Of a stretch of DNA of 64,000 nucleotides, positions 1-64,000 are shown one piece after another. The position numbers were made by a program, and so were the translations under genes. The stretch lies in contig NZ_CP060395.1 in the NCBI RefSeq assembly GCF_015840335.1, positions 2,765,277-2,829,276 on the forward strand, written 5' to 3'. The notes below the pieces were generated by a model. It had not been told where the DNA came from and did not search any database. It worked only from the letters and a program-made list of their open reading frames with translations. How positions within the stretch are numbered: position 1 is the first letter of the stretch; the number at the start of each line of letters is the position of its first letter. This DNA is from Synechococcus sp. CBW1108. Its GTDB lineage: Bacteria; Cyanobacteriota; Cyanobacteriia; PCC-6307; Cyanobiaceae.

Positions 1-119
1 AAGGCCAAAAGCACGGTGCTGCGGTAGCGCCAACTGCCGCGCATGTTGCCCAACAGCAGGGCAGCGAGCCGCTCAAGGGCCCGGTTGAAGCGGGTGCGCT
101 GGAGGGGCAGGCGCGTCAC
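1..119 (-). CDS. Ycf20/DUF565-like protein, N-terminal part (cut by window edge)
   Basis: This is the first 39 codons of a gene that continues beyond position 1. The frame reads VTRLPLQRTRFNRALERL and then LGNMRGSWRYRS before a hydrophobic stretch. A short basic, Arg-rich head followed by a membrane segment is the pattern of the Ycf20 (DUF565) proteins of cyanobacteria and plastids. The GTG start shares bases with the TGA stop of the upstream HAD gene (GTGA), which supports both the start and translational coupling. Plant Ycf20 relatives have been linked to non-photochemical quenching; the function here is inferred only. The fragment is too short for firm family placement. Confidence 0.65.
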   Translation of the reverse strand, partial: MTRLPLQRTRFNRALERLAALLLGNMRGSWRYRSTVLLA

Positions 120-868
120 GGCAGGGTGGCCTCCAGCAGCTCATGCAGATAGGAGAGCGTTATCTGGCTGCCCTGGCAAGCGGGTCCCCGCAACACCTTT
201 ACCTGGGGGCCCAGTTCACTTACCACTGCCCGGGCCCGGGCAAAACGCTCCGGAGCCTCAGCAGCGCCGTAGTGGCTGGCCGTGACCAGACAGGCCAATC
301 CGGCCCCATCGGCGGCAGCCAGGCCATGGCCTGAATCCTCCAGGGCCAGCCCCCGCTCGGCGCCAAGCCCCAACTGCCGCAGGGCTAGCAGGTAGGCCTC
401 GCAATCGGGTTTCTTGCGGGCCACATCTTCACCGCACACCCAGAAGCTGAAGCAGTCGGCCAGGCCGCCCAGAACGTGCTCAGAGAGGGCGGCGACGGCC
501 CGGCGGCCGCTGGTGGTGACGATGACCTGGGCTACCCCGGCTGCAGCTGCCTCCCGGATCAGCTCGGCCACCCCAGGCCTGAGGCCCAGCTCGCCTGAGG
601 CCAGAAGCGATGCGTAGTGCTCCTGCTTGCGGGCCTGCAGATCAGCTACCAGGGCAGGGTCGGCGGGGTGGCCCTGCCACTGCTGGAGGGCAACGGCGAG
701 CCGTTCCTGACCGCCGCTGATGGCCAGTAGCTCGCCATAGCGAGCGCTATCCCAGTGCAGGGGCACACCTGCAGCGGCAAAAGCCCGGTTAAACGCCCGG
801 CGATGGCCTTCCCTTTCGGTCTCAGCCAGGGTGCCATCCACATCCCATAACAGGGCCCCCAAGGCCAT
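116..868 (-). CDS. HAD-superfamily hydrolase, CbbY/phosphoglucomutase-like
   Basis: A 250-residue haloacid dehalogenase-type phosphatase. Motif I is LLWDVDGTLAETE at the N-terminus, with the nucleophile and acid Asp pair; motif II is the VTTSGR stretch; the motif III/IV region is KKPDCEAYLLAL followed by ALEDSGHG. The cap domain after motif I (RRAFNRAF, then GVPLHWDSARYGELL) is the CbbY type, whose members act on sugar phosphates such as xylulose-1,5-bisphosphate. Substrate is not decidable from sequence. It is divergent from recJ, and its stop overlaps the start of the Ycf20-like gene, so the two are probably co-transcribed. Confidence 0.88.
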   Translation of the reverse strand: MALGALLWDVDGTLAETEREGHRRAFNRAFAAAGVPLHWDSARYGELLAISGGQERLAVALQQWQGHPADPALVADLQARKQEHYASLLASGELGLRPGVAELIREAAAAGVAQVIVTTSGRRAVAALSEHVLGGLADCFSFWVCGEDVARKKPDCEAYLLALRQLGLGAERGLALEDSGHGLAAADGAGLACLVTASHYGAAEAPERFARARAVVSELGPQVKVLRGPACQGSQITLSYLHELLEATLP

Positions 869-931
869 CGAGCCGAAACGCGTGACGAAGGCAGGTTAGG
901 GGGAGTGCATGGCGGCGTCTTGGCCAGCACA

Positions 932-2851
932 ATGGCATCAACTTGGAAATTGTCGTTGCTGCCAGCCCTAGATGAGCAACGCTGGCATCTGCCTGCCCCG
1001 CTGGCCCCTGGATGTCTGAGCCAGGAGCCGGCTGCAAACCCCCTGCCTGAGGCCCTATTGGCGGTTCTGGGGCGACGGGGCTTCACCAGTCCAGGGCAGA
1101 TCGGGGCCCTGCTCGATCCGCCCGCCGCTCCGGCCGCCGGTCGCCACTTCGCCGATCTGGCCAAGGCCGTGGCCCGGCTCAAAAGGGCCTGCGGCCAGGG
1201 CGAGCAAGTGGCAATTTGCGGGGATTACGACGCCGACGGCATGACCAGCACGGCCCTGCTGGTGGGGGTGCTCCAAAGACTGGGAGCCCGGCCGATCGCC
1301 GCCATCCCCAGCCGCATGGATGACGGCTACGGCCTGAACGCCGCAATGGTCGAGCGCTTGGCCGAGCAGGGTGTGGCCCTGCTGGTGACGGTGGACAACG
1401 GCGTCTCGGCCCTCGAGGCCCTGGAGCGGGCCGAGGCCCTCGGCATCGAGGCGATCATCACCGACCACCACGCGATTCCAGATCCCCTGCCGCCCCACCT
1501 GGCCCTGCTCCATCCCCAGCGAACCCCGGCGGACTCCCCCTATCGGGGCCTGGCCGGGGTTGGCCTGGCCTACGTGCTCGCCTCGGCCCTTTGCAAGAGC
1601 CTGCGTCGGGCCGATGGCCTGAAGATTGCGCTCGACTTGTTCTGCATCGGCACCATCGCCGACATGGCGCCCCTGGTGGGGGTCAACCGGCGCTGGTTGA
1701 TCGATGGCTTGCCCGAACTGGGTCGCAGCCCCCTGGTCGGCCTGCAGGCTCTCCAACAGCTGGCGGGTCTCGACGATGGGCCCTTGAACGCCCAGGCGGT
1801 GGGCTTCCAGATCGCCCCTCGCATCAATGCCGTGGGCCGGCTGGGCGATCCCCAGCTGGTGGTGGAGCTCCTCACCACGGAGGATCCGGATCGGGCCCTG
1901 GCCCTGGCCCGCGAGTGTGAAGCCCTCAACCGGCAACGACGCGAGCTCTGCAGCGCCATTGAGGCCGAGGCCCTGGCCCTGCTGGAGGCAGATGGTCCAC
2001 GCCGGCCGGCCTTCCTGCTGCTGGCCCAGAACCATTGGCACCACGGGGTGATCGGCATTGTCGCCGCCAGGCTGGTGGAGCGATTTGGCCTGCCCGCCGC
2101 CCTGCTGGCTGGGGAGGGCAATGGTCGCCTGCGGGCCTCGGTGCGGGCCCCGCGAGGCTTTGCGGTGGACCAAGCCCTGCAGCACTGTGCGCCCCTACTG
2201 GAGCGATTTGGCGGCCATCCCGCAGCGGGGGGATTCACGGTGCGGGCTGATCAGGTGGCGGCCCTGCATGCCGAACTGGAGGGACTCGCCCAGAGCTGGC
2301 TGCAACAGAGCGGCAGGGGCACCCCGGTGGAACCGGAAGCCCTGCTGGGCCTGGGCCAGGTTGACCGCGATTTCCTGGGCCAACTGCAACGGCTGGAGCC
2401 CTTCGGTATCGGCCATCCAGATCCGGTGTTCTGGAGCCAGGGCTGCCAGGTTGCCTCCCAGAAGCTCTTGCGGGGCGGCCACCTCCAGCTGGAGTTGGTG
2501 CAGGGCGAGCATCGCCTACGGGCCATGGGCTGGCGCTGGCAGGGCCCAGCCAACCTGCCGGCCAGGGTGGATGCGGCCTACCGGCTCAGGCTGGATCACT
2601 GGCAGGGCCAGGAGCGCCTGCAGCTGGAGCTGGTGGGCCTGCGGCCCAGTGCCAGCGAAGCTAACTGCGAGGGGGAAGTGGTGTTGCGGCGCCGCGACCG
2701 CACCTACTGGTGCCGGCGAGCAGGGTCCGGCCTGGTGGTGCGCAACGCGGCCGGTCACGAACTCAGCAGCGAAGAGGCCGCCAGCCATGACCACCCCTAC
2801 GTCCGCGCCCTGATCCAGGATGCGGCCATCGCCCTGGGCCTGGTCGCATGA
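932..2851 (+). CDS. recJ: Single-stranded-DNA-specific exonuclease RecJ
   Basis: RecJ degrades single-stranded DNA 5' to 3' in recombination and mismatch or base-excision repair. The DHH phosphoesterase motifs are present in order: CGDYDADGMTST, VTVDNGVS, the TDHHAIPD signature, and a conserved APRINAVGRLGD. The DHHA1 part carries ERFGGHPAAGGFTV. The length fits, with an OB-like C-terminal part. I prefer the ATG at 932 (MASTWKLSLLP); a GTG at 905 in the same frame would add nine residues. The stop overlaps the next ATG (ATGA), so it is coupled to the ClC gene. Confidence 0.93.
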   Translation: MASTWKLSLLPALDEQRWHLPAPLAPGCLSQEPAANPLPEALLAVLGRRGFTSPGQIGALLDPPAAPAAGRHFADLAKAVARLKRACGQGEQVAICGDYDADGMTSTALLVGVLQRLGARPIAAIPSRMDDGYGLNAAMVERLAEQGVALLVTVDNGVSALEALERAEALGIEAIITDHHAIPDPLPPHLALLHPQRTPADSPYRGLAGVGLAYVLASALCKSLRRADGLKIALDLFCIGTIADMAPLVGVNRRWLIDGLPELGRSPLVGLQALQQLAGLDDGPLNAQAVGFQIAPRINAVGRLGDPQLVVELLTTEDPDRALALARECEALNRQRRELCSAIEAEALALLEADGPRRPAFLLLAQNHWHHGVIGIVAARLVERFGLPAALLAGEGNGRLRASVRAPRGFAVDQALQHCAPLLERFGGHPAAGGFTVRADQVAALHAELEGLAQSWLQQSGRGTPVEPEALLGLGQVDRDFLGQLQRLEPFGIGHPDPVFWSQGCQVASQKLLRGGHLQLELVQGEHRLRAMGWRWQGPANLPARVDAAYRLRLDHWQGQERLQLELVGLRPSASEANCEGEVVLRRRDRTYWCRRAGSGLVVRNAAGHELSSEEAASHDHPYVRALIQDAAIALGLVA

Positions 2852-4185
2852 GCGGACCAACCCTGCAGCTGAGGGGTCTCCAGCTGGCTGGTCTGCTGCT
2901 GCTTGGCCTACTGGTGGGGCTGGCCTGCTGGCCCCTCAACCTGATGGACCACGCCCAGGACCTGCTGTTGCACCAGTTGCCGGGTTTCAGTGGCGACTCC
3001 TGGACGCTCCGCACCCTGGCGATCGCCCTGGCACCCATTGGGGTGATGCCCCTGCTGCTGCTGCTCCAGTCAGGGAGGCTGGCCCGCGGGGCCGGCTCCG
3101 GCATTCCCCAGACCCTCGAAAGCATCGAGAACCCCAGCCAGGCCCCCCTGCTGATGGCACCCTTTGCCACGGTGGCTCGCCTGGCCCTCTGGAGTGCCGC
3201 CAGCCTGGCCCTGATGCCCCTGGGTAGGGAGGGCCCGGTAGTGCAGGTGGGCGCTGCGGTGGCCCACGCCATGCGGCGCCGCTTCCCCAACCTGCTGGCT
3301 GGGATCAGCCCCTCTTCGTTAATGGCAATCGGAGCCGGCGCCGGCTTGGCGGGCGGGTTCAACAGCCCCTTGATGGGCACGGTGTTCGTGTTCGAGGAGC
3401 TCACCGGCCGCTTCCAACCGTCGGTGATCTGGCCTGCGGCTGTGGTGTGCAGCGCCGCTGCCCTGGTCAGCAATCTTGACGGGATCCCGCTGTTCACCCT
3501 GGGTATGGTTCAGACACTCAGACCGGAATGGCAGCAATTGCTCTGGGCCCTGCCCCTCGGTGTGGGCGGCGGACTGCTTGGTGGTCTATTCAGCAGAATC
3601 CTCTGGCAGGGCACCACCCTTCTGCGCCCGCGACTGCGCAAGCGGCCCCTTGCCTGGGGGCTGGGGCTCGGCCTGGCCCTTGGCTTGTTGGCGCTGGCAA
3701 GTGGTGGCTGGAGTGGCGGCGCCGGCGAAGCCCTGATGGTTCAACTGCTTGATGGCCAGGGCATCCTGCCGGTTCCAGGCTCTCCGCTCAGCATCGTCGG
3801 CTGGCTACTGATGCTGCTGGCCCGGATCGGGCCGCCCGTGCTGGCCTTGGCGGCTGGGATCCCTGGGGGCCTGATCGATCCAGCCTTTGCCATCGGGGCC
3901 CTATTCGGCAGCGGCACCATGGAGCTCCTAGGCGCCGATGCCCAGCTTGGCCTGGCCTTGGGAATGGCCTCTGGACTGGCTGGCGCCACCCAGCTCCCCC
4001 TGATGACCGTACTGTTTGCACTGCGCATGGCCGGCGACCAGCAGTGGCTCGTTGGCATCCTCCTGAGCGCAGTGATCGGAGCAGCCATTGGCCGCAAGAT
4101 TCAGCCGGAGCCGATCTATCACGCCCTATGGCAATCGGGCCGAAGCCCAGATCAACTGCCCGATCAGAGGGCGCCGCGGCGGTAG
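2848..4185 (+). CDS. ClC-family chloride/proton antiporter
   Basis: A 445-residue polytopic membrane protein with the ClC signatures in order: GSGIP at residues 83-87, [10 protein letters not shown] at 126-135 with the gating Glu at 128, VFVFEELTG with Glu183/Glu184, and [18 protein letters not shown] near residue 340. The external gating Glu and an acidic residue at the internal proton-glutamate position both remain, so by family knowledge an exchanger is more likely than a passive channel. It begins inside the recJ stop (ATGA). Its last 22 bases overlap psb30 on the other strand. There are no C-terminal CBS domains. Confidence 0.92.
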
Positions 4186-4271
4186 AAAAGAACGAAGATC
4201 ACGGCAGGCCCCGCCAGGGTGATCAGGGCCAGGGCGGCGAAATTGGCGATCAGGTGGAAGTCGATACCCAT
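4164..4271 (-). CDS. psb30: Photosystem II reaction centre protein Psb30 (Ycf12)
   Basis: A 35-residue single-span membrane protein that reads [11 protein letters not shown], then [21 protein letters not shown]. The [13 protein letters not shown] tail is the Psb30/Ycf12 signature. In photosystem II this subunit sits at the periphery near cytochrome b559 and PsbJ. The frame is open further upstream (to 4352), but the ATG at 4271 gives the usual size, so I reject the 62-residue form. The 3' end overlaps the tail of the convergent ClC gene. Its size makes it easy to miss in automatic annotation. Confidence 0.9.
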
Positions 4272-4423
4272 GGAAATAACTGCGCTGGAGCGGATCTCAA
4301 CCACCTTAGACGTGGTAGTCACCGGCCGGCTGGCCCCTGGCCCCACTGTCAAGGCTTGTCACAGCGATTGCTTGTCACAGCAGGGTGGGATGGCCTAGCT
4401 ATGGCCGATGGGTCACAAAAGGG

Positions 4424-4795
4424 ATGGGGCAAATCAGGGGAGAGGGGAGTTGGAGCTGCATCAGTGGCTGTGGAGCCTGCTGCCGCCTGGACCCCAGCCA
4501 GCGCCAGGAGGCCATCGCCGCCCTCAGCCCCAGCCAGCAGGAGCAGTATCTGGCGATGGTGGGGGCTGACGGCTGGTGTATTCACTACAACACCGGGTCT
4601 CGCAACTGCCGCATCTACGTCGATCGACCGGATTTCTGCGACGTGGCCAACCTGGTCAAGTTGTTTGGCTCAGCCGGGGATCCCGGAGCTGGCGACAGGC
4701 TGGCGATCGCCTGCTGCAAGCAGCAGATCCGCAGTGAATACGGCGGCCGTGGCAGGGTGATGGGGCGCTTTCTTCGCGCCATTCGAGTCGATTGA
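4424..4795 (+). CDS. YkgJ-family cysteine-cluster protein
   Basis: A roughly 123-residue soluble protein with CISGCGACC near the N-terminus and further Cys at WCIHY, NCRIY, DFCDV and ACC. The CxxCxxCC-plus-Cys layout is the YkgJ-type cluster domain, thought to bind Zn or Fe-S; the biochemical role is not established. The frame is open from a GTG at 4385; I chose the ATG at 4424, just before the conserved Cys block. Its TGA overlaps the ATG of the following transporter subunit (TGATG), suggesting co-expression with the metal exporter pair. Confidence 0.8.
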   Translation: MGQIRGEGSWSCISGCGACCRLDPSQRQEAIAALSPSQQEQYLAMVGADGWCIHYNTGSRNCRIYVDRPDFCDVANLVKLFGSAGDPGAGDRLAIACCKQQIRSEYGGRGRVMGRFLRAIRVD

Positions 4796-5220
4796 TGAGC
4801 AACGAATACGAGCCCGAATCGGCGGGCGAGCTCGCGGGTGAATTGGAAATCGATTCTGGGCAGGCTTCCGCAGAGCTAGAGGAGCTGGCGTCACCAAACC
4901 ACGCCGGGAGCTGGGGAGCCGCCTTTGCCAGCACCTTCACGACGGTTTTTCTGGCCGAGCTCGGCGACAAAACCCAACTGGCAGCCCTGCTGCTCTCGGC
5001 CCAGTCAGGTCGGCCTGGGGTGGTCTTCATTGGCGCCTCCCTGGCCCTGATCTGCTCGAGCCTGGTGGGAGTGCTGCTCGGACGCTGGCTCGCCCGGCTG
5101 ATGGCTCCCCAACAACTGGAGCGCCTGGCCGGAATCCTGATGGTGGCGCTGGGCCTCTGGCTTGGCCGGCAGGCGGTGCTGGGCTTGGTGCCAGCCACCC
5201 CGGACCTGCCCCTCAATTGA
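4795..5220 (+). CDS. GDT1/TMEM165 (UPF0016) half-transporter, subunit 1
   Basis: A 141-residue protein: an acidic N-terminal tail of about 40 residues, then FLAELGDKTQLAALLLS with the family signature E-x-G-D-K-T/S, and three hydrophobic segments. GDT1/TMEM165/Mnx proteins are Mn2+/Ca2+ exporters built from two homologous three-helix repeats. This gene encodes only one repeat and the next gene encodes the other, so a heterodimer is expected. Start is the ATG at 4795, which overlaps the previous stop. A related in-plane TTG lies just before it. Confidence 0.88.
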   Translation: MSNEYEPESAGELAGELEIDSGQASAELEELASPNHAGSWGAAFASTFTTVFLAELGDKTQLAALLLSAQSGRPGVVFIGASLALICSSLVGVLLGRWLARLMAPQQLERLAGILMVALGLWLGRQAVLGLVPATPDLPLN

Positions 5221-5233
5221 TAGGCCCGTAGCG

Positions 5234-5536
5234 ATGACCCTTGCCCTGCTTGCCTCCACCTTCGTCACCGTGTTCCTGGCCGAACTGGGGGACAAGACAC
5301 AGCTGGCCATCGTCAGCCTCAGCGGCACCTCCACCCGGCCGGGGGCGGTGTTTGCCGGCAGTTCGGCAGCCCTGGTACTAGCCAGCCTGCTCGGCGCGGC
5401 AGCGGGGGGCTCGCTGTCTGCGGTGATCCCCACCAATGCCCTGCAATTGGCCGCCTCAGTTGGTTTTCTGGTGATTGGCGTGCAACTGATCCGGCGCTCA
5501 GGAAAACTCGAAAGCGCAGATCAGCCAGCCGACTAA
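5234..5536 (+). CDS. GDT1/TMEM165 (UPF0016) half-transporter, subunit 2
   Basis: A 100-residue partner of the preceding gene, 13 bp downstream. It begins MTLALLASTFVTVFLAEL and carries the second ELGDKTQLAIVSLSG signature followed by two more hydrophobic segments. The two signature copies together match the two repeats of single-chain family members. Cation selectivity (Mn2+ versus Ca2+) is inferred from the family. An upstream in-frame start at 5162 would give a non-conserved head overlapping subunit 1, so the ATG at 5234 is preferred. Confidence 0.88.
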   Translation: MTLALLASTFVTVFLAELGDKTQLAIVSLSGTSTRPGAVFAGSSAALVLASLLGAAAGGSLSAVIPTNALQLAASVGFLVIGVQLIRRSGKLESADQPAD

Positions 5537-5551
5537 GATCACGACATCAGG

Positions 5552-5566
5552 CCACGGTGGCCGTGG
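5552..5566 (+). terminator. Possible terminator hairpin after the GDT1 pair
   Basis: CCACGG-TGG-CCGTGG forms a six-base-pair stem with a three-base loop, 15 bp after the subunit 2 stop. No U-tract follows, so intrinsic termination is uncertain. The rest of the 158-bp gap before the next gene shows nothing I can name. Confidence 0.3.
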
Positions 5567-5694
5567 GCATCGCTCCGAGCCCAGCCCGCCATCAACCAGC
5601 CCGATCCTCCAGCCCGATCAGCTGCCTCCCCATCCACCACCGGCCCATATCCGGGTAATACCTGTGGTGGCCCCGCCAACCAACACTCCCTCCA

Positions 5695-8046
5695 ATGAAG
5701 TTCACGGTCGCCGACCTGCTCGACCAACTTCCAGCCGATGAAGCCCTGCCGCTGCCAAAGCTGGAAAAAGCCCTGGGGCTGAGCCAGCAAGCTGAGAAGT
5801 TGCAGCTCCAGATCGGCCTGCAAGGCCTCAGCAAGCTTGGCCTGATCACCCTGCAGGAATCAGGTGTCGTCCGGCTCCAGGATCCCGAGCTGATTCCTGC
5901 CAGGTTGCGCTGCAGCAGCAAGGGCTTTTGCTTTGCCCTGCGGGAAGACGGCGGCGAGGACATCTATATCCGCGATCACCAGCTCAACCACGCCTGGAAC
6001 GGCGATCGGGTGCTGGTCAAGGTGACCCGAGAAGGGGGCCGCCGCCGATCCCCAGAGGGCGGTGTAAAGTGCATTCTTGAACGCCATACCCCGTCCCTGC
6101 TGGCCCAGGTGGAACAGCTGGAGGACAGGTTGGTGGCCACCCCCCTGGACGACCGGCTGCTGACCGCCGTGGAATTGCCCGGCAGCGATGCCAGCTATCT
6201 TGATAGCGAGCAGAACTCGGTGGTCGAGGTGCTGGTGGATCGCTACCCCGTGGGCCAGTTCGGCCCCCAGGGCCATGTGGCCCGGAGCCTGGCGGTCAAT
6301 GGGGGCGAAGCCGCCGATCTCGACCTACTGCTCACCAAACACCGGCTCCACACCAGGACCCAGGCACCGCGGGCCACCCTCAAGGCCCTGGTGGCCAAAG
6401 ACCGCACGGACCTCACTGACCAGCAGACCCTGCTACTGGATCCCTGGACAGGTAAGGAGGCCCCCGGCCTGCCAGCCCTGGGCCTGGAGCAAAGGGAAGG
6501 GGGCTGGACCCTGTGGCTGCACAGCCCGGCCATCAGCGAGCGCTACACCCCGGGCGGCGCCCTCGACATCTGGCTGCGGGAGCAGGCCGATGCCCTCTGC
6601 GTGGGGCGGGAATGGCTGCCCCTGCTCAGCCCTGCCCTGGCTAAGGCCAGCGCCTTCAAGGTGGGCGAAGCCCAGGCGGCCCTCTCGGTAGCCCTGGAGC
6701 TCAACTCTGCAGGCCAGTTGGAGCACTACCGCTTCAGCCGCAGCATGATCAAACCGGTTGCCAGTGCGGCCGCCGACGCCCTCAATGCCCTGGCCGAGCG
6801 CAAACCCAAAAGTCGCACCCTGCCGGCGGCCCTCAAAGGCCTCAAGGACCAACTGCCCCTGTTGGAACAGCTGGTTGCCCTGACAGCTCTGCTGCGTCAA
6901 GCGCGCCAGGCCAACGGCTCTCTGGACCTGAACCTCCCCCAGCCCGCCATTGACAGCCTGGGGGATCTGGCCGTGCCGGGGCCGGATCTGCCCCTGGAGG
7001 GATGGCTGGTGACCCTGGCGGACCACCACCCGATCGCCCTGCTGCGCGAAGCGGTGTTGGTGGCGGAACGGGCCCTCGGCCAGCATCTGGCCGGACTGGG
7101 CCTGCCGGCGATCTACAGCACCAACGCCAGTGCCGATGCCAGCGACCTCAACGACGTGGCCCGCTCCGCCCTGGCCCTTGACATCCCCCTGGAACTGGGC
7201 GATGAAGGCAATGCCAGCGCCGCCGAACTGGCTGGGGCATTTGCGGGCATAGACCGCAGCCGGTCCCTGCAACAGCAGCTCAAGGCGATCCTCAAACCGA
7301 TGCTGCTCAGCGATGGGCCTGGTGTCCACGCCCTGACGGGGCTGGTGCACGGGGATAGCGCCATTGCTCCCTGGTGTTGCCCGACTCTCCACTACGCCGA
7401 TCTATGGAACCAGCAGCAGCTGGTGCTGCTGCTCACCGAGGGCAAGGACAGGCCCAGCGTGCGCCACAAAACAAGTGTTGACCTTGCCTCCGATGGCTGC
7501 CTGGGCAGCATAGACTGGCCCCTGCTGGCCCCAAGCCAGCTCAGCCCTTACCAGAAGGTGCTGGAGCATGGGCTGGTGCAGCGATTGATCGGCAGGCGGC
7601 GCTTCCTGAGCGAGCTCCAGGCAGACCTGCTGGCCATGCTCCAGGCCCGCCAGGCCGAACCGCTGGTGGGCCAGGTGCTTCCCGGAGTGATCAGCGGGGT
7701 GCAGAGCTATGGCTTCTTCGTGGAGGTGCCTCCTTCCCAGGTGGAGGGGCTAGTGCATGTGAGCTCGCTGAAGGACGATTGGTACGAATACCGCTCCCGC
7801 CAGAACCGCCTGGTGGGTCGCAAGAACCGTCGCACCTACATGTTGGGGGACCAGGTGGAGGTGGAGATCCAGAAGGTGGATGTGCTGCGCCATCAGATCG
7901 ACCTGGCGGTGGTGCTGCCAGAGGGGGAGGAGCCCTACCCAGACGGGCAGGACGAAGCCAGCCGGTACGTAGACAACCGGGGAGAAGACAGCCGTGACGA
8001 TGGGCCAGATCCATTTGCGCCGATAGCGGTTTTGGAAGAGGCCTGA
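5695..8046 (+). CDS. RNase II/R-like (RNB family) protein with degenerate active site
   Basis: 783 residues with exoribonuclease layout: an N-terminal winged-helix-like part, cold-shock-like segments ([21 protein letters not shown], then [12 protein letters not shown]), an RNB-like core, and a C-terminal S1 domain starting near residue 661 ([25 protein letters not shown]). The core region [12 protein letters not shown]...LPALGLEQ aligns with the RNase II stretch that normally holds Asp-x5-Asp-x-Asp-Asp. Only the first Asp is evident and the DxDD cluster is missing. It may bind RNA without degrading it, or use other residues. The acidic C-terminal tail is not part of the S1 domain. Commonly labelled ribonuclease II; activity should be doubted. 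Confidence 0.8.
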
Positions 8047-8048
8047 GC

Positions 8049-8705
8049 ATGGACGCCGCAGCCAGCAGTGCTCCCGTGGTGCTGGCGGTATCTGGCGCCT
8101 CGGCCCAGCCCCTGGCCCAGCGGGCCCTGCAACTGCTGCTCGAAGCAGGCGAGGCGGTGGAGCTGGTGGCCTCCCGCGGCGCCATCGGCGTGTGGCAGGC
8201 GGAGCTGGGCCTGCGGGTGCCCTCCGAGCCCGTCGCCCAGGAGCGTTTCTGGCGGGAGCGCACCGGCACCAGCACAGGCCAGCTGCGCTGCCACCGCTGG
8301 AATGACCAGGCCGCCGGCATCGCCAGCGGCAGCTATCGCACTCGGGGGATGGTGATCCTGCCAGCCTCGATGGGCACCGTGGGGCGAATCGCCTCTGGGG
8401 TGGCCCTCGATTTGCTTGAGCGGGCCGCCGATGTCCACCTCAAGGAGGGCAGGCCCCTGGTGATCTGCCCGCGGGAGACCCCCTGGAACCTGATCCACCT
8501 GCGCAACCTCACCGCCCTCGCCGAAGCGGGCGCCCGCATCGCCCCGCCGGTGCCTGCCTGGTACCACCAGCCCCAGACCATTGACGACATGGTCGATTTC
8601 CTGGTGATCCGCGTCTTCGATGTTCTGGGCTACGAACTCGGCAGCATGCGCCGTTGGCAGGGGCCACCCCACCAGCCAGGATCTCCAGACGCCCCCTCCG
8701 CCTGA
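8049..8705 (+). CDS. ubiX: UbiX-family flavin prenyltransferase
   Basis: A 218-residue flavoprotein. [16 protein letters not shown] is the N-terminal FMN-binding segment, with [25 protein letters not shown] in the middle and [20 protein letters not shown] after it, all UbiX/Pad1 hallmarks. The enzyme attaches a dimethylallyl group to FMN to make prenylated FMN for UbiD-type decarboxylases. It starts 2 bp after the preceding stop. The role in quinone synthesis is by family; no ubiD is in this window. Confidence 0.92.
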
Positions 8706-8717
8706 TTCGGTTCCTGT

Positions 8718-9182
8718 TTGTTGGCCCTGCTGCAACGCCTGCTGCTGCTTCCCCTGCTGGCCCCGCTGCTGATGGTCTTGTTGGTGGGCGCCCTCAATCC
8801 CAGGCCCAGCCTCTCCCTGCGCCTGCTGATCTGGACTTCCCCCACCCTGCCGATCGGCGTCTGGATCGCCCTTGCTGGCGGCGGCGGCGCTGGCCTCAGT
8901 GCCGCTGCAGCCGCCCTGGCCCTTGGCACGGGAGCGGGCACCCCGAGCCGCAAGGGTGGTCGCCCGGCCCCCGAGCGGCCGCAGACCCAGGCGAATGGGC
9001 CGGGTGCCCAACCAGCCTCGGCAGCCGGACCGCCGCGCCCACCGGGGGAACCAGCCCCCACCGTAGCAGTGCCGTTCCGGGTGATCCGCAAGGGTCGCAG
9101 CAACGCCAATCCGGAACCCGTTGGGACCCAGGCAAGGGCCGTGGGCGATGGTTGGGACTCAAGCAGCAATGACGACTGGTGA
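8718..9182 (+). CDS. Hypothetical membrane protein
   Basis: 154 residues starting at TTG (8718, or TTG 8721). Two hydrophobic segments near residues 5-27 and 36-70 are followed by a long Pro/Ala/Gly-rich hydrophilic tail and a charged C-terminus (FRVIRKGRSN, ending SSNDDW). It lies 12 bp after ubiX and is probably in the same transcript. I recognise no family. The low-complexity tail makes composition similar to shadow frames, but position, strand and membrane head support a real gene. Confidence 0.6.
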   Translation: MLALLQRLLLLPLLAPLLMVLLVGALNPRPSLSLRLLIWTSPTLPIGVWIALAGGGGAGLSAAAAALALGTGAGTPSRKGGRPAPERPQTQANGPGAQPASAAGPPRPPGEPAPTVAVPFRVIRKGRSNANPEPVGTQARAVGDGWDSSSNDDW

Positions 9183-9249
9183 GCTGGTGGTGCAGGGCCA
9201 TACCAGACCTGCGTAAGGTTGGGTGAGATGCCGCAAGGGGCCTGCACCG

Positions 9250-9681
9250 GTGAGCGAATCCGCCCAACCTGCCACCAATGGGGAATCCCGGCCTGCCGCC
9301 GCCGCCAAGGCCAAGCCGCCGAGCCCGGAAGACCAGCCCTTTGACAGCTTCATACCCAAGCTGCTCATGCCTGCATTGGCAGCAGAAATCCAGGGCTATG
9401 GCGGCCCCTCGCCGGAACTGGTCTTCGAGCAGGGCCCGATGCCGGTGGTGGGCTCAGAGTGCTGGATGGTTAAGGGCGAGCTGCCCGGCCAGCGACGCTT
9501 CTGGCTCTGCTTCACGGCAGCCAGCATCAATTCCGCCAAAACGGTGGCGGTGGCAGAGGGGGGCAGTGAACCCAGCCTGCTCGAGTCGTTCCTGATTGAT
9601 GAGAAGAAGATGACGCTGGCGCTGCTGGTCTCGCGCCTGGTCCAGCGTCTCAACGGCCAGAAATGGCTCGGCCCGAACTGA
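9250..9681 (+). CDS. DUF2996 family protein
   Basis: About 143 residues. A Pro/Ala-rich head leads into SPEDQPFDSFIPKLLMPAL and later VKGELPGQRRFWLCF, SINSAKTVAVAE, and the C-terminal FLIDEKKMTLALLVSRLVQRLNGQKWLG. This resembles the DUF2996 proteins of cyanobacteria, of unknown function. The GTG at 9250 is preferred over the frame start at 9223. It directly precedes acsF on the same strand with a 48-bp gap. Confidence 0.72.
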   Translation: MSESAQPATNGESRPAAAAKAKPPSPEDQPFDSFIPKLLMPALAAEIQGYGGPSPELVFEQGPMPVVGSECWMVKGELPGQRRFWLCFTAASINSAKTVAVAEGGSEPSLLESFLIDEKKMTLALLVSRLVQRLNGQKWLGPN

Positions 9682-9729
9682 CGACCAAGCCCCCTACGAT
9701 GCAAGTACAGCCGTAAGCCGCAACGCCAG

Positions 9730-10812
9730 ATGGTGCCTCCCGCCGCGATTGCCACTTCCCCAGCCACCCAAGAAGCACCGACTATCAAGGATCCGGTCAG
9801 GGACACGATCCTGACCCCCCGCTTCTACACCACGGATTTCGACGCCATGGCGGCGATGGATCTGCAGCCCAACGTGTTGGAGCTGGAGGCCATCTGCGAG
9901 GAGTTCCGCAAGGACTACAACCGCCACCATTTCGTGCGCAACGACGAATTCGACGGGGCGGCAGCCAAACTCGACCCCAAAACCCGCCAGGTGTTTGTTG
10001 AGTTTCTTGAGCAGAGCTGCACCTCGGAATTTTCCGGCTTCCTGCTCTACAAGGAGCTGAGCCGCCGGATCAAAAGCAAAAACCCCCTGTTGGCCGAATG
10101 CTTCGCCCACATGGCCAGGGATGAGGCCCGCCATGCCGGCTTCCTGAACAAGGCAATGGGGGATTTCGGGCTGCAGCTCGATCTGGGCTTTCTCACGGCT
10201 AATAAGGCCTACACCTTCTTCAAGCCCAAGTTCATCTTTTACGCCACCTACCTGAGCGAAAAGATCGGTTACTGGCGTTACATCGCTATTTATCGCCACC
10301 TAGAGCAACATCCTGAAAGCAAGATCTTCCCGATCTTCAACTTCTTCGAAAACTGGTGTCAGGACGAAAACCGCCATGGCGACTTCTTTGACGCCCTGAT
10401 GAAGGCCCAACCAGCCACGGTGCGTGGCCTCACGGCCCGTCTGTGGTGTCGCTTTTTCCTGTTGGCCGTCTTTGCCACCATGTACGTGCGCGACGTAGCT
10501 CGCAAGGAGTTCTACGAAGCCCTTGGCCTCGATGCCCGCGCCTACGACAAGGTTGTGATTGCCAAGACCAACGAGACCTCAGCCCGGGTCTTCCCCGTGG
10601 TACTCAACGTCGACCATCCCAAGTTCTATTTACGATTAGAGCGGCTGGTGAGCAACAACGCCGGACTGAGCGCAGTCGATGCCAGCTCAGCGCCGGCGCC
10701 CCTGAAGCTGCTGCGCAAGCTGCCCTTGTGGATCGCCAATGGAGCTGAAATGGCCAAGCTCTACCTGATGGCCCCAATCCGCAGCGAGCACTTCCAGGCC
10801 GCTGTGCGCTGA
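9730..10812 (+). CDS. acsF: Mg-protoporphyrin IX monomethyl ester oxidative cyclase AcsF
   Basis: A 360-residue diiron enzyme that forms the isocyclic E ring of chlorophyll using O2. Metal ligands are visible: Glu100 in [13 protein letters not shown], the ExxH of DEARHAGF (Glu132, His135), and the ExxH of [11 protein letters not shown] (Glu213, His216). Conserved stretches FYTTDFDAM and ETSARVFPV also fit AcsF/CHL27. The protein is at the thylakoid by family knowledge. Length is normal and no frame damage is seen. Confidence 0.96.
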
Positions 10813-10825
10813 GCCCAGCCTGACC

Positions 10826-10844
10826 GGGCTCCTACCCGGAGCCC
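10826..10844 (+). terminator. Hairpin after acsF
   Basis: GGGCTCC-TACCC-GGAGCCC forms a seven-base-pair GC-rich stem 13 bp after the acsF stop and 33 bp before the tldD start. No U-run follows; it may be a weak terminator or a 3' stabilising structure. Confidence 0.35.
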
Positions 10845-10877
10845 ACACCTCCTGCCCCGCCCCCTCGCCGATCTGCC

Positions 10878-12326
10878 TTGGTTGCCTCCACTCCCGTTTC
10901 GGGCGCAAACCCCGCTTGCTTTGACAGCAGCTGGCTGCCGCGGCTCGAATCCCTGCTGGCCGCCGGTCGGGGGGCCGGCGCCGACCTGGTGGAGATTTTC
11001 CTAGAGCGCACCGACCATCTGGGCGTTTTGGCCGAGCAGGAGGCAATCACCAATGTCAGCCCATCCTTCGGCATGGGAGCTGGAATTCGGGTATTCCGCG
11101 GCAAGCGCGACGGCTTTGTCAGCACCAACGACCTGAGCGCCCAGGGCCTGCTCCAAGGCCTGGATCAGGCCCTGGGCATGCTCGGCCTGATGCTCAGCAG
11201 CGCCCCATCAAGCGTTCCATCGAAGGGTTTCGAGGGCCTGGGTGCCCTCAGAGACTTCAGCGCAGTCAAGGGCGACTGGCTGGAACGCTGCCCTTCCCTG
11301 GCTGAAGCCACGGCGAAACTGCTGGAGGGCACCTCCAGGCTGGCCAAACATGGAGAGCACCTGCAGGCCCGCCGGGGCAGCTATTCCCGCGACTGGCAGA
11401 GCGTGCTGGTGGCCGCCAGCGACGGCACCTTTGCCCGCGACATCCGCCTACACCAGTCTTTGGGTCTAAACGTGCTCGCTGCCGACGGCGACCACCGCGC
11501 CGGCCTGGGCCGCCGCTACGGCACCTCCGATCGGCCCGACGACCTGCGCGACTGGGACGCCGATGCTGCAGCCCAGGATGTTTGCACCAGCGTGGGCACC
11601 ATGCTCTACGCCGACTACGTGGAGGCCGGCCAGATGCCGGCGGTGCTCGCCAACCGCTTCGGCGGTGTGATTTTTCATGAGGCGTGCGGCCACCTGCTCG
11701 AAACCACCCAGGTGGAGCGGGGCACCACCCCCTTTGCCGACATGGTGGGCGAATCAATCGCCCATGAAGCCGTTACCGCCATCGATGAGGGCCTCAGTGA
11801 TGGTGCTTTCGGCTCCCTCTCGATGGATGACGAAGGTATGGAGCCCCAGCGGACGGTGCTGATCGAAAGGGGTGTGTTGAAGGGTTTCCTGAGCGACCGC
11901 GCCGGCGAGCTGCGCACCGGCCATGGCCGCACCGGCAGCGGTCGCCGCCAGAGCCATGCCTTTGCCGCCGCCAGCCGCATGCGCAATACCTTTATCGCCG
12001 CAGGCCCCCACACCCCCGACCAGTTGATCGCCTCGGTTGACAAGGGGCTGTATTGCAAATCAATGGGCGGGGGCAGTGTGGGCCCCACGGGCCAGTTCAA
12101 CTTCGCCGTCGAGGAGGGCTACCTGATCGAGAACGGCCAACTCACTAAGCCGGTGAAGGGAGCCACCCTGATTGGCGAAGCCAAGGAGGTGATGCCGCGC
12201 ATCTCGATGTGTGCTAATGATCTGGAGCTGGCCGCCGGGTTCTGCGGCTCGGTCAGCGGCAGTATCAACGTAACCGTGGGCCAACCCCACATCAAGGTGG
12301 AATCAATCACCGTCGGGGGGCGCTGA
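10878..12326 (+). CDS. tldD: TldD metalloprotease subunit
   Basis: 482 residues. The zinc motif HEACGHLLE starts at His267 (HExxxH). Other TldD features are the [15 protein letters not shown] stretch before it, [15 protein letters not shown] and the C-terminal [17 protein letters not shown]. With its partner TldE it forms a heterodimeric peptidase that trims unfolded peptides; in E. coli it matures microcin B17 and degrades CcdA. The start is TTG at 10878. It is followed after 2 bp by the partner gene, so the pair is an operon. Confidence 0.93.
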
Positions 12327-12328
12327 CC

Positions 12329-13696
12329 ATGGCTGACAACCGCCTCAACCCCGAAGCCCTCAGCGCCAGGCTCCAGCAGCTGGCCCAGGCCGCCGCCATT
12401 CACCAATGGGACCTGGGGGCCTCCTGCAGCACCGACACCTCCGTGCAGGTTGACCGCGGTGAAGCCAAACTGATGAAAGGTGCCCAGCGCAGCGCCATCA
12501 CCGTGCGGGTGTGGAACGACAAAGGCCTGGTGGGGATCACCAGCACCTCGGATCTCAGCGACGCTGGCCTGGAGAGGGCCCTAGGCGGCGCCCACGCCGC
12601 CAGCGCATTTGGCAACTCCGAGGAAACCCCCGCCTTCTCCCCCCTTGCCACCGCACCCCTGGTCAGCCTGGATCAGCCCCTGCGCGAGCCCCAGCCGATC
12701 CTCACCCTGCTGGAGAGCCTCAAGGAAGCCGAGCGCCAACTGCTCGACCGCCATGGCGCCATCGGTACGGTGCCCTACAACGGCCTGGCCCAGCGCAGCA
12801 GTGAGCGCCTCTACCTCAACAGTGATGGGGCCCGCCGGCACCAGTTGCTCACCACCGCCAGCATCTACCTCTATGCCAGGGCAGAAGAGGCTGGCCGCAA
12901 ACCCCGCAGCTCCGGCGCCGTACGGATGGCCTTCGGCACCTCCGACCTCGACATCGCTGGCTGCATAGAAGAGGCGGCCGAGCGCACCATCGCCCACCTC
13001 GACTACGCCCCGATCGAAACCGGCTCCTACACCTGCGTGTTCAGCCCGGAGGCCTTCCTCGACCTGATCGGCGCCTTCAGCAGTTTGTTCAACGCCAGAT
13101 CGGTGCTCGATGGGGTCAGCCTCAGCCAGCGCGACTCCCTCGGCCAGAGCCTGGCGGTGCCCTTCCTGAGCATTCGGGACAACGGCCTGCACCCCGGCAA
13201 TATCGGCGCCTCGCTGTTTGATGGTGAGGGAACGCCGACCGCCCCGCTTGAATTGGTGGAGGGCGGCATTCTCCGCAACTTCCTGCACTCGGAGGCCACG
13301 GCCCGGGCCTTTGGGGTGCACCCCACTGGCCACGCCGGTATGGGGGCCAAGGTGTCTGTAGGCCCCGACTGGTTTGAGATCGGGCCTACCCCCGGCAGCG
13401 GCGGCGGCCAGCAGGGTCTGGATCGTTTCATCCATGGGGGCCCCTTGGTGGTGATCGATTCCCTCTCTGCTCTGCATGCCGGTGTCAAGGCGAGCCAGGG
13501 CTCCTTCTCCCTGCCCTTCGACGGCTGGCTGCTGGCCGGCGGGGTCAGCCGCTCCATCGAAGCAGCCACCGTGGCAGGCGACATCCGCAAGCTGCTCCGG
13601 GAAATCATTGGCTTTGAGGGTGAGGCCAAGGTGACCCCCGATGGTCTCTGCCCCTACGTGTGGGTTGAGGGCCTCTCGATCACCGGCGAGGCGTGA
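12329..13696 (+). CDS. pmbA: TldE/PmbA metalloprotease partner subunit
   Basis: 455 residues, the non-catalytic partner of TldD. It shares the TldD-like fold: an N-terminal region with CSTDTSVQVDRGEAKLMKG, a middle with YTCVFSPEAFLDLIGAFSSLFNA in the place where TldD has its zinc motif, and a C-terminal VVIDSLSALHAGVKASQGSFSLPFDGW. No HExxxH is present, as expected for TldE. The gene follows tldD directly and its stop shares bases with the fmt start (GTGA). Confidence 0.92.
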   Translation: MADNRLNPEALSARLQQLAQAAAIHQWDLGASCSTDTSVQVDRGEAKLMKGAQRSAITVRVWNDKGLVGITSTSDLSDAGLERALGGAHAASAFGNSEETPAFSPLATAPLVSLDQPLREPQPILTLLESLKEAERQLLDRHGAIGTVPYNGLAQRSSERLYLNSDGARRHQLLTTASIYLYARAEEAGRKPRSSGAVRMAFGTSDLDIAGCIEEAAERTIAHLDYAPIETGSYTCVFSPEAFLDLIGAFSSLFNARSVLDGVSLSQRDSLGQSLAVPFLSIRDNGLHPGNIGASLFDGEGTPTAPLELVEGGILRNFLHSEATARAFGVHPTGHAGMGAKVSVGPDWFEIGPTPGSGGGQQGLDRFIHGGPLVVIDSLSALHAGVKASQGSFSLPFDGWLLAGGVSRSIEAATVAGDIRKLLREIIGFEGEAKVTPDGLCPYVWVEGLSITGEA

Positions 13697-14706
13697 AGAT
13701 CCTGTTCTGGGGAACGCCGGCCTACGCCGTGCCCAGCCTGGAGGCCCTTGTGGCTGCCGGTCATGCGGTGGTGGGGGTCGTGAGCCAGCCGGATCGCCGC
13801 CGCGGCCGCGGCAAGGAGCTGCAGCCCAGCGCCGTCAAGGCCCGGGCCCTGGAGTTGGGTCTGCCGGTTTTCACGCCCGAGCGGATCCGGCGCGAGCCCG
13901 AGCTCCAGGCCCAGCTTGGGGCCCTCGGCGCCGATTTGTCCGTGGTAGTGGCGTTCGGCCAAATTCTGCCGCCGGAGGTGCTGGCCCAGCCGCCCCTGGG
14001 CTGCTGGAACGCCCATGGCTCCCTGCTGCCGCGCTGGCGGGGAGCGGCCCCAATTCAGTGGTGCCTGCTCGAGGGCGACACCGAAACCGGGGTGGGGATC
14101 ATGGCCATGGAGGCAGGGCTCGACACCGGGCCGGTCTTACTGGAGCGCTCCCTGACCATTGGCCCGCTGGAGAACGCCCGGCAGCTGGCGCAGCGGCTGG
14201 CCATGCTCAGCGCCGAGCTGCTGGTCGAGGCCTTGCCCCGCATCGAGGCTGCCGGAACGGGCCCGGAAGCTGAACGGCTGGCCCGGCTGGGGGTTCGTCC
14301 CCAGGGGGAAGCGGGGCTCAGCCTGGCCCGCTTGCTGACCAAAGCCGACGCGGTAATTGACTGGAGCGCAGCAGCGGTGGCGATCCACCGGCGCGTGATG
14401 GGCCTGTACCCCAATGCCCACACCAGCTGGCGGGGCAAACGGCTGAAGTTGCTGGCCAGCGAACCCCTGGTGGCCGGATTTGAAGGGATAAAGCTTGAGG
14501 GGGCAATACCTGGCACAGTCCTGGCAATCGAGCCCGGGGTAGGCCTGGTGGTAGCTACTGGTGCCGGCCCGTTGCTGGTGCGGGAAGCCCAGTTGGAAGG
14601 CCGCGCCCCCGCCCTGGGCCAGGCCCTGATCCAACAGTTGGGCGCTGGGCCCGGCGACCGGTTCGGCAGCGCAGCGGGTTTGCTAGGTGGGGCTAACCCT
14701 GCTTGA
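13693..14706 (+). CDS. fmt: Methionyl-tRNA formyltransferase
   Basis: 337 residues. Adds formyl from 10-formyl-THF to initiator Met-tRNA. Motifs are KILFWGTPAYAVPSLEAL, the NAHGSLLPRWRGAAPIQW active-site segment (Asn, His) and the MEAGLDTGPVL segment with the catalytic Asp. The C-terminal anticodon-interacting domain follows (AVAIHRRVMGLYPNAHT). The start GTG at 13693 overlaps the stop of pmbA. Its 3' end overlaps a small gene on the other strand by 14 bp. Confidence 0.95.
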   Translation: MKILFWGTPAYAVPSLEALVAAGHAVVGVVSQPDRRRGRGKELQPSAVKARALELGLPVFTPERIRREPELQAQLGALGADLSVVVAFGQILPPEVLAQPPLGCWNAHGSLLPRWRGAAPIQWCLLEGDTETGVGIMAMEAGLDTGPVLLERSLTIGPLENARQLAQRLAMLSAELLVEALPRIEAAGTGPEAERLARLGVRPQGEAGLSLARLLTKADAVIDWSAAAVAIHRRVMGLYPNAHTSWRGKRLKLLASEPLVAGFEGIKLEGAIPGTVLAIEPGVGLVVATGAGPLLVREAQLEGRAPALGQALIQQLGAGPGDRFGSAAGLLGGANPA

Positions 14707-14887
14707 GCTCGAGCGCCTCCTTGCGGTGCAGGGCATGCAGGCCCTCCAACTGGTTGTGCACGGAAACCAGCTGGTCGCGAATGTGTTGGCTGTTTTCGAT
14801 GCGGCCCAGGGAGAGCAGCATCGACTCAATCTGGCTCTTGCAATCGATCAACACGCGGCATTGCGGAGATCCGGGCTCGTAGGGCAT
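14693..14887 (-). CDS. Small conserved-looking hypothetical protein
   Basis: 64 residues, mostly helical and charged: MPYEPGSPQCRVLID, then SQIESMLLSLGRIENSQHIRDQL and a Lys/Glu-rich end. It fills the gap between fmt and the helicase gene and lies on the strand of the helicase. It looks like a short coiled-coil protein. I recognise no family. The antisense frame over the same bases lacks protein-like composition. Confidence 0.55.
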   Translation of the reverse strand: MPYEPGSPQCRVLIDCKSQIESMLLSLGRIENSQHIRDQLVSVHNQLEGLHALHRKEALELKQG

Positions 14888-14968
14888 TGCTCAACTCTCA
14901 ACACGCCCATCGCAGCGGAGCAGAGCCGCCGCTGATGTGTCGGTTGTTGCTGTTCGCGAAGCCGGGCT

Positions 14969-16225
14969 TCAGCGATCGGAGCCGGAGGGTCGTCGCCCCC
15001 CCCGGGGGCGGGCGCCATGGGGGGCAGGGGAGCGGCGCCCCCCCTTACCGCGGCCGCCACTTAGATCGAGGGGAGCGGCCGAGAGCACCTTGGGTTCAAA
15101 ACCGAGCACCTCCTGACGCGGCAGGCTCAGCCCGATCACCCGCTCAATCGCGCGCAGCAACTCACTTTCTTCAGCAGCCACCAGGGAGATCGCGTGGCCG
15201 TTATGGCCGGCCCGACCGGTGCGGCCGATGCGATGCACGTAATCCTCCGCCTGGTTCGGCAGGTCGAGGTTGACCACGTGGGGCAGCTGGTGGATGTCGA
15301 TGCCCCGGGCAGCAAGGTCGGTGGCCACCAGCACGCGCAGGGCACCGGCTTTGAAATCGGCCAGGGCCCTGGTGCGGGCCCCCTGGCTCTTGTTGCCGTG
15401 GATGGCGGCGGCGGTAATACCTTCGCGAATGAGCCGGTCTGCCATGCGGTTGGCGCCGTGCTTGGTACGGGAAAACACCAGCACTTGCTGCCAGTCATTG
15501 CTGCGAATCAGGTGGCTGAGCAGATCCCCCTTGCGGTCCATGTCGCAGGGATGGAGCAGGTGCTCAACGGTGGGGGCCGCCTGGTTTGCCGGGGTGGCCT
15601 GGAGCTGGACGGGATTATGCAGCAGCCCCGTGGCCAGACGCCGGATGTCGCCGGAAAAAGTGGCTGAAAACAGCAGGTTTTGACGCTTGGCTGGCAGCAG
15701 AGCCAGGATTTTCTGGATGTCGCGGATGAAGCCCATGTCGAGCATCCGGTCGGCCTCATCGAGAACCAGGATCTCAACCCGATCGAGCCGCAGAGCTTTC
15801 TGCTGGTAGAGATCCATCAGCCGGCCCGGGGTGGCCACGAGGATGTCGGCCCCCCTCTGCAGACGACTGATCTGGGGGTTCACCTTGACCCCGCCAAACA
15901 CCACGTCACTGCGCAGGTCGAGGTAGCGGCCATAGGCCCGCACGCTCTCTCCCACCTGGGCCGCCAGCTCACGGGTGGGGGTGAGCACCAAAGAGCGCAC
16001 GATGCCAGCGCGGGCGGGGGGGCCGTGGCGCAGCCGCTCCAGCATCGGCAGGGTGAAGCCTGCGGTTTTGCCGGTGCCGGTCTGGGCCGCAGCCATCACA
16101 TCGTGGCCGGCCAGCACGGCTGGTATGCACTGGCTCTGGATCGGCGAAGGACTGGTGTAGCCCTTCTCAGCCACCGCCTTGAGCAGGGGTTCGCCCAGGC
16201 CGAAGTAATCGAAGGAAGCAGTCAA
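14969..16225 (-). CDS. DEAD-box ATP-dependent RNA helicase (RhlE-like)
   Basis: 418 residues with the full DEAD-box set: the Q motif ([10 protein letters not shown]...[10 protein letters not shown]), [44 protein letters not shown], then [26 protein letters not shown] and [10 protein letters not shown]. The tail is short, basic and Gly/Arg-rich, typical of RhlE/CrhR-like helicases that remodel structured RNA. Cyanobacterial relatives respond to redox or cold; nothing in the 108-bp upstream region shows how this one is controlled. Confidence 0.94.
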
Positions 16226-16333
16226 GGCCTCAGCAGAGATCTTGAAATCTGGTGAAGTCTTGGGAGATGGGATGGATTGGGTAATCGCCGCAGAAGCGTT
16301 GTCAGCCCAGCCTAGGAGCCGTTGGTTAGGGGA

Positions 16334-16705
16334 TCAGGGAGGGTGATCAGGAGGGCGATCTCTCTGGCGGTAATGGGCGCAGAGCTCGCAGGGCCCATCG
16401 GGCAGCACGGCGCAGCGCAGCAGGGGAGTTCGGGCGTTGTAGCGGCAACTGGGATCGCCAATCACCCACTGGTTGTGCCACCAGCGAGCATCGCCTGGTT
16501 GGCGTTGGGGCTTCACCTGCAGCGCCACGCTGGCGAGCTGGTATTTACCGTTGCGCAACTGGTAGCAATGGCGGCGCTGCAGAACCAAAAAGCTGCGACC
16601 AGAACTTTCCAGCCAGCGGCCTGGATGGGGCACATCACCGATTTCGTCTACTTCAAGGGCGTCGAGCAATCGATCGGTGTCGATCTGCCGCAGCTCCACC
16701 CTCAT
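16334..16705 (-). CDS. DUF6464-like hypothetical protein
   Basis: 124 residues. The core reads GDVPHPGRWLESSGRSFLVLQRRHCYQL, then a basic segment and WWHNQWVIGDPSCRYNARTPLLRCAVLPDGPCELCAHY with several Cys. This matches a small cyanobacterial family that I believe is DUF6464; function unknown. The ATG at 16705 shares bases with the TGA of the upstream TerC gene (ATGA), which settles the start; the longer reading to 16789 is rejected. Confidence 0.7.
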   Translation of the reverse strand: MRVELRQIDTDRLLDALEVDEIGDVPHPGRWLESSGRSFLVLQRRHCYQLRNGKYQLASVALQVKPQRQPGDARWWHNQWVIGDPSCRYNARTPLLRCAVLPDGPCELCAHYRQRDRPPDHPP

Positions 16706-17472
16706 GAAACGGGGGGCTGGTCCGCCGGGACCTGGCGAACGGAAAAGCCCCAGGCAAACAGGCCAGCCACCAGAAGCAGCAGCAGCCACTCCGGCGGCAC
16801 TACCTGGGGCAGCCCTAGGCGCAGTAGTAAACGAATCCCCACCAGTCCAACCGCCAGATAACCAGCCGTCTCAAGGTGCTGGAAGACAGCCAGCCAACGG
16901 ATGAAGAGTTCAGCCGTGAGCCGCAGGGCAATCACCCCAATTACCCCGCCAGCCATCACCAGAACCAGCCGATCCGTCACCGCCACAGCGGCAGCCACGC
17001 TGTCGAGGGAGAAGGCCAGATCGGTGAGGGCAAGCGTCAGGACAACCGAGCCCAGGCCTGAATGGTGGAGGGATCCTTGGGGCGATGGCGCTTGTTGGTC
17101 TGGATCTGGGTCCTGCCCTTCGGCATTGGAATCGTCTGCCGGGTTTGAGAAGACCAGCACCAGATGGCTGCCAGAGAGCCAGAGAAGGTAGCCGGCGGCC
17201 GCGAGCTGCAGGGGCCAGAAATTGAGCACCCACCGGGCGGCAACGATCAGACCTAGGCGGAACGCCAGGGCCAGTCCCAGCCCTAGGTTGAGCGCCTGGC
17301 GCTGGCGGGCCGGATCATCCAGGCCCCGGGCAATGGCGGCCAGGGCAATGGCGTTGTCAGCAGACAAAACGGCCTCGAGCGCCACAAGCAAGGGCAACAG
17401 CAGCAGTACCTCGCCCCACTGGTCCGCCTGCTTGAGCAGGGGTTGAATTGATTGGATCGACTCCGCTTCCAC
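16702..17472 (-). CDS. TerC-family membrane protein
   Basis: 256 residues, about seven hydrophobic segments. The TerC signatures are EAVLSADNAIALAAIARG in helix 2 and ALTDLAFSLDSVAAAVAVT in the middle, each with conserved Asp in the membrane. A hydrophilic loop rich in Asp and Gln (near residues 110-130) separates the two halves. Members are linked to metal (Mn) export or thylakoid membrane protein insertion. It is divergent from the gene at 17516 and coupled to the DUF6464-like gene downstream. Confidence 0.88.
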   Translation of the reverse strand: MEAESIQSIQPLLKQADQWGEVLLLLPLLVALEAVLSADNAIALAAIARGLDDPARQRQALNLGLGLALAFRLGLIVAARWVLNFWPLQLAAAGYLLWLSGSHLVLVFSNPADDSNAEGQDPDPDQQAPSPQGSLHHSGLGSVVLTLALTDLAFSLDSVAAAVAVTDRLVLVMAGGVIGVIALRLTAELFIRWLAVFQHLETAGYLAVGLVGIRLLLRLGLPQVVPPEWLLLLLVAGLFAWGFSVRQVPADQPPVS

Positions 17473-17515
17473 GGGCTGCAGCGGGCCAGGATGGTGGGAA
17501 TTCTAGAAAGTCGGG

Positions 17516-18343
17516 TTGGCCAGTTCGGGGGATGAAGAGGTGCCAGAGGGAAAGCTGGATGGTCAGCTGAGCTGGCAGCTGGAGGTGCAGCTAGTTCATG
17601 TCGAGGCGGGCAGCCGTATCGTGCTGGTGCAGCTCAGGCGGGCGGGGCAGATCCTCGATTCGGCCCTCGGCGAAGCAGCCACGGCCGAGCTGGCAGAGGA
17701 TCGGGCCCGCCAACGGCTGCAGGGCCGCCCCCAGCCCCAGATCGAGTTGGAGGCAATGGAATCGCTGGCTAGGGAAAAGGTAGCCAGGGGTCCAGTGGCC
17801 AGGCAAAAGGCCCCAGCTCCCATTGCGACCCCAGCCCCCCTGCCCCTGCCTTCACCAACACAGCCTTCACAACCCGAATCTTGGCAGCCCCCAGCCCAGC
17901 CGCCGGAGGAGCCCCAGGTGGATCCGGAGGACTGGTCAACTGAATTGGCCCAACTCGAGCTGGAGCTGCAGCGACTCGGCTGGGATCGGGACCAGGAGGC
18001 GGTGTACCTGCAGCGGGTTTTCGGCAACCCCAACCGCAACCGCCTTACCAACTACGCCGATCTGCAGGCCTACCTGGCAGCACTGCAGGGATTCAGCCCA
18101 GGCACCCAGGCCAGCAGCGCTCCGGCACCCCTGAGGCGGCGCGAACTGCTGAGCCAGTGCGACCAACTGCTGGCCCAGCTGCAATGGGAACCTGGCCAGG
18201 GCCGGGCTTTGCTGGAGCGGCACTTTTCCCTCACCAGCCGCCAGCAGCTCAGTGATGCCCAGCTACTGCAGTTCAACATGCTGCTGGAGGACCTCAGCAG
18301 TGATCTCAGCAGTGGGCTTGCACCAACTGGACCCCCAGGGTGA
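17516..18343 (+). CDS. Hypothetical protein with Pro-rich linker
   Basis: 275 residues from a TTG start (a GTG at 17540 is an alternative). An N-terminal part of about 70 residues (LSWQLEVQLVHVEAGSRIV...ARQRLQGRP) is joined by a Pro/Gln-rich linker to a helical C-terminal part with LQRLGWDRDQEAVYLQRVFGNPNRNRLTNYADLQAYL. That C-terminal segment looks like a compact helical domain repeated in looser form at LERHFSLTSRQQLSDAQLLQFN. No named family is recognised. Its tail overlaps the convergent gene by 38 bp. Confidence 0.7.
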   Translation: MASSGDEEVPEGKLDGQLSWQLEVQLVHVEAGSRIVLVQLRRAGQILDSALGEAATAELAEDRARQRLQGRPQPQIELEAMESLAREKVARGPVARQKAPAPIATPAPLPLPSPTQPSQPESWQPPAQPPEEPQVDPEDWSTELAQLELELQRLGWDRDQEAVYLQRVFGNPNRNRLTNYADLQAYLAALQGFSPGTQASSAPAPLRRRELLSQCDQLLAQLQWEPGQGRALLERHFSLTSRQQLSDAQLLQFNMLLEDLSSDLSSGLAPTGPPG

Positions 18344-19109
18344 GGCGATCCTGGTTGGCAAAGGCCTCCCTTTCGAGCTGACGCACCCGCTCTGGGGCCG
18401 TGCGATAGATCGGTTCATTCAGCACCGTCGAGAGATGGCCAGGTAGCAGGGTTGGCAGGCCAAGCAAGAGGGGGTCCGAACCCAGGCCCTGGTTGCTGCA
18501 GCTCTGGGCCACGTGGATCGCCTCATGGTTGAGCACCTTGGCAAACTCCAGCGTGCCCTTGCTCACCACAGTGGGCTGGATGCGCAGGGTGCGGGCTTGC
18601 GGGTCCCATTCAGCGGCAGCGCCGCTCTTGTGGGGGACAGAGAGGTTCACCCGCACACCGACCTGTTCCAGGGCCTGCAGGAGCTGGGCGATCGCCTGCC
18701 TTTCCCGCTCGAAGCTGGGCGGATTGGCGATCAGGGCGCGGATCGACTCCAGGTTGAGTGGCGGCTCGCCTGCCCGGCGCTTGTAGACATAGCGGTAGCC
18801 GCCGTTGGCCAGGGGTTCGGCGCGCGGGGTCCACTGCCGGTCGGCCTCGGCCAGCTGGCTGAGCAGCAGCTGCTGGTCTGGCGAGGAACCTAGCGGGGAT
18901 CTGGGCGGGGGACCGGGGGCACCAACCGGCCTAATCGCCGCAGGCGCTGGTGTTCGCGAGGCTAGGGGCTGGTTGCCGCGAGGCAACACCATCAGGGCTA
19001 CCCCTGCCCCCAGCAACAGGGCACCGAAGAGAGGGAGCACTCCCTCAACGGCCCCCTTTTCGGTGGGTGGGCCGTTATCAGCGCAGAGCTGGCAGTGCCT
19101 ACGAGCCAT
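18306..19109 (-). CDS. Membrane-anchored putative metallopeptidase
   Basis: 267 residues. A short Cys-containing head (ARRHCQLCADNG) precedes one membrane segment (VLPLFGALLLGAGVALMVL), then a Pro-rich linker and a soluble domain. The soluble part contains FAKVLNHEAIHVAQSC, which has the HExxH form of zinc peptidases. A third ligand is not obvious; candidates are Glu or His further on. The ATG at 19109 shares a base with the TAA of the upstream COQ4-like gene, so the two form an operon. Function is not established; a thylakoid or plasma-membrane role is inferred. Confidence 0.7.
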   Translation of the reverse strand: MARRHCQLCADNGPPTEKGAVEGVLPLFGALLLGAGVALMVLPRGNQPLASRTPAPAAIRPVGAPGPPPRSPLGSSPDQQLLLSQLAEADRQWTPRAEPLANGGYRYVYKRRAGEPPLNLESIRALIANPPSFERERQAIAQLLQALEQVGVRVNLSVPHKSGAAAEWDPQARTLRIQPTVVSKGTLEFAKVLNHEAIHVAQSCSNQGLGSDPLLLGLPTLLPGHLSTVLNEPIYRTAPERVRQLEREAFANQDRLTLGVQLVQAHC

Positions 19110-20098
19110 TAGCTCGAAGGGAGATTTGCTTTTCCGGGAATGCTCCAACAGTCGCGGAGATCAGGTAGAGCTTGATCAGCCACAGCAAAGAAATCGCTCT
19201 CGCGGAACACATCCCTTTCGCAGGCCCGGCCGCGTTGGATGGCGTCGGCGATCCGCTCAGGCCCCCCCGGCACTTCAAGGGCATGGTAGGAGCCCGGCGG
19301 CACCACCAGACTGGGCAGCAGCCCCGTCTGAAAGATGCTCACGGCACCGATAAAGCCAAGGGTGGCCCCGGGCAAGGTGCTGGCGGCGGCCTGGAACGCG
19401 GTCACCTCCATTTCACCCATCGGAGTGGTGTCGAAATCCGCCAGCACATGGATCCAGTCGTGATGGGCCAGGGCCGCGTTAGCGGCACCCGGTTCCCCCG
19501 GGAAACCGAAGCCGCGCTCCCGGTAGAAATCCCAGAGGCTGCGGCCAATGCTGCCGGCAGGGCACTGCTCCAGGGCGCGCCAGCGGGCCGCCTCGATGGG
19601 ATCGGGCTCCACGGTGAGGGCGTAGGCCTGCTCGCCATGGCGGGCCAGCAGGCCCTCGAAGGCTGGGCTGAGAATGTCCTGCTCACCGATCCAGTTGTAA
19701 CGGTAGAAGTCGTGCAGGGCCTGGGCGGAGGCATGGGCCGCCAGGTCGCGGGCAAGCCGAAGACTGCGGTCTTCCACCCCCAGGACGCCGGCCCAGTGCC
19801 CAATGGAGGCCTCGAGCGCCGCAGGGATGGAATCGCAGAGCATCTCCAGGGTCACCATCAACTCCACTAACTCCAGCCGCTGCTCGGCAGTGGGCAGGGC
19901 CTCGGCCACGGCTTCGGGGGAGAGGCCCGCCAAGTGATCGAAATCGGCCTCGTAGCCGAGGAGCTGGTGGAACAGCACGCCCAGGAAGCGGGGCTGAAGA
20001 GGGGTCTGCCAGCCGTCGCCCCTGCAGGCGCCCACCAGGGCAGCTGCTTGCAGCGGGGCCTGATCGACCGTGCTGTGGATCAGAAACATGGCCGCCAC
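19109..20098 (-). CDS. COQ4-like protein with TerB-like N-terminal domain
   Basis: 329 residues. Residues 60-140 are helical and resemble the TerB fold (LVELMVTLEMLCDSIPAAL...RDLAAHASAQ). The C-terminal half reads CPAGSIGRSLWDFYRERGF and then HHDWIHVLADFDTTPMGEME: His213, Asp214, His217 and Glu229 give exactly HDxxHx11E, the metal motif of COQ4. In eukaryotes and proteobacteria COQ4 acts in ubiquinone synthesis; cyanobacteria make plastoquinone, so the substrate here is open. It is divergent from mfd and coupled to the peptidase-like gene. Confidence 0.75.
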   Translation of the reverse strand: MAAMFLIHSTVDQAPLQAAALVGACRGDGWQTPLQPRFLGVLFHQLLGYEADFDHLAGLSPEAVAEALPTAEQRLELVELMVTLEMLCDSIPAALEASIGHWAGVLGVEDRSLRLARDLAAHASAQALHDFYRYNWIGEQDILSPAFEGLLARHGEQAYALTVEPDPIEAARWRALEQCPAGSIGRSLWDFYRERGFGFPGEPGAANAALAHHDWIHVLADFDTTPMGEMEVTAFQAAASTLPGATLGFIGAVSIFQTGLLPSLVVPPGSYHALEVPGGPERIADAIQRGRACERDVFRESDFFAVADQALPDLRDCWSIPGKANLPSS

Positions 20099-20163
20099 GG
20101 TGGGTTCGCCATTTCAGTATGGGCAGTTGCGAAGATCGGAGCTAGCTGCTGCCAGATCCGCCC

Positions 20164-23100
20164 ATGCCCCTCACCGCCATGGTGCGCCAGCTGCAGCAGG
20201 CAGCCCTCACCGGCGAGGTGCTGGCACGGCTGGCGCGGCCCGAGCGATTGAGGCTGGCCGGGGGCGGTCGGGCCGCCCGGGCACTGATCAGCAGCGCCAT
20301 GGCCCGTGCCACGGGGGCGCCGCTGCTGGTGATCGTGCCGACCCTTGAGGAGGCGGGCCGCTGGGCGGCGTTGCTGGAGCTGATGGGTTGGTCTAGCTGC
20401 CAGCTCTACCCCACCAGCGAGGCCAGCCCATACGAGCCCTTCGATCCCACCAGCGAGATCACCTGGGGCCAGCTGCAGGTGCTCAGCGAGCTGGTCGATA
20501 GGCCAGCAGGAGGCCTCGCCATCGTGGCCACCGAGCGGGCCCTGCAGCCCCACCTGCCCCCGCCCCAGGCCCTGCGGGCCCAATGTCTGAGTTTGCGCAA
20601 GGGCGAAACCATCAGCCTCGAGCAGCTGGGCGAAACCCTGAGCCGCCTTGGTTACGAGCGGGTGCCCACGATCGAGCAGGAGGGCAGCTGGAGTCGCCGC
20701 GGCGACATCGTCGATGTCTTCCCGGTGAGCAGCGAACTCCCCGTGAGGCTGGAGTTTTTTGGCGAGGAGCTCGACAAGCTGCGGGAATTTGACCCCGCAT
20801 CCCAACGCTCCCTCGATCCCATCGAGGTGGTGCGCCTGACCCCCAGCGGCTACGGCCCCCTGGTTGCCGAGGCGCTGCGCCAGGCGATGCCTGATGGGCT
20901 GGAGCTGCTGCTCAAGCCGGAGGCCCTCGACCAGCTGCTGGAGGGCGGCACTCCCGAGGGGATGCGCCGGTTGATGGGCCTGGCCTGGGACGAGCCGGCC
21001 TCTCTGCTCGATTACCTCGGCGCCGACACCCTGGTGGCTGTCGATGGCAGGAGCCAGTGTCTCTCCCATGCCCAGCAGTGGTTTGACCACGCCGCCGGAC
21101 ACCACGCTGAGGTCTGCGGCGAGCTGGGGGGCGCGCTGCCAGGGGTGCTGCATCGGGAGCCAGCCGGCGCCCTCCAACAGGCGGAAGCCTTCAGGGGCTT
21201 TGATCTGGCCGAGCTGCTGGAAACCGACAGCCACCCCAACAGCTTTGATCTGGCCGCCCGCTCGGTGCCTGCCTACCCGAACGCCTTTGGCAAGTTGGCC
21301 GCCCTGGTGAAGGGCTTTGTGGCTGAGAAAGCCACGGTATGGCTGATCTCTGCCCAGCCCTCGCGGGCGGTGGCCCTGCTGGAGGAGCACGACTGCATCA
21401 CCCGCTTTGTGCCCAATCCCTCCGACTTCCCAGCCATCGATCGACTGGTGGAGCAGGCCACGCCGGTGGCCCTGAAAAATCGAAGCACCGCCGAACTGGA
21501 GGGGCTCCAGCTGCCGGCCTGGAAGTTGGTGCTGATCACCGATAGGGAATTTTTTGGCCAACATGCCCTCACCGCCAGCGGCTATGTGCGCCGCCGCCGC
21601 AAGGCAGCCAGCCGCACGGTCGACCCGGGCAAGATGCAGCCGGGGGATTTCGTGGTGCACCGCAACCACGGCATCGGCAAGTTTCTCAAGCTCGAAAAAC
21701 TGGCGATCAGCGACGAATCGCGGGATTACCTGGTGGTGCAATACGCCGACGGCCTGCTGCGGGTGGCTGCCGACCAGTTGGGCAGTCTTGGCCGCTACCG
21801 CGCCAGCACCGACGCCCCGCCTGAGCTCAACCGCATGGGCGGTACGGCCTGGGCCAAAGCCAAGGAACGGGCCATCAAGGCCGTGCGCAAAGTGGCGGTG
21901 GATCTGGTGAAGCTCTATGCGGAGCGTCACCAGGCCCCGGGCTTCGCCTACCCGGCCGATGGCCCCTGGCAACAGGAGCTGGAGGATTCCTTCCCCTATG
22001 ACCCCACCCCAGACCAGACCAAGGCCATTGCCGATGTGAAGCGGGACATGGAACAACCCCAGCCCATGGATCGGCTGGTGTGTGGCGATGTGGGCTTCGG
22101 CAAAACGGAGGTGGCGATCCGGGCGATTTTCAAGGCGGTGACGGCGGGCAAGCAGGTGGCCATGCTTGCCCCCACCACGGTTTTGGCCCAACAGCACTGG
22201 CGCACCCTGAGCGAACGCTTTGCGCCCTATCCCCTCAAAGTGAGCCTGCTCAACCGCTTCCGCACCGCAAGCGAACGCAAGACCATCCTCGAAGGACTCA
22301 GCACAGGCAATGTGGACGTGGTGGTGGGCACCCACCAGCTGCTCTCCAAGGGCACGGGCTTCAAGCAGCTGGGCCTGCTGGTGGTGGATGAGGAACAGCG
22401 CTTCGGCGTCAACCAGAAGGAAAAGATCAAGGCCCTGCGCAAGGACGTGGACGTGTTGACCCTGTCGGCAACGCCCATTCCGCGCACGCTCTACATGAGC
22501 CTTTCGGGGGTGCGGGAGATGAGCCTGATCACCACGCCGCCACCGCTGCGCCGCCCGATCAAAACCCACCTGGCCGCCCTCGATGAGGAGGCAGTGCGCA
22601 GCGCGATCCGGCAGGAGCTGGACCGGGGCGGGCAGATCTTTTACGTGGTGCCCAGGGTGGAGGGGATCGAGGAGGTGGCCGACCAGCTGCGGGTCATGGT
22701 TCCGGGCCTGCGGCTACTGGTGGCCCACGGCCAGATGGCCGAGGGGGAACTGGAGAGCGCCATGGTGGCCTTCAATGCCGGCGAGGCCGACCTGATGCTC
22801 TGCACCACGATCGTGGAGAGCGGCCTGGACATCCCACGGGTGAACACGATCCTGATCGAGGACGCCCACAAATTTGGCCTGGCCCAGCTGTACCAGCTGC
22901 GGGGCCGGGTGGGCCGCAGCGGTATCCAGGCCCATGCCTGGCTGTTCTATCCGGGCGATGCCTCCCTGAGTGAGGCGGCGCGGCAGCGGCTGCGGGCAAT
23001 CCAGGAGTTTGCCCAGCTGGGCAGTGGCTACCAGCTGGCCATGCGCGACATGGAGATCCGCGGCGTGGGCAACCTGCTGGGGGTGGAGCAGAGCGGCCAG

Positions 23101-23718
23101 ATGGAGGCGATCGGCTTTGACCTCTACATGGAGATGCTGCAGGAATGCCTCGCCGAGATCCAGGGCCAGGACATCCCCAAGGTGGAAGACACCCAGATCG
23201 ATCTGCCGATCACCGCCTTCATCCCCGGCGACTGGATCACCGAGAACGACGAGAAGATGGCGGCCTACCGGGCCGCTGCCGACTGCAGTGGCGCTGCCGC
23301 CCTGGTTGAACTGGCAGCTGGCTGGGTGGACCGCTACGGACCCATTCCGGCGCCGGTGCAATCGCTGCTGCAGCTGATGGAGTTGAAGCTGGTGGCCAGG
23401 CGCTGCGGCTTCTCGCGGATCAAGCCGGAGAAGCCCAACATCTGCCTGGAAACGCCCATGGAGGAGCCCGCCTTCCGCCTGCTGCGCCAGGGGCTGCCCC
23501 AGCATCTCCATGGCCGCCTGGTATTTCAGGCCAGCAGTGGCAGCACCGCCAAGGTGCTGGCTCGGGGCCTGGGGGTGCTGCCCGCCGAGAAGCAGCTGAA
23601 GGAGCTGATGGGCTGGCTGAACCAGATGGCCGCCCAGCTCCCCGGAGCCGATGGTCTCAGCGAAGCCCAGCGGGCCGAGCAGCTCAGGGCCCAGAACGAG
23701 GCGGTCTTAGCGGTGTGA
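20164..23718 (+). CDS. mfd: Transcription-repair coupling factor Mfd
   Basis: 1,184 residues. Displaces stalled RNA polymerase and recruits UvrAB. The UvrB-like N-terminal part includes YPTSEASPYEPFDPTSEI and RRGDIVDVFPV; the RNAP-interaction domain has GDFVVHRNHGIGKF; the RecG-like motor has CGDVGFGKTEVAIRA (Walker A), VVDEEQRFGVNQKEK, TLSATPIPRTLYMS and YQLRGRVGRS; the C-terminal TRCF domain follows. Length is normal. A long antisense frame over its 5' half is a composition artefact. Confidence 0.97.
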   Translation: MPLTAMVRQLQQAALTGEVLARLARPERLRLAGGGRAARALISSAMARATGAPLLVIVPTLEEAGRWAALLELMGWSSCQLYPTSEASPYEPFDPTSEITWGQLQVLSELVDRPAGGLAIVATERALQPHLPPPQALRAQCLSLRKGETISLEQLGETLSRLGYERVPTIEQEGSWSRRGDIVDVFPVSSELPVRLEFFGEELDKLREFDPASQRSLDPIEVVRLTPSGYGPLVAEALRQAMPDGLELLLKPEALDQLLEGGTPEGMRRLMGLAWDEPASLLDYLGADTLVAVDGRSQCLSHAQQWFDHAAGHHAEVCGELGGALPGVLHREPAGALQQAEAFRGFDLAELLETDSHPNSFDLAARSVPAYPNAFGKLAALVKGFVAEKATVWLISAQPSRAVALLEEHDCITRFVPNPSDFPAIDRLVEQATPVALKNRSTAELEGLQLPAWKLVLITDREFFGQHALTASGYVRRRRKAASRTVDPGKMQPGDFVVHRNHGIGKFLKLEKLAISDESRDYLVVQYADGLLRVAADQLGSLGRYRASTDAPPELNRMGGTAWAKAKERAIKAVRKVAVDLVKLYAERHQAPGFAYPADGPWQQELEDSFPYDPTPDQTKAIADVKRDMEQPQPMDRLVCGDVGFGKTEVAIRAIFKAVTAGKQVAMLAPTTVLAQQHWRTLSERFAPYPLKVSLLNRFRTASERKTILEGLSTGNVDVVVGTHQLLSKGTGFKQLGLLVVDEEQRFGVNQKEKIKALRKDVDVLTLSATPIPRTLYMSLSGVREMSLITTPPPLRRPIKTHLAALDEEAVRSAIRQELDRGGQIFYVVPRVEGIEEVADQLRVMVPGLRLLVAHGQMAEGELESAMVAFNAGEADLMLCTTIVESGLDIPRVNTILIEDAHKFGLAQLYQLRGRVGRSGIQAHAWLFYPGDASLSEAARQRLRAIQEFAQLGSGYQLAMRDMEIRGVGNLLGVEQSGQMEAIGFDLYMEMLQECLAEIQGQDIPKVEDTQIDLPITAFIPGDWITENDEKMAAYRAAADCSGAAALVELAAGWVDRYGPIPAPVQSLLQLMELKLVARRCGFSRIKPEKPNICLETPMEEPAFRLLRQGLPQHLHGRLVFQASSGSTAKVLARGLGVLPAEKQLKELMGWLNQMAAQLPGADGLSEAQRAEQLRAQNEAVLAV

Positions 23719-23739
23719 GACCTGCCGGGAAGAGGGTAG

Positions 23740-24176
23740 TCAATTTGACGGAAATCGCAGCCGCGAAAACTTACGCCCGGCCTCGATGGCCCTTCGCTCA
23801 ATTGCAACTGCTGAATCCAACCAACCCCCACGCTCCACAAACAGCAGAATAGCTCGGGTGGTGACCTTGAGACAACCGGGCAGCAGTAAAAACGTGGCGC
23901 GGGAGATCTTGTGGTCTTCGAAGAGAAACACGCCCCGCCTGGGAGGCTCTTCCATCACCAAAGCCTGCATCGTTTCCTGAATCGCCATCTCACCCAGGTT
24001 GCGTTGGCGACGCCCTGCCGCCCTGCGGCACACCTCCCTTGACCACACAGGAATGCACTGATCCTTCACCCAGGCTCCGATCTGCTGGCTTGTGGGCGAA
24101 TGGCTGCGGGTGAGCTCCTCCAGCACCATGTCCACCATTGCCCGGCATCAGGAATCAGAAAAGGGGCGTCCCCCAT
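23740..24176 (-). pseudogene. Decayed PIN-domain toxin (internal deletion and frameshift)
   Basis: An ATG at 24176 opens MGDAPFLIPDAG, the normal start of a PIN nuclease with its first Asp. The frame then runs into non-homologous sequence. A second frame from 24138 continues as VLEELTRS, RRNLGE-like NLGEMAIQETM, FLFEDHKISRA and VTTRAILLFVERGGW, the second half of a PIN domain. The expected segment of about 20-30 residues between IPDAG and VVDMVLEEL is absent. Each half resembles the VapC/DUF3368 type. The start overlaps the stop of the upstream gene (TGATG), as in toxin-antitoxin pairs. Non-functional by inference. Confidence 0.6.
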
Positions 24177-24400
24177 CAGACCAGCTGCTGCAGGGCGCTC
24201 ACCATGGCTTCAGTGGCCTGATCGGCGAGGCGCGGCAGCGGCAAGTGGGCCTGGGCCATCAACAGGAACAGGTCTTCCTCGTGTTCGAGATGGAGCTGCT
24301 CCATCACTTCGAGGTCGCTCATGCGGCCGAGGGCAAACCCCAGCAGCAACGCGGCATTGCGGTTGCCATGCCGCTCGGCCAGCTCGCAGGTTTCCACCAA
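24176..24400 (-). CDS. Hypothetical protein in antitoxin position
   Basis: About 74 residues from a GTG at 24400. The frame is open to a TAG near 24445 but has no clear upstream start. It reads LAERHGNRNAALLLGFAL and ends LPRLADQATEAMVSALQQLV, a helical, acidic product. It is coupled by TGATG to the broken PIN toxin, so it may be the former antitoxin. A separate short frame just upstream (about 24460-24580) is also stop-interrupted, which suggests that the whole locus is decaying. No family is recognised. Confidence 0.4.
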   Translation of the reverse strand: MVETCELAERHGNRNAALLLGFALGRMSDLEVMEQLHLEHEEDLFLLMAQAHLPLPRLADQATEAMVSALQQLV

Positions 24401-24611
24401 ATAGCGCAGCTCCGCATTGAGCAGGGCGCTGATCGAGGTGTCGTGCTAAGCCGCCAAAACCTTGGCCCGGCGCAGAAGATCGCGGTGCCAATCCAAGGAA
24501 CTCACCAACCGCAGGCAGTGGCCCGGGGCGTCTTGAAGGATGGGCTCCACCTGCACGCCCAGGTCCCGCAAAAATCCGTTACATTAATGAGAAGTTGTGT
24601 GAAGAGGACCC

Positions 24612-24797
24612 ATGGGCGAAGTTATCGAAGCATCTTCGGGCTTCGCTGGCGGCCTGGGTGGTGGTCTCAGCCTGGTATCTGGGGTAGTGAGCCTGCTGGC
24701 CCTAGCCGTATACGCCTTGCTGCAGGGCGACACGGGCAACAACAACGACGATGACGATTCCAGCCCCGGCGGCGGTCTGATGCAGCCGGTGGCCTGA
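24612..24797 (+). CDS. Small membrane protein with Asp-rich tail
   Basis: 61 residues: a Gly-rich head, one hydrophobic segment (LSLVSGVVSLLALAVYALL) and a hydrophilic tail with GNNNDDDDSS. An AGAGGA ribosome-binding sequence lies a few bases before the ATG, and TTACATTAAT upstream resembles a -10 element. No family recognised. It could be a short stress or assembly peptide. Being short, it is less certain than its neighbours. Confidence 0.55.
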   Translation: MGEVIEASSGFAGGLGGGLSLVSGVVSLLALAVYALLQGDTGNNNDDDDSSPGGGLMQPVA

Positions 24798-24808
24798 GCA
24801 GGCCAGCG

Positions 24809-25021
24809 TTACTGGCTGCCCTGTTGCTCTAGGTAGGCCCGCGGCACCAGCACCAGAAATAGCCACCACCACACCAGTACCGCCGCTGCCACAGGGGCGG
24901 TTATCCACCAACGCTGGAGCAGAAACCAGCTGCCCGTCGGCAGGGTAATGCCAGTCAGCATGATGGACCAGGGCTGGCACCACCAGGGCTTTTCATTCCA
25001 GATCGATGGCTGGGAGCTCAA
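24809..25021 (-). CDS. DUF6737-like small membrane protein
   Basis: 70 residues, two hydrophobic segments and many Trp: KPWWCQPWSIMLTGI, PTGSWFLLQRWWITAPVA, WWWLFLVLVPRAYLEQ. This pattern matches a short cyanobacterial family that I believe is DUF6737; function unknown. Its ATG shares bases with the stop of the protease gene upstream (ATGA), so it is co-translated with ctpA. Confidence 0.75.
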   Translation of the reverse strand: MSSQPSIWNEKPWWCQPWSIMLTGITLPTGSWFLLQRWWITAPVAAAVLVWWWLFLVLVPRAYLEQQGSQ

Positions 25022-26358
25022 GGCTTAGTGCTCGAACCCAGGGCAGCTGGCAGGTTGGCGCTGCCTGGTTTGTATGCCTGGGAGGGGCCGCTGGCGCTGC
25101 GGAGTCGCTTGACCAGGGTTGTCTCGGCTATCCGGTATTGGCTGTCCTTCTTGGTGCCCAGGTCTTCGAGCTTGAGCTTTTGGGCCTCCAGCTCGCTCAT
25201 CTTGGCCTGCACATCGGGATCAATCCCGTGCTTGTGGATGTCCCGGCCACTGGGAGTGAGGTATTTGGCGATAGTCACTGTCATGCCAGAGCCATCGGAG
25301 AGGCCCCGCACCGACTGCACCAGACCTTTACCAAAGGTCTTCTGACCCACCAGGACGGCCCGCTGGTTGTCCTGAAGGGCACCGGAGAGAATTTCACTGG
25401 CACTGGCGGAGCCTTCATTGACAAGCACCACCAGGGGCTTGGCCGTAAGGGCGCGACCATTGGCCCGCTTCACGTCCTGAATGCCGTCGCGGGTCTTGGT
25501 GGAGACGATCGTGCCCTCATTGAGCCACTGGCGGGCGATCTCCACGCTGGCCATCAGCAGGCCGCCGGGGTTGCTGCGCAGGTCCAACACATAGCCCTGG
25601 GCCCCCTTCTCCTCGAGGTCCTTTACCGCCAGGCGCATGTCCTTGGTGGCGGTGGCATTGAACTGGCGCAGGCGGATGTAACCCACCTTGACGCCATCTG
25701 GGCTGGTATTGATCTGATGATCTACGGCGTGGAGCTCGATGCGTTCGCGGGTAAGGGGCACCTGCAGGCTCTGACCCTTGCGCTGCAGGGTGAGGGTTAC
25801 GGAGGTACCAGCCTGGCCGCGGATCAACTTGACCGCATCTTCGGTACTCATGCCCTTGGTGCTCTTGCCATCTATGGCCGTGATCACATCCTTGGGCTGC
25901 ACGCCGGCCCGAGAAGCAGGTGAACCATCAATGGGGGAAACCACCACCAGGTTTTTGGTTTCCTTATCGAGGCTCAGCTGGATGCCCACCCCGGATAGTT
26001 CCCCGGAGGTGTCGATCTGCATCTCCTTGAATTCGCGCGGATCCAGAAAGCGGGTGTAGGGATCGTCGAGGCTAGCGAGCATGCCCCGAATTGATTCATA
26101 GGCTTCCTTGGAGCTGCCGTAGCTCTTGGCGAGCACATCGCGGCGCAGCTGGCGCCATTGCTCCGGCTTGTATTTGCCGTTGATGTCCAGGTAGTCGCGG
26201 AAGACGATCTGCCAGGTCTGGTCGATCACCTCCTTGGGACTGTCGCTGATCCGCGACGAAGCTCCCGGAGATGTCACCACTTCCCTGGCCACGACCGCGG
26301 TGGCAGCACAGGCACCAATGCCTACCAGCACAAGCAAACTGGTGCGGGGGCTGGCCAT
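25018..26358 (-). CDS. ctpA: Carboxyl-terminal processing protease (S41)
   Basis: 446 residues with an N-terminal membrane/signal segment (TSLLVLVGIGACAATAVVA), a PDZ domain (SGVGIQLSL...VVVSPIDGSPASRAGVQPKDVI), and the S41 core with RSNPGGLL, NEGSASASEILSGAL (catalytic Ser) and GQKTFGKGLVQ (catalytic Lys). Cyanobacterial CtpA trims the PsbA/D1 precursor; paralogues CtpB and CtpC exist, so the exact assignment is by size and motif only. It acts in the lumen or periplasm. It is coupled to the DUF6737-like gene. Confidence 0.9.
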   Translation of the reverse strand: MASPRTSLLVLVGIGACAATAVVAREVVTSPGASSRISDSPKEVIDQTWQIVFRDYLDINGKYKPEQWRQLRRDVLAKSYGSSKEAYESIRGMLASLDDPYTRFLDPREFKEMQIDTSGELSGVGIQLSLDKETKNLVVVSPIDGSPASRAGVQPKDVITAIDGKSTKGMSTEDAVKLIRGQAGTSVTLTLQRKGQSLQVPLTRERIELHAVDHQINTSPDGVKVGYIRLRQFNATATKDMRLAVKDLEEKGAQGYVLDLRSNPGGLLMASVEIARQWLNEGTIVSTKTRDGIQDVKRANGRALTAKPLVVLVNEGSASASEILSGALQDNQRAVLVGQKTFGKGLVQSVRGLSDGSGMTVTIAKYLTPSGRDIHKHGIDPDVQAKMSELEAQKLKLEDLGTKKDSQYRIAETTLVKRLRSASGPSQAYKPGSANLPAALGSSTKP

Positions 26359-26416
26359 CTGTAAGAGCGGAACAGGCCGGGTAAAGACGCTTTCAAACTA
26401 GCGCCGGCAACCGACC

Positions 26417-27628
26417 TCAGGGCTCCACCCAGCGACCATCCTCCCGAATCAAAGCAATCAGGGCCCCGACCCCCTCCGCTTCCGGCACCCGCCGAATCTC
26501 CTGGCGGCCCCGGTAGAGGGAAATGGTGCCGGGGATCTTACCCACATAGCCGTAGTCGGCATCGGCCATTTCGCCTGGCCCATTGACAATGCAGCCCATC
26601 ACGGCGATGTCCAGACCGGTGAGGTGGGAAGTGGCGTTGCGCACCTTGTGCAGCACCTCCTCGAGGTTGAACAGGGTGCGGCCGCAGCTGGGACAGGCCA
26701 CGTATTCCACCATCGTCTTGCGCAGGCCCAGGGCCTGCAAAATCGAATAGCAGACAGGAATCTCCTTCTCCGGTGCCTCGGTAAGCGAAACCCGGATCGT
26801 GTCGCCCAGGCCCTCGGCCAGCAAGGGCGCAATGCCGGCGGTGCTCTTGATGCGGCCATAGTCGCCATCGCCCGCCTCGGTGACGCCCAGGTGCAGGGGG
26901 TAGGGAAAGCCCTCGGCGTCCATGCGGTCCGCCATCATCCGGTAGGCGGCCATCATCACTGGGGCCCGAGAAGCCTTCATCGAAACCACGATGTTGTGGA
27001 AGTCGAGGCGGTCGCAGATGCGGATGAATTCCAGGGCGCTCTCCACCATGCCCAGGGGCGTGTCGCCGTAGCAAAACAGCATCCGCTCGGCCAGGGAGCC
27101 ATGGTTGACGCCAATGCGCAGGGCCTTGTCCTGCTGCTTGAGCAGCTGCACCAGCGGCTCAAACGTTTCAGAGATGCGCTCACCGATGGCGGCGACCTCC
27201 TCGGGGCTGAATTCGGTGCGATTGGGGTCGGGCTTATCGAACACAAACAAGCCGGGATTGATCCGCACTTTGTCGACGTGCTGGGCCACCTCCAGGGCAA
27301 TCTTCATGCCGTTGTGGTGCACATCCGCTACGAGGGGCACCGGCTGGTAGGTGTCTTCTAGGCGCTGGCGGATTTCCTTTACCGCCTTGGCGTGGGCCAG
27401 GGACGGCACCGTGAGGCGCACGATTTCACAGCCGACTTCATGCAGCCGCCGGATACCGGCCGTAGCCCCTTCGATATCGAGGGTGTCCTCGTTGATCATC
27501 GACTGCACCACCACCGGATGGTCGCTGCCGATCCAGATGTTTCCCACCCGCACGCTGCGGGTCTGGCGCCGGTGAATCAGGGTGTCGTAGCGGGCGACGG
27601 TGTCGTAGCGAGACGGGGCGGTGGTCAT
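26417..27628 (-). CDS. ispG: 4-hydroxy-3-methylbut-2-enyl diphosphate synthase
   Basis: 403 residues. The Fe-S enzyme of the MEP isoprenoid pathway, which converts MEcPP to HMBPP. N-terminal [24 protein letters not shown] and [16 protein letters not shown] and IGVNHGSL are conserved. The cluster cysteines are in [13 protein letters not shown] and [10 protein letters not shown]. Start chosen at the ATG at 27628; an in-frame ATG at 27652 would add eight residues. The enzyme feeds carotenoid, phytol and quinone synthesis. Confidence 0.96.
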
Positions 27629-27748
27629 CGCGGGGCAGGGGCGCGTGGCCAAAGCCTGTCACAAAGCCAGCTCAAGCGGCGAGGGTGTCAAATGCAATGA
27701 GCAGTTGGGCAAGGCGGGGGGGCAAGAAAAGGATGGCCGCCGATCCTT

Positions 27749-28354
27749 TCAAGGGGCCAGCAGGGATCGGCGAACCTCCTGGAAGTCGGCTGCAGTGAGC
27801 GCGCGGGGCGAGCCCTCGGCCTGCGAGTTAAAGCGCATTAGATAGGAGGGATGCAGGACGGGCATCAGGCGCCGGCCCCGCAAAATTTCGATCTCGCTGG
27901 CGCGCCACTGGCCCCGCAGGTTGGTGATGCCGCCCCTAATACCCAGCACCCCCTCCAGGGCCGAGGCCCCCACCAGCAGGATCACGGCCGGATTCACCAA
28001 AGCGATCTGCCGATCGAGCCAGGGGCGGCAGGCCGCCAGCTCCGCCGCCGTGGGTCGGCGGTTCTGCGGCGGGCGGCACTTGACCACATTGGCCACGTAG
28101 GCGTCTCGGTTGCTGTCGATGCCAGCGGCAGCCAGCAGCTGGTCTAGCAGCTGGCCGGAGCGACCCACAAAGGGCAAGCCAGTGCTGTCTTCCTGAGCGC
28201 CGGGGCCCTCGCCGATCAGCATCAGCCGGGCGGCGGGATTGCCCCGGCTCACCACTACCTGCTGCCTCTCTACGGCCAGGCCACAGCGGCGACAGGCGGC
28301 GCAGGCTTCAGTGAGTTGCTGCAGGGCTGGGGCCAGTTCAAGCGAGGCTGCCAT
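27749..28354 (-). CDS. Type 4/5-like uracil-DNA glycosylase
   Basis: 201 residues. Fe-S cysteines are CAACRRCGL near the N-terminus, then CRPPQNRRP and CRPWL. The active-site motif is LIGEGPGAQEDSTGLPFVGRSG, close to the type 4 GE(A)PGxxED form, and the second motif is VLHPSYLMR. Such enzymes remove uracil from DNA. The frame stays open upstream to 28687 across the neighbouring divergent gene; the ATG at 28354 (MAASLELAP) begins the conserved domain. The 128-bp divergent gap presumably holds both promoters. Confidence 0.88.
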   Translation of the reverse strand: MAASLELAPALQQLTEACAACRRCGLAVERQQVVVSRGNPAARLMLIGEGPGAQEDSTGLPFVGRSGQLLDQLLAAAGIDSNRDAYVANVVKCRPPQNRRPTAAELAACRPWLDRQIALVNPAVILLVGASALEGVLGIRGGITNLRGQWRASEIEILRGRRLMPVLHPSYLMRFNSQAEGSPRALTAADFQEVRRSLLAP

Positions 28355-28481
28355 CTCTATGGAGCAGGGGGTGGGTTTTATGCCCGTTGCGTTTCGTGCC
28401 CGGCTGAACCCTAGGCGGGAAATCGGTAGGGCAAGATGTCCGCCACAGCTGATGCCGCGCGTCCCGATGCCGGACACAGGG

Positions 28482-29672
28482 ATGATCGCCGCGCCTTGCA
28501 CCACTCCGATTCTTTCAGCCCGGGCCCGGGCCCTCAAGCCCTCCCTCACCCTGGCCATCTCCGCCCGGGCCAAGGCCCTCCGGGCAGCGGGCAAGGACGT
28601 CTGCAGCCTCAGCGCCGGCGAACCGGATTTCGACACCCCGGCCTTCATCCGCCAGGCCGCTGCCGACGCCCTGGAGGCCGGCCACACCCGCTACGGCCCC
28701 GCTGCCGGTGAGCCCGCCCTGCGCTCCGCCATCGCCGCCAAGCTCTGCAGCGAAAATCAGTTGGCCATCAGCCCCGAGCAGGTGCTGGTGACCAACGGCG
28801 GCAAACAGGCTCTGTACAACCTGTTTCAGGTGCTGCTCGGCCCCGGCGATGAGCTGCTGCTGCCCTCGCCCTACTGGCTCAGCTACCCGGAGATGGCCCA
28901 GCTGGCTGGGGCTTCGGTGGCCCTGATCCCCTGTTCCCCAGCCCAGGGGTTCCGCCTCGATCCAGCCCAGCTGGAGGCAGCCATCACCCCGGCCAGCAAA
29001 TTGCTGGTACTTAACAGCCCCGGCAATCCCACAGGCATGGTGCTGAGCCGGCCGGAACTCGAGGCGATTGCCGCGGTGCTGCGCCGCCACCCCCAAGTGG
29101 CGGTGGTGTGCGATGAGATCTATGAATTCCTACTGGCGCCAGGCCACAGCCACCACAGCCTGGCCGCCGTAGCCCCCGACCTGGCCGGGCGGGTATTTAC
29201 GGTCAACGGTTTCGCCAAGGGCTGGGCGATGACCGGCTGGCGCGTGGGCTGGCTGGCCGGCCCCAGCACGGTGGTGGCGGCCGCCAGTGCCCTGCAGAGC
29301 CAGAGCACAAGCAACGTCTGCAGCTTTGCCCAGTTTGGTGCCCTGGCGGCGATCAACGGCCCGCGGGATTGCGTGCGGGCCATGGCAGCCAAATTTGACG
29401 AGCGCCGCAACCTGCTCGCGGCAGGCCTGACAGGTATGGATGGGGTCAAGCTCGAGCCGCCCCAGGGTGCCTTCTACGCCTTTCCCGATGTGAGCGCCCA
29501 TGGGCTCGACTCGATGACCTTCTGCAATCGCCTGCTCGATGAGGTGGGGCTGGCGGTTGTACCTGGCGTGGCCTTTGGGGAAGATCGCTGCATCCGCCTC
29601 TCCTGCGCAGCCAATCCCTCCACCCTGGCCGATGGGCTTGAAAGGTTGAAGCGCTTCCTTGCAGCCCTCTAA
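28482..29672 (+). CDS. Class I pyridoxal-phosphate aminotransferase (aspartate-type)
   Basis: About 396 residues. DVCSLSAGEPDFDTPAFIR and GHTRYGPAAGEPALR are the aspartate aminotransferase (Ib) N-terminal motifs. VTNGGKQALYNLFQ, NSPGNPTGMVLS, CDEIYEFL and the PLP-Lys segment VNGFAKGWAMTGWRVGW follow, with RLSCAANPSTLADGLERL near the end. Likely reaction: aspartate plus 2-oxoglutarate; prephenate activity is possible in this clade. The start is uncertain (28467 or 28482); the upstream in-frame stretch to 28239 overlaps the glycosylase and is rejected. Confidence 0.92.
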   Translation: MIAAPCTTPILSARARALKPSLTLAISARAKALRAAGKDVCSLSAGEPDFDTPAFIRQAAADALEAGHTRYGPAAGEPALRSAIAAKLCSENQLAISPEQVLVTNGGKQALYNLFQVLLGPGDELLLPSPYWLSYPEMAQLAGASVALIPCSPAQGFRLDPAQLEAAITPASKLLVLNSPGNPTGMVLSRPELEAIAAVLRRHPQVAVVCDEIYEFLLAPGHSHHSLAAVAPDLAGRVFTVNGFAKGWAMTGWRVGWLAGPSTVVAAASALQSQSTSNVCSFAQFGALAAINGPRDCVRAMAAKFDERRNLLAAGLTGMDGVKLEPPQGAFYAFPDVSAHGLDSMTFCNRLLDEVGLAVVPGVAFGEDRCIRLSCAANPSTLADGLERLKRFLAAL

Positions 29673-29714
29673 AAAACACCAGCCCAATTCCCAGCCCAAG
29701 CCAGTAGATCCGCG

Positions 29715-30620
29715 ATGACCAGCCGAAAACGTTTTCTGACCCTCCTGGCTGGCTTCTGTCTGGCGCTTGTGCCGGCGGCCCTGGTGCAGCAGGCCAACTC
29801 CAAACCTGAGCTGCGCATCGGCGCCATCCCCGACCAGAACCCCGAAAAACTCAATCGCCTCTACTCCCTGGTGGCCAACGAGCTCAGCCAGCAACTAGGC
29901 GTAAAGGTTACCTACGTGCCCGTAACCGACTACACGGCCGCCGTCAGTGCATTCCGCACCGGAAGCCTGGATCTGGTCTGGTTTGGCGGGCTCACCGGCG
30001 TGCAGGCCAGCCTGCAGAAAGCAGGGGCCCAGATGCTGGCCCAGCGAGACATCGATGCCCAGTTCTACAGCGTGTTCATTGCCAACACCCGCAGTGGCCT
30101 CAAGCCGATCCAGAACCAGAAGGGCCTGGTGGCACTCAGAAACACGCGCTTCACCTTCGGCTCGGAGAGTTCCACCTCTGGCCGGCTGATGCCCGAATAC
30201 TTTCTCCGCCAGGCTGGCGTCAACCTCGACGACTTCGCCGGTGGCGCCCCAGGCTTCAGCGGCAGCCACGACGCCACAATTGCTCTGGTGCAAAGCGGGG
30301 CCTACGACGCCGGCGCGGTTAATGAGCAGGTATGGAAGAGCAGCCTGCGCAGCGGCAAGGCAAACCGGGCCAAGGTGGTGCAGATCTGGCGCACCCCCAG
30401 CTACCCCGACTACCTGTGGCTAGGCCAGCCCAACCTCAACCAACGCTTCGGCAAGGGCTTCAGCACCAAACTGCAGCAGGCGATTCTCAGTTGGCGCTCC
30501 AGTGATCCCGAGCAGAAACAGATCTTGAACCTGTTTGGGACCCAGCAGTTCACCACCGTGAACCCGGCTGAATACAAGAAGATCGAGCAGGTGGGCCGCC
30601 AGATCGGCAAAATTCGTTGA
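29715..30620 (+). CDS. PhnD-like ABC substrate-binding protein (phosphonate/selenate type)
   Basis: 301 residues with a signal peptide (RKRFLTLLAGFCLALVPAALV). The mature part begins ELRIGAIPDQNPEKLNRLYS and has FRTGSLDLVWFGGLTGVQA, FGSESSTSGRLMPEYFLR and GSHDATIALVQSGAYDAGAVNEQVW, all PhnD-type features. Homologues in cyanobacteria are often labelled putative selenate or phosphonate binding. Its ATPase and permease genes are at 36.3-38.7 kb, separated by the EF-hand module on the other strand. Ligand is not decidable. Confidence 0.87.
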   Translation: MTSRKRFLTLLAGFCLALVPAALVQQANSKPELRIGAIPDQNPEKLNRLYSLVANELSQQLGVKVTYVPVTDYTAAVSAFRTGSLDLVWFGGLTGVQASLQKAGAQMLAQRDIDAQFYSVFIANTRSGLKPIQNQKGLVALRNTRFTFGSESSTSGRLMPEYFLRQAGVNLDDFAGGAPGFSGSHDATIALVQSGAYDAGAVNEQVWKSSLRSGKANRAKVVQIWRTPSYPDYLWLGQPNLNQRFGKGFSTKLQQAILSWRSSDPEQKQILNLFGTQQFTTVNPAEYKKIEQVGRQIGKIR

Positions 30621-30648
30621 TCGGATCCAAAATCAGTTGCCAGGGGGG

Positions 30649-30882
30649 ATGGGGTCCATGGTTTGGTTGATCGATCTGGTGTTGGTGCTGGCAGGGCTGA
30701 CGCTCTGGAGCAGGGCCAGTACGGAATCCGATGAGGCCTGGTCGCTATTTCTGCACAGCATCGCCTTTCTGGATCTGGGCTTCATCGCCTTCGGCAATGG
30801 CCAGCTGCTGATTGAGATCCCCCTGCTGGCGCTGGCCCTGGTGCTGCCTTCAGCCGCCAGGCTGGAACAGCGCCGCCGCTGA
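30649..30882 (+). CDS. Small membrane protein, hypothetical
   Basis: 77 residues, two or three hydrophobic segments: MGSMVWLIDLVLVLAGLTLW, LFLHSIAFLDLGFIAFGNGQ, LLIEIPLLALALVLPSAARLEQ. A purine-rich AGGGGGG lies just before the ATG at 30649 (TTG 30637 is an alternative). It sits 28 bp after the binding-protein gene and could belong to its transcript. I do not recognise a family. Confidence 0.6.
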   Translation: MGSMVWLIDLVLVLAGLTLWSRASTESDEAWSLFLHSIAFLDLGFIAFGNGQLLIEIPLLALALVLPSAARLEQRRR

Positions 30883-30889
30883 TCTGGCC

Positions 30890-30976
30890 ATGAACTCCCG
30901 AGGCCCTGACCTAATTGAGATGTCCCTGGTGGCGCTGATCCTCGCCCTGATCGTCTACCGCCTCACCCTGGCCTGA
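30890..30976 (+). CDS. Possible 28-residue membrane peptide
   Basis: A 28-codon frame reads MNSRGPDLIE then MSLVALILALIVYRLTLA, a plausible single membrane span. It begins 7 bp after the preceding small gene and ends before the convergent urea transporter. Its size alone gives little support; spacing and hydrophobicity are the only evidence. Confidence 0.3.
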   Translation: MNSRGPDLIEMSLVALILALIVYRLTLA

Positions 30977-31003
30977 AGGCGCGCTCAGGTTGGGATGGCA
31001 GGT

Positions 31004-32641
31004 TCATGTAAGTAGCAGGTGGTCTACAAACTGGAGCCAGGTGAGGCCATCGGCAGAGTGGCTGAAGAGATAGGACTCCTCCTCAGCATTAAGGGGACGT
31101 TCGCCCACACTGGCCAGCAGACGCCTGAGTTCGGCCGGATCAAGCCTGTCATCGCCGTTGGCATCGACTGGCAGCAGATAGTTGAGCAGGCGAGCCTCGC
31201 CAAGGCGCAAGCGCTGCAGGCGAAGCATCAGCTCACCAAACTCCTCGGCATCCACCCGGCCATCCCCATCCAGGTCCATGGCCTGCAGCACACTTGCCAA
31301 CTGGGCTGCCAGCACTCCAGCCTCTCCGGCTTGCTGGGGATCAATCCCCAGACCATCGAGCAGCTCCGCCGCACTGATATCGCCATTGCCGTCTTGATCG
31401 AGTCGCTGAAACAAGGCCGACATTTGTTGCCGCAGCAGCGCCGGAACCCGTCCAGCCAAAAAAGCGCGGCGCTGGCCGCTGATTGCCAGGTGCAGGTTTT
31501 GACGAAAATCGGCAAGCAGGGTGCGGGCCAACACATAGCGCTGGCGATGCTCCTCCGGAGTCAAGATGGCGTGCAGCGAAACCGGAATCAGGGCCGGCAA
31601 GGCACGACGCACCAGCAGCTGAATCACCCAGGTGGCAAGCACAAAAGCCAAGGTGAGCGAAGGCCAGCCCTGGGCTGGAGTGAGGCCCCAGCCAAACTGG
31701 AACAGACTCGCCAGAGCCGCCCCTCCCAGACCCACCGCCAAGCTGGCCCAGCTGGGGGCGTAAAAAATCCCACCCAAGGCAATCGCCACCAGCAAGCCGT
31801 TGTATCCCCAGAGGCCCTGGGCGATCGCGCCCAAAGGGACATCGAGCAGAAGGCCGGTTGCCATGCCAGCTAGGGCACCAAGTAAACCCAGGCCTGCGGC
31901 AAGGGGGCTGGCGAGGGCTGTAGCAATTAACACCAGCAAGCCACTCCAGGGGTTTGGGCAGAGAAAAACCTGACCCGCGGATCGAAGCAGCCCATGGGCG
32001 AGGGCCTGGGAGGTGCTGGCCAGCTCGGGCATCGGGGTCGGTTCGGCCAGCGCCAATGCCGCCGCCGGCGCAAGCGAAGCCAACCCCAGCAAGCCCCAAC
32101 TAACAAGAATGAAAGGCAGGGTGAGTGGTGGTAGCCCCAGGGAACGGTTGATTCCCCTGCCCAGCCCCTCAAGCAGCAAGGTGGTCAGCGCCCCACCAAG
32201 CAGCACCAAAACAGCCCAAATCAAGCTGGACAAGGGGCGATCGAACTGGGCGAGATTGGCGACGGCGCAGCCCACCAGGGCGCCGTTGAAGCCGTAGATC
32301 CCCTCGCTCCGCAACCCCTCAGCCAAGCCGAGAAGCCGAGCTGTGCAATGGGAAGCTGCGGTACCCAGCAGGGCCAAGAGGGCACACCATGGCGACTGCA
32401 CCAGGAAGGCGAGAAGCAACACCAGACCGCTGAGGGGATTGTTGATGAAGATCACCTGGGCAAAGCCACGCAAACACGCCAGCAGCGAAACCAGGCCGGG
32501 GTTGAGTCGTGCTACTGGGCGATGCAGCTGATGCAGGGTGCCCATAGTGGGCAACAGCCGTTGAAGCCTGGAGGGCAGGTCAACAGCAGGCTCGAGCAAA
32601 TCTCTAAGCAGCTCAAAAGCCGATTTCTCAGGCCTGTCCAT
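31004..32641 (-). CDS. Urea transporter (UT family) with C-terminal EF-hands
   Basis: 545 residues. Residues 45-350 form a urea-channel domain of two repeats: GFAQVIFINNPLSG (59-72) with EGIYGFNGALVG (113-124), and AGQVFLCPNPWSG (222-234) with GLWGYNGLLVAIALGG (276-291). These NPxSG and YGFNG/WGYNG pairs are UT/SLC14 hallmarks for passive urea flow. Residues 410-540 carry EF-hands: DQDGNGDISAAE (415-426), DLDGDGRVDAEE (456-467), DANGDDRLDPAE (493-504) and a degenerate fourth. Ca2+ binding is predicted from the loops. It starts 4 bp after the arginase stop, as the second gene of that operon. Topology and regulation are inferred. Confidence 0.88.
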   Translation of the reverse strand: MDRPEKSAFELLRDLLEPAVDLPSRLQRLLPTMGTLHQLHRPVARLNPGLVSLLACLRGFAQVIFINNPLSGLVLLLAFLVQSPWCALLALLGTAASHCTARLLGLAEGLRSEGIYGFNGALVGCAVANLAQFDRPLSSLIWAVLVLLGGALTTLLLEGLGRGINRSLGLPPLTLPFILVSWGLLGLASLAPAAALALAEPTPMPELASTSQALAHGLLRSAGQVFLCPNPWSGLLVLIATALASPLAAGLGLLGALAGMATGLLLDVPLGAIAQGLWGYNGLLVAIALGGIFYAPSWASLAVGLGGAALASLFQFGWGLTPAQGWPSLTLAFVLATWVIQLLVRRALPALIPVSLHAILTPEEHRQRYVLARTLLADFRQNLHLAISGQRRAFLAGRVPALLRQQMSALFQRLDQDGNGDISAAELLDGLGIDPQQAGEAGVLAAQLASVLQAMDLDGDGRVDAEEFGELMLRLQRLRLGEARLLNYLLPVDANGDDRLDPAELRRLLASVGERPLNAEEESYLFSHSADGLTWLQFVDHLLLT

Positions 32642-32645
32642 CGGC

Positions 32646-32882
32646 CTAGAGACGGGCGTCGAGCACCTCTAACACCTCCTGATAAAGGCTCAGTGACACT
32701 TCAGCCAAGGTATTTAGAGTATCTAGATGGGGATTGATCTCGCAGATTTCCCAGCAGCAGACCCTGGGGTCTGCCAGTAGGCACCGGGTGAGCTGGCGAG
32801 CCTCATCAACCCAAATGCCACCAGGCACGGGCGTGCCGGTGCCCTTACAGATAGTGGAGTCCATGGAATCCACATCAAAGCT
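32646..32882 (-). pseudogene. EF-hand arginase, 3' fragment
   Basis: 78 codons plus stop that complete the arginase domain cut by the insertion sequence. Read from 32882 it gives SFDVDSMDSTICKGTGTPVP (the DxD metal pair and the TGTPxxGG motif), then EINPHLDTLNTLAEVSL and a short end. Joined to the 5' fragment without the element and one 6-bp duplication, the frame is continuous (IYV then SFDVD), giving about 493 residues. The stop is 4 bp before the urea transporter start. By itself it lacks a start and should not be translated. Confidence 0.9.
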
Positions 32883-32888
32883 TACATA

Positions 32889-34645
32889 GGGCTTGCTGAG
32901 GAACCGATATCCATTGCGCCGCAGTTGATTCCAGGGATGGTCTCACGTTAAAATGAGCCTAATGGAGCCATTCCTGGCTTAGAACAATCTGCTGACACGC
33001 CAATGTACGTTTTTCAGCACGCAGGTCAGCTATCGATCGAGGAGTTTTACACGCCCTTCGGCGGCAAACTAGATCCTAATAATCGCTGGCTTCTGCTTCG
33101 TAACCTGATTCCATGGATGCCGCTGGAAAGCCAGTATGCACCCCAATTCAGTGCCAAGACAGGAGCACCGGCCAAGCCGTTTCAGATGGCGTTCGGTGCG
33201 CTGTACATCCAGCAACGCCTGGGAGTGACAGACCGCGAAACAGTTCAGCTGATCACGGAATCACCGTATCTACAATTTTTCATTGGCTTGAGTGCATACC
33301 AGGCAATGCCCCCGTTTGATCCATCGATGATGGTGCATTTTCGTAAGCGCATTGGCCCTGATCTGATCAAGATCTGCAATGACATGACCAAGGCCAATGG
33401 CATTGCGATGATTAAAGAGATGCTGGTTTCGGCGGAGGAGGATGATAGTGAACAAGAAGAGGAGCAACAGCTTGCTGCCATCGACGAAGCGCTAGGGGTG
33501 AAGCCTGCAACGTTGGATCCTGAAAGTAACTGGGGTACTCTGATTCTTGATGCAACCTGCGTGCCTGATGACATTCCCTACCCAGTAGATCTGAGGTTGC
33601 TCAACGAAGCGAGAGAGGCCACTGAGAAGATCATCGACGAACTGTTCAAGCAGTTGCAGGGAAAGATCAATCGTAAACCCCGCTGCAACCGGGATAAAGC
33701 TCGGAATCGGTTTCTGGCGATCATCAAGAAGAAAAAGCCCAAATGCGCCGAGATCCGTGAAGTCAAGCGCTTTCAGCTCAACGAGATCCGGAGAAACCTC
33801 AGAGCAATTGATCAGATGATCCATTGCGGTGCCATGCTTTTGGAGCTTGGAACCCAGCTCTACCGCAAGCTGCTGATCACCAGTGAACTGTACCGGCAGC
33901 AGCAGGAGATGTATGACGCTGATAGCCGGCGCATCGACGATCGGATTGTCAATTTGTCAAAACCACACGTGCGGCCGATCGTGAGGGGCAAGGCGGGAAG
34001 GCGAACAGAGTTCGGTGCGAAGATCTCAATATCAGATGATAATGGCTTTGTCGATGTGGATCGAATCAGCTGGGACAACTACAATGAAGCCAACGACCTG
34101 ATCGCACGTACCAAGCAATACAAGGAAGAGCGAGGGTACTATCCAGCACGAATCTGTGCCGATTCAATCTATATGACATTAGGCAACAAGAAGTTCTGCG
34201 CAGAAAATAACATCAGACTCAGTGGCCGTCCACGCAAGAAGCAGGTAGAGGCCGAGGTGCAGACAGCAGAGCAACAAGAGCTTTTTAAATCAGACTTGAG
34301 AAAGCGTTCCGTGATCGAGGGAAGAATCGGAACGAGCAAACGGAAATATGGACTGGATCGGATCATGACCAAGCTGATTGAAACATCAAGAACGGTGATC
34401 ACGATGGCGTTCTTTGTGATGAATGCCGAGAAGGTTCTCAGGCTACTGCGCCTCTTATTATCTATTCTTGTCTCTGTGTACATCCTGATGCTCTATTTGC
34501 TCGCCTCCTGGCGCCGTCCAGCGCTTCTGTGGGCTGCTTAGTCAGCTTCTAGGAGTAAAATTGAGGTCACCAGCGCTTGGCGCTGCAGGCTGAGTCGCGG
34601 CCCTTGGCGCGGACGAAAAACCCGCGAATGAAATTCAGCAAGCCC
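32889..34645 (+). mobile_element. Insertion sequence (IS5/IS1182-like) within the arginase gene
   Basis: A 1,757-bp element. Left end GGGCTTGCTGA at 32889-32899 is inverted exactly at the right end (34635-34645). A 6-bp target duplication TACATA flanks it at 32883-32888 and 34646-34651. Removal of the element with one duplication copy restores the host arginase frame. The only gene inside is the transposase on the + strand. The composition is visibly more AT-rich than the neighbours, consistent with arrival from elsewhere. No internal damage to the ends is seen, so insertion is probably recent. Family naming is tentative; a 6-bp duplication is not the usual value I know for IS5. Confidence 0.9.
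33003..34541 (+). CDS. DDE transposase, IS5/IS1182-like
   Basis: 512 residues. The N-terminal part has FGGKLDPNNRWLLLRNLIPW, AKPFQMAFGALYIQQRLGVTDRETVQL and FDPSMMVHFRKR, typical of the DUF772-containing transposases. The catalytic acids are likely in LILDATCVPDDIPYP (Asp), ARICADSIYM (Asp) and SVIEGRIGTSKRKYGLDRI (Glu). A Glu-rich loop near residue 145 and a Lys-rich stretch lie between. The C-terminus, beyond VMNAEKVLRLLRLL, is an extra hydrophobic tail. The gene appears intact. Confidence 0.9.
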   Translation: MYVFQHAGQLSIEEFYTPFGGKLDPNNRWLLLRNLIPWMPLESQYAPQFSAKTGAPAKPFQMAFGALYIQQRLGVTDRETVQLITESPYLQFFIGLSAYQAMPPFDPSMMVHFRKRIGPDLIKICNDMTKANGIAMIKEMLVSAEEDDSEQEEEQQLAAIDEALGVKPATLDPESNWGTLILDATCVPDDIPYPVDLRLLNEAREATEKIIDELFKQLQGKINRKPRCNRDKARNRFLAIIKKKKPKCAEIREVKRFQLNEIRRNLRAIDQMIHCGAMLLELGTQLYRKLLITSELYRQQQEMYDADSRRIDDRIVNLSKPHVRPIVRGKAGRRTEFGAKISISDDNGFVDVDRISWDNYNEANDLIARTKQYKEERGYYPARICADSIYMTLGNKKFCAENNIRLSGRPRKKQVEAEVQTAEQQELFKSDLRKRSVIEGRIGTSKRKYGLDRIMTKLIETSRTVITMAFFVMNAEKVLRLLRLLLSILVSVYILMLYLLASWRRPALLWAA

Positions 34646-35890
34646 TACATAGATCAAATCGACCTGACTGAGATGGTCTAGGCAGCGCTGGGATGCCTGC
34701 TCTGGTCCGAATCGCCGAACATCATCCGTCGTAATGATCGGTATGGAGAAATGCTCAATCGTGATATTTTCCGCCGGCTCCGTATCACGAACTGCCACAT
34801 AAATCAGGTCTTCAAGAATGATCGACGGCGATCCTGTGCCATTGAGATATTGGAGCTCCTTCCAAAGCAACCTGGTCGTGGAATCGGGCTCGTTGATGGC
34901 CTCAATGGTGTTGTCGTGAGCCGAGGCAATGGCCAAAGGCATGCCGTGCATGTTGCCGGAGGGCGTGGTGTACGGGGAATGGATATCGGCATGGGCATCG
35001 ATCCACACCACACCTAGGCGCCGCTCGGGATGGGCCCGGCGAATGCCGGCGATGGTGGAGGCAGCCGTGGAGTGATCACCAGCGATCACGATTGGGAACA
35101 GCCCGCGCTCCAGGCTGGAGGCCACCAAGGCGGCCGCGTCCCGCATCACGCCGGCAATCGTCTCGATATGGCGTGCGTGGGGGGTGGAGGTGGCGGGGCC
35201 CAGCTCCGCGGCTCGGGCGCCTGGCCTGGTCTGACCCTTTATTTCCTCAATTAAACGATCGCTGATTTGGCGTAGCTCCTGCTGACGGGCAGCGGCCTGC
35301 TTGAGCAAATCAATGCCAGAACCTGCTCCAGGCGTGCCAGCACCGAGGTCGCAGTCGACCTCTACCAAGGCAACCCTGGAGCGGCTGGAGGCGTTTACAT
35401 ACTGAGCCAGGGTCTTTTTGAGTCGCTTCAGATCTGCCAGCGACAGCTCGATCACCGCATCGGCTTCGAGTAGCTGCAGAAATTCTTCAACGCTGATGCA
35501 GTTGTCGCCATCTCGATCGAGGGCTGCCAGCAACCGCTCTGCCGCTGGCAGATCTGCGCAGGCGGGCGCCAGGGCCGCGAGCAGCACCTCCAGCTCCCGG
35601 AAATTGAGGCTGCCACTGCCATCGCTATCTATTAACTCAAAGATCTCGCGCAGGCATGAGGCAACGGCCAAACCCTGCCGGCCTTGGGCCCAGCGGCTGA
35701 AGGCGGCCAGCTCCACCTCGCCATCGCAGCCAACCAGATCACGCAGAGCTTGGCGATCTTCAATGGCAATCACTCCAGCCATGCTGGCAAGAACATGCTC
35801 CACTTCATCGGCAGATATTTTCCCATCGCCGTCTTGATCAAATAGACCAAAAATACCGACAAATTCATCTGAACGAGAGGATATTGACAC
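34646..35890 (-). pseudogene. EF-hand arginase-family ureohydrolase, 5' fragment
   Basis: 415 codons up to the insertion point; the reading continues 36 codons into the element to a stop at 34538. Residues 1-145 hold EF-hands: DQDGDGKISADE (18-29), DSDGSGSLNFRE (88-99), DRDGDNCISVEE (125-136) and a degenerate one near 51-64. The arginase domain follows from about 170: AGDHS with His273, WIDAHADIH with Asp298/His300/Asp302, and SGNMHGMPLA. The last Mn ligands are in the 3' fragment. Arginase makes urea and ornithine; the adjacent EF-hand urea transporter suggests a common pathway. The truncated product lacks the second metal-binding half, so activity is unlikely. Agmatinase or guanidinobutyrase activity is not excluded. 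Confidence 0.9.
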
Positions 35891-36064
35891 TATTAAAGAA
35901 TCAAAATGAATGGACAGGAGGCCAGAATTAACCCCAGAAATCCTGCCTCAAACCCTACACAAAGGGCAATTCAAGACCTCAGCAAGCGTGCCCATTGCTA
36001 CTGAAATCAGAAAGTTTTCGGTTTGTAGGGGCCTAGTCTCGAGGCTGCTGCCGCCCAGTTCGCC

Positions 36065-36295
36065 GTGGAGTTCAAGGGATCCCTGGACGAGCTCAAGGAG
36101 TTGGTTGCCCAACTCGGGGTGCCGTGTCAATGGCAACACAAGGGGGCTTTTGAGCTGGCCGTTTTTGAAGATGGCGTCAGCAATCTGAAACTCAACTGGT
36201 GGCCCCGGGATGGAATCCTGCGATTGGTGGGAGATCCGGAGGTTCGCGACAGCCTGCAGGCAAAACTGCAAGAGATGCTCAGCCGGCAAGCCTAA
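36065..36295 (+). CDS. Small conserved-looking hypothetical protein
   Basis: 76 residues from a GTG start: MEFKGSLDELKELVAQLG, then CQWQHKGAFELAVFEDGVSNLKLNWWP and GILRLVGDP. It reads as a compact alpha/beta domain of good composition. It precedes the ABC ATPase by 32 bp. I recognise no named family. The 170-bp gap upstream, between it and the divergent arginase, has the only room for both promoters. Confidence 0.65.
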   Translation: MEFKGSLDELKELVAQLGVPCQWQHKGAFELAVFEDGVSNLKLNWWPRDGILRLVGDPEVRDSLQAKLQEMLSRQA

Positions 36296-36327
36296 AAGCC
36301 AGATCACCAGATGAACCAGGCCCGCAT

Positions 36328-37074
36328 GTGACGTCCCTACTGATCCTCCAAGACATCACCGTCAAGGGCCGCAGTCAACCTCGCCTGGATCGGGTGTCGC
36401 TGCAGCTGGAGCCGGGGGAACGGGTCGCCCTGCTGGGCCCCAGCGGTGCCGGCAAGAGCACCCTGCTGGCGGTGGCCAATGGCCTGCTGGCCCCCGACCA
36501 GGGCAACGTGCGGTGGCAGGGGGAACCCCGGGGCCGGACAGTCCGCGCCCGGCGGCGCCAGCAGGCACGCATCGGCACCCTTTGGCAGGACCTGCGCCTG
36601 ATCGAGGAGCTCACGGTGCAGCAAAACCTCAACGCCGCCCGGCTGGCGGTATGGGGCTGGCCGCGGGCCCTGCTCAACCTGTTGCTGCCCTTGGAAACCG
36701 CAGCCTGCGCGGCGGTGCTGCAACGGCTCGATCTAGATCCGGCCCTGCTTAACCAGCCCGTCTCGGCCCTCTCCGGGGGCCAGCGCCAACGGGTGGCCCT
36801 CGCCAGGCTGCTGCGGCAGGAGCCTTTACTGCTGCTCGCCGATGAACCCCTGGCCAGCCTGGATCCACGCCTGGCCGCCGATCTGCTGGCCCTGCTGCTG
36901 GAGCTGGCGAGCCCGCCAAGGGCCCTACTGCTCAGCCTGCACCGCCCCGACCTACTGGTCGGTTTCGACCGGGTCGTGGGGCTGCGGGCCGGCCAGCTGG
37001 TATTTGACCAGCCCGGCTCCAGTCTCGAGACAAGCCAGCTCAAGGCGCTCTACGCCGGTGCCGAGAGGCCATGA
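36328..37074 (+). CDS. PhnC-like ABC transporter ATPase
   Basis: About 248 residues from GTG 36328. Walker A is LLGPSGAGKSTLLAV, the signature is ALSGGQRQRVALARLL, and Walker B is LLLADEPLASLDPRLA, followed by the switch His in LLSLHRPD. The Q-loop region IGTLWQDLRLIEELTV fits the PhnC subgroup. It couples to the permease (ATGA overlap) and presumably to the distant binding protein at 29.7 kb. It energises phosphonate- or selenate-type uptake at the plasma membrane. Confidence 0.9.
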   Translation: MTSLLILQDITVKGRSQPRLDRVSLQLEPGERVALLGPSGAGKSTLLAVANGLLAPDQGNVRWQGEPRGRTVRARRRQQARIGTLWQDLRLIEELTVQQNLNAARLAVWGWPRALLNLLLPLETAACAAVLQRLDLDPALLNQPVSALSGGQRQRVALARLLRQEPLLLLADEPLASLDPRLAADLLALLLELASPPRALLLSLHRPDLLVGFDRVVGLRAGQLVFDQPGSSLETSQLKALYAGAERP

Positions 37075-38657
37075 GGCCCGCGGCGCCGCTGTGGGTCCTG
37101 CTGCCCGCCCTGGTGCTCCTGCCGGTGCTGGCCCTGCTGCCCGGGATCAGCCATGGCGGCGGCTGGGAGCTGGTGGGCCAGTTTGCCGCCGCCGCCCTGC
37201 AGCCATCCCTGGAGCCGCTCGTGGTGGGATCGGTGCTGGGGGGCCTGGGCGTTACGGCGGGCATCGCCCTGCTGGGCTGGGCCGCCAGCCTGGCCCTGGG
37301 ACTGTTGCTCGGCATCGCCAGCTCCCGGGTGGTGTGGCAAACCTGCTACGGCAGCGCCGCTCCAGCCAGCTGGATCCGTCGCCTACTGGCCCTGCCTCGC
37401 TCCATTCATGAACTGCTCTGGGGACTGCTGCTGCTGCAGGTGGTCGGACTCCAGCCGGTGGTGGCGGTGGTGGCGATCGCCATTCCCTTCGGGGCCCTGG
37501 TGGCCCGGGTGGTGAGCGACCTGCTCGATGCCCTGCCAACCGCCAACCTGGAGGCCCTGCGCTGTGGCGGCGTAGCCGGACCGGCAGCTCTGGTTACCGC
37601 CCTGGGGCCACCGCTGCTGCCCCAGGTGATCAGCTACAGCGGCTACCGGCTCGAATGTGCCCTGCGCAGCGCCACCATGCTGGGGGTATTCGGTCTGGGG
37701 GGCCTGGGCACCGAGCTGCGCCTCACCCTGCAGTCGCTGGCCTTCAGGGAACTCTGGACCGGCCTGTGGCTCCTGCTGGCGGTGATGCTTCTGCTGGAGA
37801 CCCTGGTGGGCTGGCTGCGGCGCCGCTGGGCCATGCCGGTGCGGCTGGGACTCAACCAGCGGGGCGTGGGCCGGCAGGGCCAGGAGATCCTGGCGGTTGG
37901 CCTGGTGCTGCTGCCTACCCTGGGCCTGGTGGCCTGGCAGCTTGGGATCGACCCCGCCGGCCTGCTGCGCTGGCAGGGCCTGCCCCCCCTGGGCCCGGCC
38001 GACTGGGGGGCGATGCTGGCCCTGCCCTGGGCGAGCCTGGTTGGCAGCACCCTGCTGCTCACCCTGCTGGCCGCAGCCCTGGCCGTGGGTCTGGCGCCAT
38101 TGATGCTGCTGGTCGTGCAGCCCTGTCGGCCCCTGCTGGCTTTGGTGCAAGGGCTGTGGGCCCTGGGGAGGCTCTGGCCGCCACCGCTGACAGCCCTGTT
38201 GCTGCTGTTTGTACTGCAGCCCGGGCTGGTCACCGGCGCCCTGGCCCTGGGGTTCCACAACCTCGCCATTCTGGGCCGACTCTTGCTGGAGGCAGCCGAA
38301 ACCAGCGGAGCCCCCCAGCAGCAGGCCCTGCTGGCGGCGGGGGCAGGGCCCCGGCTGGCCCTGCTCTACGGCCGCTTCAGCTCTCTGGCCCGCCCCTACC
38401 TGGCCTATGGCGCCTACCGGAGCGATGTGATTCTGCGCGAATCGGTGGTGGTGGGCCTGGTGGGGGCCACGGGCCTGGGCAGCCAACTGCTGGAGTCCCT
38501 CAGTTCCTTTGCCGGTGACGAGCTGCTAGCTCTGGTGCTGGTCTATGCAGCGCTGACCCTGCTGGGGGAAGATCTCAGCGACCGCGCACGCCTCTGGCTT
38601 CTGGAGACCCCCCATGGTGATGGCCCACCCCAGGAAGCTGGTGGCGCTTGGCGATAG
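37071..38657 (+). CDS. Tandem PhnE-like ABC permease (two domains in one chain)
   Basis: 528 residues, about a dozen hydrophobic segments. Two permease units are visible: the first with the cytoplasmic EAA-like loop NLEALRCGGVAGPAAL, the second with AAETSGAPQQQALLAAGAGPRLA, followed by RESVVVGLVGATGLGSQLLE. PhnE proteins normally form homodimers or heterodimers of one unit, so this is a fused pair. The start overlaps the ATPase stop (ATGA). Substrate is inferred only from the PhnD-type partner. Confidence 0.88.
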   Translation: MRPAAPLWVLLPALVLLPVLALLPGISHGGGWELVGQFAAAALQPSLEPLVVGSVLGGLGVTAGIALLGWAASLALGLLLGIASSRVVWQTCYGSAAPASWIRRLLALPRSIHELLWGLLLLQVVGLQPVVAVVAIAIPFGALVARVVSDLLDALPTANLEALRCGGVAGPAALVTALGPPLLPQVISYSGYRLECALRSATMLGVFGLGGLGTELRLTLQSLAFRELWTGLWLLLAVMLLLETLVGWLRRRWAMPVRLGLNQRGVGRQGQEILAVGLVLLPTLGLVAWQLGIDPAGLLRWQGLPPLGPADWGAMLALPWASLVGSTLLLTLLAAALAVGLAPLMLLVVQPCRPLLALVQGLWALGRLWPPPLTALLLLFVLQPGLVTGALALGFHNLAILGRLLLEAAETSGAPQQQALLAAGAGPRLALLYGRFSSLARPYLAYGAYRSDVILRESVVVGLVGATGLGSQLLESLSSFAGDELLALVLVYAALTLLGEDLSDRARLWLLETPHGDGPPQEAGGAWR

Positions 38658-39291
38658 CGGCATCTTCGGCTGGGGAGACCCGCTGGAGGGGGGCTGGTGC
38701 GAGCGATTGCGGCGCCACTGGATGGAGCTGCCCGGCGGCCCGGTGCTCTACAACCTGGGCGTGCGCGGCGACGGGCTGGAGCGGCTGGCGGCCCGGCTGA
38801 AGGCCGAGGTGGGCTGCCGCGGCGAGCTAAGGCGCCAGCAACCCCAGGGGATCCTGCTGGGAGTAGGCCTGAACGACACCGCCCGGGTGGGGCGAGCCAA
38901 TGGCCGGCCCCAGCTCGACGGGGAGGGATTCCTATTTGGCCTGCAGCAGTTGCTGCACCAGGCCAAGGCGATCGCACCCGTGCACGTGATTGGCCTCACC
39001 CCGGTGGACGAGGCGGCCATGCCCTACGCAGGGGTGCTCTGGTATCGGCTGGACGACATCCGCCGCTATGAGGGTTTGCTGGAGGAGGCCTGCCTGGAAG
39101 CGGATGTGCCTTTCCTGCCCCTGCTGGAGGGGCTGCTGGCAGACCCCGACTGGCCCCAGTGGCTGGCCGGCGATGGCCTGCACTTCAACAGCGAGGGGCA
39201 CCGGCAGGTCTACCGCCGGGTCAGTAGCTGGCCGGCCCTGTTGGCCTGGGCCGACCTGGTGCCCCTGGCGGGCCTAACGCCGATGGGGTGA
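38614..39291 (+). CDS. SGNH/GDSL-type hydrolase
   Basis: 225 residues with the four SGNH blocks: VALGDSGIFGWGDP (Ser), VRGDGLERL (Gly), LLGVGLNDTARVG (Asn) and DGLHFNSEGHRQV (Asp/His). Such enzymes are esterases or lipases acting on varied substrates. It overlaps the permease 3' end by 44 bp, so the two are likely in one transcript; the ATG at 38620 is an alternative. Role alongside a transporter is unknown. A GC-rich run with CCCCC-GCT-GGGGG follows at about 39324-39336, perhaps a terminator. Confidence 0.85.
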   Translation: MVMAHPRKLVALGDSGIFGWGDPLEGGWCERLRRHWMELPGGPVLYNLGVRGDGLERLAARLKAEVGCRGELRRQQPQGILLGVGLNDTARVGRANGRPQLDGEGFLFGLQQLLHQAKAIAPVHVIGLTPVDEAAMPYAGVLWYRLDDIRRYEGLLEEACLEADVPFLPLLEGLLADPDWPQWLAGDGLHFNSEGHRQVYRRVSSWPALLAWADLVPLAGLTPMG

Positions 39292-39385
39292 GCGGTAAAT
39301 CCCCCAGGGGGGTGGTCCCGGTTCCCCCGCTGGGGGGAGCTGGGCGGGGCCCTGCCGCGGCGACGGTGGAAACACCGACATCCCG

Positions 39386-40258
39386 ATGCCCATGTCCACC
39401 TGTCAGATCCACGAGCGCAACCGCAGCTGGCTGGAAGCCATGGCCGCCAGCCCCGACGCAAACACCCGCCTGCGCTGGCGTAACGCCCTGGTGGAAGTGA
39501 ACCTTGGCCTGGTGCGGATGGTGGCCCAGCGCCAGAGCCTGCGCAGTGGCCAACCCTTCGATGAGCTGGTGTCGGCCGGCAACTTGGGCCTGATCAGGGC
39601 AGTGGAGGCCTTTGATCTGCGCCAGCGCTGCAACCTCAGCAGCTTTGCCGTTCCCTACATCAAAGGGGCGATGTTGCACGACGTGCGAGACAACGGCCAG
39701 CCCCTGCGTACCCCCCGGCGACTGCGGGAATTGCAGCAGCGGGCCAGGCGCCTGCAGGAGCAGCGGCGCAGCAGGGGCCAGGCACCCCTGGCAAACGAAG
39801 CCCTGGCCGCGGAGCTGGGCTGCCGCAGCGGCCAACTAGAGGAGGCAGCCGCGGTTCAGCGGGCGCTGCAGGTGTGCAGCCTCGATGCCCCACTTGGCGG
39901 TGAAGACGCTGGAGAGCCCAGCTGCCTGCTCGATCAGCTGGCAGCCCAGGGCGCTCCAAGCTGGGCAACCGCCGAGGCAGGGGATCCTGGCGATGTCCCC
40001 CAGGGGCCTCAGCAGTGGTTGCTGACGCAACTGGAGCAACTCGACACCCAGGACAAACGCCTGCTGGAGGGCCACTGGTTCGAAGGGCGGAGCTGGAAAG
40101 AACTGGCACTGGAGCTGCGCCTGAGCTGCCGCCAGACCCAGCAGCGGGGCGAAACCCTGCTGGGCTGGCTTCAGGCGGCCGCGGGCCAGATCCCAGCCAG
40201 CGCCTCTGAAAGCGCCATCCAAAGCGCCATTGCCAGCAAGGCGGCAATGGCCGTCTGA
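39386..40258 (+). CDS. RNA polymerase sigma-70 family factor (group 2/3-like)
   Basis: 290 residues. Region 2 is visible: NLGLVRMVAQRQSLRSGQPF, DELVSAGNLGLIRAVEAFD and RCNLSSFAVPYIKGAML. Region 3 (TPRRLRELQQRARRLQEQ, APLANEALAAELGC) and a region 4 helix-turn-helix (SWKELALELRLSCRQTQQRGETLL) follow. It lacks the long region 1 of the main sigma factor. This shape matches the small alternative sigma factors of picocyanobacteria. Target promoters cannot be told. The last 88 bp overlap the convergent DUF92 gene. Confidence 0.9.
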   Translation: MPMSTCQIHERNRSWLEAMAASPDANTRLRWRNALVEVNLGLVRMVAQRQSLRSGQPFDELVSAGNLGLIRAVEAFDLRQRCNLSSFAVPYIKGAMLHDVRDNGQPLRTPRRLRELQQRARRLQEQRRSRGQAPLANEALAAELGCRSGQLEEAAAVQRALQVCSLDAPLGGEDAGEPSCLLDQLAAQGAPSWATAEAGDPGDVPQGPQQWLLTQLEQLDTQDKRLLEGHWFEGRSWKELALELRLSCRQTQQRGETLLGWLQAAAGQIPASASESAIQSAIASKAAMAV

Positions 40259-40968
40259 ATCCCATTGACCAGCTCATTGCTCAGCCAGAGCCAACGCTGC
40301 TGGGCGGTGGCCCCAATCAGGCTCTCAAGCAGGGTCGCCACCAACCCCACCAGGGTCACCAGCAACCAGGTGGAAGCATCAGACAACAATCCCAGGGCCA
40401 GCATCAGCAGGGCCATCAGGGCACTGCCGACCAGGCTGGCGGCGGTGCCCTCGAGGCTGATCGCCCCCTCGCTGCCGGGGGGGACCGGGCGAAGGGTGGT
40501 GATCAACACGGTGTGGCGGCCCCAGCGCTTGCCGATCTCACTGCCGAAGGTGTCCGCCAATTTGGCCGCGAAGCTGGCGGCAAAGCCGATCAGCAGCAGG
40601 GGCTGCCAAGCCGGCGGTGCCAGGGTGGCAGCCATCGCCAGCAGGGTGCCGGTGGCGGCCGAGCCCCAGACGTTCTCGGGGCCGCGGGCCCCGCCGCGGG
40701 CCTCCGCCAGACCGCGGGCCAATTTGGCGCGAAACCCCAGGCGGGTCACCGCCGACCCCAGCACCAGGTAGAGCACCACCGCCAGCCAGCCCGGTGGCCC
40801 AAGGCAGCCCCACAGCAGGGTGCCGAGGCAGCCGGCATGGACCCAGCCGGCTCGGGTCAGCACCGGCAGTCGCTGGGCCAGGGCAATCAGCCCGGCGTTG
40901 AGGGCCAGGGCACCTAACCAGTGGCCCCAGCTCTGGGGGGCAACCAGGGCCAACTCAGAAATGGGCAC
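40171..40968 (-). CDS. DUF92/TIGR00297 membrane protein (VTE6-like)
   Basis: 265 residues, six to seven hydrophobic segments. Family features include RAGWVHAGCLGTLLWGCLG, LGFRAKLARGLAE, ENVWGSAATGTLLA, FAAKLADTFGSEIGKRWG and GAISLEGTAASLVG. In plants, VTE6 of this family phosphorylates phytyl phosphate for tocopherol and chlorophyll phytol recycling. By homology this may supply phytyl diphosphate; it is unproven here. Its C-terminus overlaps the sigma factor gene tail. Confidence 0.87.
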   Translation of the reverse strand: MPISELALVAPQSWGHWLGALALNAGLIALAQRLPVLTRAGWVHAGCLGTLLWGCLGPPGWLAVVLYLVLGSAVTRLGFRAKLARGLAEARGGARGPENVWGSAATGTLLAMAATLAPPAWQPLLLIGFAASFAAKLADTFGSEIGKRWGRHTVLITTLRPVPPGSEGAISLEGTAASLVGSALMALLMLALGLLSDASTWLLVTLVGLVATLLESLIGATAQQRWLWLSNELVNGIQTAIAALLAMALWMALSEALAGIWPAAA

Positions 40969-41067
40969 GCAGGGGCGATCGCATAGCCAAAGTGTGTTGG
41001 ACTGCCAAGGTGCTGGTGGATCGGGGAAAGTGGCCGGCCATAATCGTTGCAGAACGCTGCTGCAGCA

Positions 41068-41442
41068 ATGTTGTTCAACCGCAAGCCCGCTTTTTTTCTA
41101 GACCTGGGCAGTGAGGGTGCGACCCCGGCCAAGGTGGCGATCGCCGAGCCCAAACCCAGCGCTGCCAAGGCGGCTGAGGGCAAATTAGCGGCGGTTCTAG
41201 CTTCAAATCCGGCCCCGGCCCCGGCCCCTGCAGCCCAGCCCAGCAGCCAGCCCAGCCTCACCACCGCAGAGGCGATCGCCGCCGAGCTGCGCGCTGCCCA
41301 GGAAGCCCTGCCCGCTCCGAGCCTGGCCACCTTCGCCCCGGAGTGCCTCAATCCCGCCAATGCCCTGCCCAACCGGCGGCGGCTGGCTGGAGCCAACCTG
41401 GCCGGTTACAAGGCGATGGCCGCCGGCATGTTTCGCAACTAG
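41068..41442 (+). CDS. Hypothetical Ala/Pro-rich protein
   Basis: 124 residues. A short head (MLFNRKPAFFLDLGSEG) is followed by an Ala/Pro-rich linker (APAPAPAAQPSSQPS), then a helix and a C-terminal segment ECLNPANALPNRRRLAGANLAGYKAMAAGMFR. The C-terminal motif looks conserved rather than random. Unknown function. It ends 4 bp inside the convergent rsmE stop. Confidence 0.65.
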   Translation: MLFNRKPAFFLDLGSEGATPAKVAIAEPKPSAAKAAEGKLAAVLASNPAPAPAPAAQPSSQPSLTTAEAIAAELRAAQEALPAPSLATFAPECLNPANALPNRRRLAGANLAGYKAMAAGMFRN

Positions 41443-42200
41443 GAGACCAGGCTCTGGCGCCAATGGCTGAGCAGGGCGGCGGCCGCCACGGCGGCGGTGC
41501 TGCAACGCAGGATCGTCGGCCCCAGGCTCACCGGCTGCCAGCCCTGCTCCAGCGCCAGCCCCTCCTCCGCCGGGCTCCAGCCACCCTCAGGGCCGATCGC
41601 CACCACCAGCCCCTCGCCGGCACTGGCGGGCCCTGGGGCGAGGGGCACCAGGAGCTCCTGCAGTAGGGGGAGGCCCAGCTTGCGGCTGCTGGCCAGCAGG
41701 CCCCGGCCGGCACCATGGGGCGGCGGCAGCCCCAGCAGCGCGGTGGCAGCCACTGGGGAGCGCAGCTCGGGCTGCCAGAGGCGCTCACACTGCTCCACAG
41801 CCTCCCGCAGGATGGCGGCCCCGCGCTCTGGCCTGGGCCCATCAGGCCCGACACTGCGCTCTGCCCGCAGGGGCAAGATGCGATCTATCCCCAGTTCCAC
41901 CACCATCCGCAGCAGCACATCGGCGTCCCGGCGGGGCAGGGCCAGGGCCAACTCCAGCAGGGGGGCGGGTTTCTTTTGCTGCTGCAGCGGGGTCTGCAGC
42001 GGTTGCTCGAGCACGGCCCCATCTACTTGGCTGAGCTTGGCGCTCCAGAGGCGGCCGGCCCCATCCACCAGGTCAAAGCGATCCCCCGGGCGCAAGCGCA
42101 ATACCCGGCCCAGGTAGTGGGCCTCGCCGGGCTCGAGGGCCACTTCCTGGGCCGCCAGCCGCTCGGGGGGAATCAACAGCCGCCGCAATTCCCGTGCCAC
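41439..42200 (-). CDS. rsmE: 16S rRNA (uracil-1498-N3)-methyltransferase
   Basis: 253 residues of SPOUT methyltransferase type. N-terminal PUA-like part EAHYLGRVLRLRPGDRFDLVDG; core with ALPRRDADVLLRMVVELGID, AIGPEGGWSPAEEGLAL and VSLGPTILRCSTAAVAAAALL, which bind SAM through the knot. Methylates U1498 of 16S rRNA in the decoding region. It starts 8 bp after the upstream DUF3531 gene, so they form a pair. Confidence 0.93.
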   Translation of the reverse strand: MARELRRLLIPPERLAAQEVALEPGEAHYLGRVLRLRPGDRFDLVDGAGRLWSAKLSQVDGAVLEQPLQTPLQQQKKPAPLLELALALPRRDADVLLRMVVELGIDRILPLRAERSVGPDGPRPERGAAILREAVEQCERLWQPELRSPVAATALLGLPPPHGAGRGLLASSRKLGLPLLQELLVPLAPGPASAGEGLVVAIGPEGGWSPAEEGLALEQGWQPVSLGPTILRCSTAAVAAAALLSHWRQSLVS

Positions 42201-42208
42201 AGCTTCGC

Positions 42209-42670
42209 CTAGTCGTCGATGGCGTCGAGGCCGGCGAACATCGCCTCGGGCTGCTCCTCAATCGGCCAGTCATCGTTGAGACCACCAATCAGCAGCTCCT
42301 CGAGTTCGAGCACGTCGTTGTTGAGTTGGCCCAGGGCATTGATCAGCACATCGAGGGCGATGGCATCACTGGTGCCCAGATCAACCCAGCAGCGTGCCCA
42401 CTCCTCCTGGTATTCGATCGGGCCCATGTTGTGCATCAGGGCCGGCAGGGCCGCCGCTGCCCCTTCGTGGCTGTAGTCCATCCAGCCAAGTTCGGCCCCC
42501 TCCTCGTGGGCCTGGAGGTTTTCGGCATTGAAGCCACCCAGCTTGCCGAGAAAAAACCAGCTGTCGAAGGCGGTTTCCAGGTAACCCCGCTCGCCGGCAC
42601 CCACCGGGTGGGGGAAGCGCATCCAGATCCAGCAGTTGAAGGGATTGAACTCGCGGAAGCGCACCTCCAT
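42209..42670 (-). CDS. DUF3531 family protein
   Basis: 153 residues, acidic. MEVRFREFNPFNCWIWMRFP, WFFLGKLGGFNAENLQAHEEGAELGW and CWVDLGTSDAIALDVLINALGQL match the DUF3531 proteins of cyanobacteria and plastids, of unknown function. The ATG at 42670 is chosen; the open frame upstream to 42748 is basic and Arg-rich and unlikely. It is divergent from the ABC ATPase gene and precedes rsmE. Confidence 0.83.
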   Translation of the reverse strand: MEVRFREFNPFNCWIWMRFPHPVGAGERGYLETAFDSWFFLGKLGGFNAENLQAHEEGAELGWMDYSHEGAAAALPALMHNMGPIEYQEEWARCWVDLGTSDAIALDVLINALGQLNNDVLELEELLIGGLNDDWPIEEQPEAMFAGLDAIDD

Positions 42671-42731
42671 GGCAAGGGGAAAAGGCGAGAAAACTGCCCC
42701 CATCAAACACGCCCGCCGGCATGCTGGGTCG

Positions 42732-43400
42732 ATGCTTGAACTGCGCAACCTCTGCTATCAGGCGGCCACGGCCGACCAGCCAGTGTTGCGCGGGGTCAGC
42801 CTGCAGCTGGCGGTGGGGCAGCCAGCCCTGGTGGCCGGCAGCAGTGGCAGTGGCAAGACCACCCTGCTCGAACTGATAGGTGGCCTGGCCGAACCCAGCA
42901 GCGGCCAGGTGCTGTGGGAGGGGGAAGCCCTCAATGCACGCCAGCGACGCTGGCTCTGTGGGCTGGTATTTCAATTCCCGGAGCGCCACTTCCTCGGGCT
43001 GAGCGTGGGCCAGGAGCTCAAACTCGGCCAGCGGCGACTCACCGCTGAGGAGGCTGAAAAAACCCTGGAGCAGGTGGGCTTAGGGGGGCTTTCGCTGCAG
43101 CAGCCGCCTGAGCAACTCAGCGGCGGCCAGCAGCGGCGGCTGGCTCTGGCGGTGCAGCTGCTGCGCAACCCCAGGGTGCTGCTGCTGGATGAACCCACCG
43201 CAGGCCTCGACTGGGCGGTGCGGGGCGAAATCCTCCAGTTGCTGGCAGGCCTCGCCCGGGAGAGGGCCGTGCTGGTGGTGACCCATGAACCCGAGTTGTT
43301 CGGGGGGGTGATCAACGGCGGCTGGCAGCTGGAGCAGGGCGTGCTGGAGCCGCTCTGCCGGATTCCTACGATGGCTCCATCCCCGGGAGGCAAGCCTTGA
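42732..43400 (+). CDS. ABC transporter ATPase (EcfA/cobalt-type)
   Basis: 222 residues. Walker [20 protein letters not shown]-loop [16 protein letters not shown], signature [18 protein letters not shown], Walker [15 protein letters not shown] and switch VTHEPELF. The [10 protein letters not shown] stretch is characteristic of energy-coupling factor ATPases (CbiO/EcfA). No transmembrane or S-component is next to it, so the substrate is unknown. The TGA overlaps the TTG start of hslO (TTGA). Confidence 0.88.
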
Positions 43401-44305
43401 GCGACCAGCTGCTGCGGGCTACCGCCGCCGGAGGCGGCATCCGGCTGGTGGCGGTGAGCAGCGGCCACACCAGTCGCATCGCCCGCGAGCGCCATGGGCT
43501 CTCCTACCTCACCAGTGCCCTGCTGGGCCGGGCCATGACGGCCGGGCTCCTGCTGGCCAGCTCAATGAAGGTGGCCCATGGCCGCGTCAACCTGCGCATC
43601 CAGTCGGATGGCCCATTGCGGGGGCTGATGGTGGACGCAGGCCGCAACGGCACCGTGCGCGGCTATGTGGGCAACCCGGCCCTGGAACTGGACCCGGTGA
43701 CGGGCCCCGACGGCCTGGCCCACTTCGACTTCCGCAGCGCCTGCGGCACCGGTTACCTGCACGTGGTGCGCGACCTGGGCGAGGGCGAACCATTCAGCTC
43801 CACGGTAGAACTGGTGAGCGGCGGCATCGGCGACGATCTCGCCTCCTACCTGCTGCACTCCGAGCAGACCCCCTCAGCGGTGTTCGTCGGCGAGCAGATC
43901 GACAGCAACGGCGTGCGCTGCTGCGGCGGCGTGCTGGTTCAGGTGCTGCCTAAGGCGGCGCACGAGCCGGCCCTGGTGGCCCTGCTCGAGGAGCGCTGCC
44001 GGGAGGTGCGCCACTTCAGTCAGCGGCTGGCGGAGTGCCAGGGCAATCTGCAGGGCCTGCTGGAAGCGATCTTTCCCGACCTCGACCCCCAGCCCCTCAA
44101 CGCCGCCACTGGCTGCACGCCGGTACGGTTCCACTGCCGCTGCAGCCGCGAGCGCAGCGTCAGCGCCCTGAAACTGCTGGGCCGCGATGAGCTCAGCGAG
44201 ATGCTGGCGGAGGACGGCCGGGCCGAACTCACCTGCCACTTCTGCAGCGCCGTCTACGCGGTAGAAGGCGCTGAACTCAGCAAACTGATCGCCGAATTGG
44301 CCTAG
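43397..44305 (+). CDS. hslO: Redox-regulated chaperone Hsp33
   Basis: 302 residues. A heat- and oxidation-activated holdase. N-terminal [21 protein letters not shown] and [16 protein letters not shown] are followed by the conserved [12 protein letters not shown]. The C-terminal zinc switch is [14 protein letters not shown] and [12 protein letters not shown] (CxC and CxxC). It starts TTG at 43397, overlapping the ABC ATPase stop. In an oxygen-producing organism its oxidative role fits, though no regulation is seen in the sequence. Confidence 0.93.
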
Positions 44306-44306
44306 C

Positions 44307-44984
44307 TCAACCCAGCCAAAGGGCCCCTAGCAGCAACACCAGGAGGGCCGGCAGGCTCTGCAGCTGCAGTGGGCTCAAGGGGAGACCCAGGGGCAGGCTG
44401 GCCGGCAGGGCGGCGGTGAGAATCGCGCCGAGCAGCAGGCCCAGGCAAAGCAGCCCAAATCCCCAGCCAACGGCAGCCAGGAAGCGCCGATGGCGCCACT
44501 GCAGGTTGATCACGGCCATGGCCGTGGCCAAGGCCAGCACGAGATCGGCAGGGAAGCTGGGTACCAGCAGCAACAGCAGCAGCAGGACCCCGGCGCTGGC
44601 TAACGGAAACCAGAGCTCCCGGCCACTTGCCAGGGCCAGGCCTGGCAGGGCCAGCCTGGGGGCGGCCATCCGGGGCAACTGCAGCTGGGGCAGGGAGGGC
44701 ACGGCCAGGCGCGGGGGTGGTGGCGCCACCTGTTCGCGCTGGGAGGCCGTCTTGGCGGCCGTGCTCACCCGACCCTGTTGGCGGGCCTTGAGCCTCTCCA
44801 TCAATACGGAGTCGTAGGCGGCCTCAATCCGGGAGCGGGCCATGGAGTCATCGCCCACCTCATCGAGTCGGGCCAGCTTGGCTGCCTGCACCTCGTCGAA
44901 GCTCGCATCGGCAGCAACGCCCAGCCGCTCGTAGGGGCCGGAGGGTTCGGCGGCCGGGGTGGGCTGATCGGAGCGTTGGGACAT
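44307..44984 (-). CDS. CPP1-like (DUF3353) J-domain-like membrane protein
   Basis: 225 residues. The N-terminal part GPYERLGVAADASFDEVQAAK resembles a J-like domain without HPD, with RIEAAYDSVLMERLKARQQG after it. Three to four hydrophobic segments fill the C-terminal half (LLLLLLVPSFPADLVLALAT, GWGFGLLCLGLLLGAIL). In plants CPP1 stabilises protochlorophyllide oxidoreductase. The chaperone role here is inferred from the family. It converges with hslO, with 1 bp between. Confidence 0.87.
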   Translation of the reverse strand: MSQRSDQPTPAAEPSGPYERLGVAADASFDEVQAAKLARLDEVGDDSMARSRIEAAYDSVLMERLKARQQGRVSTAAKTASQREQVAPPPPRLAVPSLPQLQLPRMAAPRLALPGLALASGRELWFPLASAGVLLLLLLLVPSFPADLVLALATAMAVINLQWRHRRFLAAVGWGFGLLCLGLLLGAILTAALPASLPLGLPLSPLQLQSLPALLVLLLGALWLG

Positions 44985-45039
44985 AACAGGCCTGGGGAAT
45001 GGTCAGAACGTTCCCGGTAGGAAGCGTATCGAGGCCTGG

Positions 45040-45279
45040 CTAAAACAGGGGTTCACTGCAGTAAAACCCCGCCTCCTGTTGCAGCTTGCGGCGGCAGCGT
45101 TCGGCCTCCTCAGCGCCCAGTCGCTTGCGGTGCTTGAGCAGGGGCAGCTGGGGCGGCATGTGGCTGCCTTCCCGCATCTCCACCGTGGTGGCGCCGATGG
45201 GCCCCTGGGCCGGCAGGAAATTAACGTAATCGCAGCCCCCGTCCGGGCGGGGACGCACCAGCCAGAGTGGCTTCGGCAT
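45040..45279 (-). CDS. Small hypothetical protein
   Basis: 79 residues: MPKPLWLVRPRPDGGCDYVN, then TVEMREGSHMPPQLPLLKHRKRLGAEEAERCRRKLQQEAGFYCSE. The C-terminal half is basic and helical. It sits alone between a CPP1-like gene and prfC on the same strand. Resembles short proteins common in picocyanobacteria; I cannot name the family with confidence. Confidence 0.6.
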   Translation of the reverse strand: MPKPLWLVRPRPDGGCDYVNFLPAQGPIGATTVEMREGSHMPPQLPLLKHRKRLGAEEAERCRRKLQQEAGFYCSEPLF

Positions 45280-45332
45280 CGCTGTGATGGTTCGTTACTT
45301 TTTATTCTGGCGCGCGCGGCTGCCCTGCGTGG

Positions 45333-46976
45333 CTAGAGGGCGATCGGCTCAACCCCACTCACCACCGGGGCCACACCGCTGAGCTCCAGGTCTGGGTGGT
45401 CGTCGCGAAGCTGGCCCAGGTTCCAGTCGTTCTTGAACAGCAGCACGGGCCGGTTCCAGGCATCGCGCACGGTCTTGCAGTTGAAGATCCGCCCCACCTG
45501 CTCCAGCGCCGGCCAGCCTCCCTGCACCCAGCGGGCAACGCTGAAACCGAGGGGCTCAAGGCGCGTCTGCACGCCATATTCATGTTCGAGGCGGTATTGG
45601 ACCACCTCGAGCTGCAGCTGGCCCACCGCCGCCAGGATCGGATCGCGCTTGCTCTCGTCGATGTCGTAGAGGATCTGCACTGCCCCCTCCTCCCGCAGTT
45701 CATTGACCCCCTTGCGGAAACTCTTGAATGCCGAGGGGTTGGGGTTGCGCAACCAGGCGAACAGTTCGGGGGTGAAGCAGGGAATGCCCTCGTATTCGAT
45801 GCGGGGGCCCACATAGAGGGTGTCACCGATGGCGAACATGCCTGGGTTGTTGAGGCCGATCACATCGCCGGGGTAGGCGTCGTCCACCACCTCCCTGTCC
45901 TGGCCGAAGAGTTTCTGCGGCCGCGACAGGCGGATCGCCCTGCCGGTGCGGGCGTGCTGCACCGTCATGTCCTTCTCAAACTTGCCGGAACACACCCGCA
46001 CGAAGGCCACCCGGTCGCGGTGGCGGGGGTCCATGTTGGCCTGCAGCTTGAACACAAAACCGCTGAATCCCGGCCGGATCGGCTCGATCACCCCGGCGCT
46101 GCTGGGCCGGGCCGCGGGCCGCTGGGCCAGCTCCAGAAAGGCATCAAGGAACGGCCGCACGCCGAAATTGGTCATCGCCGAACCAAAGAAAACAGGAGAA
46201 AGTTCACCGCCGTGCACCAGCTCCAGGTCGAGGTCGGCACCGGCCCCCTCCAGCAACTCCAGCTCCTCAAGGGCCTGATCCAACAGCTCCGGCTCCACGG
46301 CTCCGGTGTCGCGGGCTTGCTGCACCGAAAGGATTTTCTCCTCACTGGCCCGGCCGCGCTCGGCCCGTTGAAACAGGATCAGGTTGTGGCTGCGCCGATC
46401 GATCACACCGCGAAAGCGGTCGCCACTGCCGATCGGCCAGTTGACCGGCCAGCAGGCCAGGCCCAGCTGTTGCTCGATCTCATCGAGCAGCTCGAGGGGC
46501 TCCCGCCCCGGCCGGTCCATCTTGTTGATGAAGGTGAAGATCGGGATCTGGCGCATCCGGCAGACCTCGAAGAGCTTGCGGGTCTGGGGTTCGAGGCCCT
46601 TGGCGGCGTCCTCGAGCATCACCGCGTTGTCGGCGGCGGCCAGGGTGCGGTAGGTGTCTTCCGAGAAGTCCTGGTGGCCGGGGGTGTCGAGCAGGTTGAT
46701 CGTGTTGCCCGAATAGTCGAACTGGAGCACGGTGGAGGTGATCGAGATGCCCCGCTGCTTCTCGAGCTCCATCCAGTCGGAGGTCACCTTGCGCTGCTCA
46801 CCCTTGGCCTTCACCGCCCCGGCCTGTTGAATCGCCCCGCCGTAGAGCAGCAGCTTCTCGGTAAGGGTGGTCTTGCCGGCGTCCGGGTGGGAGATGATCG
46901 CAAAATTGCGGCGGCGGGCCACGGCCTCAGCCAGGGCCTGCAGTTCGGGGGAGGTGGTGGTGGTGCTGGTGGTCAT
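45333..46976 (-). CDS. prfC: Peptide chain release factor 3
   Basis: 547 residues. A translational GTPase that recycles RF1/RF2. G1 is [17 protein letters not shown]2 lies in [15 protein letters not shown]3 is [17 protein letters not shown]4 is FINKMDRPG. Domain 2/3 features include [26 protein letters not shown] and [23 protein letters not shown]. The ATG at 46976 begins [16 protein letters not shown]; the frame open upstream to 47387 crosses the methyltransferase gene and is a shadow. Confidence 0.96.
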
Positions 46977-47007
46977 CGGCCCAGCCTGACAGGCACATGG
47001 TTCCCGA

Positions 47008-47688
47008 CTAACCCAGCCGCCCCCAAACTTCCAGGTAGCGCTCTTGCAGCGGCGCCACCTGGAGCTTGTCCGCCAGTCCGGCCTCCAGCAGCTGCTGCTC
47101 CACCTCCTCAAGAGTGAAGGCTGCATGCAGCGAGGCCCGGTAGTCGCGGCGCAACACCTCGGGCGCCCCCTCCGTTTGGGGAACCACCAGCGCCTCCACC
47201 GCCTCGACACTGGCAGGGCGGCGTAGGTCTTGGATGTACACAAAGGCCCCCGGGGCAGCCAGCTGGGCCACCACCTGCCAGAGCACCGCCGGATCGTGCA
47301 GGTGGTGCAACAGGCTGTTGCCCACCACCATTGAGAAGGCCCCCTCCCACTCGCCCGGATCCACGAGGGGCAACAAGGCCTGCTCAAACATCAATCGGCC
47401 GGCCAGCTCCGGTTGGGTAGCTGCCCGCTGGCGGGCCACGGCCAACATCTGCGGCGCCCCATCAAGCCCCAGCACCGCGGCATCGGGCCAGCGCCGGGCC
47501 AGGCGGAAAGTGATGTTGCCAGGGCCGCAGCCCAGATCCACCAGCTGCGGGCCGGGATCGCCGCCACAGAGCTCCGCCAGCCGCTCGCACATGGCCTGGT
47601 CAGAGTCGTTGAAGTCGGCTGCGGCATAGGAGCGCACCTGCTCGAGGCCATCCATCAACTCGGGCTCAGGGGTTCGCTCCAAAGCCAT
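47008..47688 (-). CDS. SAM-dependent class I methyltransferase
   Basis: 226 residues. Motif I is [16 protein letters not shown], motif II lies in [16 protein letters not shown], and post motifs are [19 protein letters not shown] and [14 protein letters not shown]. Substrate unknown; it resembles UbiE-like or small-molecule methyltransferases. Start at ATG 47688; a longer frame to 47769 includes non-conserved sequence. It is divergent from nrdJ across about 120 bp. Confidence 0.85.
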
Positions 47689-47809
47689 CCACCCAGCCCA
47701 GCACCTACAGGAGCCCAGTGTGGCCGGCCCTGGCAGGCCACCGCCGGTAGTGGCATCGGCCGCTTGCACACCCCATCGGTGGCGTTAAGGTTCGACTCAT
47801 AGTTGGGCA

Positions 47810-50203
47810 GTGCCGCCAGTGACCCTCTCCGCTACACCGCCTCCAGCCGCCAGTGAGGCAAGGGATAAAGCCGCGGCTGAGAAGGCTTTTGCCGGTGCTG
47901 CCGGCAGCCCGGCCGGAGAGGCCCACGACTTCCCGGCAACCGCCCCGGCGGCCAATCCGGTTTTCTATCGCACCTACAGCCGCAAGACCGAGAGCGGCCG
48001 GGAGAGCTGGCACCAGGTGGCCGAGCGCAACCTGGAGGGCTTGCGCCGCCTGGGCGATCTCGATGGGACTGAGGTTTCCCTGCTGCGCCGCATGCAGCAG
48101 CAGCAGAAAGCCCTGCCCTCGGGCCGCTGGCTGTGGATCGGCGGCACCGAGTGGATCGAGCAGCAGCAGAACTTCTCCGGTGCCTATAACTGCACCTCCA
48201 CCAACCTGGTCGATTGGGAAGCCTTCGGGCTGATGATGGACCTGGCGATGATGGGCTGCGGCACCGGCGCCATCATTGAGCCCCACCTGATTAATAGGTT
48301 GCCGGCGGTGCGCAACCAGCTGAGCATCACCGGCGTCACCGACATCGGCGCCACGCCCGCGGGCCAGCGCCAGGAACACACCAGCCACAGCATCAGCGGC
48401 AACAAAGTGGCGATCAAGGTGGGCGACACCCGCCGCGGCTGGGTGGATAGCTATCAGCTGCTGCTCGACCTCTGCAGCGACGAGCGGTTCGACGCCACCA
48501 GCCCGATCGAGATCAGTGTCGATCTCTCCGACGTGCGGCCCGTGGGCGAAACCCTCAAGGGCTTTGGCGGCATGGCCAATCCGGTGAAGCTCAAAGACCT
48601 CTACGGCCGCGTAGCCCAGATCCTGGGCAGGGCCCAAGGCCGGCAACTCACCTCGGTGGAGTGCTGCCTGCTGATCGATGAGGCCGCCGTCACGATCGTG
48701 GCCGGCAACATCCGCCGCAGTGCCGGCATGCGCCAGTTCTGCGCCGAAGACAATTCCGCCGCTGGCGCCAAGGAAAACCTCTGGCAACAGGATGGCGAGG
48801 GCAACTGGAGCATCGACCCCGAGCGCGATGCATTGCGCATGGCCAACCACACCCGGGTCTTCCACAGTCGTCCCGATCGGGCCACGGTGCTGGAGGCAGT
48901 CAACAAGCAGTTCCAGAGCGGGGAGGGCGCCATCCAGTTCGCCCCTGAAGCGATCGCCCGCTCCAACGCAGACCTGCTCAGCACCCCGGAGCTGCGGACC
49001 GAATTCATCGATATCTACTGCGACCAGGGCCGGGAGCAGGCCGGCCGCTGGCTCACCACCCACCACCCGGAGATCAGCGCCGCCGAGCTAGAGCACCGGC
49101 TCTGCCGCTATGGCCTCAATCCCTGCGGCGAAATCCTCGGCGCAGATTTTCACTGCAACCTGGCCGAAATCCACCTCAACCAGATCGATCCGGCCGACCT
49201 GACGGGCCAGGAGGAGGCCTTCACCGCCGCCGGGCTGGCGGTGGCCTGCCTGCTCAACCACCGCTTTGAGGTGGAGCGCTATCGCCAGAGTCGGGCCTGG
49301 GATCCGATCGTGGGGGTGAGCTTCACGGGCCTATTTGACTTCTTTGTGCACGCCTTCGGCACGCCCTGGCTGAAGTGGTGGGAAGCGGGCCGTCCCGACA
49401 GCGAAGCGGGCCTCTCCTACAAGGCCCAGGAGGCCGCCTACCTGGGTCGCTGGAAACAGATTGTCGATACGGCGGTCTGGGACTACTGCGACCGCCACGG
49501 CCTGCGCCGCCCCAACCGCTGCACCACCGTGCAGCCTGCAGGCACCAAGAGCCTGCTCACCGGCGCCTCCCCCGGCTGGCACCCCCCCAAAGCCCAGCGC
49601 TTCATCCGCCGCATCACCTTCCGCAAGAACGATCCGGTGGCGCTGGCCTGCATGGACTATGGCTACACAATCGTGCCTTCCCAGAGCGACAAGGACGAGC
49701 AGGGCCGCCTGCTGAATGACCCATTTGATCCCCGCTGCACCGAATGGCTGGTGGAGATCCCCACCGAGGTGAGCTGGGCCAACATCCCCGGCGCCGATGC
49801 GGTGGAGATCAACAACTTCTCCGCCCTGGCCCAGTTTGACTTCTACATGCAGGTGCAGCAGCACTACACCGCCCACAACACCTCAGCAACCGTCGAATTT
49901 CGCGAGCACGAGATCGAGCCCCTGGCCGATGCCATCCACCAGGCGATCGCCCAGGGCCAGGGCTACATCTCCGCAGCGCTGCTGGCCCGCTTCGATGCCA
50001 ACGCCACCTTCCCACGCCTCCCCTTCGAACCGATTGATCAGGCCACCTACCTGCGGATGAATGAGGAGGTATGCGCCCGGAGGCGGGTGGAATGCTTCTT
50101 CGAAGCCCTGCAGCGCTACGACCGTGGTGAGCTGGTGGAAGCGGGCCCGGCGGGCTGCGACTCCGACAAATGCTTACTGCCGCTGGCTAAACCCGCCAAC
50201 TAG
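47810..50203 (+). CDS. nrdJ: B12-dependent ribonucleoside-triphosphate reductase (class II)
   Basis: 797 residues from a GTG start (GTG 47819 possible). Makes deoxynucleotides with adenosylcobalamin, so no oxygen or diiron cofactor is needed. Conserved parts: SGRWLWIGGTEWI, NCTSTNLVDWEAFGLMMDLAMMGCGTGAIIEP, AGNIRRSAGMRQF, the active-site Cys segment NPCGEILGADFHCNLAE, and CTTVQPAGTKSLLTGASPGWHP. A C-terminal Cys (GCDSDKCLLPL) may re-reduce the active site. No B12 riboswitch is evident in the 120-bp leader. Confidence 0.94.
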   Translation: MPPVTLSATPPPAASEARDKAAAEKAFAGAAGSPAGEAHDFPATAPAANPVFYRTYSRKTESGRESWHQVAERNLEGLRRLGDLDGTEVSLLRRMQQQQKALPSGRWLWIGGTEWIEQQQNFSGAYNCTSTNLVDWEAFGLMMDLAMMGCGTGAIIEPHLINRLPAVRNQLSITGVTDIGATPAGQRQEHTSHSISGNKVAIKVGDTRRGWVDSYQLLLDLCSDERFDATSPIEISVDLSDVRPVGETLKGFGGMANPVKLKDLYGRVAQILGRAQGRQLTSVECCLLIDEAAVTIVAGNIRRSAGMRQFCAEDNSAAGAKENLWQQDGEGNWSIDPERDALRMANHTRVFHSRPDRATVLEAVNKQFQSGEGAIQFAPEAIARSNADLLSTPELRTEFIDIYCDQGREQAGRWLTTHHPEISAAELEHRLCRYGLNPCGEILGADFHCNLAEIHLNQIDPADLTGQEEAFTAAGLAVACLLNHRFEVERYRQSRAWDPIVGVSFTGLFDFFVHAFGTPWLKWWEAGRPDSEAGLSYKAQEAAYLGRWKQIVDTAVWDYCDRHGLRRPNRCTTVQPAGTKSLLTGASPGWHPPKAQRFIRRITFRKNDPVALACMDYGYTIVPSQSDKDEQGRLLNDPFDPRCTEWLVEIPTEVSWANIPGADAVEINNFSALAQFDFYMQVQQHYTAHNTSATVEFREHEIEPLADAIHQAIAQGQGYISAALLARFDANATFPRLPFEPIDQATYLRMNEEVCARRRVECFFEALQRYDRGELVEAGPAGCDSDKCLLPLAKPAN

Positions 50204-50221
50204 GCCAGCCCATGGGATCAT

Positions 50222-50254
50222 GGGGTTGGTTTCGGCACTGCCGCAACCAACCCC
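50222..50254 (+). terminator. Strong hairpin between nrdJ and tRNA-Ser
   Basis: GGGGTTGGTT pairs fully with AACCAACCCC. Inside, after a T/C mismatch, CGGC pairs with GCCG around an ACT loop. Total 14 base pairs. It lies 19 bp after the nrdJ stop and ends 1 bp before the tRNA. A second stem, CCCATG-GGAT-CATGGG, lies just before it and shares some bases. No U-run follows. Likely nrdJ termination or 3'-end protection, or a processing signal for the tRNA. Confidence 0.55.
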
Positions 50255-50255
50255 T

Positions 50256-50340
50256 GGAGAGGTGGTCGAGTGGTCGATGGCTCCGGTCTTGAAAACCGGC
50301 GAGGTGAAAGCCTCCGTGGGTTCGAATCCCACCCTCTCCG
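50256..50340 (+). tRNA. tRNA-Ser (anticodon UGA)
   Basis: 85 bases. The acceptor stem GGAGAGG (50256-50262) pairs with CCTCTCC (50333-50339), discriminator G at 50340. The anticodon loop CTTGAAA between stems CCGGT and ACCGG places TGA at 50290-50292. A long variable arm (GAGGTGAAAGCCTC) and the T-loop GGTTCGAATCC identify a type II serine tRNA. CCA is not encoded. Confidence 0.97.
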
Positions 50341-50425
50341 TTGCTTCCTTTGCTGTTAATGAGGCATGCAAGGGAGAGCGCCCACGGTCCTTCATGCTGC
50401 CTGGAGGAAGTCTCCCTCCATTTCC

Positions 50426-50863
50426 ATGGTTGCCCGTTTGCGTCTGCTAACACTGCCTGCCCTGTTGATATCCCTGCTCACCCTGGTCTGGGCCCCGGCC
50501 GCATGGGCGGAACAGCCTTCCGCTCCATCCAGCCGTTGCAACAACGCCACTCTGAAGGGCACTTACCTCTACAGCTCAGTCGGCATGCTTGATGGCAAGC
50601 CCTACGCCGAAGCCGGCCGTGAGGTGTACGACGGCAAAGGTGGCGTCGAACTCACCTACCGTGGGACCGGGGGCGCCACCGGCACGATGCGCACTACCTA
50701 CAGCGTGAGCCCCGACTGCATCGGGAGGGCTGCCTATCCCTACGGTCAGACCCTGGTGAGCTTCATCAGCCCCGATGGCAGCCGCTTCGCCTACACGATC
50801 ACCCGCGGCCCTGGAGATCGGCCCACCGTGCTCTCAGGCTGGGAGATCCGCGTCGATCCTTAA
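50426..50863 (+). CDS. Secreted hypothetical protein
   Basis: 145 residues from ATG 50426. A clear signal peptide (VARLRLLTLPALLISLL, cleavage after AWA) is followed by CNNATLKGTYLYSSVG, GKGGVELTYRG and LVSFISPDGSRFAYTI. The beta-rich repeat-like layout and paired Cys suggest a periplasmic or exported protein. I do not recognise a family. A 31-nt copy of its LVSFISPDG segment with two silent changes lies at 52320, so related sequence has been present downstream. Confidence 0.7.
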   Translation: MVARLRLLTLPALLISLLTLVWAPAAWAEQPSAPSSRCNNATLKGTYLYSSVGMLDGKPYAEAGREVYDGKGGVELTYRGTGGATGTMRTTYSVSPDCIGRAAYPYGQTLVSFISPDGSRFAYTITRGPGDRPTVLSGWEIRVDP

Positions 50864-51054
50864 GTCCCCGCCATTTCGTCAGATCCTCGCGGTAATGACT
50901 GCGCAGCCGCTCTCTTCATTTAATCCCTTGCGGGGCCGCTACTCCACCCCGTAGCGAAAAACACGGCGAACTGGGGTATGGCGGTCAGGGCTGACGCTGT
51001 GATGATGGCTTGTGGATTCACCTTGCAGCAACCTGGAAACATCCCTCTCATGCC

Positions 51055-51516
51055 ATGTCCCGTAATCCGACCAACGATTTCATCCAATTCATTACCGGGA
51101 GCTCCCTCTTCGGCGGCGGCATCTTTTTACTTGCCAATCAGGTGATGGCCAGCTCAGCCTTCACTTACCGCGGTGGTGGCTGGGGGCGTTACGGCGGCGG
51201 TGGCTCCATGGTGCCCTTCGGCACCCCTGGCATGGGACTGCTGATGATCCCACTGGGCATTGGCGTCTGCCTGCTGTTTACCGGGACCTACAAGCGCTGG
51301 GCCAACCTCCTTGTCTGCGGATCTGTGGCCGCATTAGGAGTCGGGGTGCTCAACAGCATTCGCCTCACCTTCATACCCACCACCCTCTTGGCCTTGGCCA
51401 CCTACATCGTGATGATTGCGGCGGGTGGCGGACTGATGTTCCGCAGCCTCGGTGATTACGACGACAAGCGGGATGACGATGACGACGACAAGCCTGGCAA
51501 GGGGGGGGGGGACTAA
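51055..51516 (+). CDS. Membrane protein with Asp-rich C-terminus
   Basis: 153 residues. A short head (SRNPTNDFIQFITGSSLFGGGI) is followed by a Gly-rich segment and three hydrophobic spans, then DYDDKRDDDDDDKPGKGGG. ATG at 51055 chosen over the frame start at 51010. Unknown function. The 191-bp gap upstream (50864-51054) holds no gene that I can see. Confidence 0.7.
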   Translation: MSRNPTNDFIQFITGSSLFGGGIFLLANQVMASSAFTYRGGGWGRYGGGGSMVPFGTPGMGLLMIPLGIGVCLLFTGTYKRWANLLVCGSVAALGVGVLNSIRLTFIPTTLLALATYIVMIAAGGGLMFRSLGDYDDKRDDDDDDKPGKGGGD

Positions 51517-51698
51517 TAGGCCTGAAACCAGCCCCCAGAAAACTTTAAGCAACCTCGCACATCACTATCTGCAGCCGTTCTCTTGCGCCCACGGCGTTGG
51601 CCTGCAAACGGCCCACCGGCGGATGCGAGCAGGTTTCGGCTGGGATAATGGCTGCCACTGCTGCCTAGCCATGGGCCGACTCCTGCGCACCATTGCTG

Positions 51699-51908
51699 AT
51701 GCCGATGTCCAGCCGTGAAGGCAGCCACGGCTCAGCCCTCAGCCTGCTGCTCCTGCTGGGCCTGGCGATCGGTTTACACGTCTACGCCGTACGTGTGAAG
51801 GACGTCCAGCCCTCCCGCTATCAGCCGGCGCCCAGCTTGAGTCCCGATGGTTCCGCCCGCGTTGCTGGCTCCCAGTCGAAGCGAATAAAGGAAATGCTTG
51901 CAAAATAA
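51699..51908 (+). CDS. Small membrane protein
   Basis: About 69 residues (start 51699 or 51705). One membrane segment (ALSLLLLLGLAIGLHVYAV) and a basic Ser-rich tail (SQSKRIKEMLAK). No family known. Spacing after the preceding gene is 182 bp, with no other gene in between. Confidence 0.55.
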   Translation: MPMSSREGSHGSALSLLLLLGLAIGLHVYAVRVKDVQPSRYQPAPSLSPDGSARVAGSQSKRIKEMLAK

Positions 51909-52466
51909 ATTGCAGTGTTGATCGCCCATTGGTTTTCAATGCCCGAAATACGCCTGGTCCAACCGTGCTGCTGCAGTACAACCCTGACGGCACTCGGTCT
52001 GCGCCAACTCAAAACCAAAGTTAGTATTTCAAAAGAGACCATGACGTCTCTAAAACCATACTTGGATAATAATCCAAGTTTTTCAATCCTTACTAATTCT
52101 TTCCCTCAGGCAGTCGCAACTCTGGTTGCAAAAACTAGGCGCCATGCTGGTCAAGCCATTCATAAATCACTGGCAGATTGGTCGACCACTTCGCTGCCGC
52201 CGATGCTGCTGCGGGCACTAGGTAGCCGGCTCGCCCTCTTTCAGCACAACCGTGACCCGATGGCCTGGGAAAAGCTCTTTGCCGGCTTCCAGGGCCTGGG
52301 CCTTATCAGCAGCAAAAACCCCTGGTGAGCTTCATTAGCCCCGACGGCAGGGCAATGGCTTGTCTTGCCAAAACTCGCCCTGAAGGTGGAAGCCGCACCT
52401 CCACTCTTTCGCACAAAAAAACAGCTGGGTTCGACGCTGCGGCGCTGACGCTTCATTCAGCAACGT
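51909..52466 (+). other. Gene-poor stretch with a 31-nt relic
   Basis: No convincing gene. A frame from 52041 (95 codons, MTSLKPYLDNNPSF) is open but has no recognisable motif. At 52320-52350, CCCTGGTGAGCTTCATTAGC and the following bases match 50751-50781 in 29 of 31 positions, the two differences being silent in the LVSFISPDG frame. That is best explained as a remnant of a second copy of the secreted gene. Confidence 0.5.
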
Positions 52467-52718
52467 TCATGCCGCTCGTAGTCCTGCGCGGGCCAGCAGC
52501 GTGAACCCGGGCACCACCTGGATGGGTTCACCCTTAGGAGTTTCGCGCTCTTCCAGTAGTGCTTCCAGCTGGCGCTGTCGCGCCGCCAGGTAGGCCGTGC
52601 CCTGTTTGGGAAACAGCTCCAGCTTGCTGGGCACCGCCGGCGTCCACACCAGGCCCACCGGATGCAGCAGGCCGAGCCATTGCTCGTGGGTCGCTTTGCT
52701 GGGGATCCCGGGGGGCAT
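52467..52718 (-). pseudogene. N-terminal fragment of a probable restriction/modification-type protein
   Basis: 83 residues from ATG 52718: MPPGIPSKATHEQWLGLLHP, then QGTAYLAARQRQLEALLEERE and VVPGFTLLARAGLRAA, where it ends. The opening resembles the first 80-90 residues of large Eco57I- or DISARM-associated enzymes that I know, which usually continue for hundreds of residues. Here it stops abruptly. I cannot name the family with certainty; the truncation is the main observation. Confidence 0.45.
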
Positions 52719-52793
52719 CAGGGAGCCTCCTGAACGAACAGACAACCAGAACGGTTCCATACTGGTGGCACCGCCGTTGGATGGATGGCTGCC

Positions 52794-53039
52794 ATGGCCA
52801 AGACCCTAACCCTCAAAAACCTGCCCGACGCGTTGCACGCGCGGCTCAGCGCTGCCGCCAAGCGGCACCGCCGCAGCCTCAACAACGAGGCGATCGTCTG
52901 CCTGGAGGCGGGCCTCGGGGCGCCTTCCACATCTGTGGAGGAACAATTGGCAAGGATCAGGGCATTGCGTGAGACCCTCGGACCGCACATCTTTGATCTC
53001 GATGAGATTGATGCGTTCAAGCGCGAGGGGCGGCCTTGA
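52794..53039 (+). CDS. VapB/FitA-like antitoxin
   Basis: 81 residues. The ribbon-helix-helix part is TLTLKNLPDALHARLSAAAKRHRRSLNNEAIVCLEAGL, the Arc/FitA-type DNA-binding fold. The C-terminal half would bind the toxin. ATG 52794 preferred (52785 possible). The stop overlaps the toxin start (TTGA), typical of toxin-antitoxin operons. It probably represses its own promoter. Confidence 0.85.
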   Translation: MAKTLTLKNLPDALHARLSAAAKRHRRSLNNEAIVCLEAGLGAPSTSVEEQLARIRALRETLGPHIFDLDEIDAFKREGRP

Positions 53040-53437
53040 TTGTTGTCGACACCAATGTGCTCGTCTACCTTCTGCTGCCCTGTCCCAAGACAGAGCTCGC
53101 TGAACTGCTTTTGAAGCACCAACCCCAGTGGGCAGCGCCACCACTGTGGCGCAGTGAGTTTCGCAATGTGCTCACGGGTTACCTGCGGAGAGGGCTCCTG
53201 CAGCAATCTCGAGCCGTTGCGCTGATGCTGGAGGCCGAAGAAACCCTTTCGGCCCATGAGGAAATGGTCGCCACAGAGAGGGTCCTTCATCTGGTGGGCA
53301 TCAGCAGCTGCAGCTCCTACGACTGTGAGTTCGTCGCTGCGGCGCAGCAGCTGGAGGTGCCACTGATCACGGAAGATAGGGCCATCCTGCAGGCGTTCCC
53401 GGCGATCGCGCAGTCGCTGCATCAGGCCACCTCCTGA
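53036..53437 (+). CDS. VapC-like PIN toxin
   Basis: 133 residues. MIVVDTNVLVYLLLPCP gives the first PIN Asp; RSEFRNVLTGYL has the Glu; SSYDCEFVAAAQQLEVPLITEDRAILQAFP has the second and third acids. VapC toxins cleave tRNA or rRNA. The start is TTG overlapping the antitoxin stop. The gene is intact. The 141-bp gap before the IS element shows no gene. Confidence 0.88.
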   Translation: MIVVDTNVLVYLLLPCPKTELAELLLKHQPQWAAPPLWRSEFRNVLTGYLRRGLLQQSRAVALMLEAEETLSAHEEMVATERVLHLVGISSCSSYDCEFVAAAQQLEVPLITEDRAILQAFPAIAQSLHQATS

Positions 53438-53623
53438 GGCTCTGCTCCCAGGCTGTCACTTCGGAGCTGCAGGTCCATGCTGTTGCTTGTGGAGTCTGAC
53501 GGATGCTGTCTTGCAGGCTCAAGCCACCTAAATTTGGGTTTGGCATTGAGAGATGTCCCCATGACCTTCATCAGCCGTCTTGATTACCCAGCTCGCTCCG
53601 CGCACCGCGAGCCTGGGCCGTAG

Positions 53624-53643
53624 ACTGGTACGCACATACCAGT
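53624..53643 (+). repeat. Inverted repeat in front of the IS1595 transposase
   Basis: ACTGGTA-CGCACA-TACCAGT, a seven-base-pair stem with a six-base loop, lying 6 bp before the transposase ATG. It could be a transposase operator or a translation-control hairpin that limits expression from outside promoters. Confidence 0.5.
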
Positions 53644-53649
53644 TCAGTC

Positions 53650-54603
53650 ATGGCGCGCAACGTCATCCAGTTCCAGAAAGGCCTTTCACTGCCTGACTTC
53701 CAGCGGCTCTACGGCACCGAGGTGCAATGTGAGGCTGCTTTGGAGAAGGCGCGCTGGCCCGGTGGGTTCCGCTGTCCCCGCTGCAATGGCCATGAGCATG
53801 GGCTGGTCTATGGCCGCAGGCTCAAGCGCTATCAGTGCCGCAGCTGCGGCCATCAGGCCACGCTCACGGCTGGCACGATCATGCAGGCCACGAAATTGCC
53901 TCTGACCACCTGGTTTCTGGCCTTTTACATGATCGGGCAGGCCAAAACAGGGATCTCCTCGCTGGAGCTCAGCCGCCACCTGGGCGTGAACTACGACACC
54001 GCCTGGCTGCTGCACCACAAGATTCTGCGGGCGATGGCTGATCGGGAGGAGGCTTACCTGCTGCGGGGAAAAGTCCAGATCGATGATTCCTACCTCGGCG
54101 GAGAACTGCCGGGCGGCAAGGCAGGTCGGGGTTCAGAGAACAAGATCCCCATCGTCGCGGCCGTCTCCTTGAATGAGGCGGGCCGGCTGATTCACGCCAG
54201 GATCACAGCCGTGAGTGGCTTCAGCTCAGAGGCCATCGCTGAGTGGGCCAAGCGCCATCTGGCGCCCGGCAGTCAGGTGCTCTCCGATGGCCTGGCCTGC
54301 TTTCGTGCCGTGACCACGGCAGGCTGCAGCCATCACGCCATCGTCACCGGTGGGAAGCACCCAAACGACTTGCCGCAGTTCCGTTGGATCAACACCGTGC
54401 TGGGCAACCTCAAGACCGGCTTCAACGGCACCTTCCACGCTTTCAATTTCGACAAGTACGCCAGGCGCTACCTGGGCGGCTTCTGCTTCCGGTTCAACCG
54501 GCGCTTCTCGATGGTTGCGATGACTGATCGCATTGCCAATGCGGTCTGTTGCTGCATGCCCTGCACGGAGCGGGATCTCAGGGTTGCGGAGGCTTATGGG
54601 TAA
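53650..54603 (+). CDS. IS1595-family transposase
   Basis: 317 residues. An N-terminal zinc ribbon CPRCNGHEHG...CRSCGHQATLTAGTIM, then FYMIGQAKTGISSLELSRHLGVNYDTAW, the catalytic segment VQIDDSYLGGELPGG (Asp), SDGLACFRAV (Asp) and RWINTVLGNLK with the C-terminal Asn/Lys area of the ISXO2-like DDE domain. Full length for the family. Confidence 0.93.
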   Translation: MARNVIQFQKGLSLPDFQRLYGTEVQCEAALEKARWPGGFRCPRCNGHEHGLVYGRRLKRYQCRSCGHQATLTAGTIMQATKLPLTTWFLAFYMIGQAKTGISSLELSRHLGVNYDTAWLLHHKILRAMADREEAYLLRGKVQIDDSYLGGELPGGKAGRGSENKIPIVAAVSLNEAGRLIHARITAVSGFSSEAIAEWAKRHLAPGSQVLSDGLACFRAVTTAGCSHHAIVTGGKHPNDLPQFRWINTVLGNLKTGFNGTFHAFNFDKYARRYLGGFCFRFNRRFSMVAMTDRIANAVCCCMPCTERDLRVAEAYG

Positions 54604-54616
54604 TCAAGTCAGCCGT

Positions 54617-54870
54617 TGCTCCAGCACCAGCTGGAGTCCCTGTCTTCTGACCAGCGCACCCTGCCGGACATCCATCGGTGGGTTGTTGAACAAGAGTGTT
54701 GGTTGTTGTTGCCAGTCCAGTGGCCCCACATCCGGCGTCTGGATCAGCTGCCGGTTCCGCATAAAGACCCGTTTGATCGGCTGTTGATCGCTCAGGCTGC
54801 TGAGGAAAACCTCACCCTGGTGAGTGTTGATCCCTCGATGCGCGACTCCCCCGTGGCTGTTCTGGGGTGG
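54617..54870 (+). pseudogene. PIN-toxin relic (C-terminal half)
   Basis: The frame reads LPVPHKDPFDRLLIAQAAEENLTLVSVDPSM and ends VAVLGW. That is the C-terminal half of a VapC/PilT-type PIN domain, with the DPFDR and VSVD acids. The N-terminal half with the first Asp is absent: the region before the IS1595 element (ending near 53578) continues the frame (HDLHQPLLQ) but does not look like a PIN start. The IS inserted within it. The read-through C-terminus has no stop where expected. Confidence 0.7.
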
Positions 54871-54885
54871 AGATCGCGCTGTCGG

Positions 54886-55257
54886 TCATCGGGCGGGTTC
54901 GAGCCGGTAGGGATGCACAACCCCGCCCAGCGCCAGCGGGAAATCCTTCACGTTGCGGGTGGCGAGGCTGAAATCGCCGCAGTGGGCTGTGGCCAGGATG
55001 ATCGCGTCGGGAATCTTGAGGCCGTGCCGCTGGCGCAGCCGCACCGTTTGGGCCGCGATCGCCCCATCCAGCGGCAGGCGCGGGAAGCTCTCCAGCCAGC
55101 CCTGCACGCGGCTGGCTTCGCCATTGCGACAGCCCACCAGCACCTCGATCCAGGTGATCACGCTGATGTGGGGCTGCTGTTGCTGCTCCAGCCAGGCCAG
55201 AGCCACCGCTTCGCCGCGCAGCACGTCGATCAGGATGTTGGTGTCGAGCAGCAGCAT
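54886..55257 (-). CDS. VapC-like PIN toxin
   Basis: 123 residues. MLLLDTNILIDVLRGEAVAL gives the first Asp; VITWIEVLVGCR the Glu; LKIPDAIILATAHCGDFSLATRNVKDFP the other acids. Intact length. The ATG overlaps the antitoxin stop (TGATG), confirming a two-gene operon. Target RNA unknown. It converges with the PIN relic. Confidence 0.9.
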   Translation of the reverse strand: MLLLDTNILIDVLRGEAVALAWLEQQQQPHISVITWIEVLVGCRNGEASRVQGWLESFPRLPLDGAIAAQTVRLRQRHGLKIPDAIILATAHCGDFSLATRNVKDFPLALGGVVHPYRLEPAR

Positions 55258-55484
55258 CAATGCTCGCTCCATTCCTGGCGCAGCGCCTCCTGCAGCTCCA
55301 GGGCGCCCTCGGATCGGTCGCGCCAGAGGCCGAACACCTCCGCATGGGAAGGCGTCTGCTGCTGCAACCACAGGCGCAGCGCCTGGCGGATCGCCTCGGC
55401 CCGCGACATGCCTTGCTGACGGCAGAGCAAATCAAGCTGATCTCGCTCGCGATCAGGCAGGTCCACGATGGTTCGCATGGCCAT
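55257..55484 (-). CDS. CopG/VapB-like antitoxin
   Basis: 75 residues from ATG 55484 (55478 possible). MRTIVDLPDRERDQLDLLCRQQGMSRAEAIRQALRLWL is a ribbon-helix-helix DNA-binding domain. The C-terminal part (SHAEVFGLWRDRSEGALELQEALRQEW) should cover the toxin. The start is set by a palindrome immediately upstream, which would be transcribed if the start were further back. The operon is autoregulated by inference. Confidence 0.85.
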   Translation of the reverse strand: MAMRTIVDLPDRERDQLDLLCRQQGMSRAEAIRQALRLWLQQQTPSHAEVFGLWRDRSEGALELQEALRQEWSEH

Positions 55485-55493
55485 GCCGCTATC

Positions 55494-55507
55494 TGATGAC
55501 GTCATCA
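55494..55507. promoter_or_regulatory. Palindromic operator of the VapBC-like operon
   Basis: TGATGACGTCATCA is a perfect 14-bp palindrome located 10 bp before the antitoxin start. Ribbon-helix-helix antitoxins bind such inverted repeats as dimers. It contains a CRE-like TGACGTCA core by chance. The binding role is inferred. Confidence 0.6.
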
Positions 55508-55741
55508 TATGACTACCTGTTGAGGCCAGACGTAGATCCCCCCGGCCGGCTCCACCCGGTGGGTCTGCAGCGCGAAGGTGCGGAGGATGCGCTCGGGTGA
55601 CAGGTCGATGTCGATTGTCTGCAGGGGCACCTCCCAGTACTTGCGGTTGTCTTCCAGCTGGCGGCGTTCCTCCTTGTTCCCTCCCAAATCGAGCAGCAGC
55701 TGATCGAGGTTCTCGTTGCTGCGGCGCTGCTCCACCCTTAG
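55505..55741 (-). pseudogene. C-terminal fragment of a SNF2/helicase-like protein
   Basis: The last about 78 codons of a longer protein: VEQRRSNENLDQLLLDLGGN, ERRQLEDNRKYWEVPLQTIDID, SPERILRTFALQTHRVEPAGGIYVWP. A charged coiled stretch ending RVEPxG(I/L)YVWP is a common end of large SNF2-like helicases in DISARM and related loci, from my recall. Nothing upstream in the frame continues that homology. Its last bases overlap the palindrome of the TA operon. Tentative. Confidence 0.45.
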
Positions 55742-56225
55742 GTCCAAGCAAGTCAGCGCATACCGGCATCGCCAGGCAGCGGGTTCCTGGCAGATAAGAG
55801 ATCTAGCTTGTACATCGCTATGCACAAGCTGCATGAAATGCCGCCTGGGCCCGTAGCTGGTGCGCCGTGTGTTGCAGCACCGCCGGCTCACTGCACCGCT
55901 TTGGGAGAGCGAGCATCACTGGGCTGGTGAGCGGCTCCCCGGCCTTCACAACTATGGCCATGGTGGCTCTGGATTGTTGTTGTCATGGGGTTGTGCATCC
56001 AGGGTCCATCAACTCCTGCGCAGCCGCTGGGCAAGCGTTCCGGTTTGAGTCCATGTGGATCGCTTCTGGACTGATCTGGCTCCTGACTCCCGGGGCAGCT
56101 CGGCCATCCCAGCCTTTTGGCCATAAAGACTGATGAGGTGAATAGCTAACTCTTCCTGTTGTGGTTACTTATGGTAGTTTTTTCGCAGCGATTTACACCC
56201 TTCCCCATTGCCATTAGAATCGCCA
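55742..56225. other. Stretch without a recognisable gene
   Basis: About 480 bp. Frames here are short and of atypical composition on both strands. No RNA gene or repeat is evident. It lies between the helicase-like fragment and the relic at 56226, in a decayed region. Confidence 0.5.
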
Positions 56226-56490
56226 TTAGCATCTCCATCGTGGTAGCTGTGCCCCTGGCGTAGCAGCTCTTGAGCCCGGGAATAGGAGCTGATCTCGCTT
56301 CTTGGGACGTGGCGGATTTGGCTGATCCTGAAGATCGAGCGCCAGGATGGCGATCGGGATCTGATTCACCCCAGAGGGAAACGTGGACAGGCGGATACGG
56401 TCGGCCATGCAGCCAAACGGGGAGCTGACGATGGTGCCGGTGCACTGCCCGCGGGGCTCCGCGTTGTTGTGGCTCGTGCTGTCAGCGAGA
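56226..56490 (-). pseudogene. Possible relic of a secreted protein
   Basis: A frame reading SHNNAEPRGQCTGTIVSSPFGC and then ADRIRLSTFPSGVNQIPIAILALD looks protein-like with paired Cys. Just upstream, another frame gives LAAFSIAIVMLPFSLTARA, a plausible signal peptide. The two are out of phase, which suggests one frameshifted gene. No family recognised. Weak evidence. Confidence 0.3.
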
Positions 56491-56611
56491 ACGGCAACAT
56501 CACGATGGCAATGCTGAAGGCGGCCAAGCTGTTGCAGTTAATGGTGGTGGAGTGCTTGGGCTCACATTCTCCTTGCTGCTAGAGTTATAGTGATCTTGCA
56601 AACCATTCAAG

Positions 56612-57376
56612 GTGACCTATTGCATCGGTTACTGGCTGGAGAAAGGGCTGGTTTTCGCCTCCGACTCCCGCACGAATGCAGGAGTTGATTATATTTCAAC
56701 TTACAGCAAGATGCATGTATTTCAGCCGGCATCCGACCGGCTGTTCGTGCTTCTGGCTGCTGGCAATCTCGCTACCACCCAGGCAGTGGTGAACCATATC
56801 CAGCGGGATCTGGATCAGGAGATTGGCGAGCAGGCCAGCATTAACGAGGATCTGCGTTCCTGTCACTACCTGTTTGAAGCGGCCGCCTATGTCGGCGCGG
56901 TGAGCGTGGCGGTGCAGGAGAAACACTGCGCTGCCCTGAAGCAGGCGGGCACCAGCGCAGAGGCCAGCTTCATCCTGGGGGGGCAGATCGGCAGCGAACC
57001 TCATGGTCTGTTCATGTTGTATCCACAGGGGAATGCGGTGATGGCCACCTCCCAGACCCCCTATCTACAGATCGGTGAATCCAAATACGGAAAGCCGCCG
57101 CTCGACAATGTGGGCAACATCAACTTGTCGCTGGAGGATGCCGCCCGGCTCTGCTTGATTTCGGAAGTGCTCACCTACCGCTCCAACCTCACCGTTGGCC
57201 CGCCGTTCGAGCTGGCGATCGTGCCCCGTGATCGGCACACGGTGGCCCATCGCGCCACCTTCGAGGCGGAGGCACCTGAATTGACAGCCATGATCGACAC
57301 CTGGAGCAGCGCCCAGCGGGAAGCCCTGGACCGGCTGCCGAGCTTCTTCTGGGAAAAGAACCAGGTCCGCGCTTGA
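56612..57376 (+). CDS. Anbu-type proteasome-like protease
   Basis: 254 residues from GTG 56612. After removal of Met, the Thr nucleophile comes first: TYCIGYWLEKGLVFASDSRTNAGVDYIST, with Asp17 and a Lys near 32 (YSKMHVF). These are the catalytic trio positions of Ntn-hydrolases of the Anbu (BPH) type. Further conserved are LLAAGNLATTQAVV and FILGGQIG. Anbu normally occurs with an alpha-E protein, a transglutaminase and an ATP-grasp gene; none is next to it in this window. An AAGG sequence and TTATAGT upstream may be its ribosome site and -10. Confidence 0.88.
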   Translation: MTYCIGYWLEKGLVFASDSRTNAGVDYISTYSKMHVFQPASDRLFVLLAAGNLATTQAVVNHIQRDLDQEIGEQASINEDLRSCHYLFEAAAYVGAVSVAVQEKHCAALKQAGTSAEASFILGGQIGSEPHGLFMLYPQGNAVMATSQTPYLQIGESKYGKPPLDNVGNINLSLEDAARLCLISEVLTYRSNLTVGPPFELAIVPRDRHTVAHRATFEAEAPELTAMIDTWSSAQREALDRLPSFFWEKNQVRA

Positions 57377-57415
57377 CGGTGCGTACCTGCCTTCGCCCCC
57401 CCGCTGGAGGTTGTC

Positions 57416-57610
57416 ATGCTGACTGGATACAAGCTTCCGATGGTTTCGATGCGCCTGATCCCGCCGATCGTGCTCACCGCGGTGCTGGCCGTCGTCGCCG
57501 GCAGCAGCAGCGCTGAGGCCGGTTGCCGCTTTCTGATGCCGCTCGGCGGCGGCGGCGAGCCGGTGGTTGCCAAACGGATCGGCCCTGATCGTCTGCTTGG
57601 CAGCACCAAC
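57416..57610 (+). pseudogene. Secreted protein gene, 5' fragment (split by IS)
   Basis: 65 codons: MLTGYKLPMVSMRLIPP, signal segment IVLTAVLAVVAGSSSAEA, then GCRFLMPLGGGGEPVVA and DRLLGSTN. GGAGG lies 6 bp before the ATG. The frame is cut by the IS3-like element. Joining AAC at 57608 to 59334 gives GSTN-WNTDFIVDRYF in frame with the 3' fragment, about 163 residues in all. The short reading beyond 57610 (ending near 57643) is element sequence. No family recognised. Confidence 0.75.
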
Positions 57611-57675
57611 CCCCCGGTTTCAGGAAAGATGTCACCCCTTTGATCCATCCATCCGGGGGCTTGAGGACATGACCA

Positions 57676-58182
57676 ATGCGCCGATACAGCGAGGCCGTTA
57701 AGGCTGATGTGAGGAGACGGATGCACCCGCCCCACAGGCAGAGCGTGGCCCGGATTTCAGAGGAGCTGGGCATTCACGTGATGACCCTCTACAAATGGAG
57801 GAAGGCCTGGCGGTTGCAGGGAGAGGTGGTGCCGGCATCCGAGAAGGAACCAGAGGGCTGGAACGCCGCCGACAAGTTCACGGTGGTGCTGGAAAGCGCC
57901 GGGCTCAATGCCACCGAACTCAGCGCCTACTGCCGCGAGCGGGGCCTGTTCCCTGAGCAGGTGAGCCGTTGGCGGCAGGCGGCCCAGGATGCCAACGCCA
58001 AGCCGGTGCTGACGATGGCCGAACAGAAGGAGCTCGAGAAGCTCCGCGCCCAGGACCAGCGGGAGATCAAAGCCCTCAGAAAGGAGCTGCAGCGCAAGGA
58101 GAAGGCCATGGCGGAGATGGCGGCTTTGCTGGTGCTGCAAAAAAAGTGGGATGCCTTCTGTTCGGAGGAAGAGGAAGGCTGA
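57676..58182 (+). CDS. IS3-type orfA (helix-turn-helix subunit)
   Basis: 168 residues. Begins MRRYSEAVKADVRRRM; a helix-turn-helix lies at VARISEELGIHVMTLYKWRKAW, and a Leu-rich helix near the end (AEQKELEKLRAQDQREIKALRKELQRKEK) should dimerise. A slippery heptamer A-AAA-AAG at 58140-58146 lies 36 bp before its stop, where a -1 shift would join orfB. Full-length product is OrfAB. Confidence 0.85.
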   Translation: MRRYSEAVKADVRRRMHPPHRQSVARISEELGIHVMTLYKWRKAWRLQGEVVPASEKEPEGWNAADKFTVVLESAGLNATELSAYCRERGLFPEQVSRWRQAAQDANAKPVLTMAEQKELEKLRAQDQREIKALRKELQRKEKAMAEMAALLVLQKKWDAFCSEEEEG

Positions 58183-59291
58183 CCAGCGCCGTGCACCGGC
58201 GGAAGGTGATCGAGCTGATCGGGGAGGCCAATGCTGCGGGCGCCGGCCTGGTGAGGGCCTGTGGTGTGATCGGCATCTGCCTGCGCACCCTCAAACGCTG
58301 GCGGAAGGCCTTCCTGGGTGATGGGGACGGCGTGGATCGCCGTAAAGGCAGTGCTCGGCTGGTGGGTCACCGCCTGAGCGAGGAAGAGCGCCAGCGAATC
58401 CTGCTGACGTGCAACCAGCCGGAGTACGCCGCGCTGCCGCCAGGGCAGATCGTGCCGGCACTGTCCGATCAAAAGCTCTTTATTGGTTCAGAGAGCAGCT
58501 TCTATCGGGTGCTGCACCAGGCGGGTCAGTGCCACCGCCGGGGGAGGGCCAGGCTGCCTCAAGAACCGCGCTCGGTGCCGCGCCTCAGGGCGGATGGCCC
58601 GAACCAGGTTTGGAGCTGGGACATCAGCTTCCTGCCGACCACGGTGCGGGGTGTGTGGCTCTACCTCTACCTGGTGATCGACGTCTGGAGCCGCAAAGTG
58701 GTGGCCTGGGATGTGGCCGAGGTGGAGTCGGCTCAGATCGCCGCGGATCTGGTGCAGCGGGCCTGCCTCAAGGAGCGCTACCACCGCCCCAACGGCTTTG
58801 GCCGCCGCCAGTGCCAGCAGCAGCCACTAATCCTCCACGCCGACAACGGCAATGCAATGCGCGGGGCGACGCTGGAATCACGGCTCGAGGAGATGGGCGT
58901 GCTCAGATCCTTCTCCCGGCCAAGGGTCTCAAACGACAACCCATACTCGGAATCCCTTTTCCGTACGGTCAAATACCGCCCCGACTACCCCAGCCGGCCC
59001 TTTGCCAGCAAGGGCGAGGCCTGTGAATGGGTGGCAGCATTTGTGGATTGGTACAACCACCGGCACCACCACAGCGCGATCAAATTCGTGACGCCCCACC
59101 AGCGCCACAGTGGAGCTGCCAAGGCAATTTGCCAGCAGCGCACTGATGTCTACGAGGCCGCCCGCCGTGCCAATCCAACGCGCTGGAGCGGTGCCACCCG
59201 CTGCTGGAGTCAACCGGCAGAAGTGTGGATAAACAAGCCAACAGAAGAGCCCGATCCGGTCCTGGCGCTACCCTTAATCAAGGCCGCCTGA
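58137..59291 (+). CDS. IS3-type orfB (integrase/transposase part)
   Basis: About 384 residues read in the -1 phase after the heptamer. It contains RRKVIELIGEANAAGAGLVRACGVIGICLRTLKRW (HTH_21-like), NQVWSWDISFLPT (first Asp), LYLYLVIDVWSRKVVAWDV, ILHADNGNAMRG (second Asp) and YSESLFRTVKYRPDYP (Glu), the DDE integrase core. It ends FVTPHQRHSG and a basic tail. No start codon fits well, as expected for a frameshifted product. Confidence 0.87.
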   Translation, partial: AKKVGCLLFGGRGRLTSAVHRRKVIELIGEANAAGAGLVRACGVIGICLRTLKRWRKAFLGDGDGVDRRKGSARLVGHRLSEEERQRILLTCNQPEYAALPPGQIVPALSDQKLFIGSESSFYRVLHQAGQCHRRGRARLPQEPRSVPRLRADGPNQVWSWDISFLPTTVRGVWLYLYLVIDVWSRKVVAWDVAEVESAQIAADLVQRACLKERYHRPNGFGRRQCQQQPLILHADNGNAMRGATLESRLEEMGVLRSFSRPRVSNDNPYSESLFRTVKYRPDYPSRPFASKGEACEWVAAFVDWYNHRHHHSAIKFVTPHQRHSGAAKAICQQRTDVYEAARRANPTRWSGATRCWSQPAEVWINKPTEEPDPVLALPLIKAA

Positions 59292-59333
59292 ATGGCAGCC
59301 AAGGAGTGACAACTTTCCTGAAAGTCACCGAAC

Positions 59334-59630
59334 TGGAACACGGATTTCATCGTGGACCGGTACTTCCGCAGCTATCAGTTTTTCTTCACGTCGGCCTCGA
59401 CCGAGCGTGCCACCTTCCCGGTGGCCGCGTTCATGCGCTTCACCGATGGCACCAGCCTGCAGGTGGTAAACGAAACGCCCACCTTCGAACCCGGAACCGG
59501 CCGGAAGTTCGGCCCGTTTCAGGCTGTGCCCGGCAAGCGCACCAATCTGATGAACTTCCGGGTGGGCTCCACCACCAGGCCCGCGGCCGTGGGCTTCAGC
59601 TATCGGATCTCCGTGCAGGGTTGCGATTGA
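59334..59630 (+). pseudogene. Secreted protein gene, 3' fragment (split by IS)
   Basis: 99 codons: WNTDFIVDRYFRSYQFFFTS, ERATFPVAAFMRFTDGTSLQVVNETPTF, and the end RVGSTTRPAAVGFSYRISVQGCD. Continues the signal-peptide fragment at 57416 once the element is removed. A GTG at 59352 could start a product without signal peptide, but this looks non-functional. Family unknown. Confidence 0.7.
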
Positions 59631-59655
59631 TGCATCGGATGGCTGAGCCGCGTCA

Positions 59656-59687
59656 ATCTGTGCCCCTACTCATCTGTGCCCCTACTC
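59656..59687. repeat. Tandem 16-bp repeat
   Basis: Two adjacent exact copies of ATCTGTGCCCCTACTC. The 196-bp gap here (59632-59827) shows no gene. Possibly replication slippage. Confidence 0.6.
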
Positions 59688-59867
59688 AGAAGTCCATGGG
59701 CCAACCCCCCCCCTAGTTGGTGGCTTTGCAATCGCATTCGGCTTTGCAATCACAGCTTTGCCTGCTGGCACCGCCCTGGCGCAGCAACAGGTACACCCTC
59801 TGCCCAAAATTGACATCTGCCCGATGGGGTGGTGTTCATCCGGCAGCTACTGCGTCAAGAGCCGGCG

Positions 59868-60068
59868 ATGACAATGAGCGATGCCCCCCGTCTGGAGCAG
59901 CTTGGCCGCTTTCTGTTGCGCGGCCTGCGCATCGGCGCCAGCACGATTTCGATCATCGAGCTGCTGCGCAACGACTGGACCGGCGGCGTCACGGCAGGGG
60001 TGGCCTGGCTGGTGTTTCTGCAGGTGGAGCGGCGGCTGCCGCCCCTCAGCCCTGAGCGGCAGGATTGA
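59868..60068 (+). CDS. Small membrane protein, hypothetical
   Basis: 66 residues: TMSDAPRLEQLGRFLLRG, then IGASTISIIELLRNDWTGGV and AGVAWLVFLQVERRLPPLSPE, with a hydrophobic middle. Start 59868 or 59874; longer frame to 59829. The 3' end overlaps the convergent PPC gene by 23 bp. Unknown family. Confidence 0.5.
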   Translation: MTMSDAPRLEQLGRFLLRGLRIGASTISIIELLRNDWTGGVTAGVAWLVFLQVERRLPPLSPERQD

Positions 60069-60450
60069 TCACCAGCTCGGCGTAGCCGGTAGCTGCATCG
60101 AGCTCGCGCTGGAACTGCCACTCCGGCAGCAGGCCGATCACCAGCTCGGCGGTGCTGCGCACCAGCGAGCCTGCGCAGAGGTGCCCCCCGATCACGGCGC
60201 CAAGGCTGTCGGCCACAGCGATGTGCAGATGGGTGCCATCGGGCGAGAGGGTGCCGGCCAGGCTGAGGATCTCCAGCTCGCCACGGATTGCCGTGGCCTC
60301 TGACGCCCCTGCCAATCGCAGCTGGGCCTCCGACAGGCTACCGACGGCGCTGATCACAAAGCCGGCCTGCTCCGGCTGTTGGCTCATCCAGGCCTCCAGC
60401 GCCCGGCGCAGATCATCGCCAGGCTGCAGCCGCAGCGGCACCACCTTCAT
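60046..60450 (-). CDS. PPC/DUF296 domain protein
   Basis: 134 residues. KVVPLRLQPGDDLRRALEAW, AGFVISAVGSLSEAQLRLA, GTHLHIAVADSLGAVIGGHLCAGSLVRSTAELVI match the PPC (DUF296) trimeric fold with its central GTHLHxxx and GGHL motif. In plants this domain joins AT-hooks; stand-alone bacterial forms have no settled function. The ATG at 60450 overlaps the GNAT stop (ATGA). No metal ligands can be proven. Confidence 0.86.
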   Translation of the reverse strand: MKVVPLRLQPGDDLRRALEAWMSQQPEQAGFVISAVGSLSEAQLRLAGASEATAIRGELEILSLAGTLSPDGTHLHIAVADSLGAVIGGHLCAGSLVRSTAELVIGLLPEWQFQRELDAATGYAELVINPAAQG

Positions 60451-61085
60451 GGCTTCGGCCCCTCCACCAGCCCCTGGACCATCACCAGCGCATCGACGTA
60501 ACCCAATTGCTTGTGGCGGAACGCCCCTGGCAGGGTGCCGACAAGCTGAAACCGATTGCGCTGCCAGCAGCGGATGCCGGCGCTGTTGGTGCTCACCACC
60601 AGGTTGAACTGCATCGCCCGGAACCCCAGCCGCCACGCTGCCTGCAGGGAGTGCTGGCAGAGCCGGCTGCCGATTCCCATGCGGCGGCAGTGCTCAGCCA
60701 CCACATAGCCAGCGTTGGCCACATGGGCGCCGAGGGCGAGGGAGTTGGGCCTCAGGTAATACGTGCCCAGCACGGCCCCGGCCGCATCCACGGCCACCAT
60801 CACCGCCTGGTTCTGCTCCACCCACGCCAGCTGGGCTTCTGCCTCCGTGATGGCCAGGTCGTGGGGGAAGGTTTCACCAGCGCGGAACATCGGCTCCAGC
60901 AGCGCCCACAGCGCCGGCCAGTCGGCGGGCTCATAGGGGCGGATCTGTAGTGGCGAGGAGGGCGCAGGCAGTGCCGATCGGCATCGAGGCGTTGATTGTC
61001 TCGCCCCATGCCTGCCGGCGTGGATCCCATGCCCAATAGGAAGGCGCCCCGTGGGGGGCGCCTTAGCACCGGTTGCGGCGGTCAC
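60447..61085 (-). CDS. GNAT-family N-acetyltransferase
   Basis: The domain starts near LQIRPYEPADWPALWALLEPMF and has VVAEHCRRMGIGSRLCQHSL (acetyl-CoA loop), RAMQFNLVVSTNSAGIRCWQ and FQLVGTLPGAF. Substrate unknown. The start is unclear: no ATG or GTG lies just before the domain; a GTG at 61085 (given here) reads through a hairpin at 61041, and a CTG at about 60971 would give a normal size. The N-terminal 40 or so residues may therefore be untranslated. It is coupled to the PPC gene. Confidence 0.75.
   Translation of the reverse strand: MTAATGAKAPPTGRLPIGHGIHAGRHGARQSTPRCRSALPAPSSPLQIRPYEPADWPALWALLEPMFRAGETFPHDLAITEAEAQLAWVEQNQAVMVAVDAAGAVLGTYYLRPNSLALGAHVANAGYVVAEHCRRMGIGSRLCQHSLQAAWRLGFRAMQFNLVVSTNSAGIRCWQRNRFQLVGTLPGAFRHKQLGYVDALVMVQGLVEGPKP
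61041..61064. terminator. Perfect 10-bp hairpin upstream of the GNAT gene
   Basis: AAGGCGCCCC-GTGG-GGGGCGCCTT, a ten-base-pair stem and four-base loop. Ends in TT on one side and AA on the other, so it could act in either direction. No gene upstream on the + strand would need it. It may be a leader structure or an old mobile-element end. Confidence 0.45.
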
Positions 61086-61127
61086 CTCCTCACACCAAGA
61101 ACTGCCGGTCGGGTGTCTGTGATTCAC

Positions 61128-62055
61128 GCATGACCTGTCTGGGGCCTGGCAGGAAAGGGAAGGATCACGTCTGGGAGAAGAGATGCTCGGGGCTTGACCT
61201 TCTCGGTTGTGATCCCGGCTCAGGTTGTGCAGCCCGAGGATTCAACACGCGCAAAACAGAACTGGCATATCGCTCTCTGCGGCTACGGGATGACGCTCGC
61301 GTGGTGTCATCGAGTTCACCTGCTGTGTGTCGCATCGTTGGCGCACCTCCGCTGTGGGCACCGGCTCGGGTGATCCCTGGCCGGACTCTCTTGGAGGGCG
61401 AGGGTCGGGTTGGCTCCCGAGCCTCCCCTCAGGTTCAAAGTACGCCTTCTGGCCCGTGGTGGGGGCTCGGGTGGAGTTCCTCTTTCCGTACAGCCCATCT
61501 AGCCCATCGGAGCTGCAGTACGCCGTGTCCAGTGGTCTTGATGAAGGCCCCTTCATGAAGTCCCATTGCCCCCCGTAAAGACCCATGTCCGGTGGGCGGG
61601 AGTTGGTTGCCAGCTCTGCTTTTCCGGCCGATTGTGGCTGCAACGGGATTCGGAGGCTCCACAGATGGAAGACACCCCCCCTGAGCACCAGATAGGAGCG
61701 CGCTGACGATCCGGCCCCTGCTCCAACATTCTCGACGGATCTCTGACGTTCCTGGTGTGGCTGTTTCTTCTGAACAGCCCAGGCGCCCTCCATCGCACCG
61801 TTCACGGCCCAGCCTCAGGTGCCCCGGAGCCAACGGAACGTCCCACTCGACACCTGGCCCCAGGTGCCAGCGCCGGCAGCTCCGCCCACAACTGAAAACC
61901 ACCTGATCTGAAAACGATCACGGCTGTTGCCAAGCAAGGCTGTTTCCAGAGAACAGCCCTCGCACAGCTGCGCCCGACTCCCTTGGGACCGCACCACGGC
62001 TGAGCAGGCAAATGCCCGGGGCTAACGCTCCGGGCTTTGTTGTGTGAGCTGGCGA
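61128..62055. other. 928-bp region without recognisable gene
   Basis: Several overlapping frames on both strands are open but their products are rich in Gly, Arg, Pro and Ser with no motif. No tRNA shape, CRISPR or long repeat is evident. It separates the GNAT/PPC pair from chrA. Confidence 0.5.
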
Positions 62056-63426
62056 TCAGCCTGAGAGCTTCGCGACCCCTGCCAGCAGTGCACCAACGGC
62101 CGCCGCTGCACCGATCACCTGCAGCACGCTCCAACGCAGCCGCAGCTGGGCAAACAAGGCCGCCGCTACCACCAGCGCCGCCCAGGGATTGAAGGCGCCG
62201 GCGGGCCAGAGCACCGGGCCAGCAAAGAACAGCGCCAGGCTGGCGATCACCCCAACAACCACAGCCGTGATGGCGCTCAGTGGAGCCCCAAAGCGCAGGT
62301 CGCCTCTTGAGGCCTCCACCAGCGGTGCGCCGGCCAAGATGAAACCAAAGGAAGGCAGGAAGGTGAACCACACCGTCACCAGCACTGCCGCCAGGGCCAG
62401 GGGCCAGGGGCTCAAGCCAGCTGCGATGGACTGATTCCAGCCGCCCATGAATCCCACGAAGGCCACCACCATGATCAGAGGCCCTGGGGTGGTCTCGCCC
62501 AGGGCTAGGCCGTCGAGCATCTGCGGAGCCGATAGCCAGCCGAACTGCTCCACCGCCCCCTGGGCCACGTAGGGCAGCACGGCATAGGCCCCGCCAAAGC
62601 TGAGCAGCGCCACCCGCGTGAAGAAGCGCGCCATCAACGCCAGAGTGCCGCTCCAGCCGCCGGCGATCGCCAGGGCGGCGAGGGGCAGCAGCAGGGCCAG
62701 GGCCCAGATCAACAGGGTGAGGTCCAGGCGCCGGCGGGAGAAGCGGGCGTGCTCGGGACTATCCGTGTGGTCGTCGTGCAGGGCATCAGGCCGATTGGCT
62801 TCTGCCTTCGCCGCCGCTGATCCATGGATGCCACCACTGAGCAACAGGGCCGGTCGCCAGCGGGCGGCCAGCAGGCCGATCACGCCCGCTGCGATCACTA
62901 CGAGCGGATAGGGCAGATCCAGCAGGGCCAGGGCCAGGAAACCGGCAATCGCCAGGGCCACCAGCAGGGGCGTGTGCAAGGTGCGGCGGCCGATGCGCCA
63001 GGCGGCCATCAGCACGATCGCCAGCACCGCCGGTTTGAGCAAGGCGAACACCGAGGCCAGCAGCGGCAGCTGCCCCCAGAGCGCATAGATGCTGGCCAGG
63101 GCCGTGAGCACAAACACCGAGGGGATCACGAATAGCCCCCCGGCGATCAGGCCGCCGGGTACGCCGTGCATCAGCCAGCCCAGGTAGGTGGCCAGCTGCA
63201 TGGCCTCCGGCCCCGGCAGCAGCATGCAGTAGTTGAGGGCCTGCAGGTAGCGCCGCTCCGAGAGCCAGCGGCGCCGGTCGACCAGCTCGCGATGCAGCAG
63301 GGCGATCTGCCCGGCTGGCCCCCCGAAGCTCACCCAGCCCAGCTGGAACCAAAAGCGGGAGGCCTCAGCAAGGCTCACAGGGCTGACGGATCCTGTTGTC
63401 ACAGGCGTTGACGAGGCGGATTTCAT
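62056..63426 (-). CDS. chrA: ChrA-type chromate ion transporter
   Basis: About 456 residues, with a dozen or so hydrophobic segments in two homologous halves. FWFQLGWVSFGGPAGQIALLHRELV and LNYCMLLPGPEAMQLATYLGWLMHGVPGGL are the first-half motifs; FFTRVALLSFGGAYAVLPYV and LDGLALGETTPGPLIMVVAFVGFMGGW are the second. A hydrophilic linker near residue 205 separates them. CHR proteins export chromate with sulfate-like recognition. ATG at 63426 preferred (TTG 63435 possible). The stop of the amidotransferase upstream overlaps it. Confidence 0.92.
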   Translation of the reverse strand: MKSASSTPVTTGSVSPVSLAEASRFWFQLGWVSFGGPAGQIALLHRELVDRRRWLSERRYLQALNYCMLLPGPEAMQLATYLGWLMHGVPGGLIAGGLFVIPSVFVLTALASIYALWGQLPLLASVFALLKPAVLAIVLMAAWRIGRRTLHTPLLVALAIAGFLALALLDLPYPLVVIAAGVIGLLAARWRPALLLSGGIHGSAAAKAEANRPDALHDDHTDSPEHARFSRRRLDLTLLIWALALLLPLAALAIAGGWSGTLALMARFFTRVALLSFGGAYAVLPYVAQGAVEQFGWLSAPQMLDGLALGETTPGPLIMVVAFVGFMGGWNQSIAAGLSPWPLALAAVLVTVWFTFLPSFGFILAGAPLVEASRGDLRFGAPLSAITAVVVGVIASLALFFAGPVLWPAGAFNPWAALVVAAALFAQLRLRWSVLQVIGAAAAVGALLAGVAKLSG

Positions 63427-63431
63427 CACAA

Positions 63432-64000
63432 TCAATGCGCAGGGGCCGGCCTGACCCCGTGGCGACTGCGCTGGATCACCTCGCCCGCCTGGAGCAGCAG
63501 CGATTCACCGGCCTGAAAGGGCTGCCAGTGCTCGTCGGTGGTGAGCGGCTCAGTGCTGAGAATGGTCACCACATCGTTGGACGGGGTGAGCGCGGAGAAA
63601 TCCACCTGCAGCGGCGGATCCGCGAGCGTGGCCTTACAGAACGGCGCCCGGCGGGTGAGCCTGTGGAGCCGGCTGGTGGCGGTGACAAACAGCCACTGGC
63701 CGTTGCTGATCAGGGCATTAAAGGTGCCCCGCTCGGCCAGTTGGGCGGCGCAGTGGTGCAGTTGCTCAAACACCTCAGCCGCGTTGCTGGAATCGACCCC
63801 GCTGGAATGGAGCTGCTCCAGGATCCAGCAAAACGCTGCTTCGCTGTCGGTGCTGCCGAAGGGCCGATTGCGATCGCCCAAGGGAATGGCGCCTTGGAGG
63901 TCGCCGTTGTGAGCAAACACCCAGGTCTGCCCGCCCCAGCTGCGAGCAAAGGGATGGCAGTTCTCCAGAGCCACCACGCCGCGGGTGGCCTTGCGGATGT
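63432..64000 (-). CDS. Class II glutamine amidotransferase (5' end cut by window edge)
   Basis: Reads IRKATRGVVALENCHPFARSW, then VFAHNGDLQGAIPLGDRNRPFGSTDSEAAFCWIL, and LFVTATSRLHRLTRRAPF. The HNGDL and GSTDSE motifs are typical of YafJ-like class II amidotransferases (Ntn fold). The Cys nucleophile at the N-terminus lies outside the window. It ends 6 bp before the chrA ATG. Substrate unknown. Confidence 0.85.
   Translation of the reverse strand, partial: IRKATRGVVALENCHPFARSWGGQTWVFAHNGDLQGAIPLGDRNRPFGSTDSEAAFCWILEQLHSSGVDSSNAAEVFEQLHHCAAQLAERGTFNALISNGQWLFVTATSRLHRLTRRAPFCKATLADPPLQVDFSALTPSNDVVTILSTEPLTTDEHWQPFQAGESLLLQAGEVIQRSRHGVRPAPAH

Follow-up and report, generated by a model that had tools for sequence, protein, structure and literature searches.

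We found that the analysed DNA carries a real, conserved and mobile two-gene module, in which an arginase-family enzyme and a UT-family urea transporter (UT) are each fused to a calmodulin-like EF-hand domain; each domain is known, and the combination is apparently new within the literature searched. The window, a 64,000-nucleotide stretch of Synechococcus sp. CBW1108 (single contig, 3.23 Mb; its relatives are Cyanobium/Synechococcus-type picocyanobacteria), holds the pair as a reverse-strand block within a forward-strand ABC-transporter cluster, with 4 bp between the arginase stop and the UT start (Table 1). Pfam and loop matches placed three EF-hand loops at the arginase N-terminus and three at the UT C-terminus, and in the loops, the spacing and the orientation of the block the locus agrees with the original prediction. 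As for what the fusions do, we lean towards Ca2+ regulation of both activities.

Upon examination of the downstream gene, we observe a match to the Pfam UT family (E 6e-70, 236.1 bits against a cut-off of 25) followed by EF-hand families at residues 406-473 (E 1e-13 to 3e-11). The AF2 model of the product reached a pLDDT of 77 and Foldseek aligned it to UT-B and dvUT (TMt 0.74-0.86), so that by family and fold it is predicted to be a urea transport channel; a genome search found the window copy, which is intact, to be the single UT of the genome. The upstream gene is less straightforward. The open reading frame at 34538-35890 had been read as the arginase, and its 5' part does belong to the arginase family, but it is not the whole gene, which is split by an IS5-family element. 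The element lies between ...DLIYV and SFDVDSMD... of the arginase and encodes an IS5-family transposase at 33003-34541; its matching 11-bp inverted ends and the 6-bp target repeat TATGTA on both sides (34646-34651 and 32883-32888) indicate a clean insertion, and its end was matched at ~15 other sites of the genome, as for a multi-copy element. The 5' part matches EF-hand families at residues 11-142 (E 5e-19 to 3e-15) and Pfam Arginase at residues 172-416 (profile positions 2-208 of 280), the 3' part (32649-32888) aligns with profile positions 206-276, and the two broken pieces score 97.2 and 56.5 bits with the Pfam Arginase model (cut-off 22). Six metal ligands, H273, D298, H300, D302, D418 and D420, are invariant in intact orthologs and correspond to H101, D124, H126, D128, D232 and D234 of human ARG1, the last two being severed by the insertion in this genome. 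Without the second metal-ligand motif (DVD), the truncated arginase of this strain is expected to be dead, and as a Pfam model search found no second arginase-family gene in the genome, Synechococcus sp. CBW1108 probably has no working copy. Intact orthologs stand in for the IS-broken arginase; in four same-genus genomes (G001, G004, G005, G007) both genes are whole, with 493 and 545 aa, and always 4 bp apart.

Table 1. Features of the module and its surroundings, in positions of the window.
Feature	Position	Strand	Evidence
Whole present/absent segment	30977-36328	.	absent from same-genus G015
Intact urea transporter gene (UT/SLC14 family; 545 aa), EF-hand domain at the C-terminus	31004-32641	-	Pfam UT and EF-hand matches, AF2, Foldseek
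Calmodulin-like EF-hand domain of UT, residues 406-545	31007-31426	-	Pfam, model, ortholog conservation
EF-hand loops of UT, DQDGNGDISAAE, DLDGDGRVDAEE, DANGDDRLDPAE	31364-31399, 31241-31276, 31130-31165	-	
UT channel domain, residues 55-343	31613-32479	-	Pfam
Arginase gene, 3' part, 80 aa and stop, with metal ligands DVD and EINP motif	32646-32888	-	Pfam Arginase 206-276 of 280
IS5-family insertion in arginase gene, ends GGGCTTGCTGA / TCAGCAAGCCC	32889-34645	.	11-bp inverted ends, target repeat, multi-copy
EF-hand arginase gene, 5' part, GTG start, up to the IS	34646-35890	-	Pfam; intact orthologs L013, L014, L015, L016
Basic junction helix LSLADLKRLKKTLAQYV, between EF-hands and arginase domain	35387-35449	-	near-invariant in EF-bearing orthologs, absent from EF-less
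EF-hand domain of arginase, residues 1-148	35447-35890	-	Pfam, ortholog conservation
EF-hand loops of arginase	35804-35839, 35594-35629, 35483-35518	-	
Small divergent gene, 76 aa, motif VSNLKLNWWP..G.LRLVGDPEVRD	36065-36295	+	conserved beside module in two genera

Next, we investigated the likely substrate of the enzyme. In the PDB its top matches are without exception true arginases (2eiv, 2ef4, 1cev and human ARG1; E 2e-41 to 2e-32), with agmatinase 2 entries scoring far lower, and it retains the SGNxHG motif of the arginase type and the E186-type residue. In the alignment a His stands opposite human N130 and a Glu opposite D183, and the His at the N130 position makes the substrate uncertain. 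Both replacements would suit a different ureohydrolase, such as one that hydrolyses guanidine or a guanidino acid and supplies urea from another source, as would the NCBIfam rocF scores of 124.4 and 50.6 bits (cut-off 227.6), which were obtained for the two broken pieces of the own-genome arginase. Cyanobacterial agmatinase-like enzymes do include other activities, and such an enzyme would be compatible with calcium control; given the PDB ranking and the retained arginase-type residues we nonetheless consider it unlikely. An Rfam search gave no match near the locus, the guanidine riboswitch included. L-arginine is the probable substrate.

Examining the EF-hand domains across orthologs, we observe that the acidic loop residues are conserved, with D1 and E12 present in 36 of 36 UTs in each of the three loops and positions 3 and 5 nearly always Asp, Asn or Ser, while the arginase loops hold D1 in 18-20 and E12 in 19-20 of 20 proteins. 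The EF-hand_7 scores are 57.0 and 44.1 bits against a cut-off of 30, placing both domains among paired EF-hands. The fourth hand of the UT domain and the second of the arginase domain are degenerate, leaving each protein a calmodulin-like domain of four hands, of which three are likely sites. PDB sequence matches of the EF parts are to calmodulin, troponin C and centrin, and Foldseek also listed, with weak E-values, the calmodulin-like domains of CDPKs for the UT part. The EF domains are under purifying selection (dN/dS 0.09-0.39, values like those of the catalytic and channel parts). These domains very probably bind Ca2+. Position 6 of UT loop 3 is Asp rather than Gly in most orthologs, which counts against the calcium-control reading. 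Between the EF-hands and the catalytic domain of the arginase lies a basic, amphipathic helix, SLADLKRLKKTL..Y, which was found in 20/20 EF-bearing orthologs, even in the distant G599 (SIAALRSFKKTLLQY), and is missing from the three orthologous Cyanobiaceae arginases that lack EF-hands (G020, G366, G374). Such co-variation is the pattern expected of an intramolecular calmodulin-target helix and suggests that role here; the claim is weaker for the UT junction helix, which partly matches the natural end of mammalian UTs, as far as roughly residue 375.

The same domains could instead hold Ca2+ (or Mn2+) permanently and merely stabilise both proteins, without any switch. Canonical loops would bind tightly and many bacterial calcium sites are structural, but the EF-hand side of both proteins is predicted to be cytoplasmic, where free Ca2+ is low, the four-hand layout with its co-varying junction helix resembles a sensor, and the EF-less arginase orthologs are presumably stable. 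We therefore regard a purely structural role as rather improbable and continue to favour calcium control.

We then analysed the spread of the pair by searching 400 Cyanobiaceae genomes with UT-EF and arginase profiles, a few decayed copies being counted in. The UT-EF profile was matched in 41 genomes of six genera and the arginase profile in 26 genomes of five genera. Both genes occur together in 25 genomes against 2.7 expected, with a hypergeometric P of ~1e-27 that overstates independence because the sampled genomes are related. All but one of the arginase genomes (25/26) also have the UT, the exception stopping at a contig edge, and at 21 loci, one of them this window with its broken arginase, the two genes form a tandem on one strand with the arginase first (spacing -56 to 286 bp). 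Distances among the arginases and among the UTs are correlated (Mantel r 0.90). Within a phylum sample, full UT-EF genes were also found in another cyanobacterial family (G538, G599 and G732, with genomes of 5.6-9.4 Mb); G599 has a full EF-arginase too, on a separate contig from its UT-EF, and in G721 an arginase is present with its EF part out of frame. The module is conserved down to ~35-50% identity over genera and this other family. This conservation across orthologs rules out chance or strain-specific fusions and, as the recurrence of adjacent fusions and of the loop acids was what the original prediction turned on, it carries that prediction beyond this strain. Outside cyanobacteria, a named-genome scan that used two peptide patterns detected UTs only without EF-hands.

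Upon searching for other EF-hand proteins, EF-hand_7 matched the two module genes and one weak 96-aa ORF in the own genome. With EF-hand_5, five pair-bearing same-genus genomes yielded both genes, an ORF of ~90-110 aa in four of the five and at most one further marginal match, and six same-genus genomes without the pair yielded 0-1 match each, indicating that EF-hand-pair domains are largely confined to the arginase and the UT. That the same kind of domain sits on both tandem partners, as the sole EF-hand-pair proteins of the genome, and that their distances are correlated could mean that paired lobes dock the arginase to the UT, so that urea would arise right at the channel entrance. Several genomes, however, keep UT-EF without arginase, which indicates that the UT is independent of the arginase, and in G020 the UT retains its EF-hands although the arginase linked to it is without them; we find docking doubtful, and it is in any case compatible with calcium control and hence not exclusive of it. 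The AF2 model of the arginase (pLDDT 64, four sequences in the input) is too weak for interface claims. Recurring neighbours give no indication of a shared partner gene at UT-only loci.

The arginase or the UT has decayed repeatedly, sometimes beside an intact partner (L120, L119, L159, L160, L161, L162), and decay in several lineages indicates that the module is dispensable and often lost. A decaying, functionless curiosity of the strain, as the IS-broken arginase and several other broken copies might suggest, is contradicted by conservation over genera and another family, by purifying selection and by the recurrent tandem order, and is highly improbable.

When comparing genomes of the same genus, we observe that in G015 a clean junction stands in place of the whole segment, between flanks that are 94% identical, and that G010-G015 have the ABC-transporter cluster without the pair. 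In the pair-bearing genomes of the genus the block lies in reverse orientation among the genes of an ABC transporter, with the selenate-type substrate-binding protein on one side and the ATPase/permease on the other. Between G000 and G001 the synonymous distance is 0.51-0.72 for the flanking genes and 0.16-0.23 for the pair, whereas the pair of G007 is more diverged (~1.0) than its own flanks. These distances, together with the empty site in G015, indicate that the pair has a separate history, and transfer between lineages as a unit, as had been proposed, is most likely on these sequence comparisons. G188 (L158), from another genus, has a UT-EF gene but no arginase, at what seems to be the same ABC-transporter site. 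A third gene, encoded divergently and directly upstream of the arginase in five same-genus genomes and in six genomes of another genus (with some copies broken), specifies proteins of ~76-112 aa, which matched no family in Pfam or NCBIfam; in G188, G061 and G112 it lies close to a UT or to EF-hand remnants. Its copies include those at L013 6855-7127, L107 9500-9742 and L158 6852-7118.

Our favoured explanation is a mobile two-gene cyanobacterial module through which one calcium signal would govern urea handling at both ends. Of the two proteins, the first would be a cytoplasmic arginase, converting arginine to ornithine and urea, with its N-terminal calmodulin-like domain joined through the basic amphipathic helix, and the second a urea channel of the UT family whose C-terminal calmodulin-like domain lies in the cytoplasm. 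Upon a rise in cytosolic Ca2+, the EF-hand lobes would bind the ion and change their arrangement on the neighbouring helix in a CDPK-like manner, shifting arginase activity (most likely by relief of inhibition) and channel gating together. Urease of the same cell would turn the urea from arginase into ammonia; urease alpha was found in 35 of the 40 genomes checked, the own genome included. The channel could pass urea inward or outward, and gating would retain arginase-made urea or admit outside urea when timely. The UT family forms passive channels (structures 3k3f and others), and since an open one would leak urea made inside, gating and joint control would make sense; the sign of the gating effect may be either, as far as the sequence goes. 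Taken as a whole, we hold this explanation to be somewhat better than an even bet. A search for the NtcA box (GTAN8TAC) in the 300 bp preceding each of 20 arginase genes gave a single match, in G257, and we therefore make no claim of NtcA control.

In the open-licence papers searched we found no description of an EF-hand UT or an EF-hand arginase fusion, and the claim that the system is undescribed thus stands for that literature. The enzyme shares the catalytic domain and the six metal ligands with arginases of the ureohydrolase superfamily (RocF/ARG1; closest solved structures Thermus 2eiv/2ef4 and B. caldovelox 1cev) but adds an N-terminal four-hand calmodulin-like domain, the basic helix and His at the N130-type residue. 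Similarly, the transporter shares the channel fold, and sequence over ~320 residues, with UT/SLC14 channels (Desulfovibrio dvUT 3k3f and mammalian UT-B), whereas its C-terminal calmodulin-like domain of ~140 residues is unseen in the solved UTs. CDPKs and the mitochondrial carriers citrin and aralar likewise carry a regulatory domain of EF-hands covalently linked to an enzyme or transporter, CDPKs through a junction helix as in the module arginase; those proteins, however, are eukaryotic, have unrelated catalytic and transport domains and include no arginase or UT. The module protein has an arginase rather than a kinase as its catalytic part, and by analogy it may work like a CDPK without being one. 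In filamentous cyanobacteria the EF-hand calcium sensor CSE is also tied to nitrogen metabolism, which it affects in Anabaena, but it is small, stand-alone and unfused to any enzyme or channel (PMC7065334). The authors of that study describe the mechanisms of cyanobacterial calcium signalling as virtually unknown and CSE as the sole known sensor in Anabaena (PMC7065334). While the targets of bacterial calcium signals are largely open, here the fusion itself names the target, namely two metabolic proteins; if the explanation is true, calcium would be tied to arginine nitrogen and urea in picocyanobacteria, and the module UT is a natural candidate for an EF-hand-gated urea channel. For the fullest version, a bacterial calcium-effector module in which an enzyme and a channel of one metabolite carry their own calmodulin-like switches, are jointly gated by Ca2+, spread as a unit and have a small third protein as partner, we see the chances as evenly balanced.

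Finally, several proteins outside the module were noted. The UTs of G041 and G050 were rejected as additional EF-hand cases, the G041 protein carrying an M23 peptidase domain and no EF-hands and the G050 protein being its homolog, and what matched in G446, a genome from a different branch of the phylum, is a protein with many EF-hands rather than a UT. Stand-alone EF-hand ORFs at L164 7501-8208 (G257) and L165 6776-7162 (G112) resemble the C-terminal EF part of the UT and lie away from the main locus. A small EF-hand protein with a signal-like N-terminus is encoded at L182 3690-3977, equivalent to 1083689-1083976 of the own genome, and EF-hand ORFs of similar size occur in several same-genus genomes. 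A different kind of UT fusion, to an M23 peptidase domain, was found in a cyanobacterium (L018 3912-6077; a homolog in a second, L019 8543-10708) and in Bacteroidota (L071 5977-8187), the genes of the two cyanobacteria adjoining an ornithine/DAP decarboxylase-like gene.
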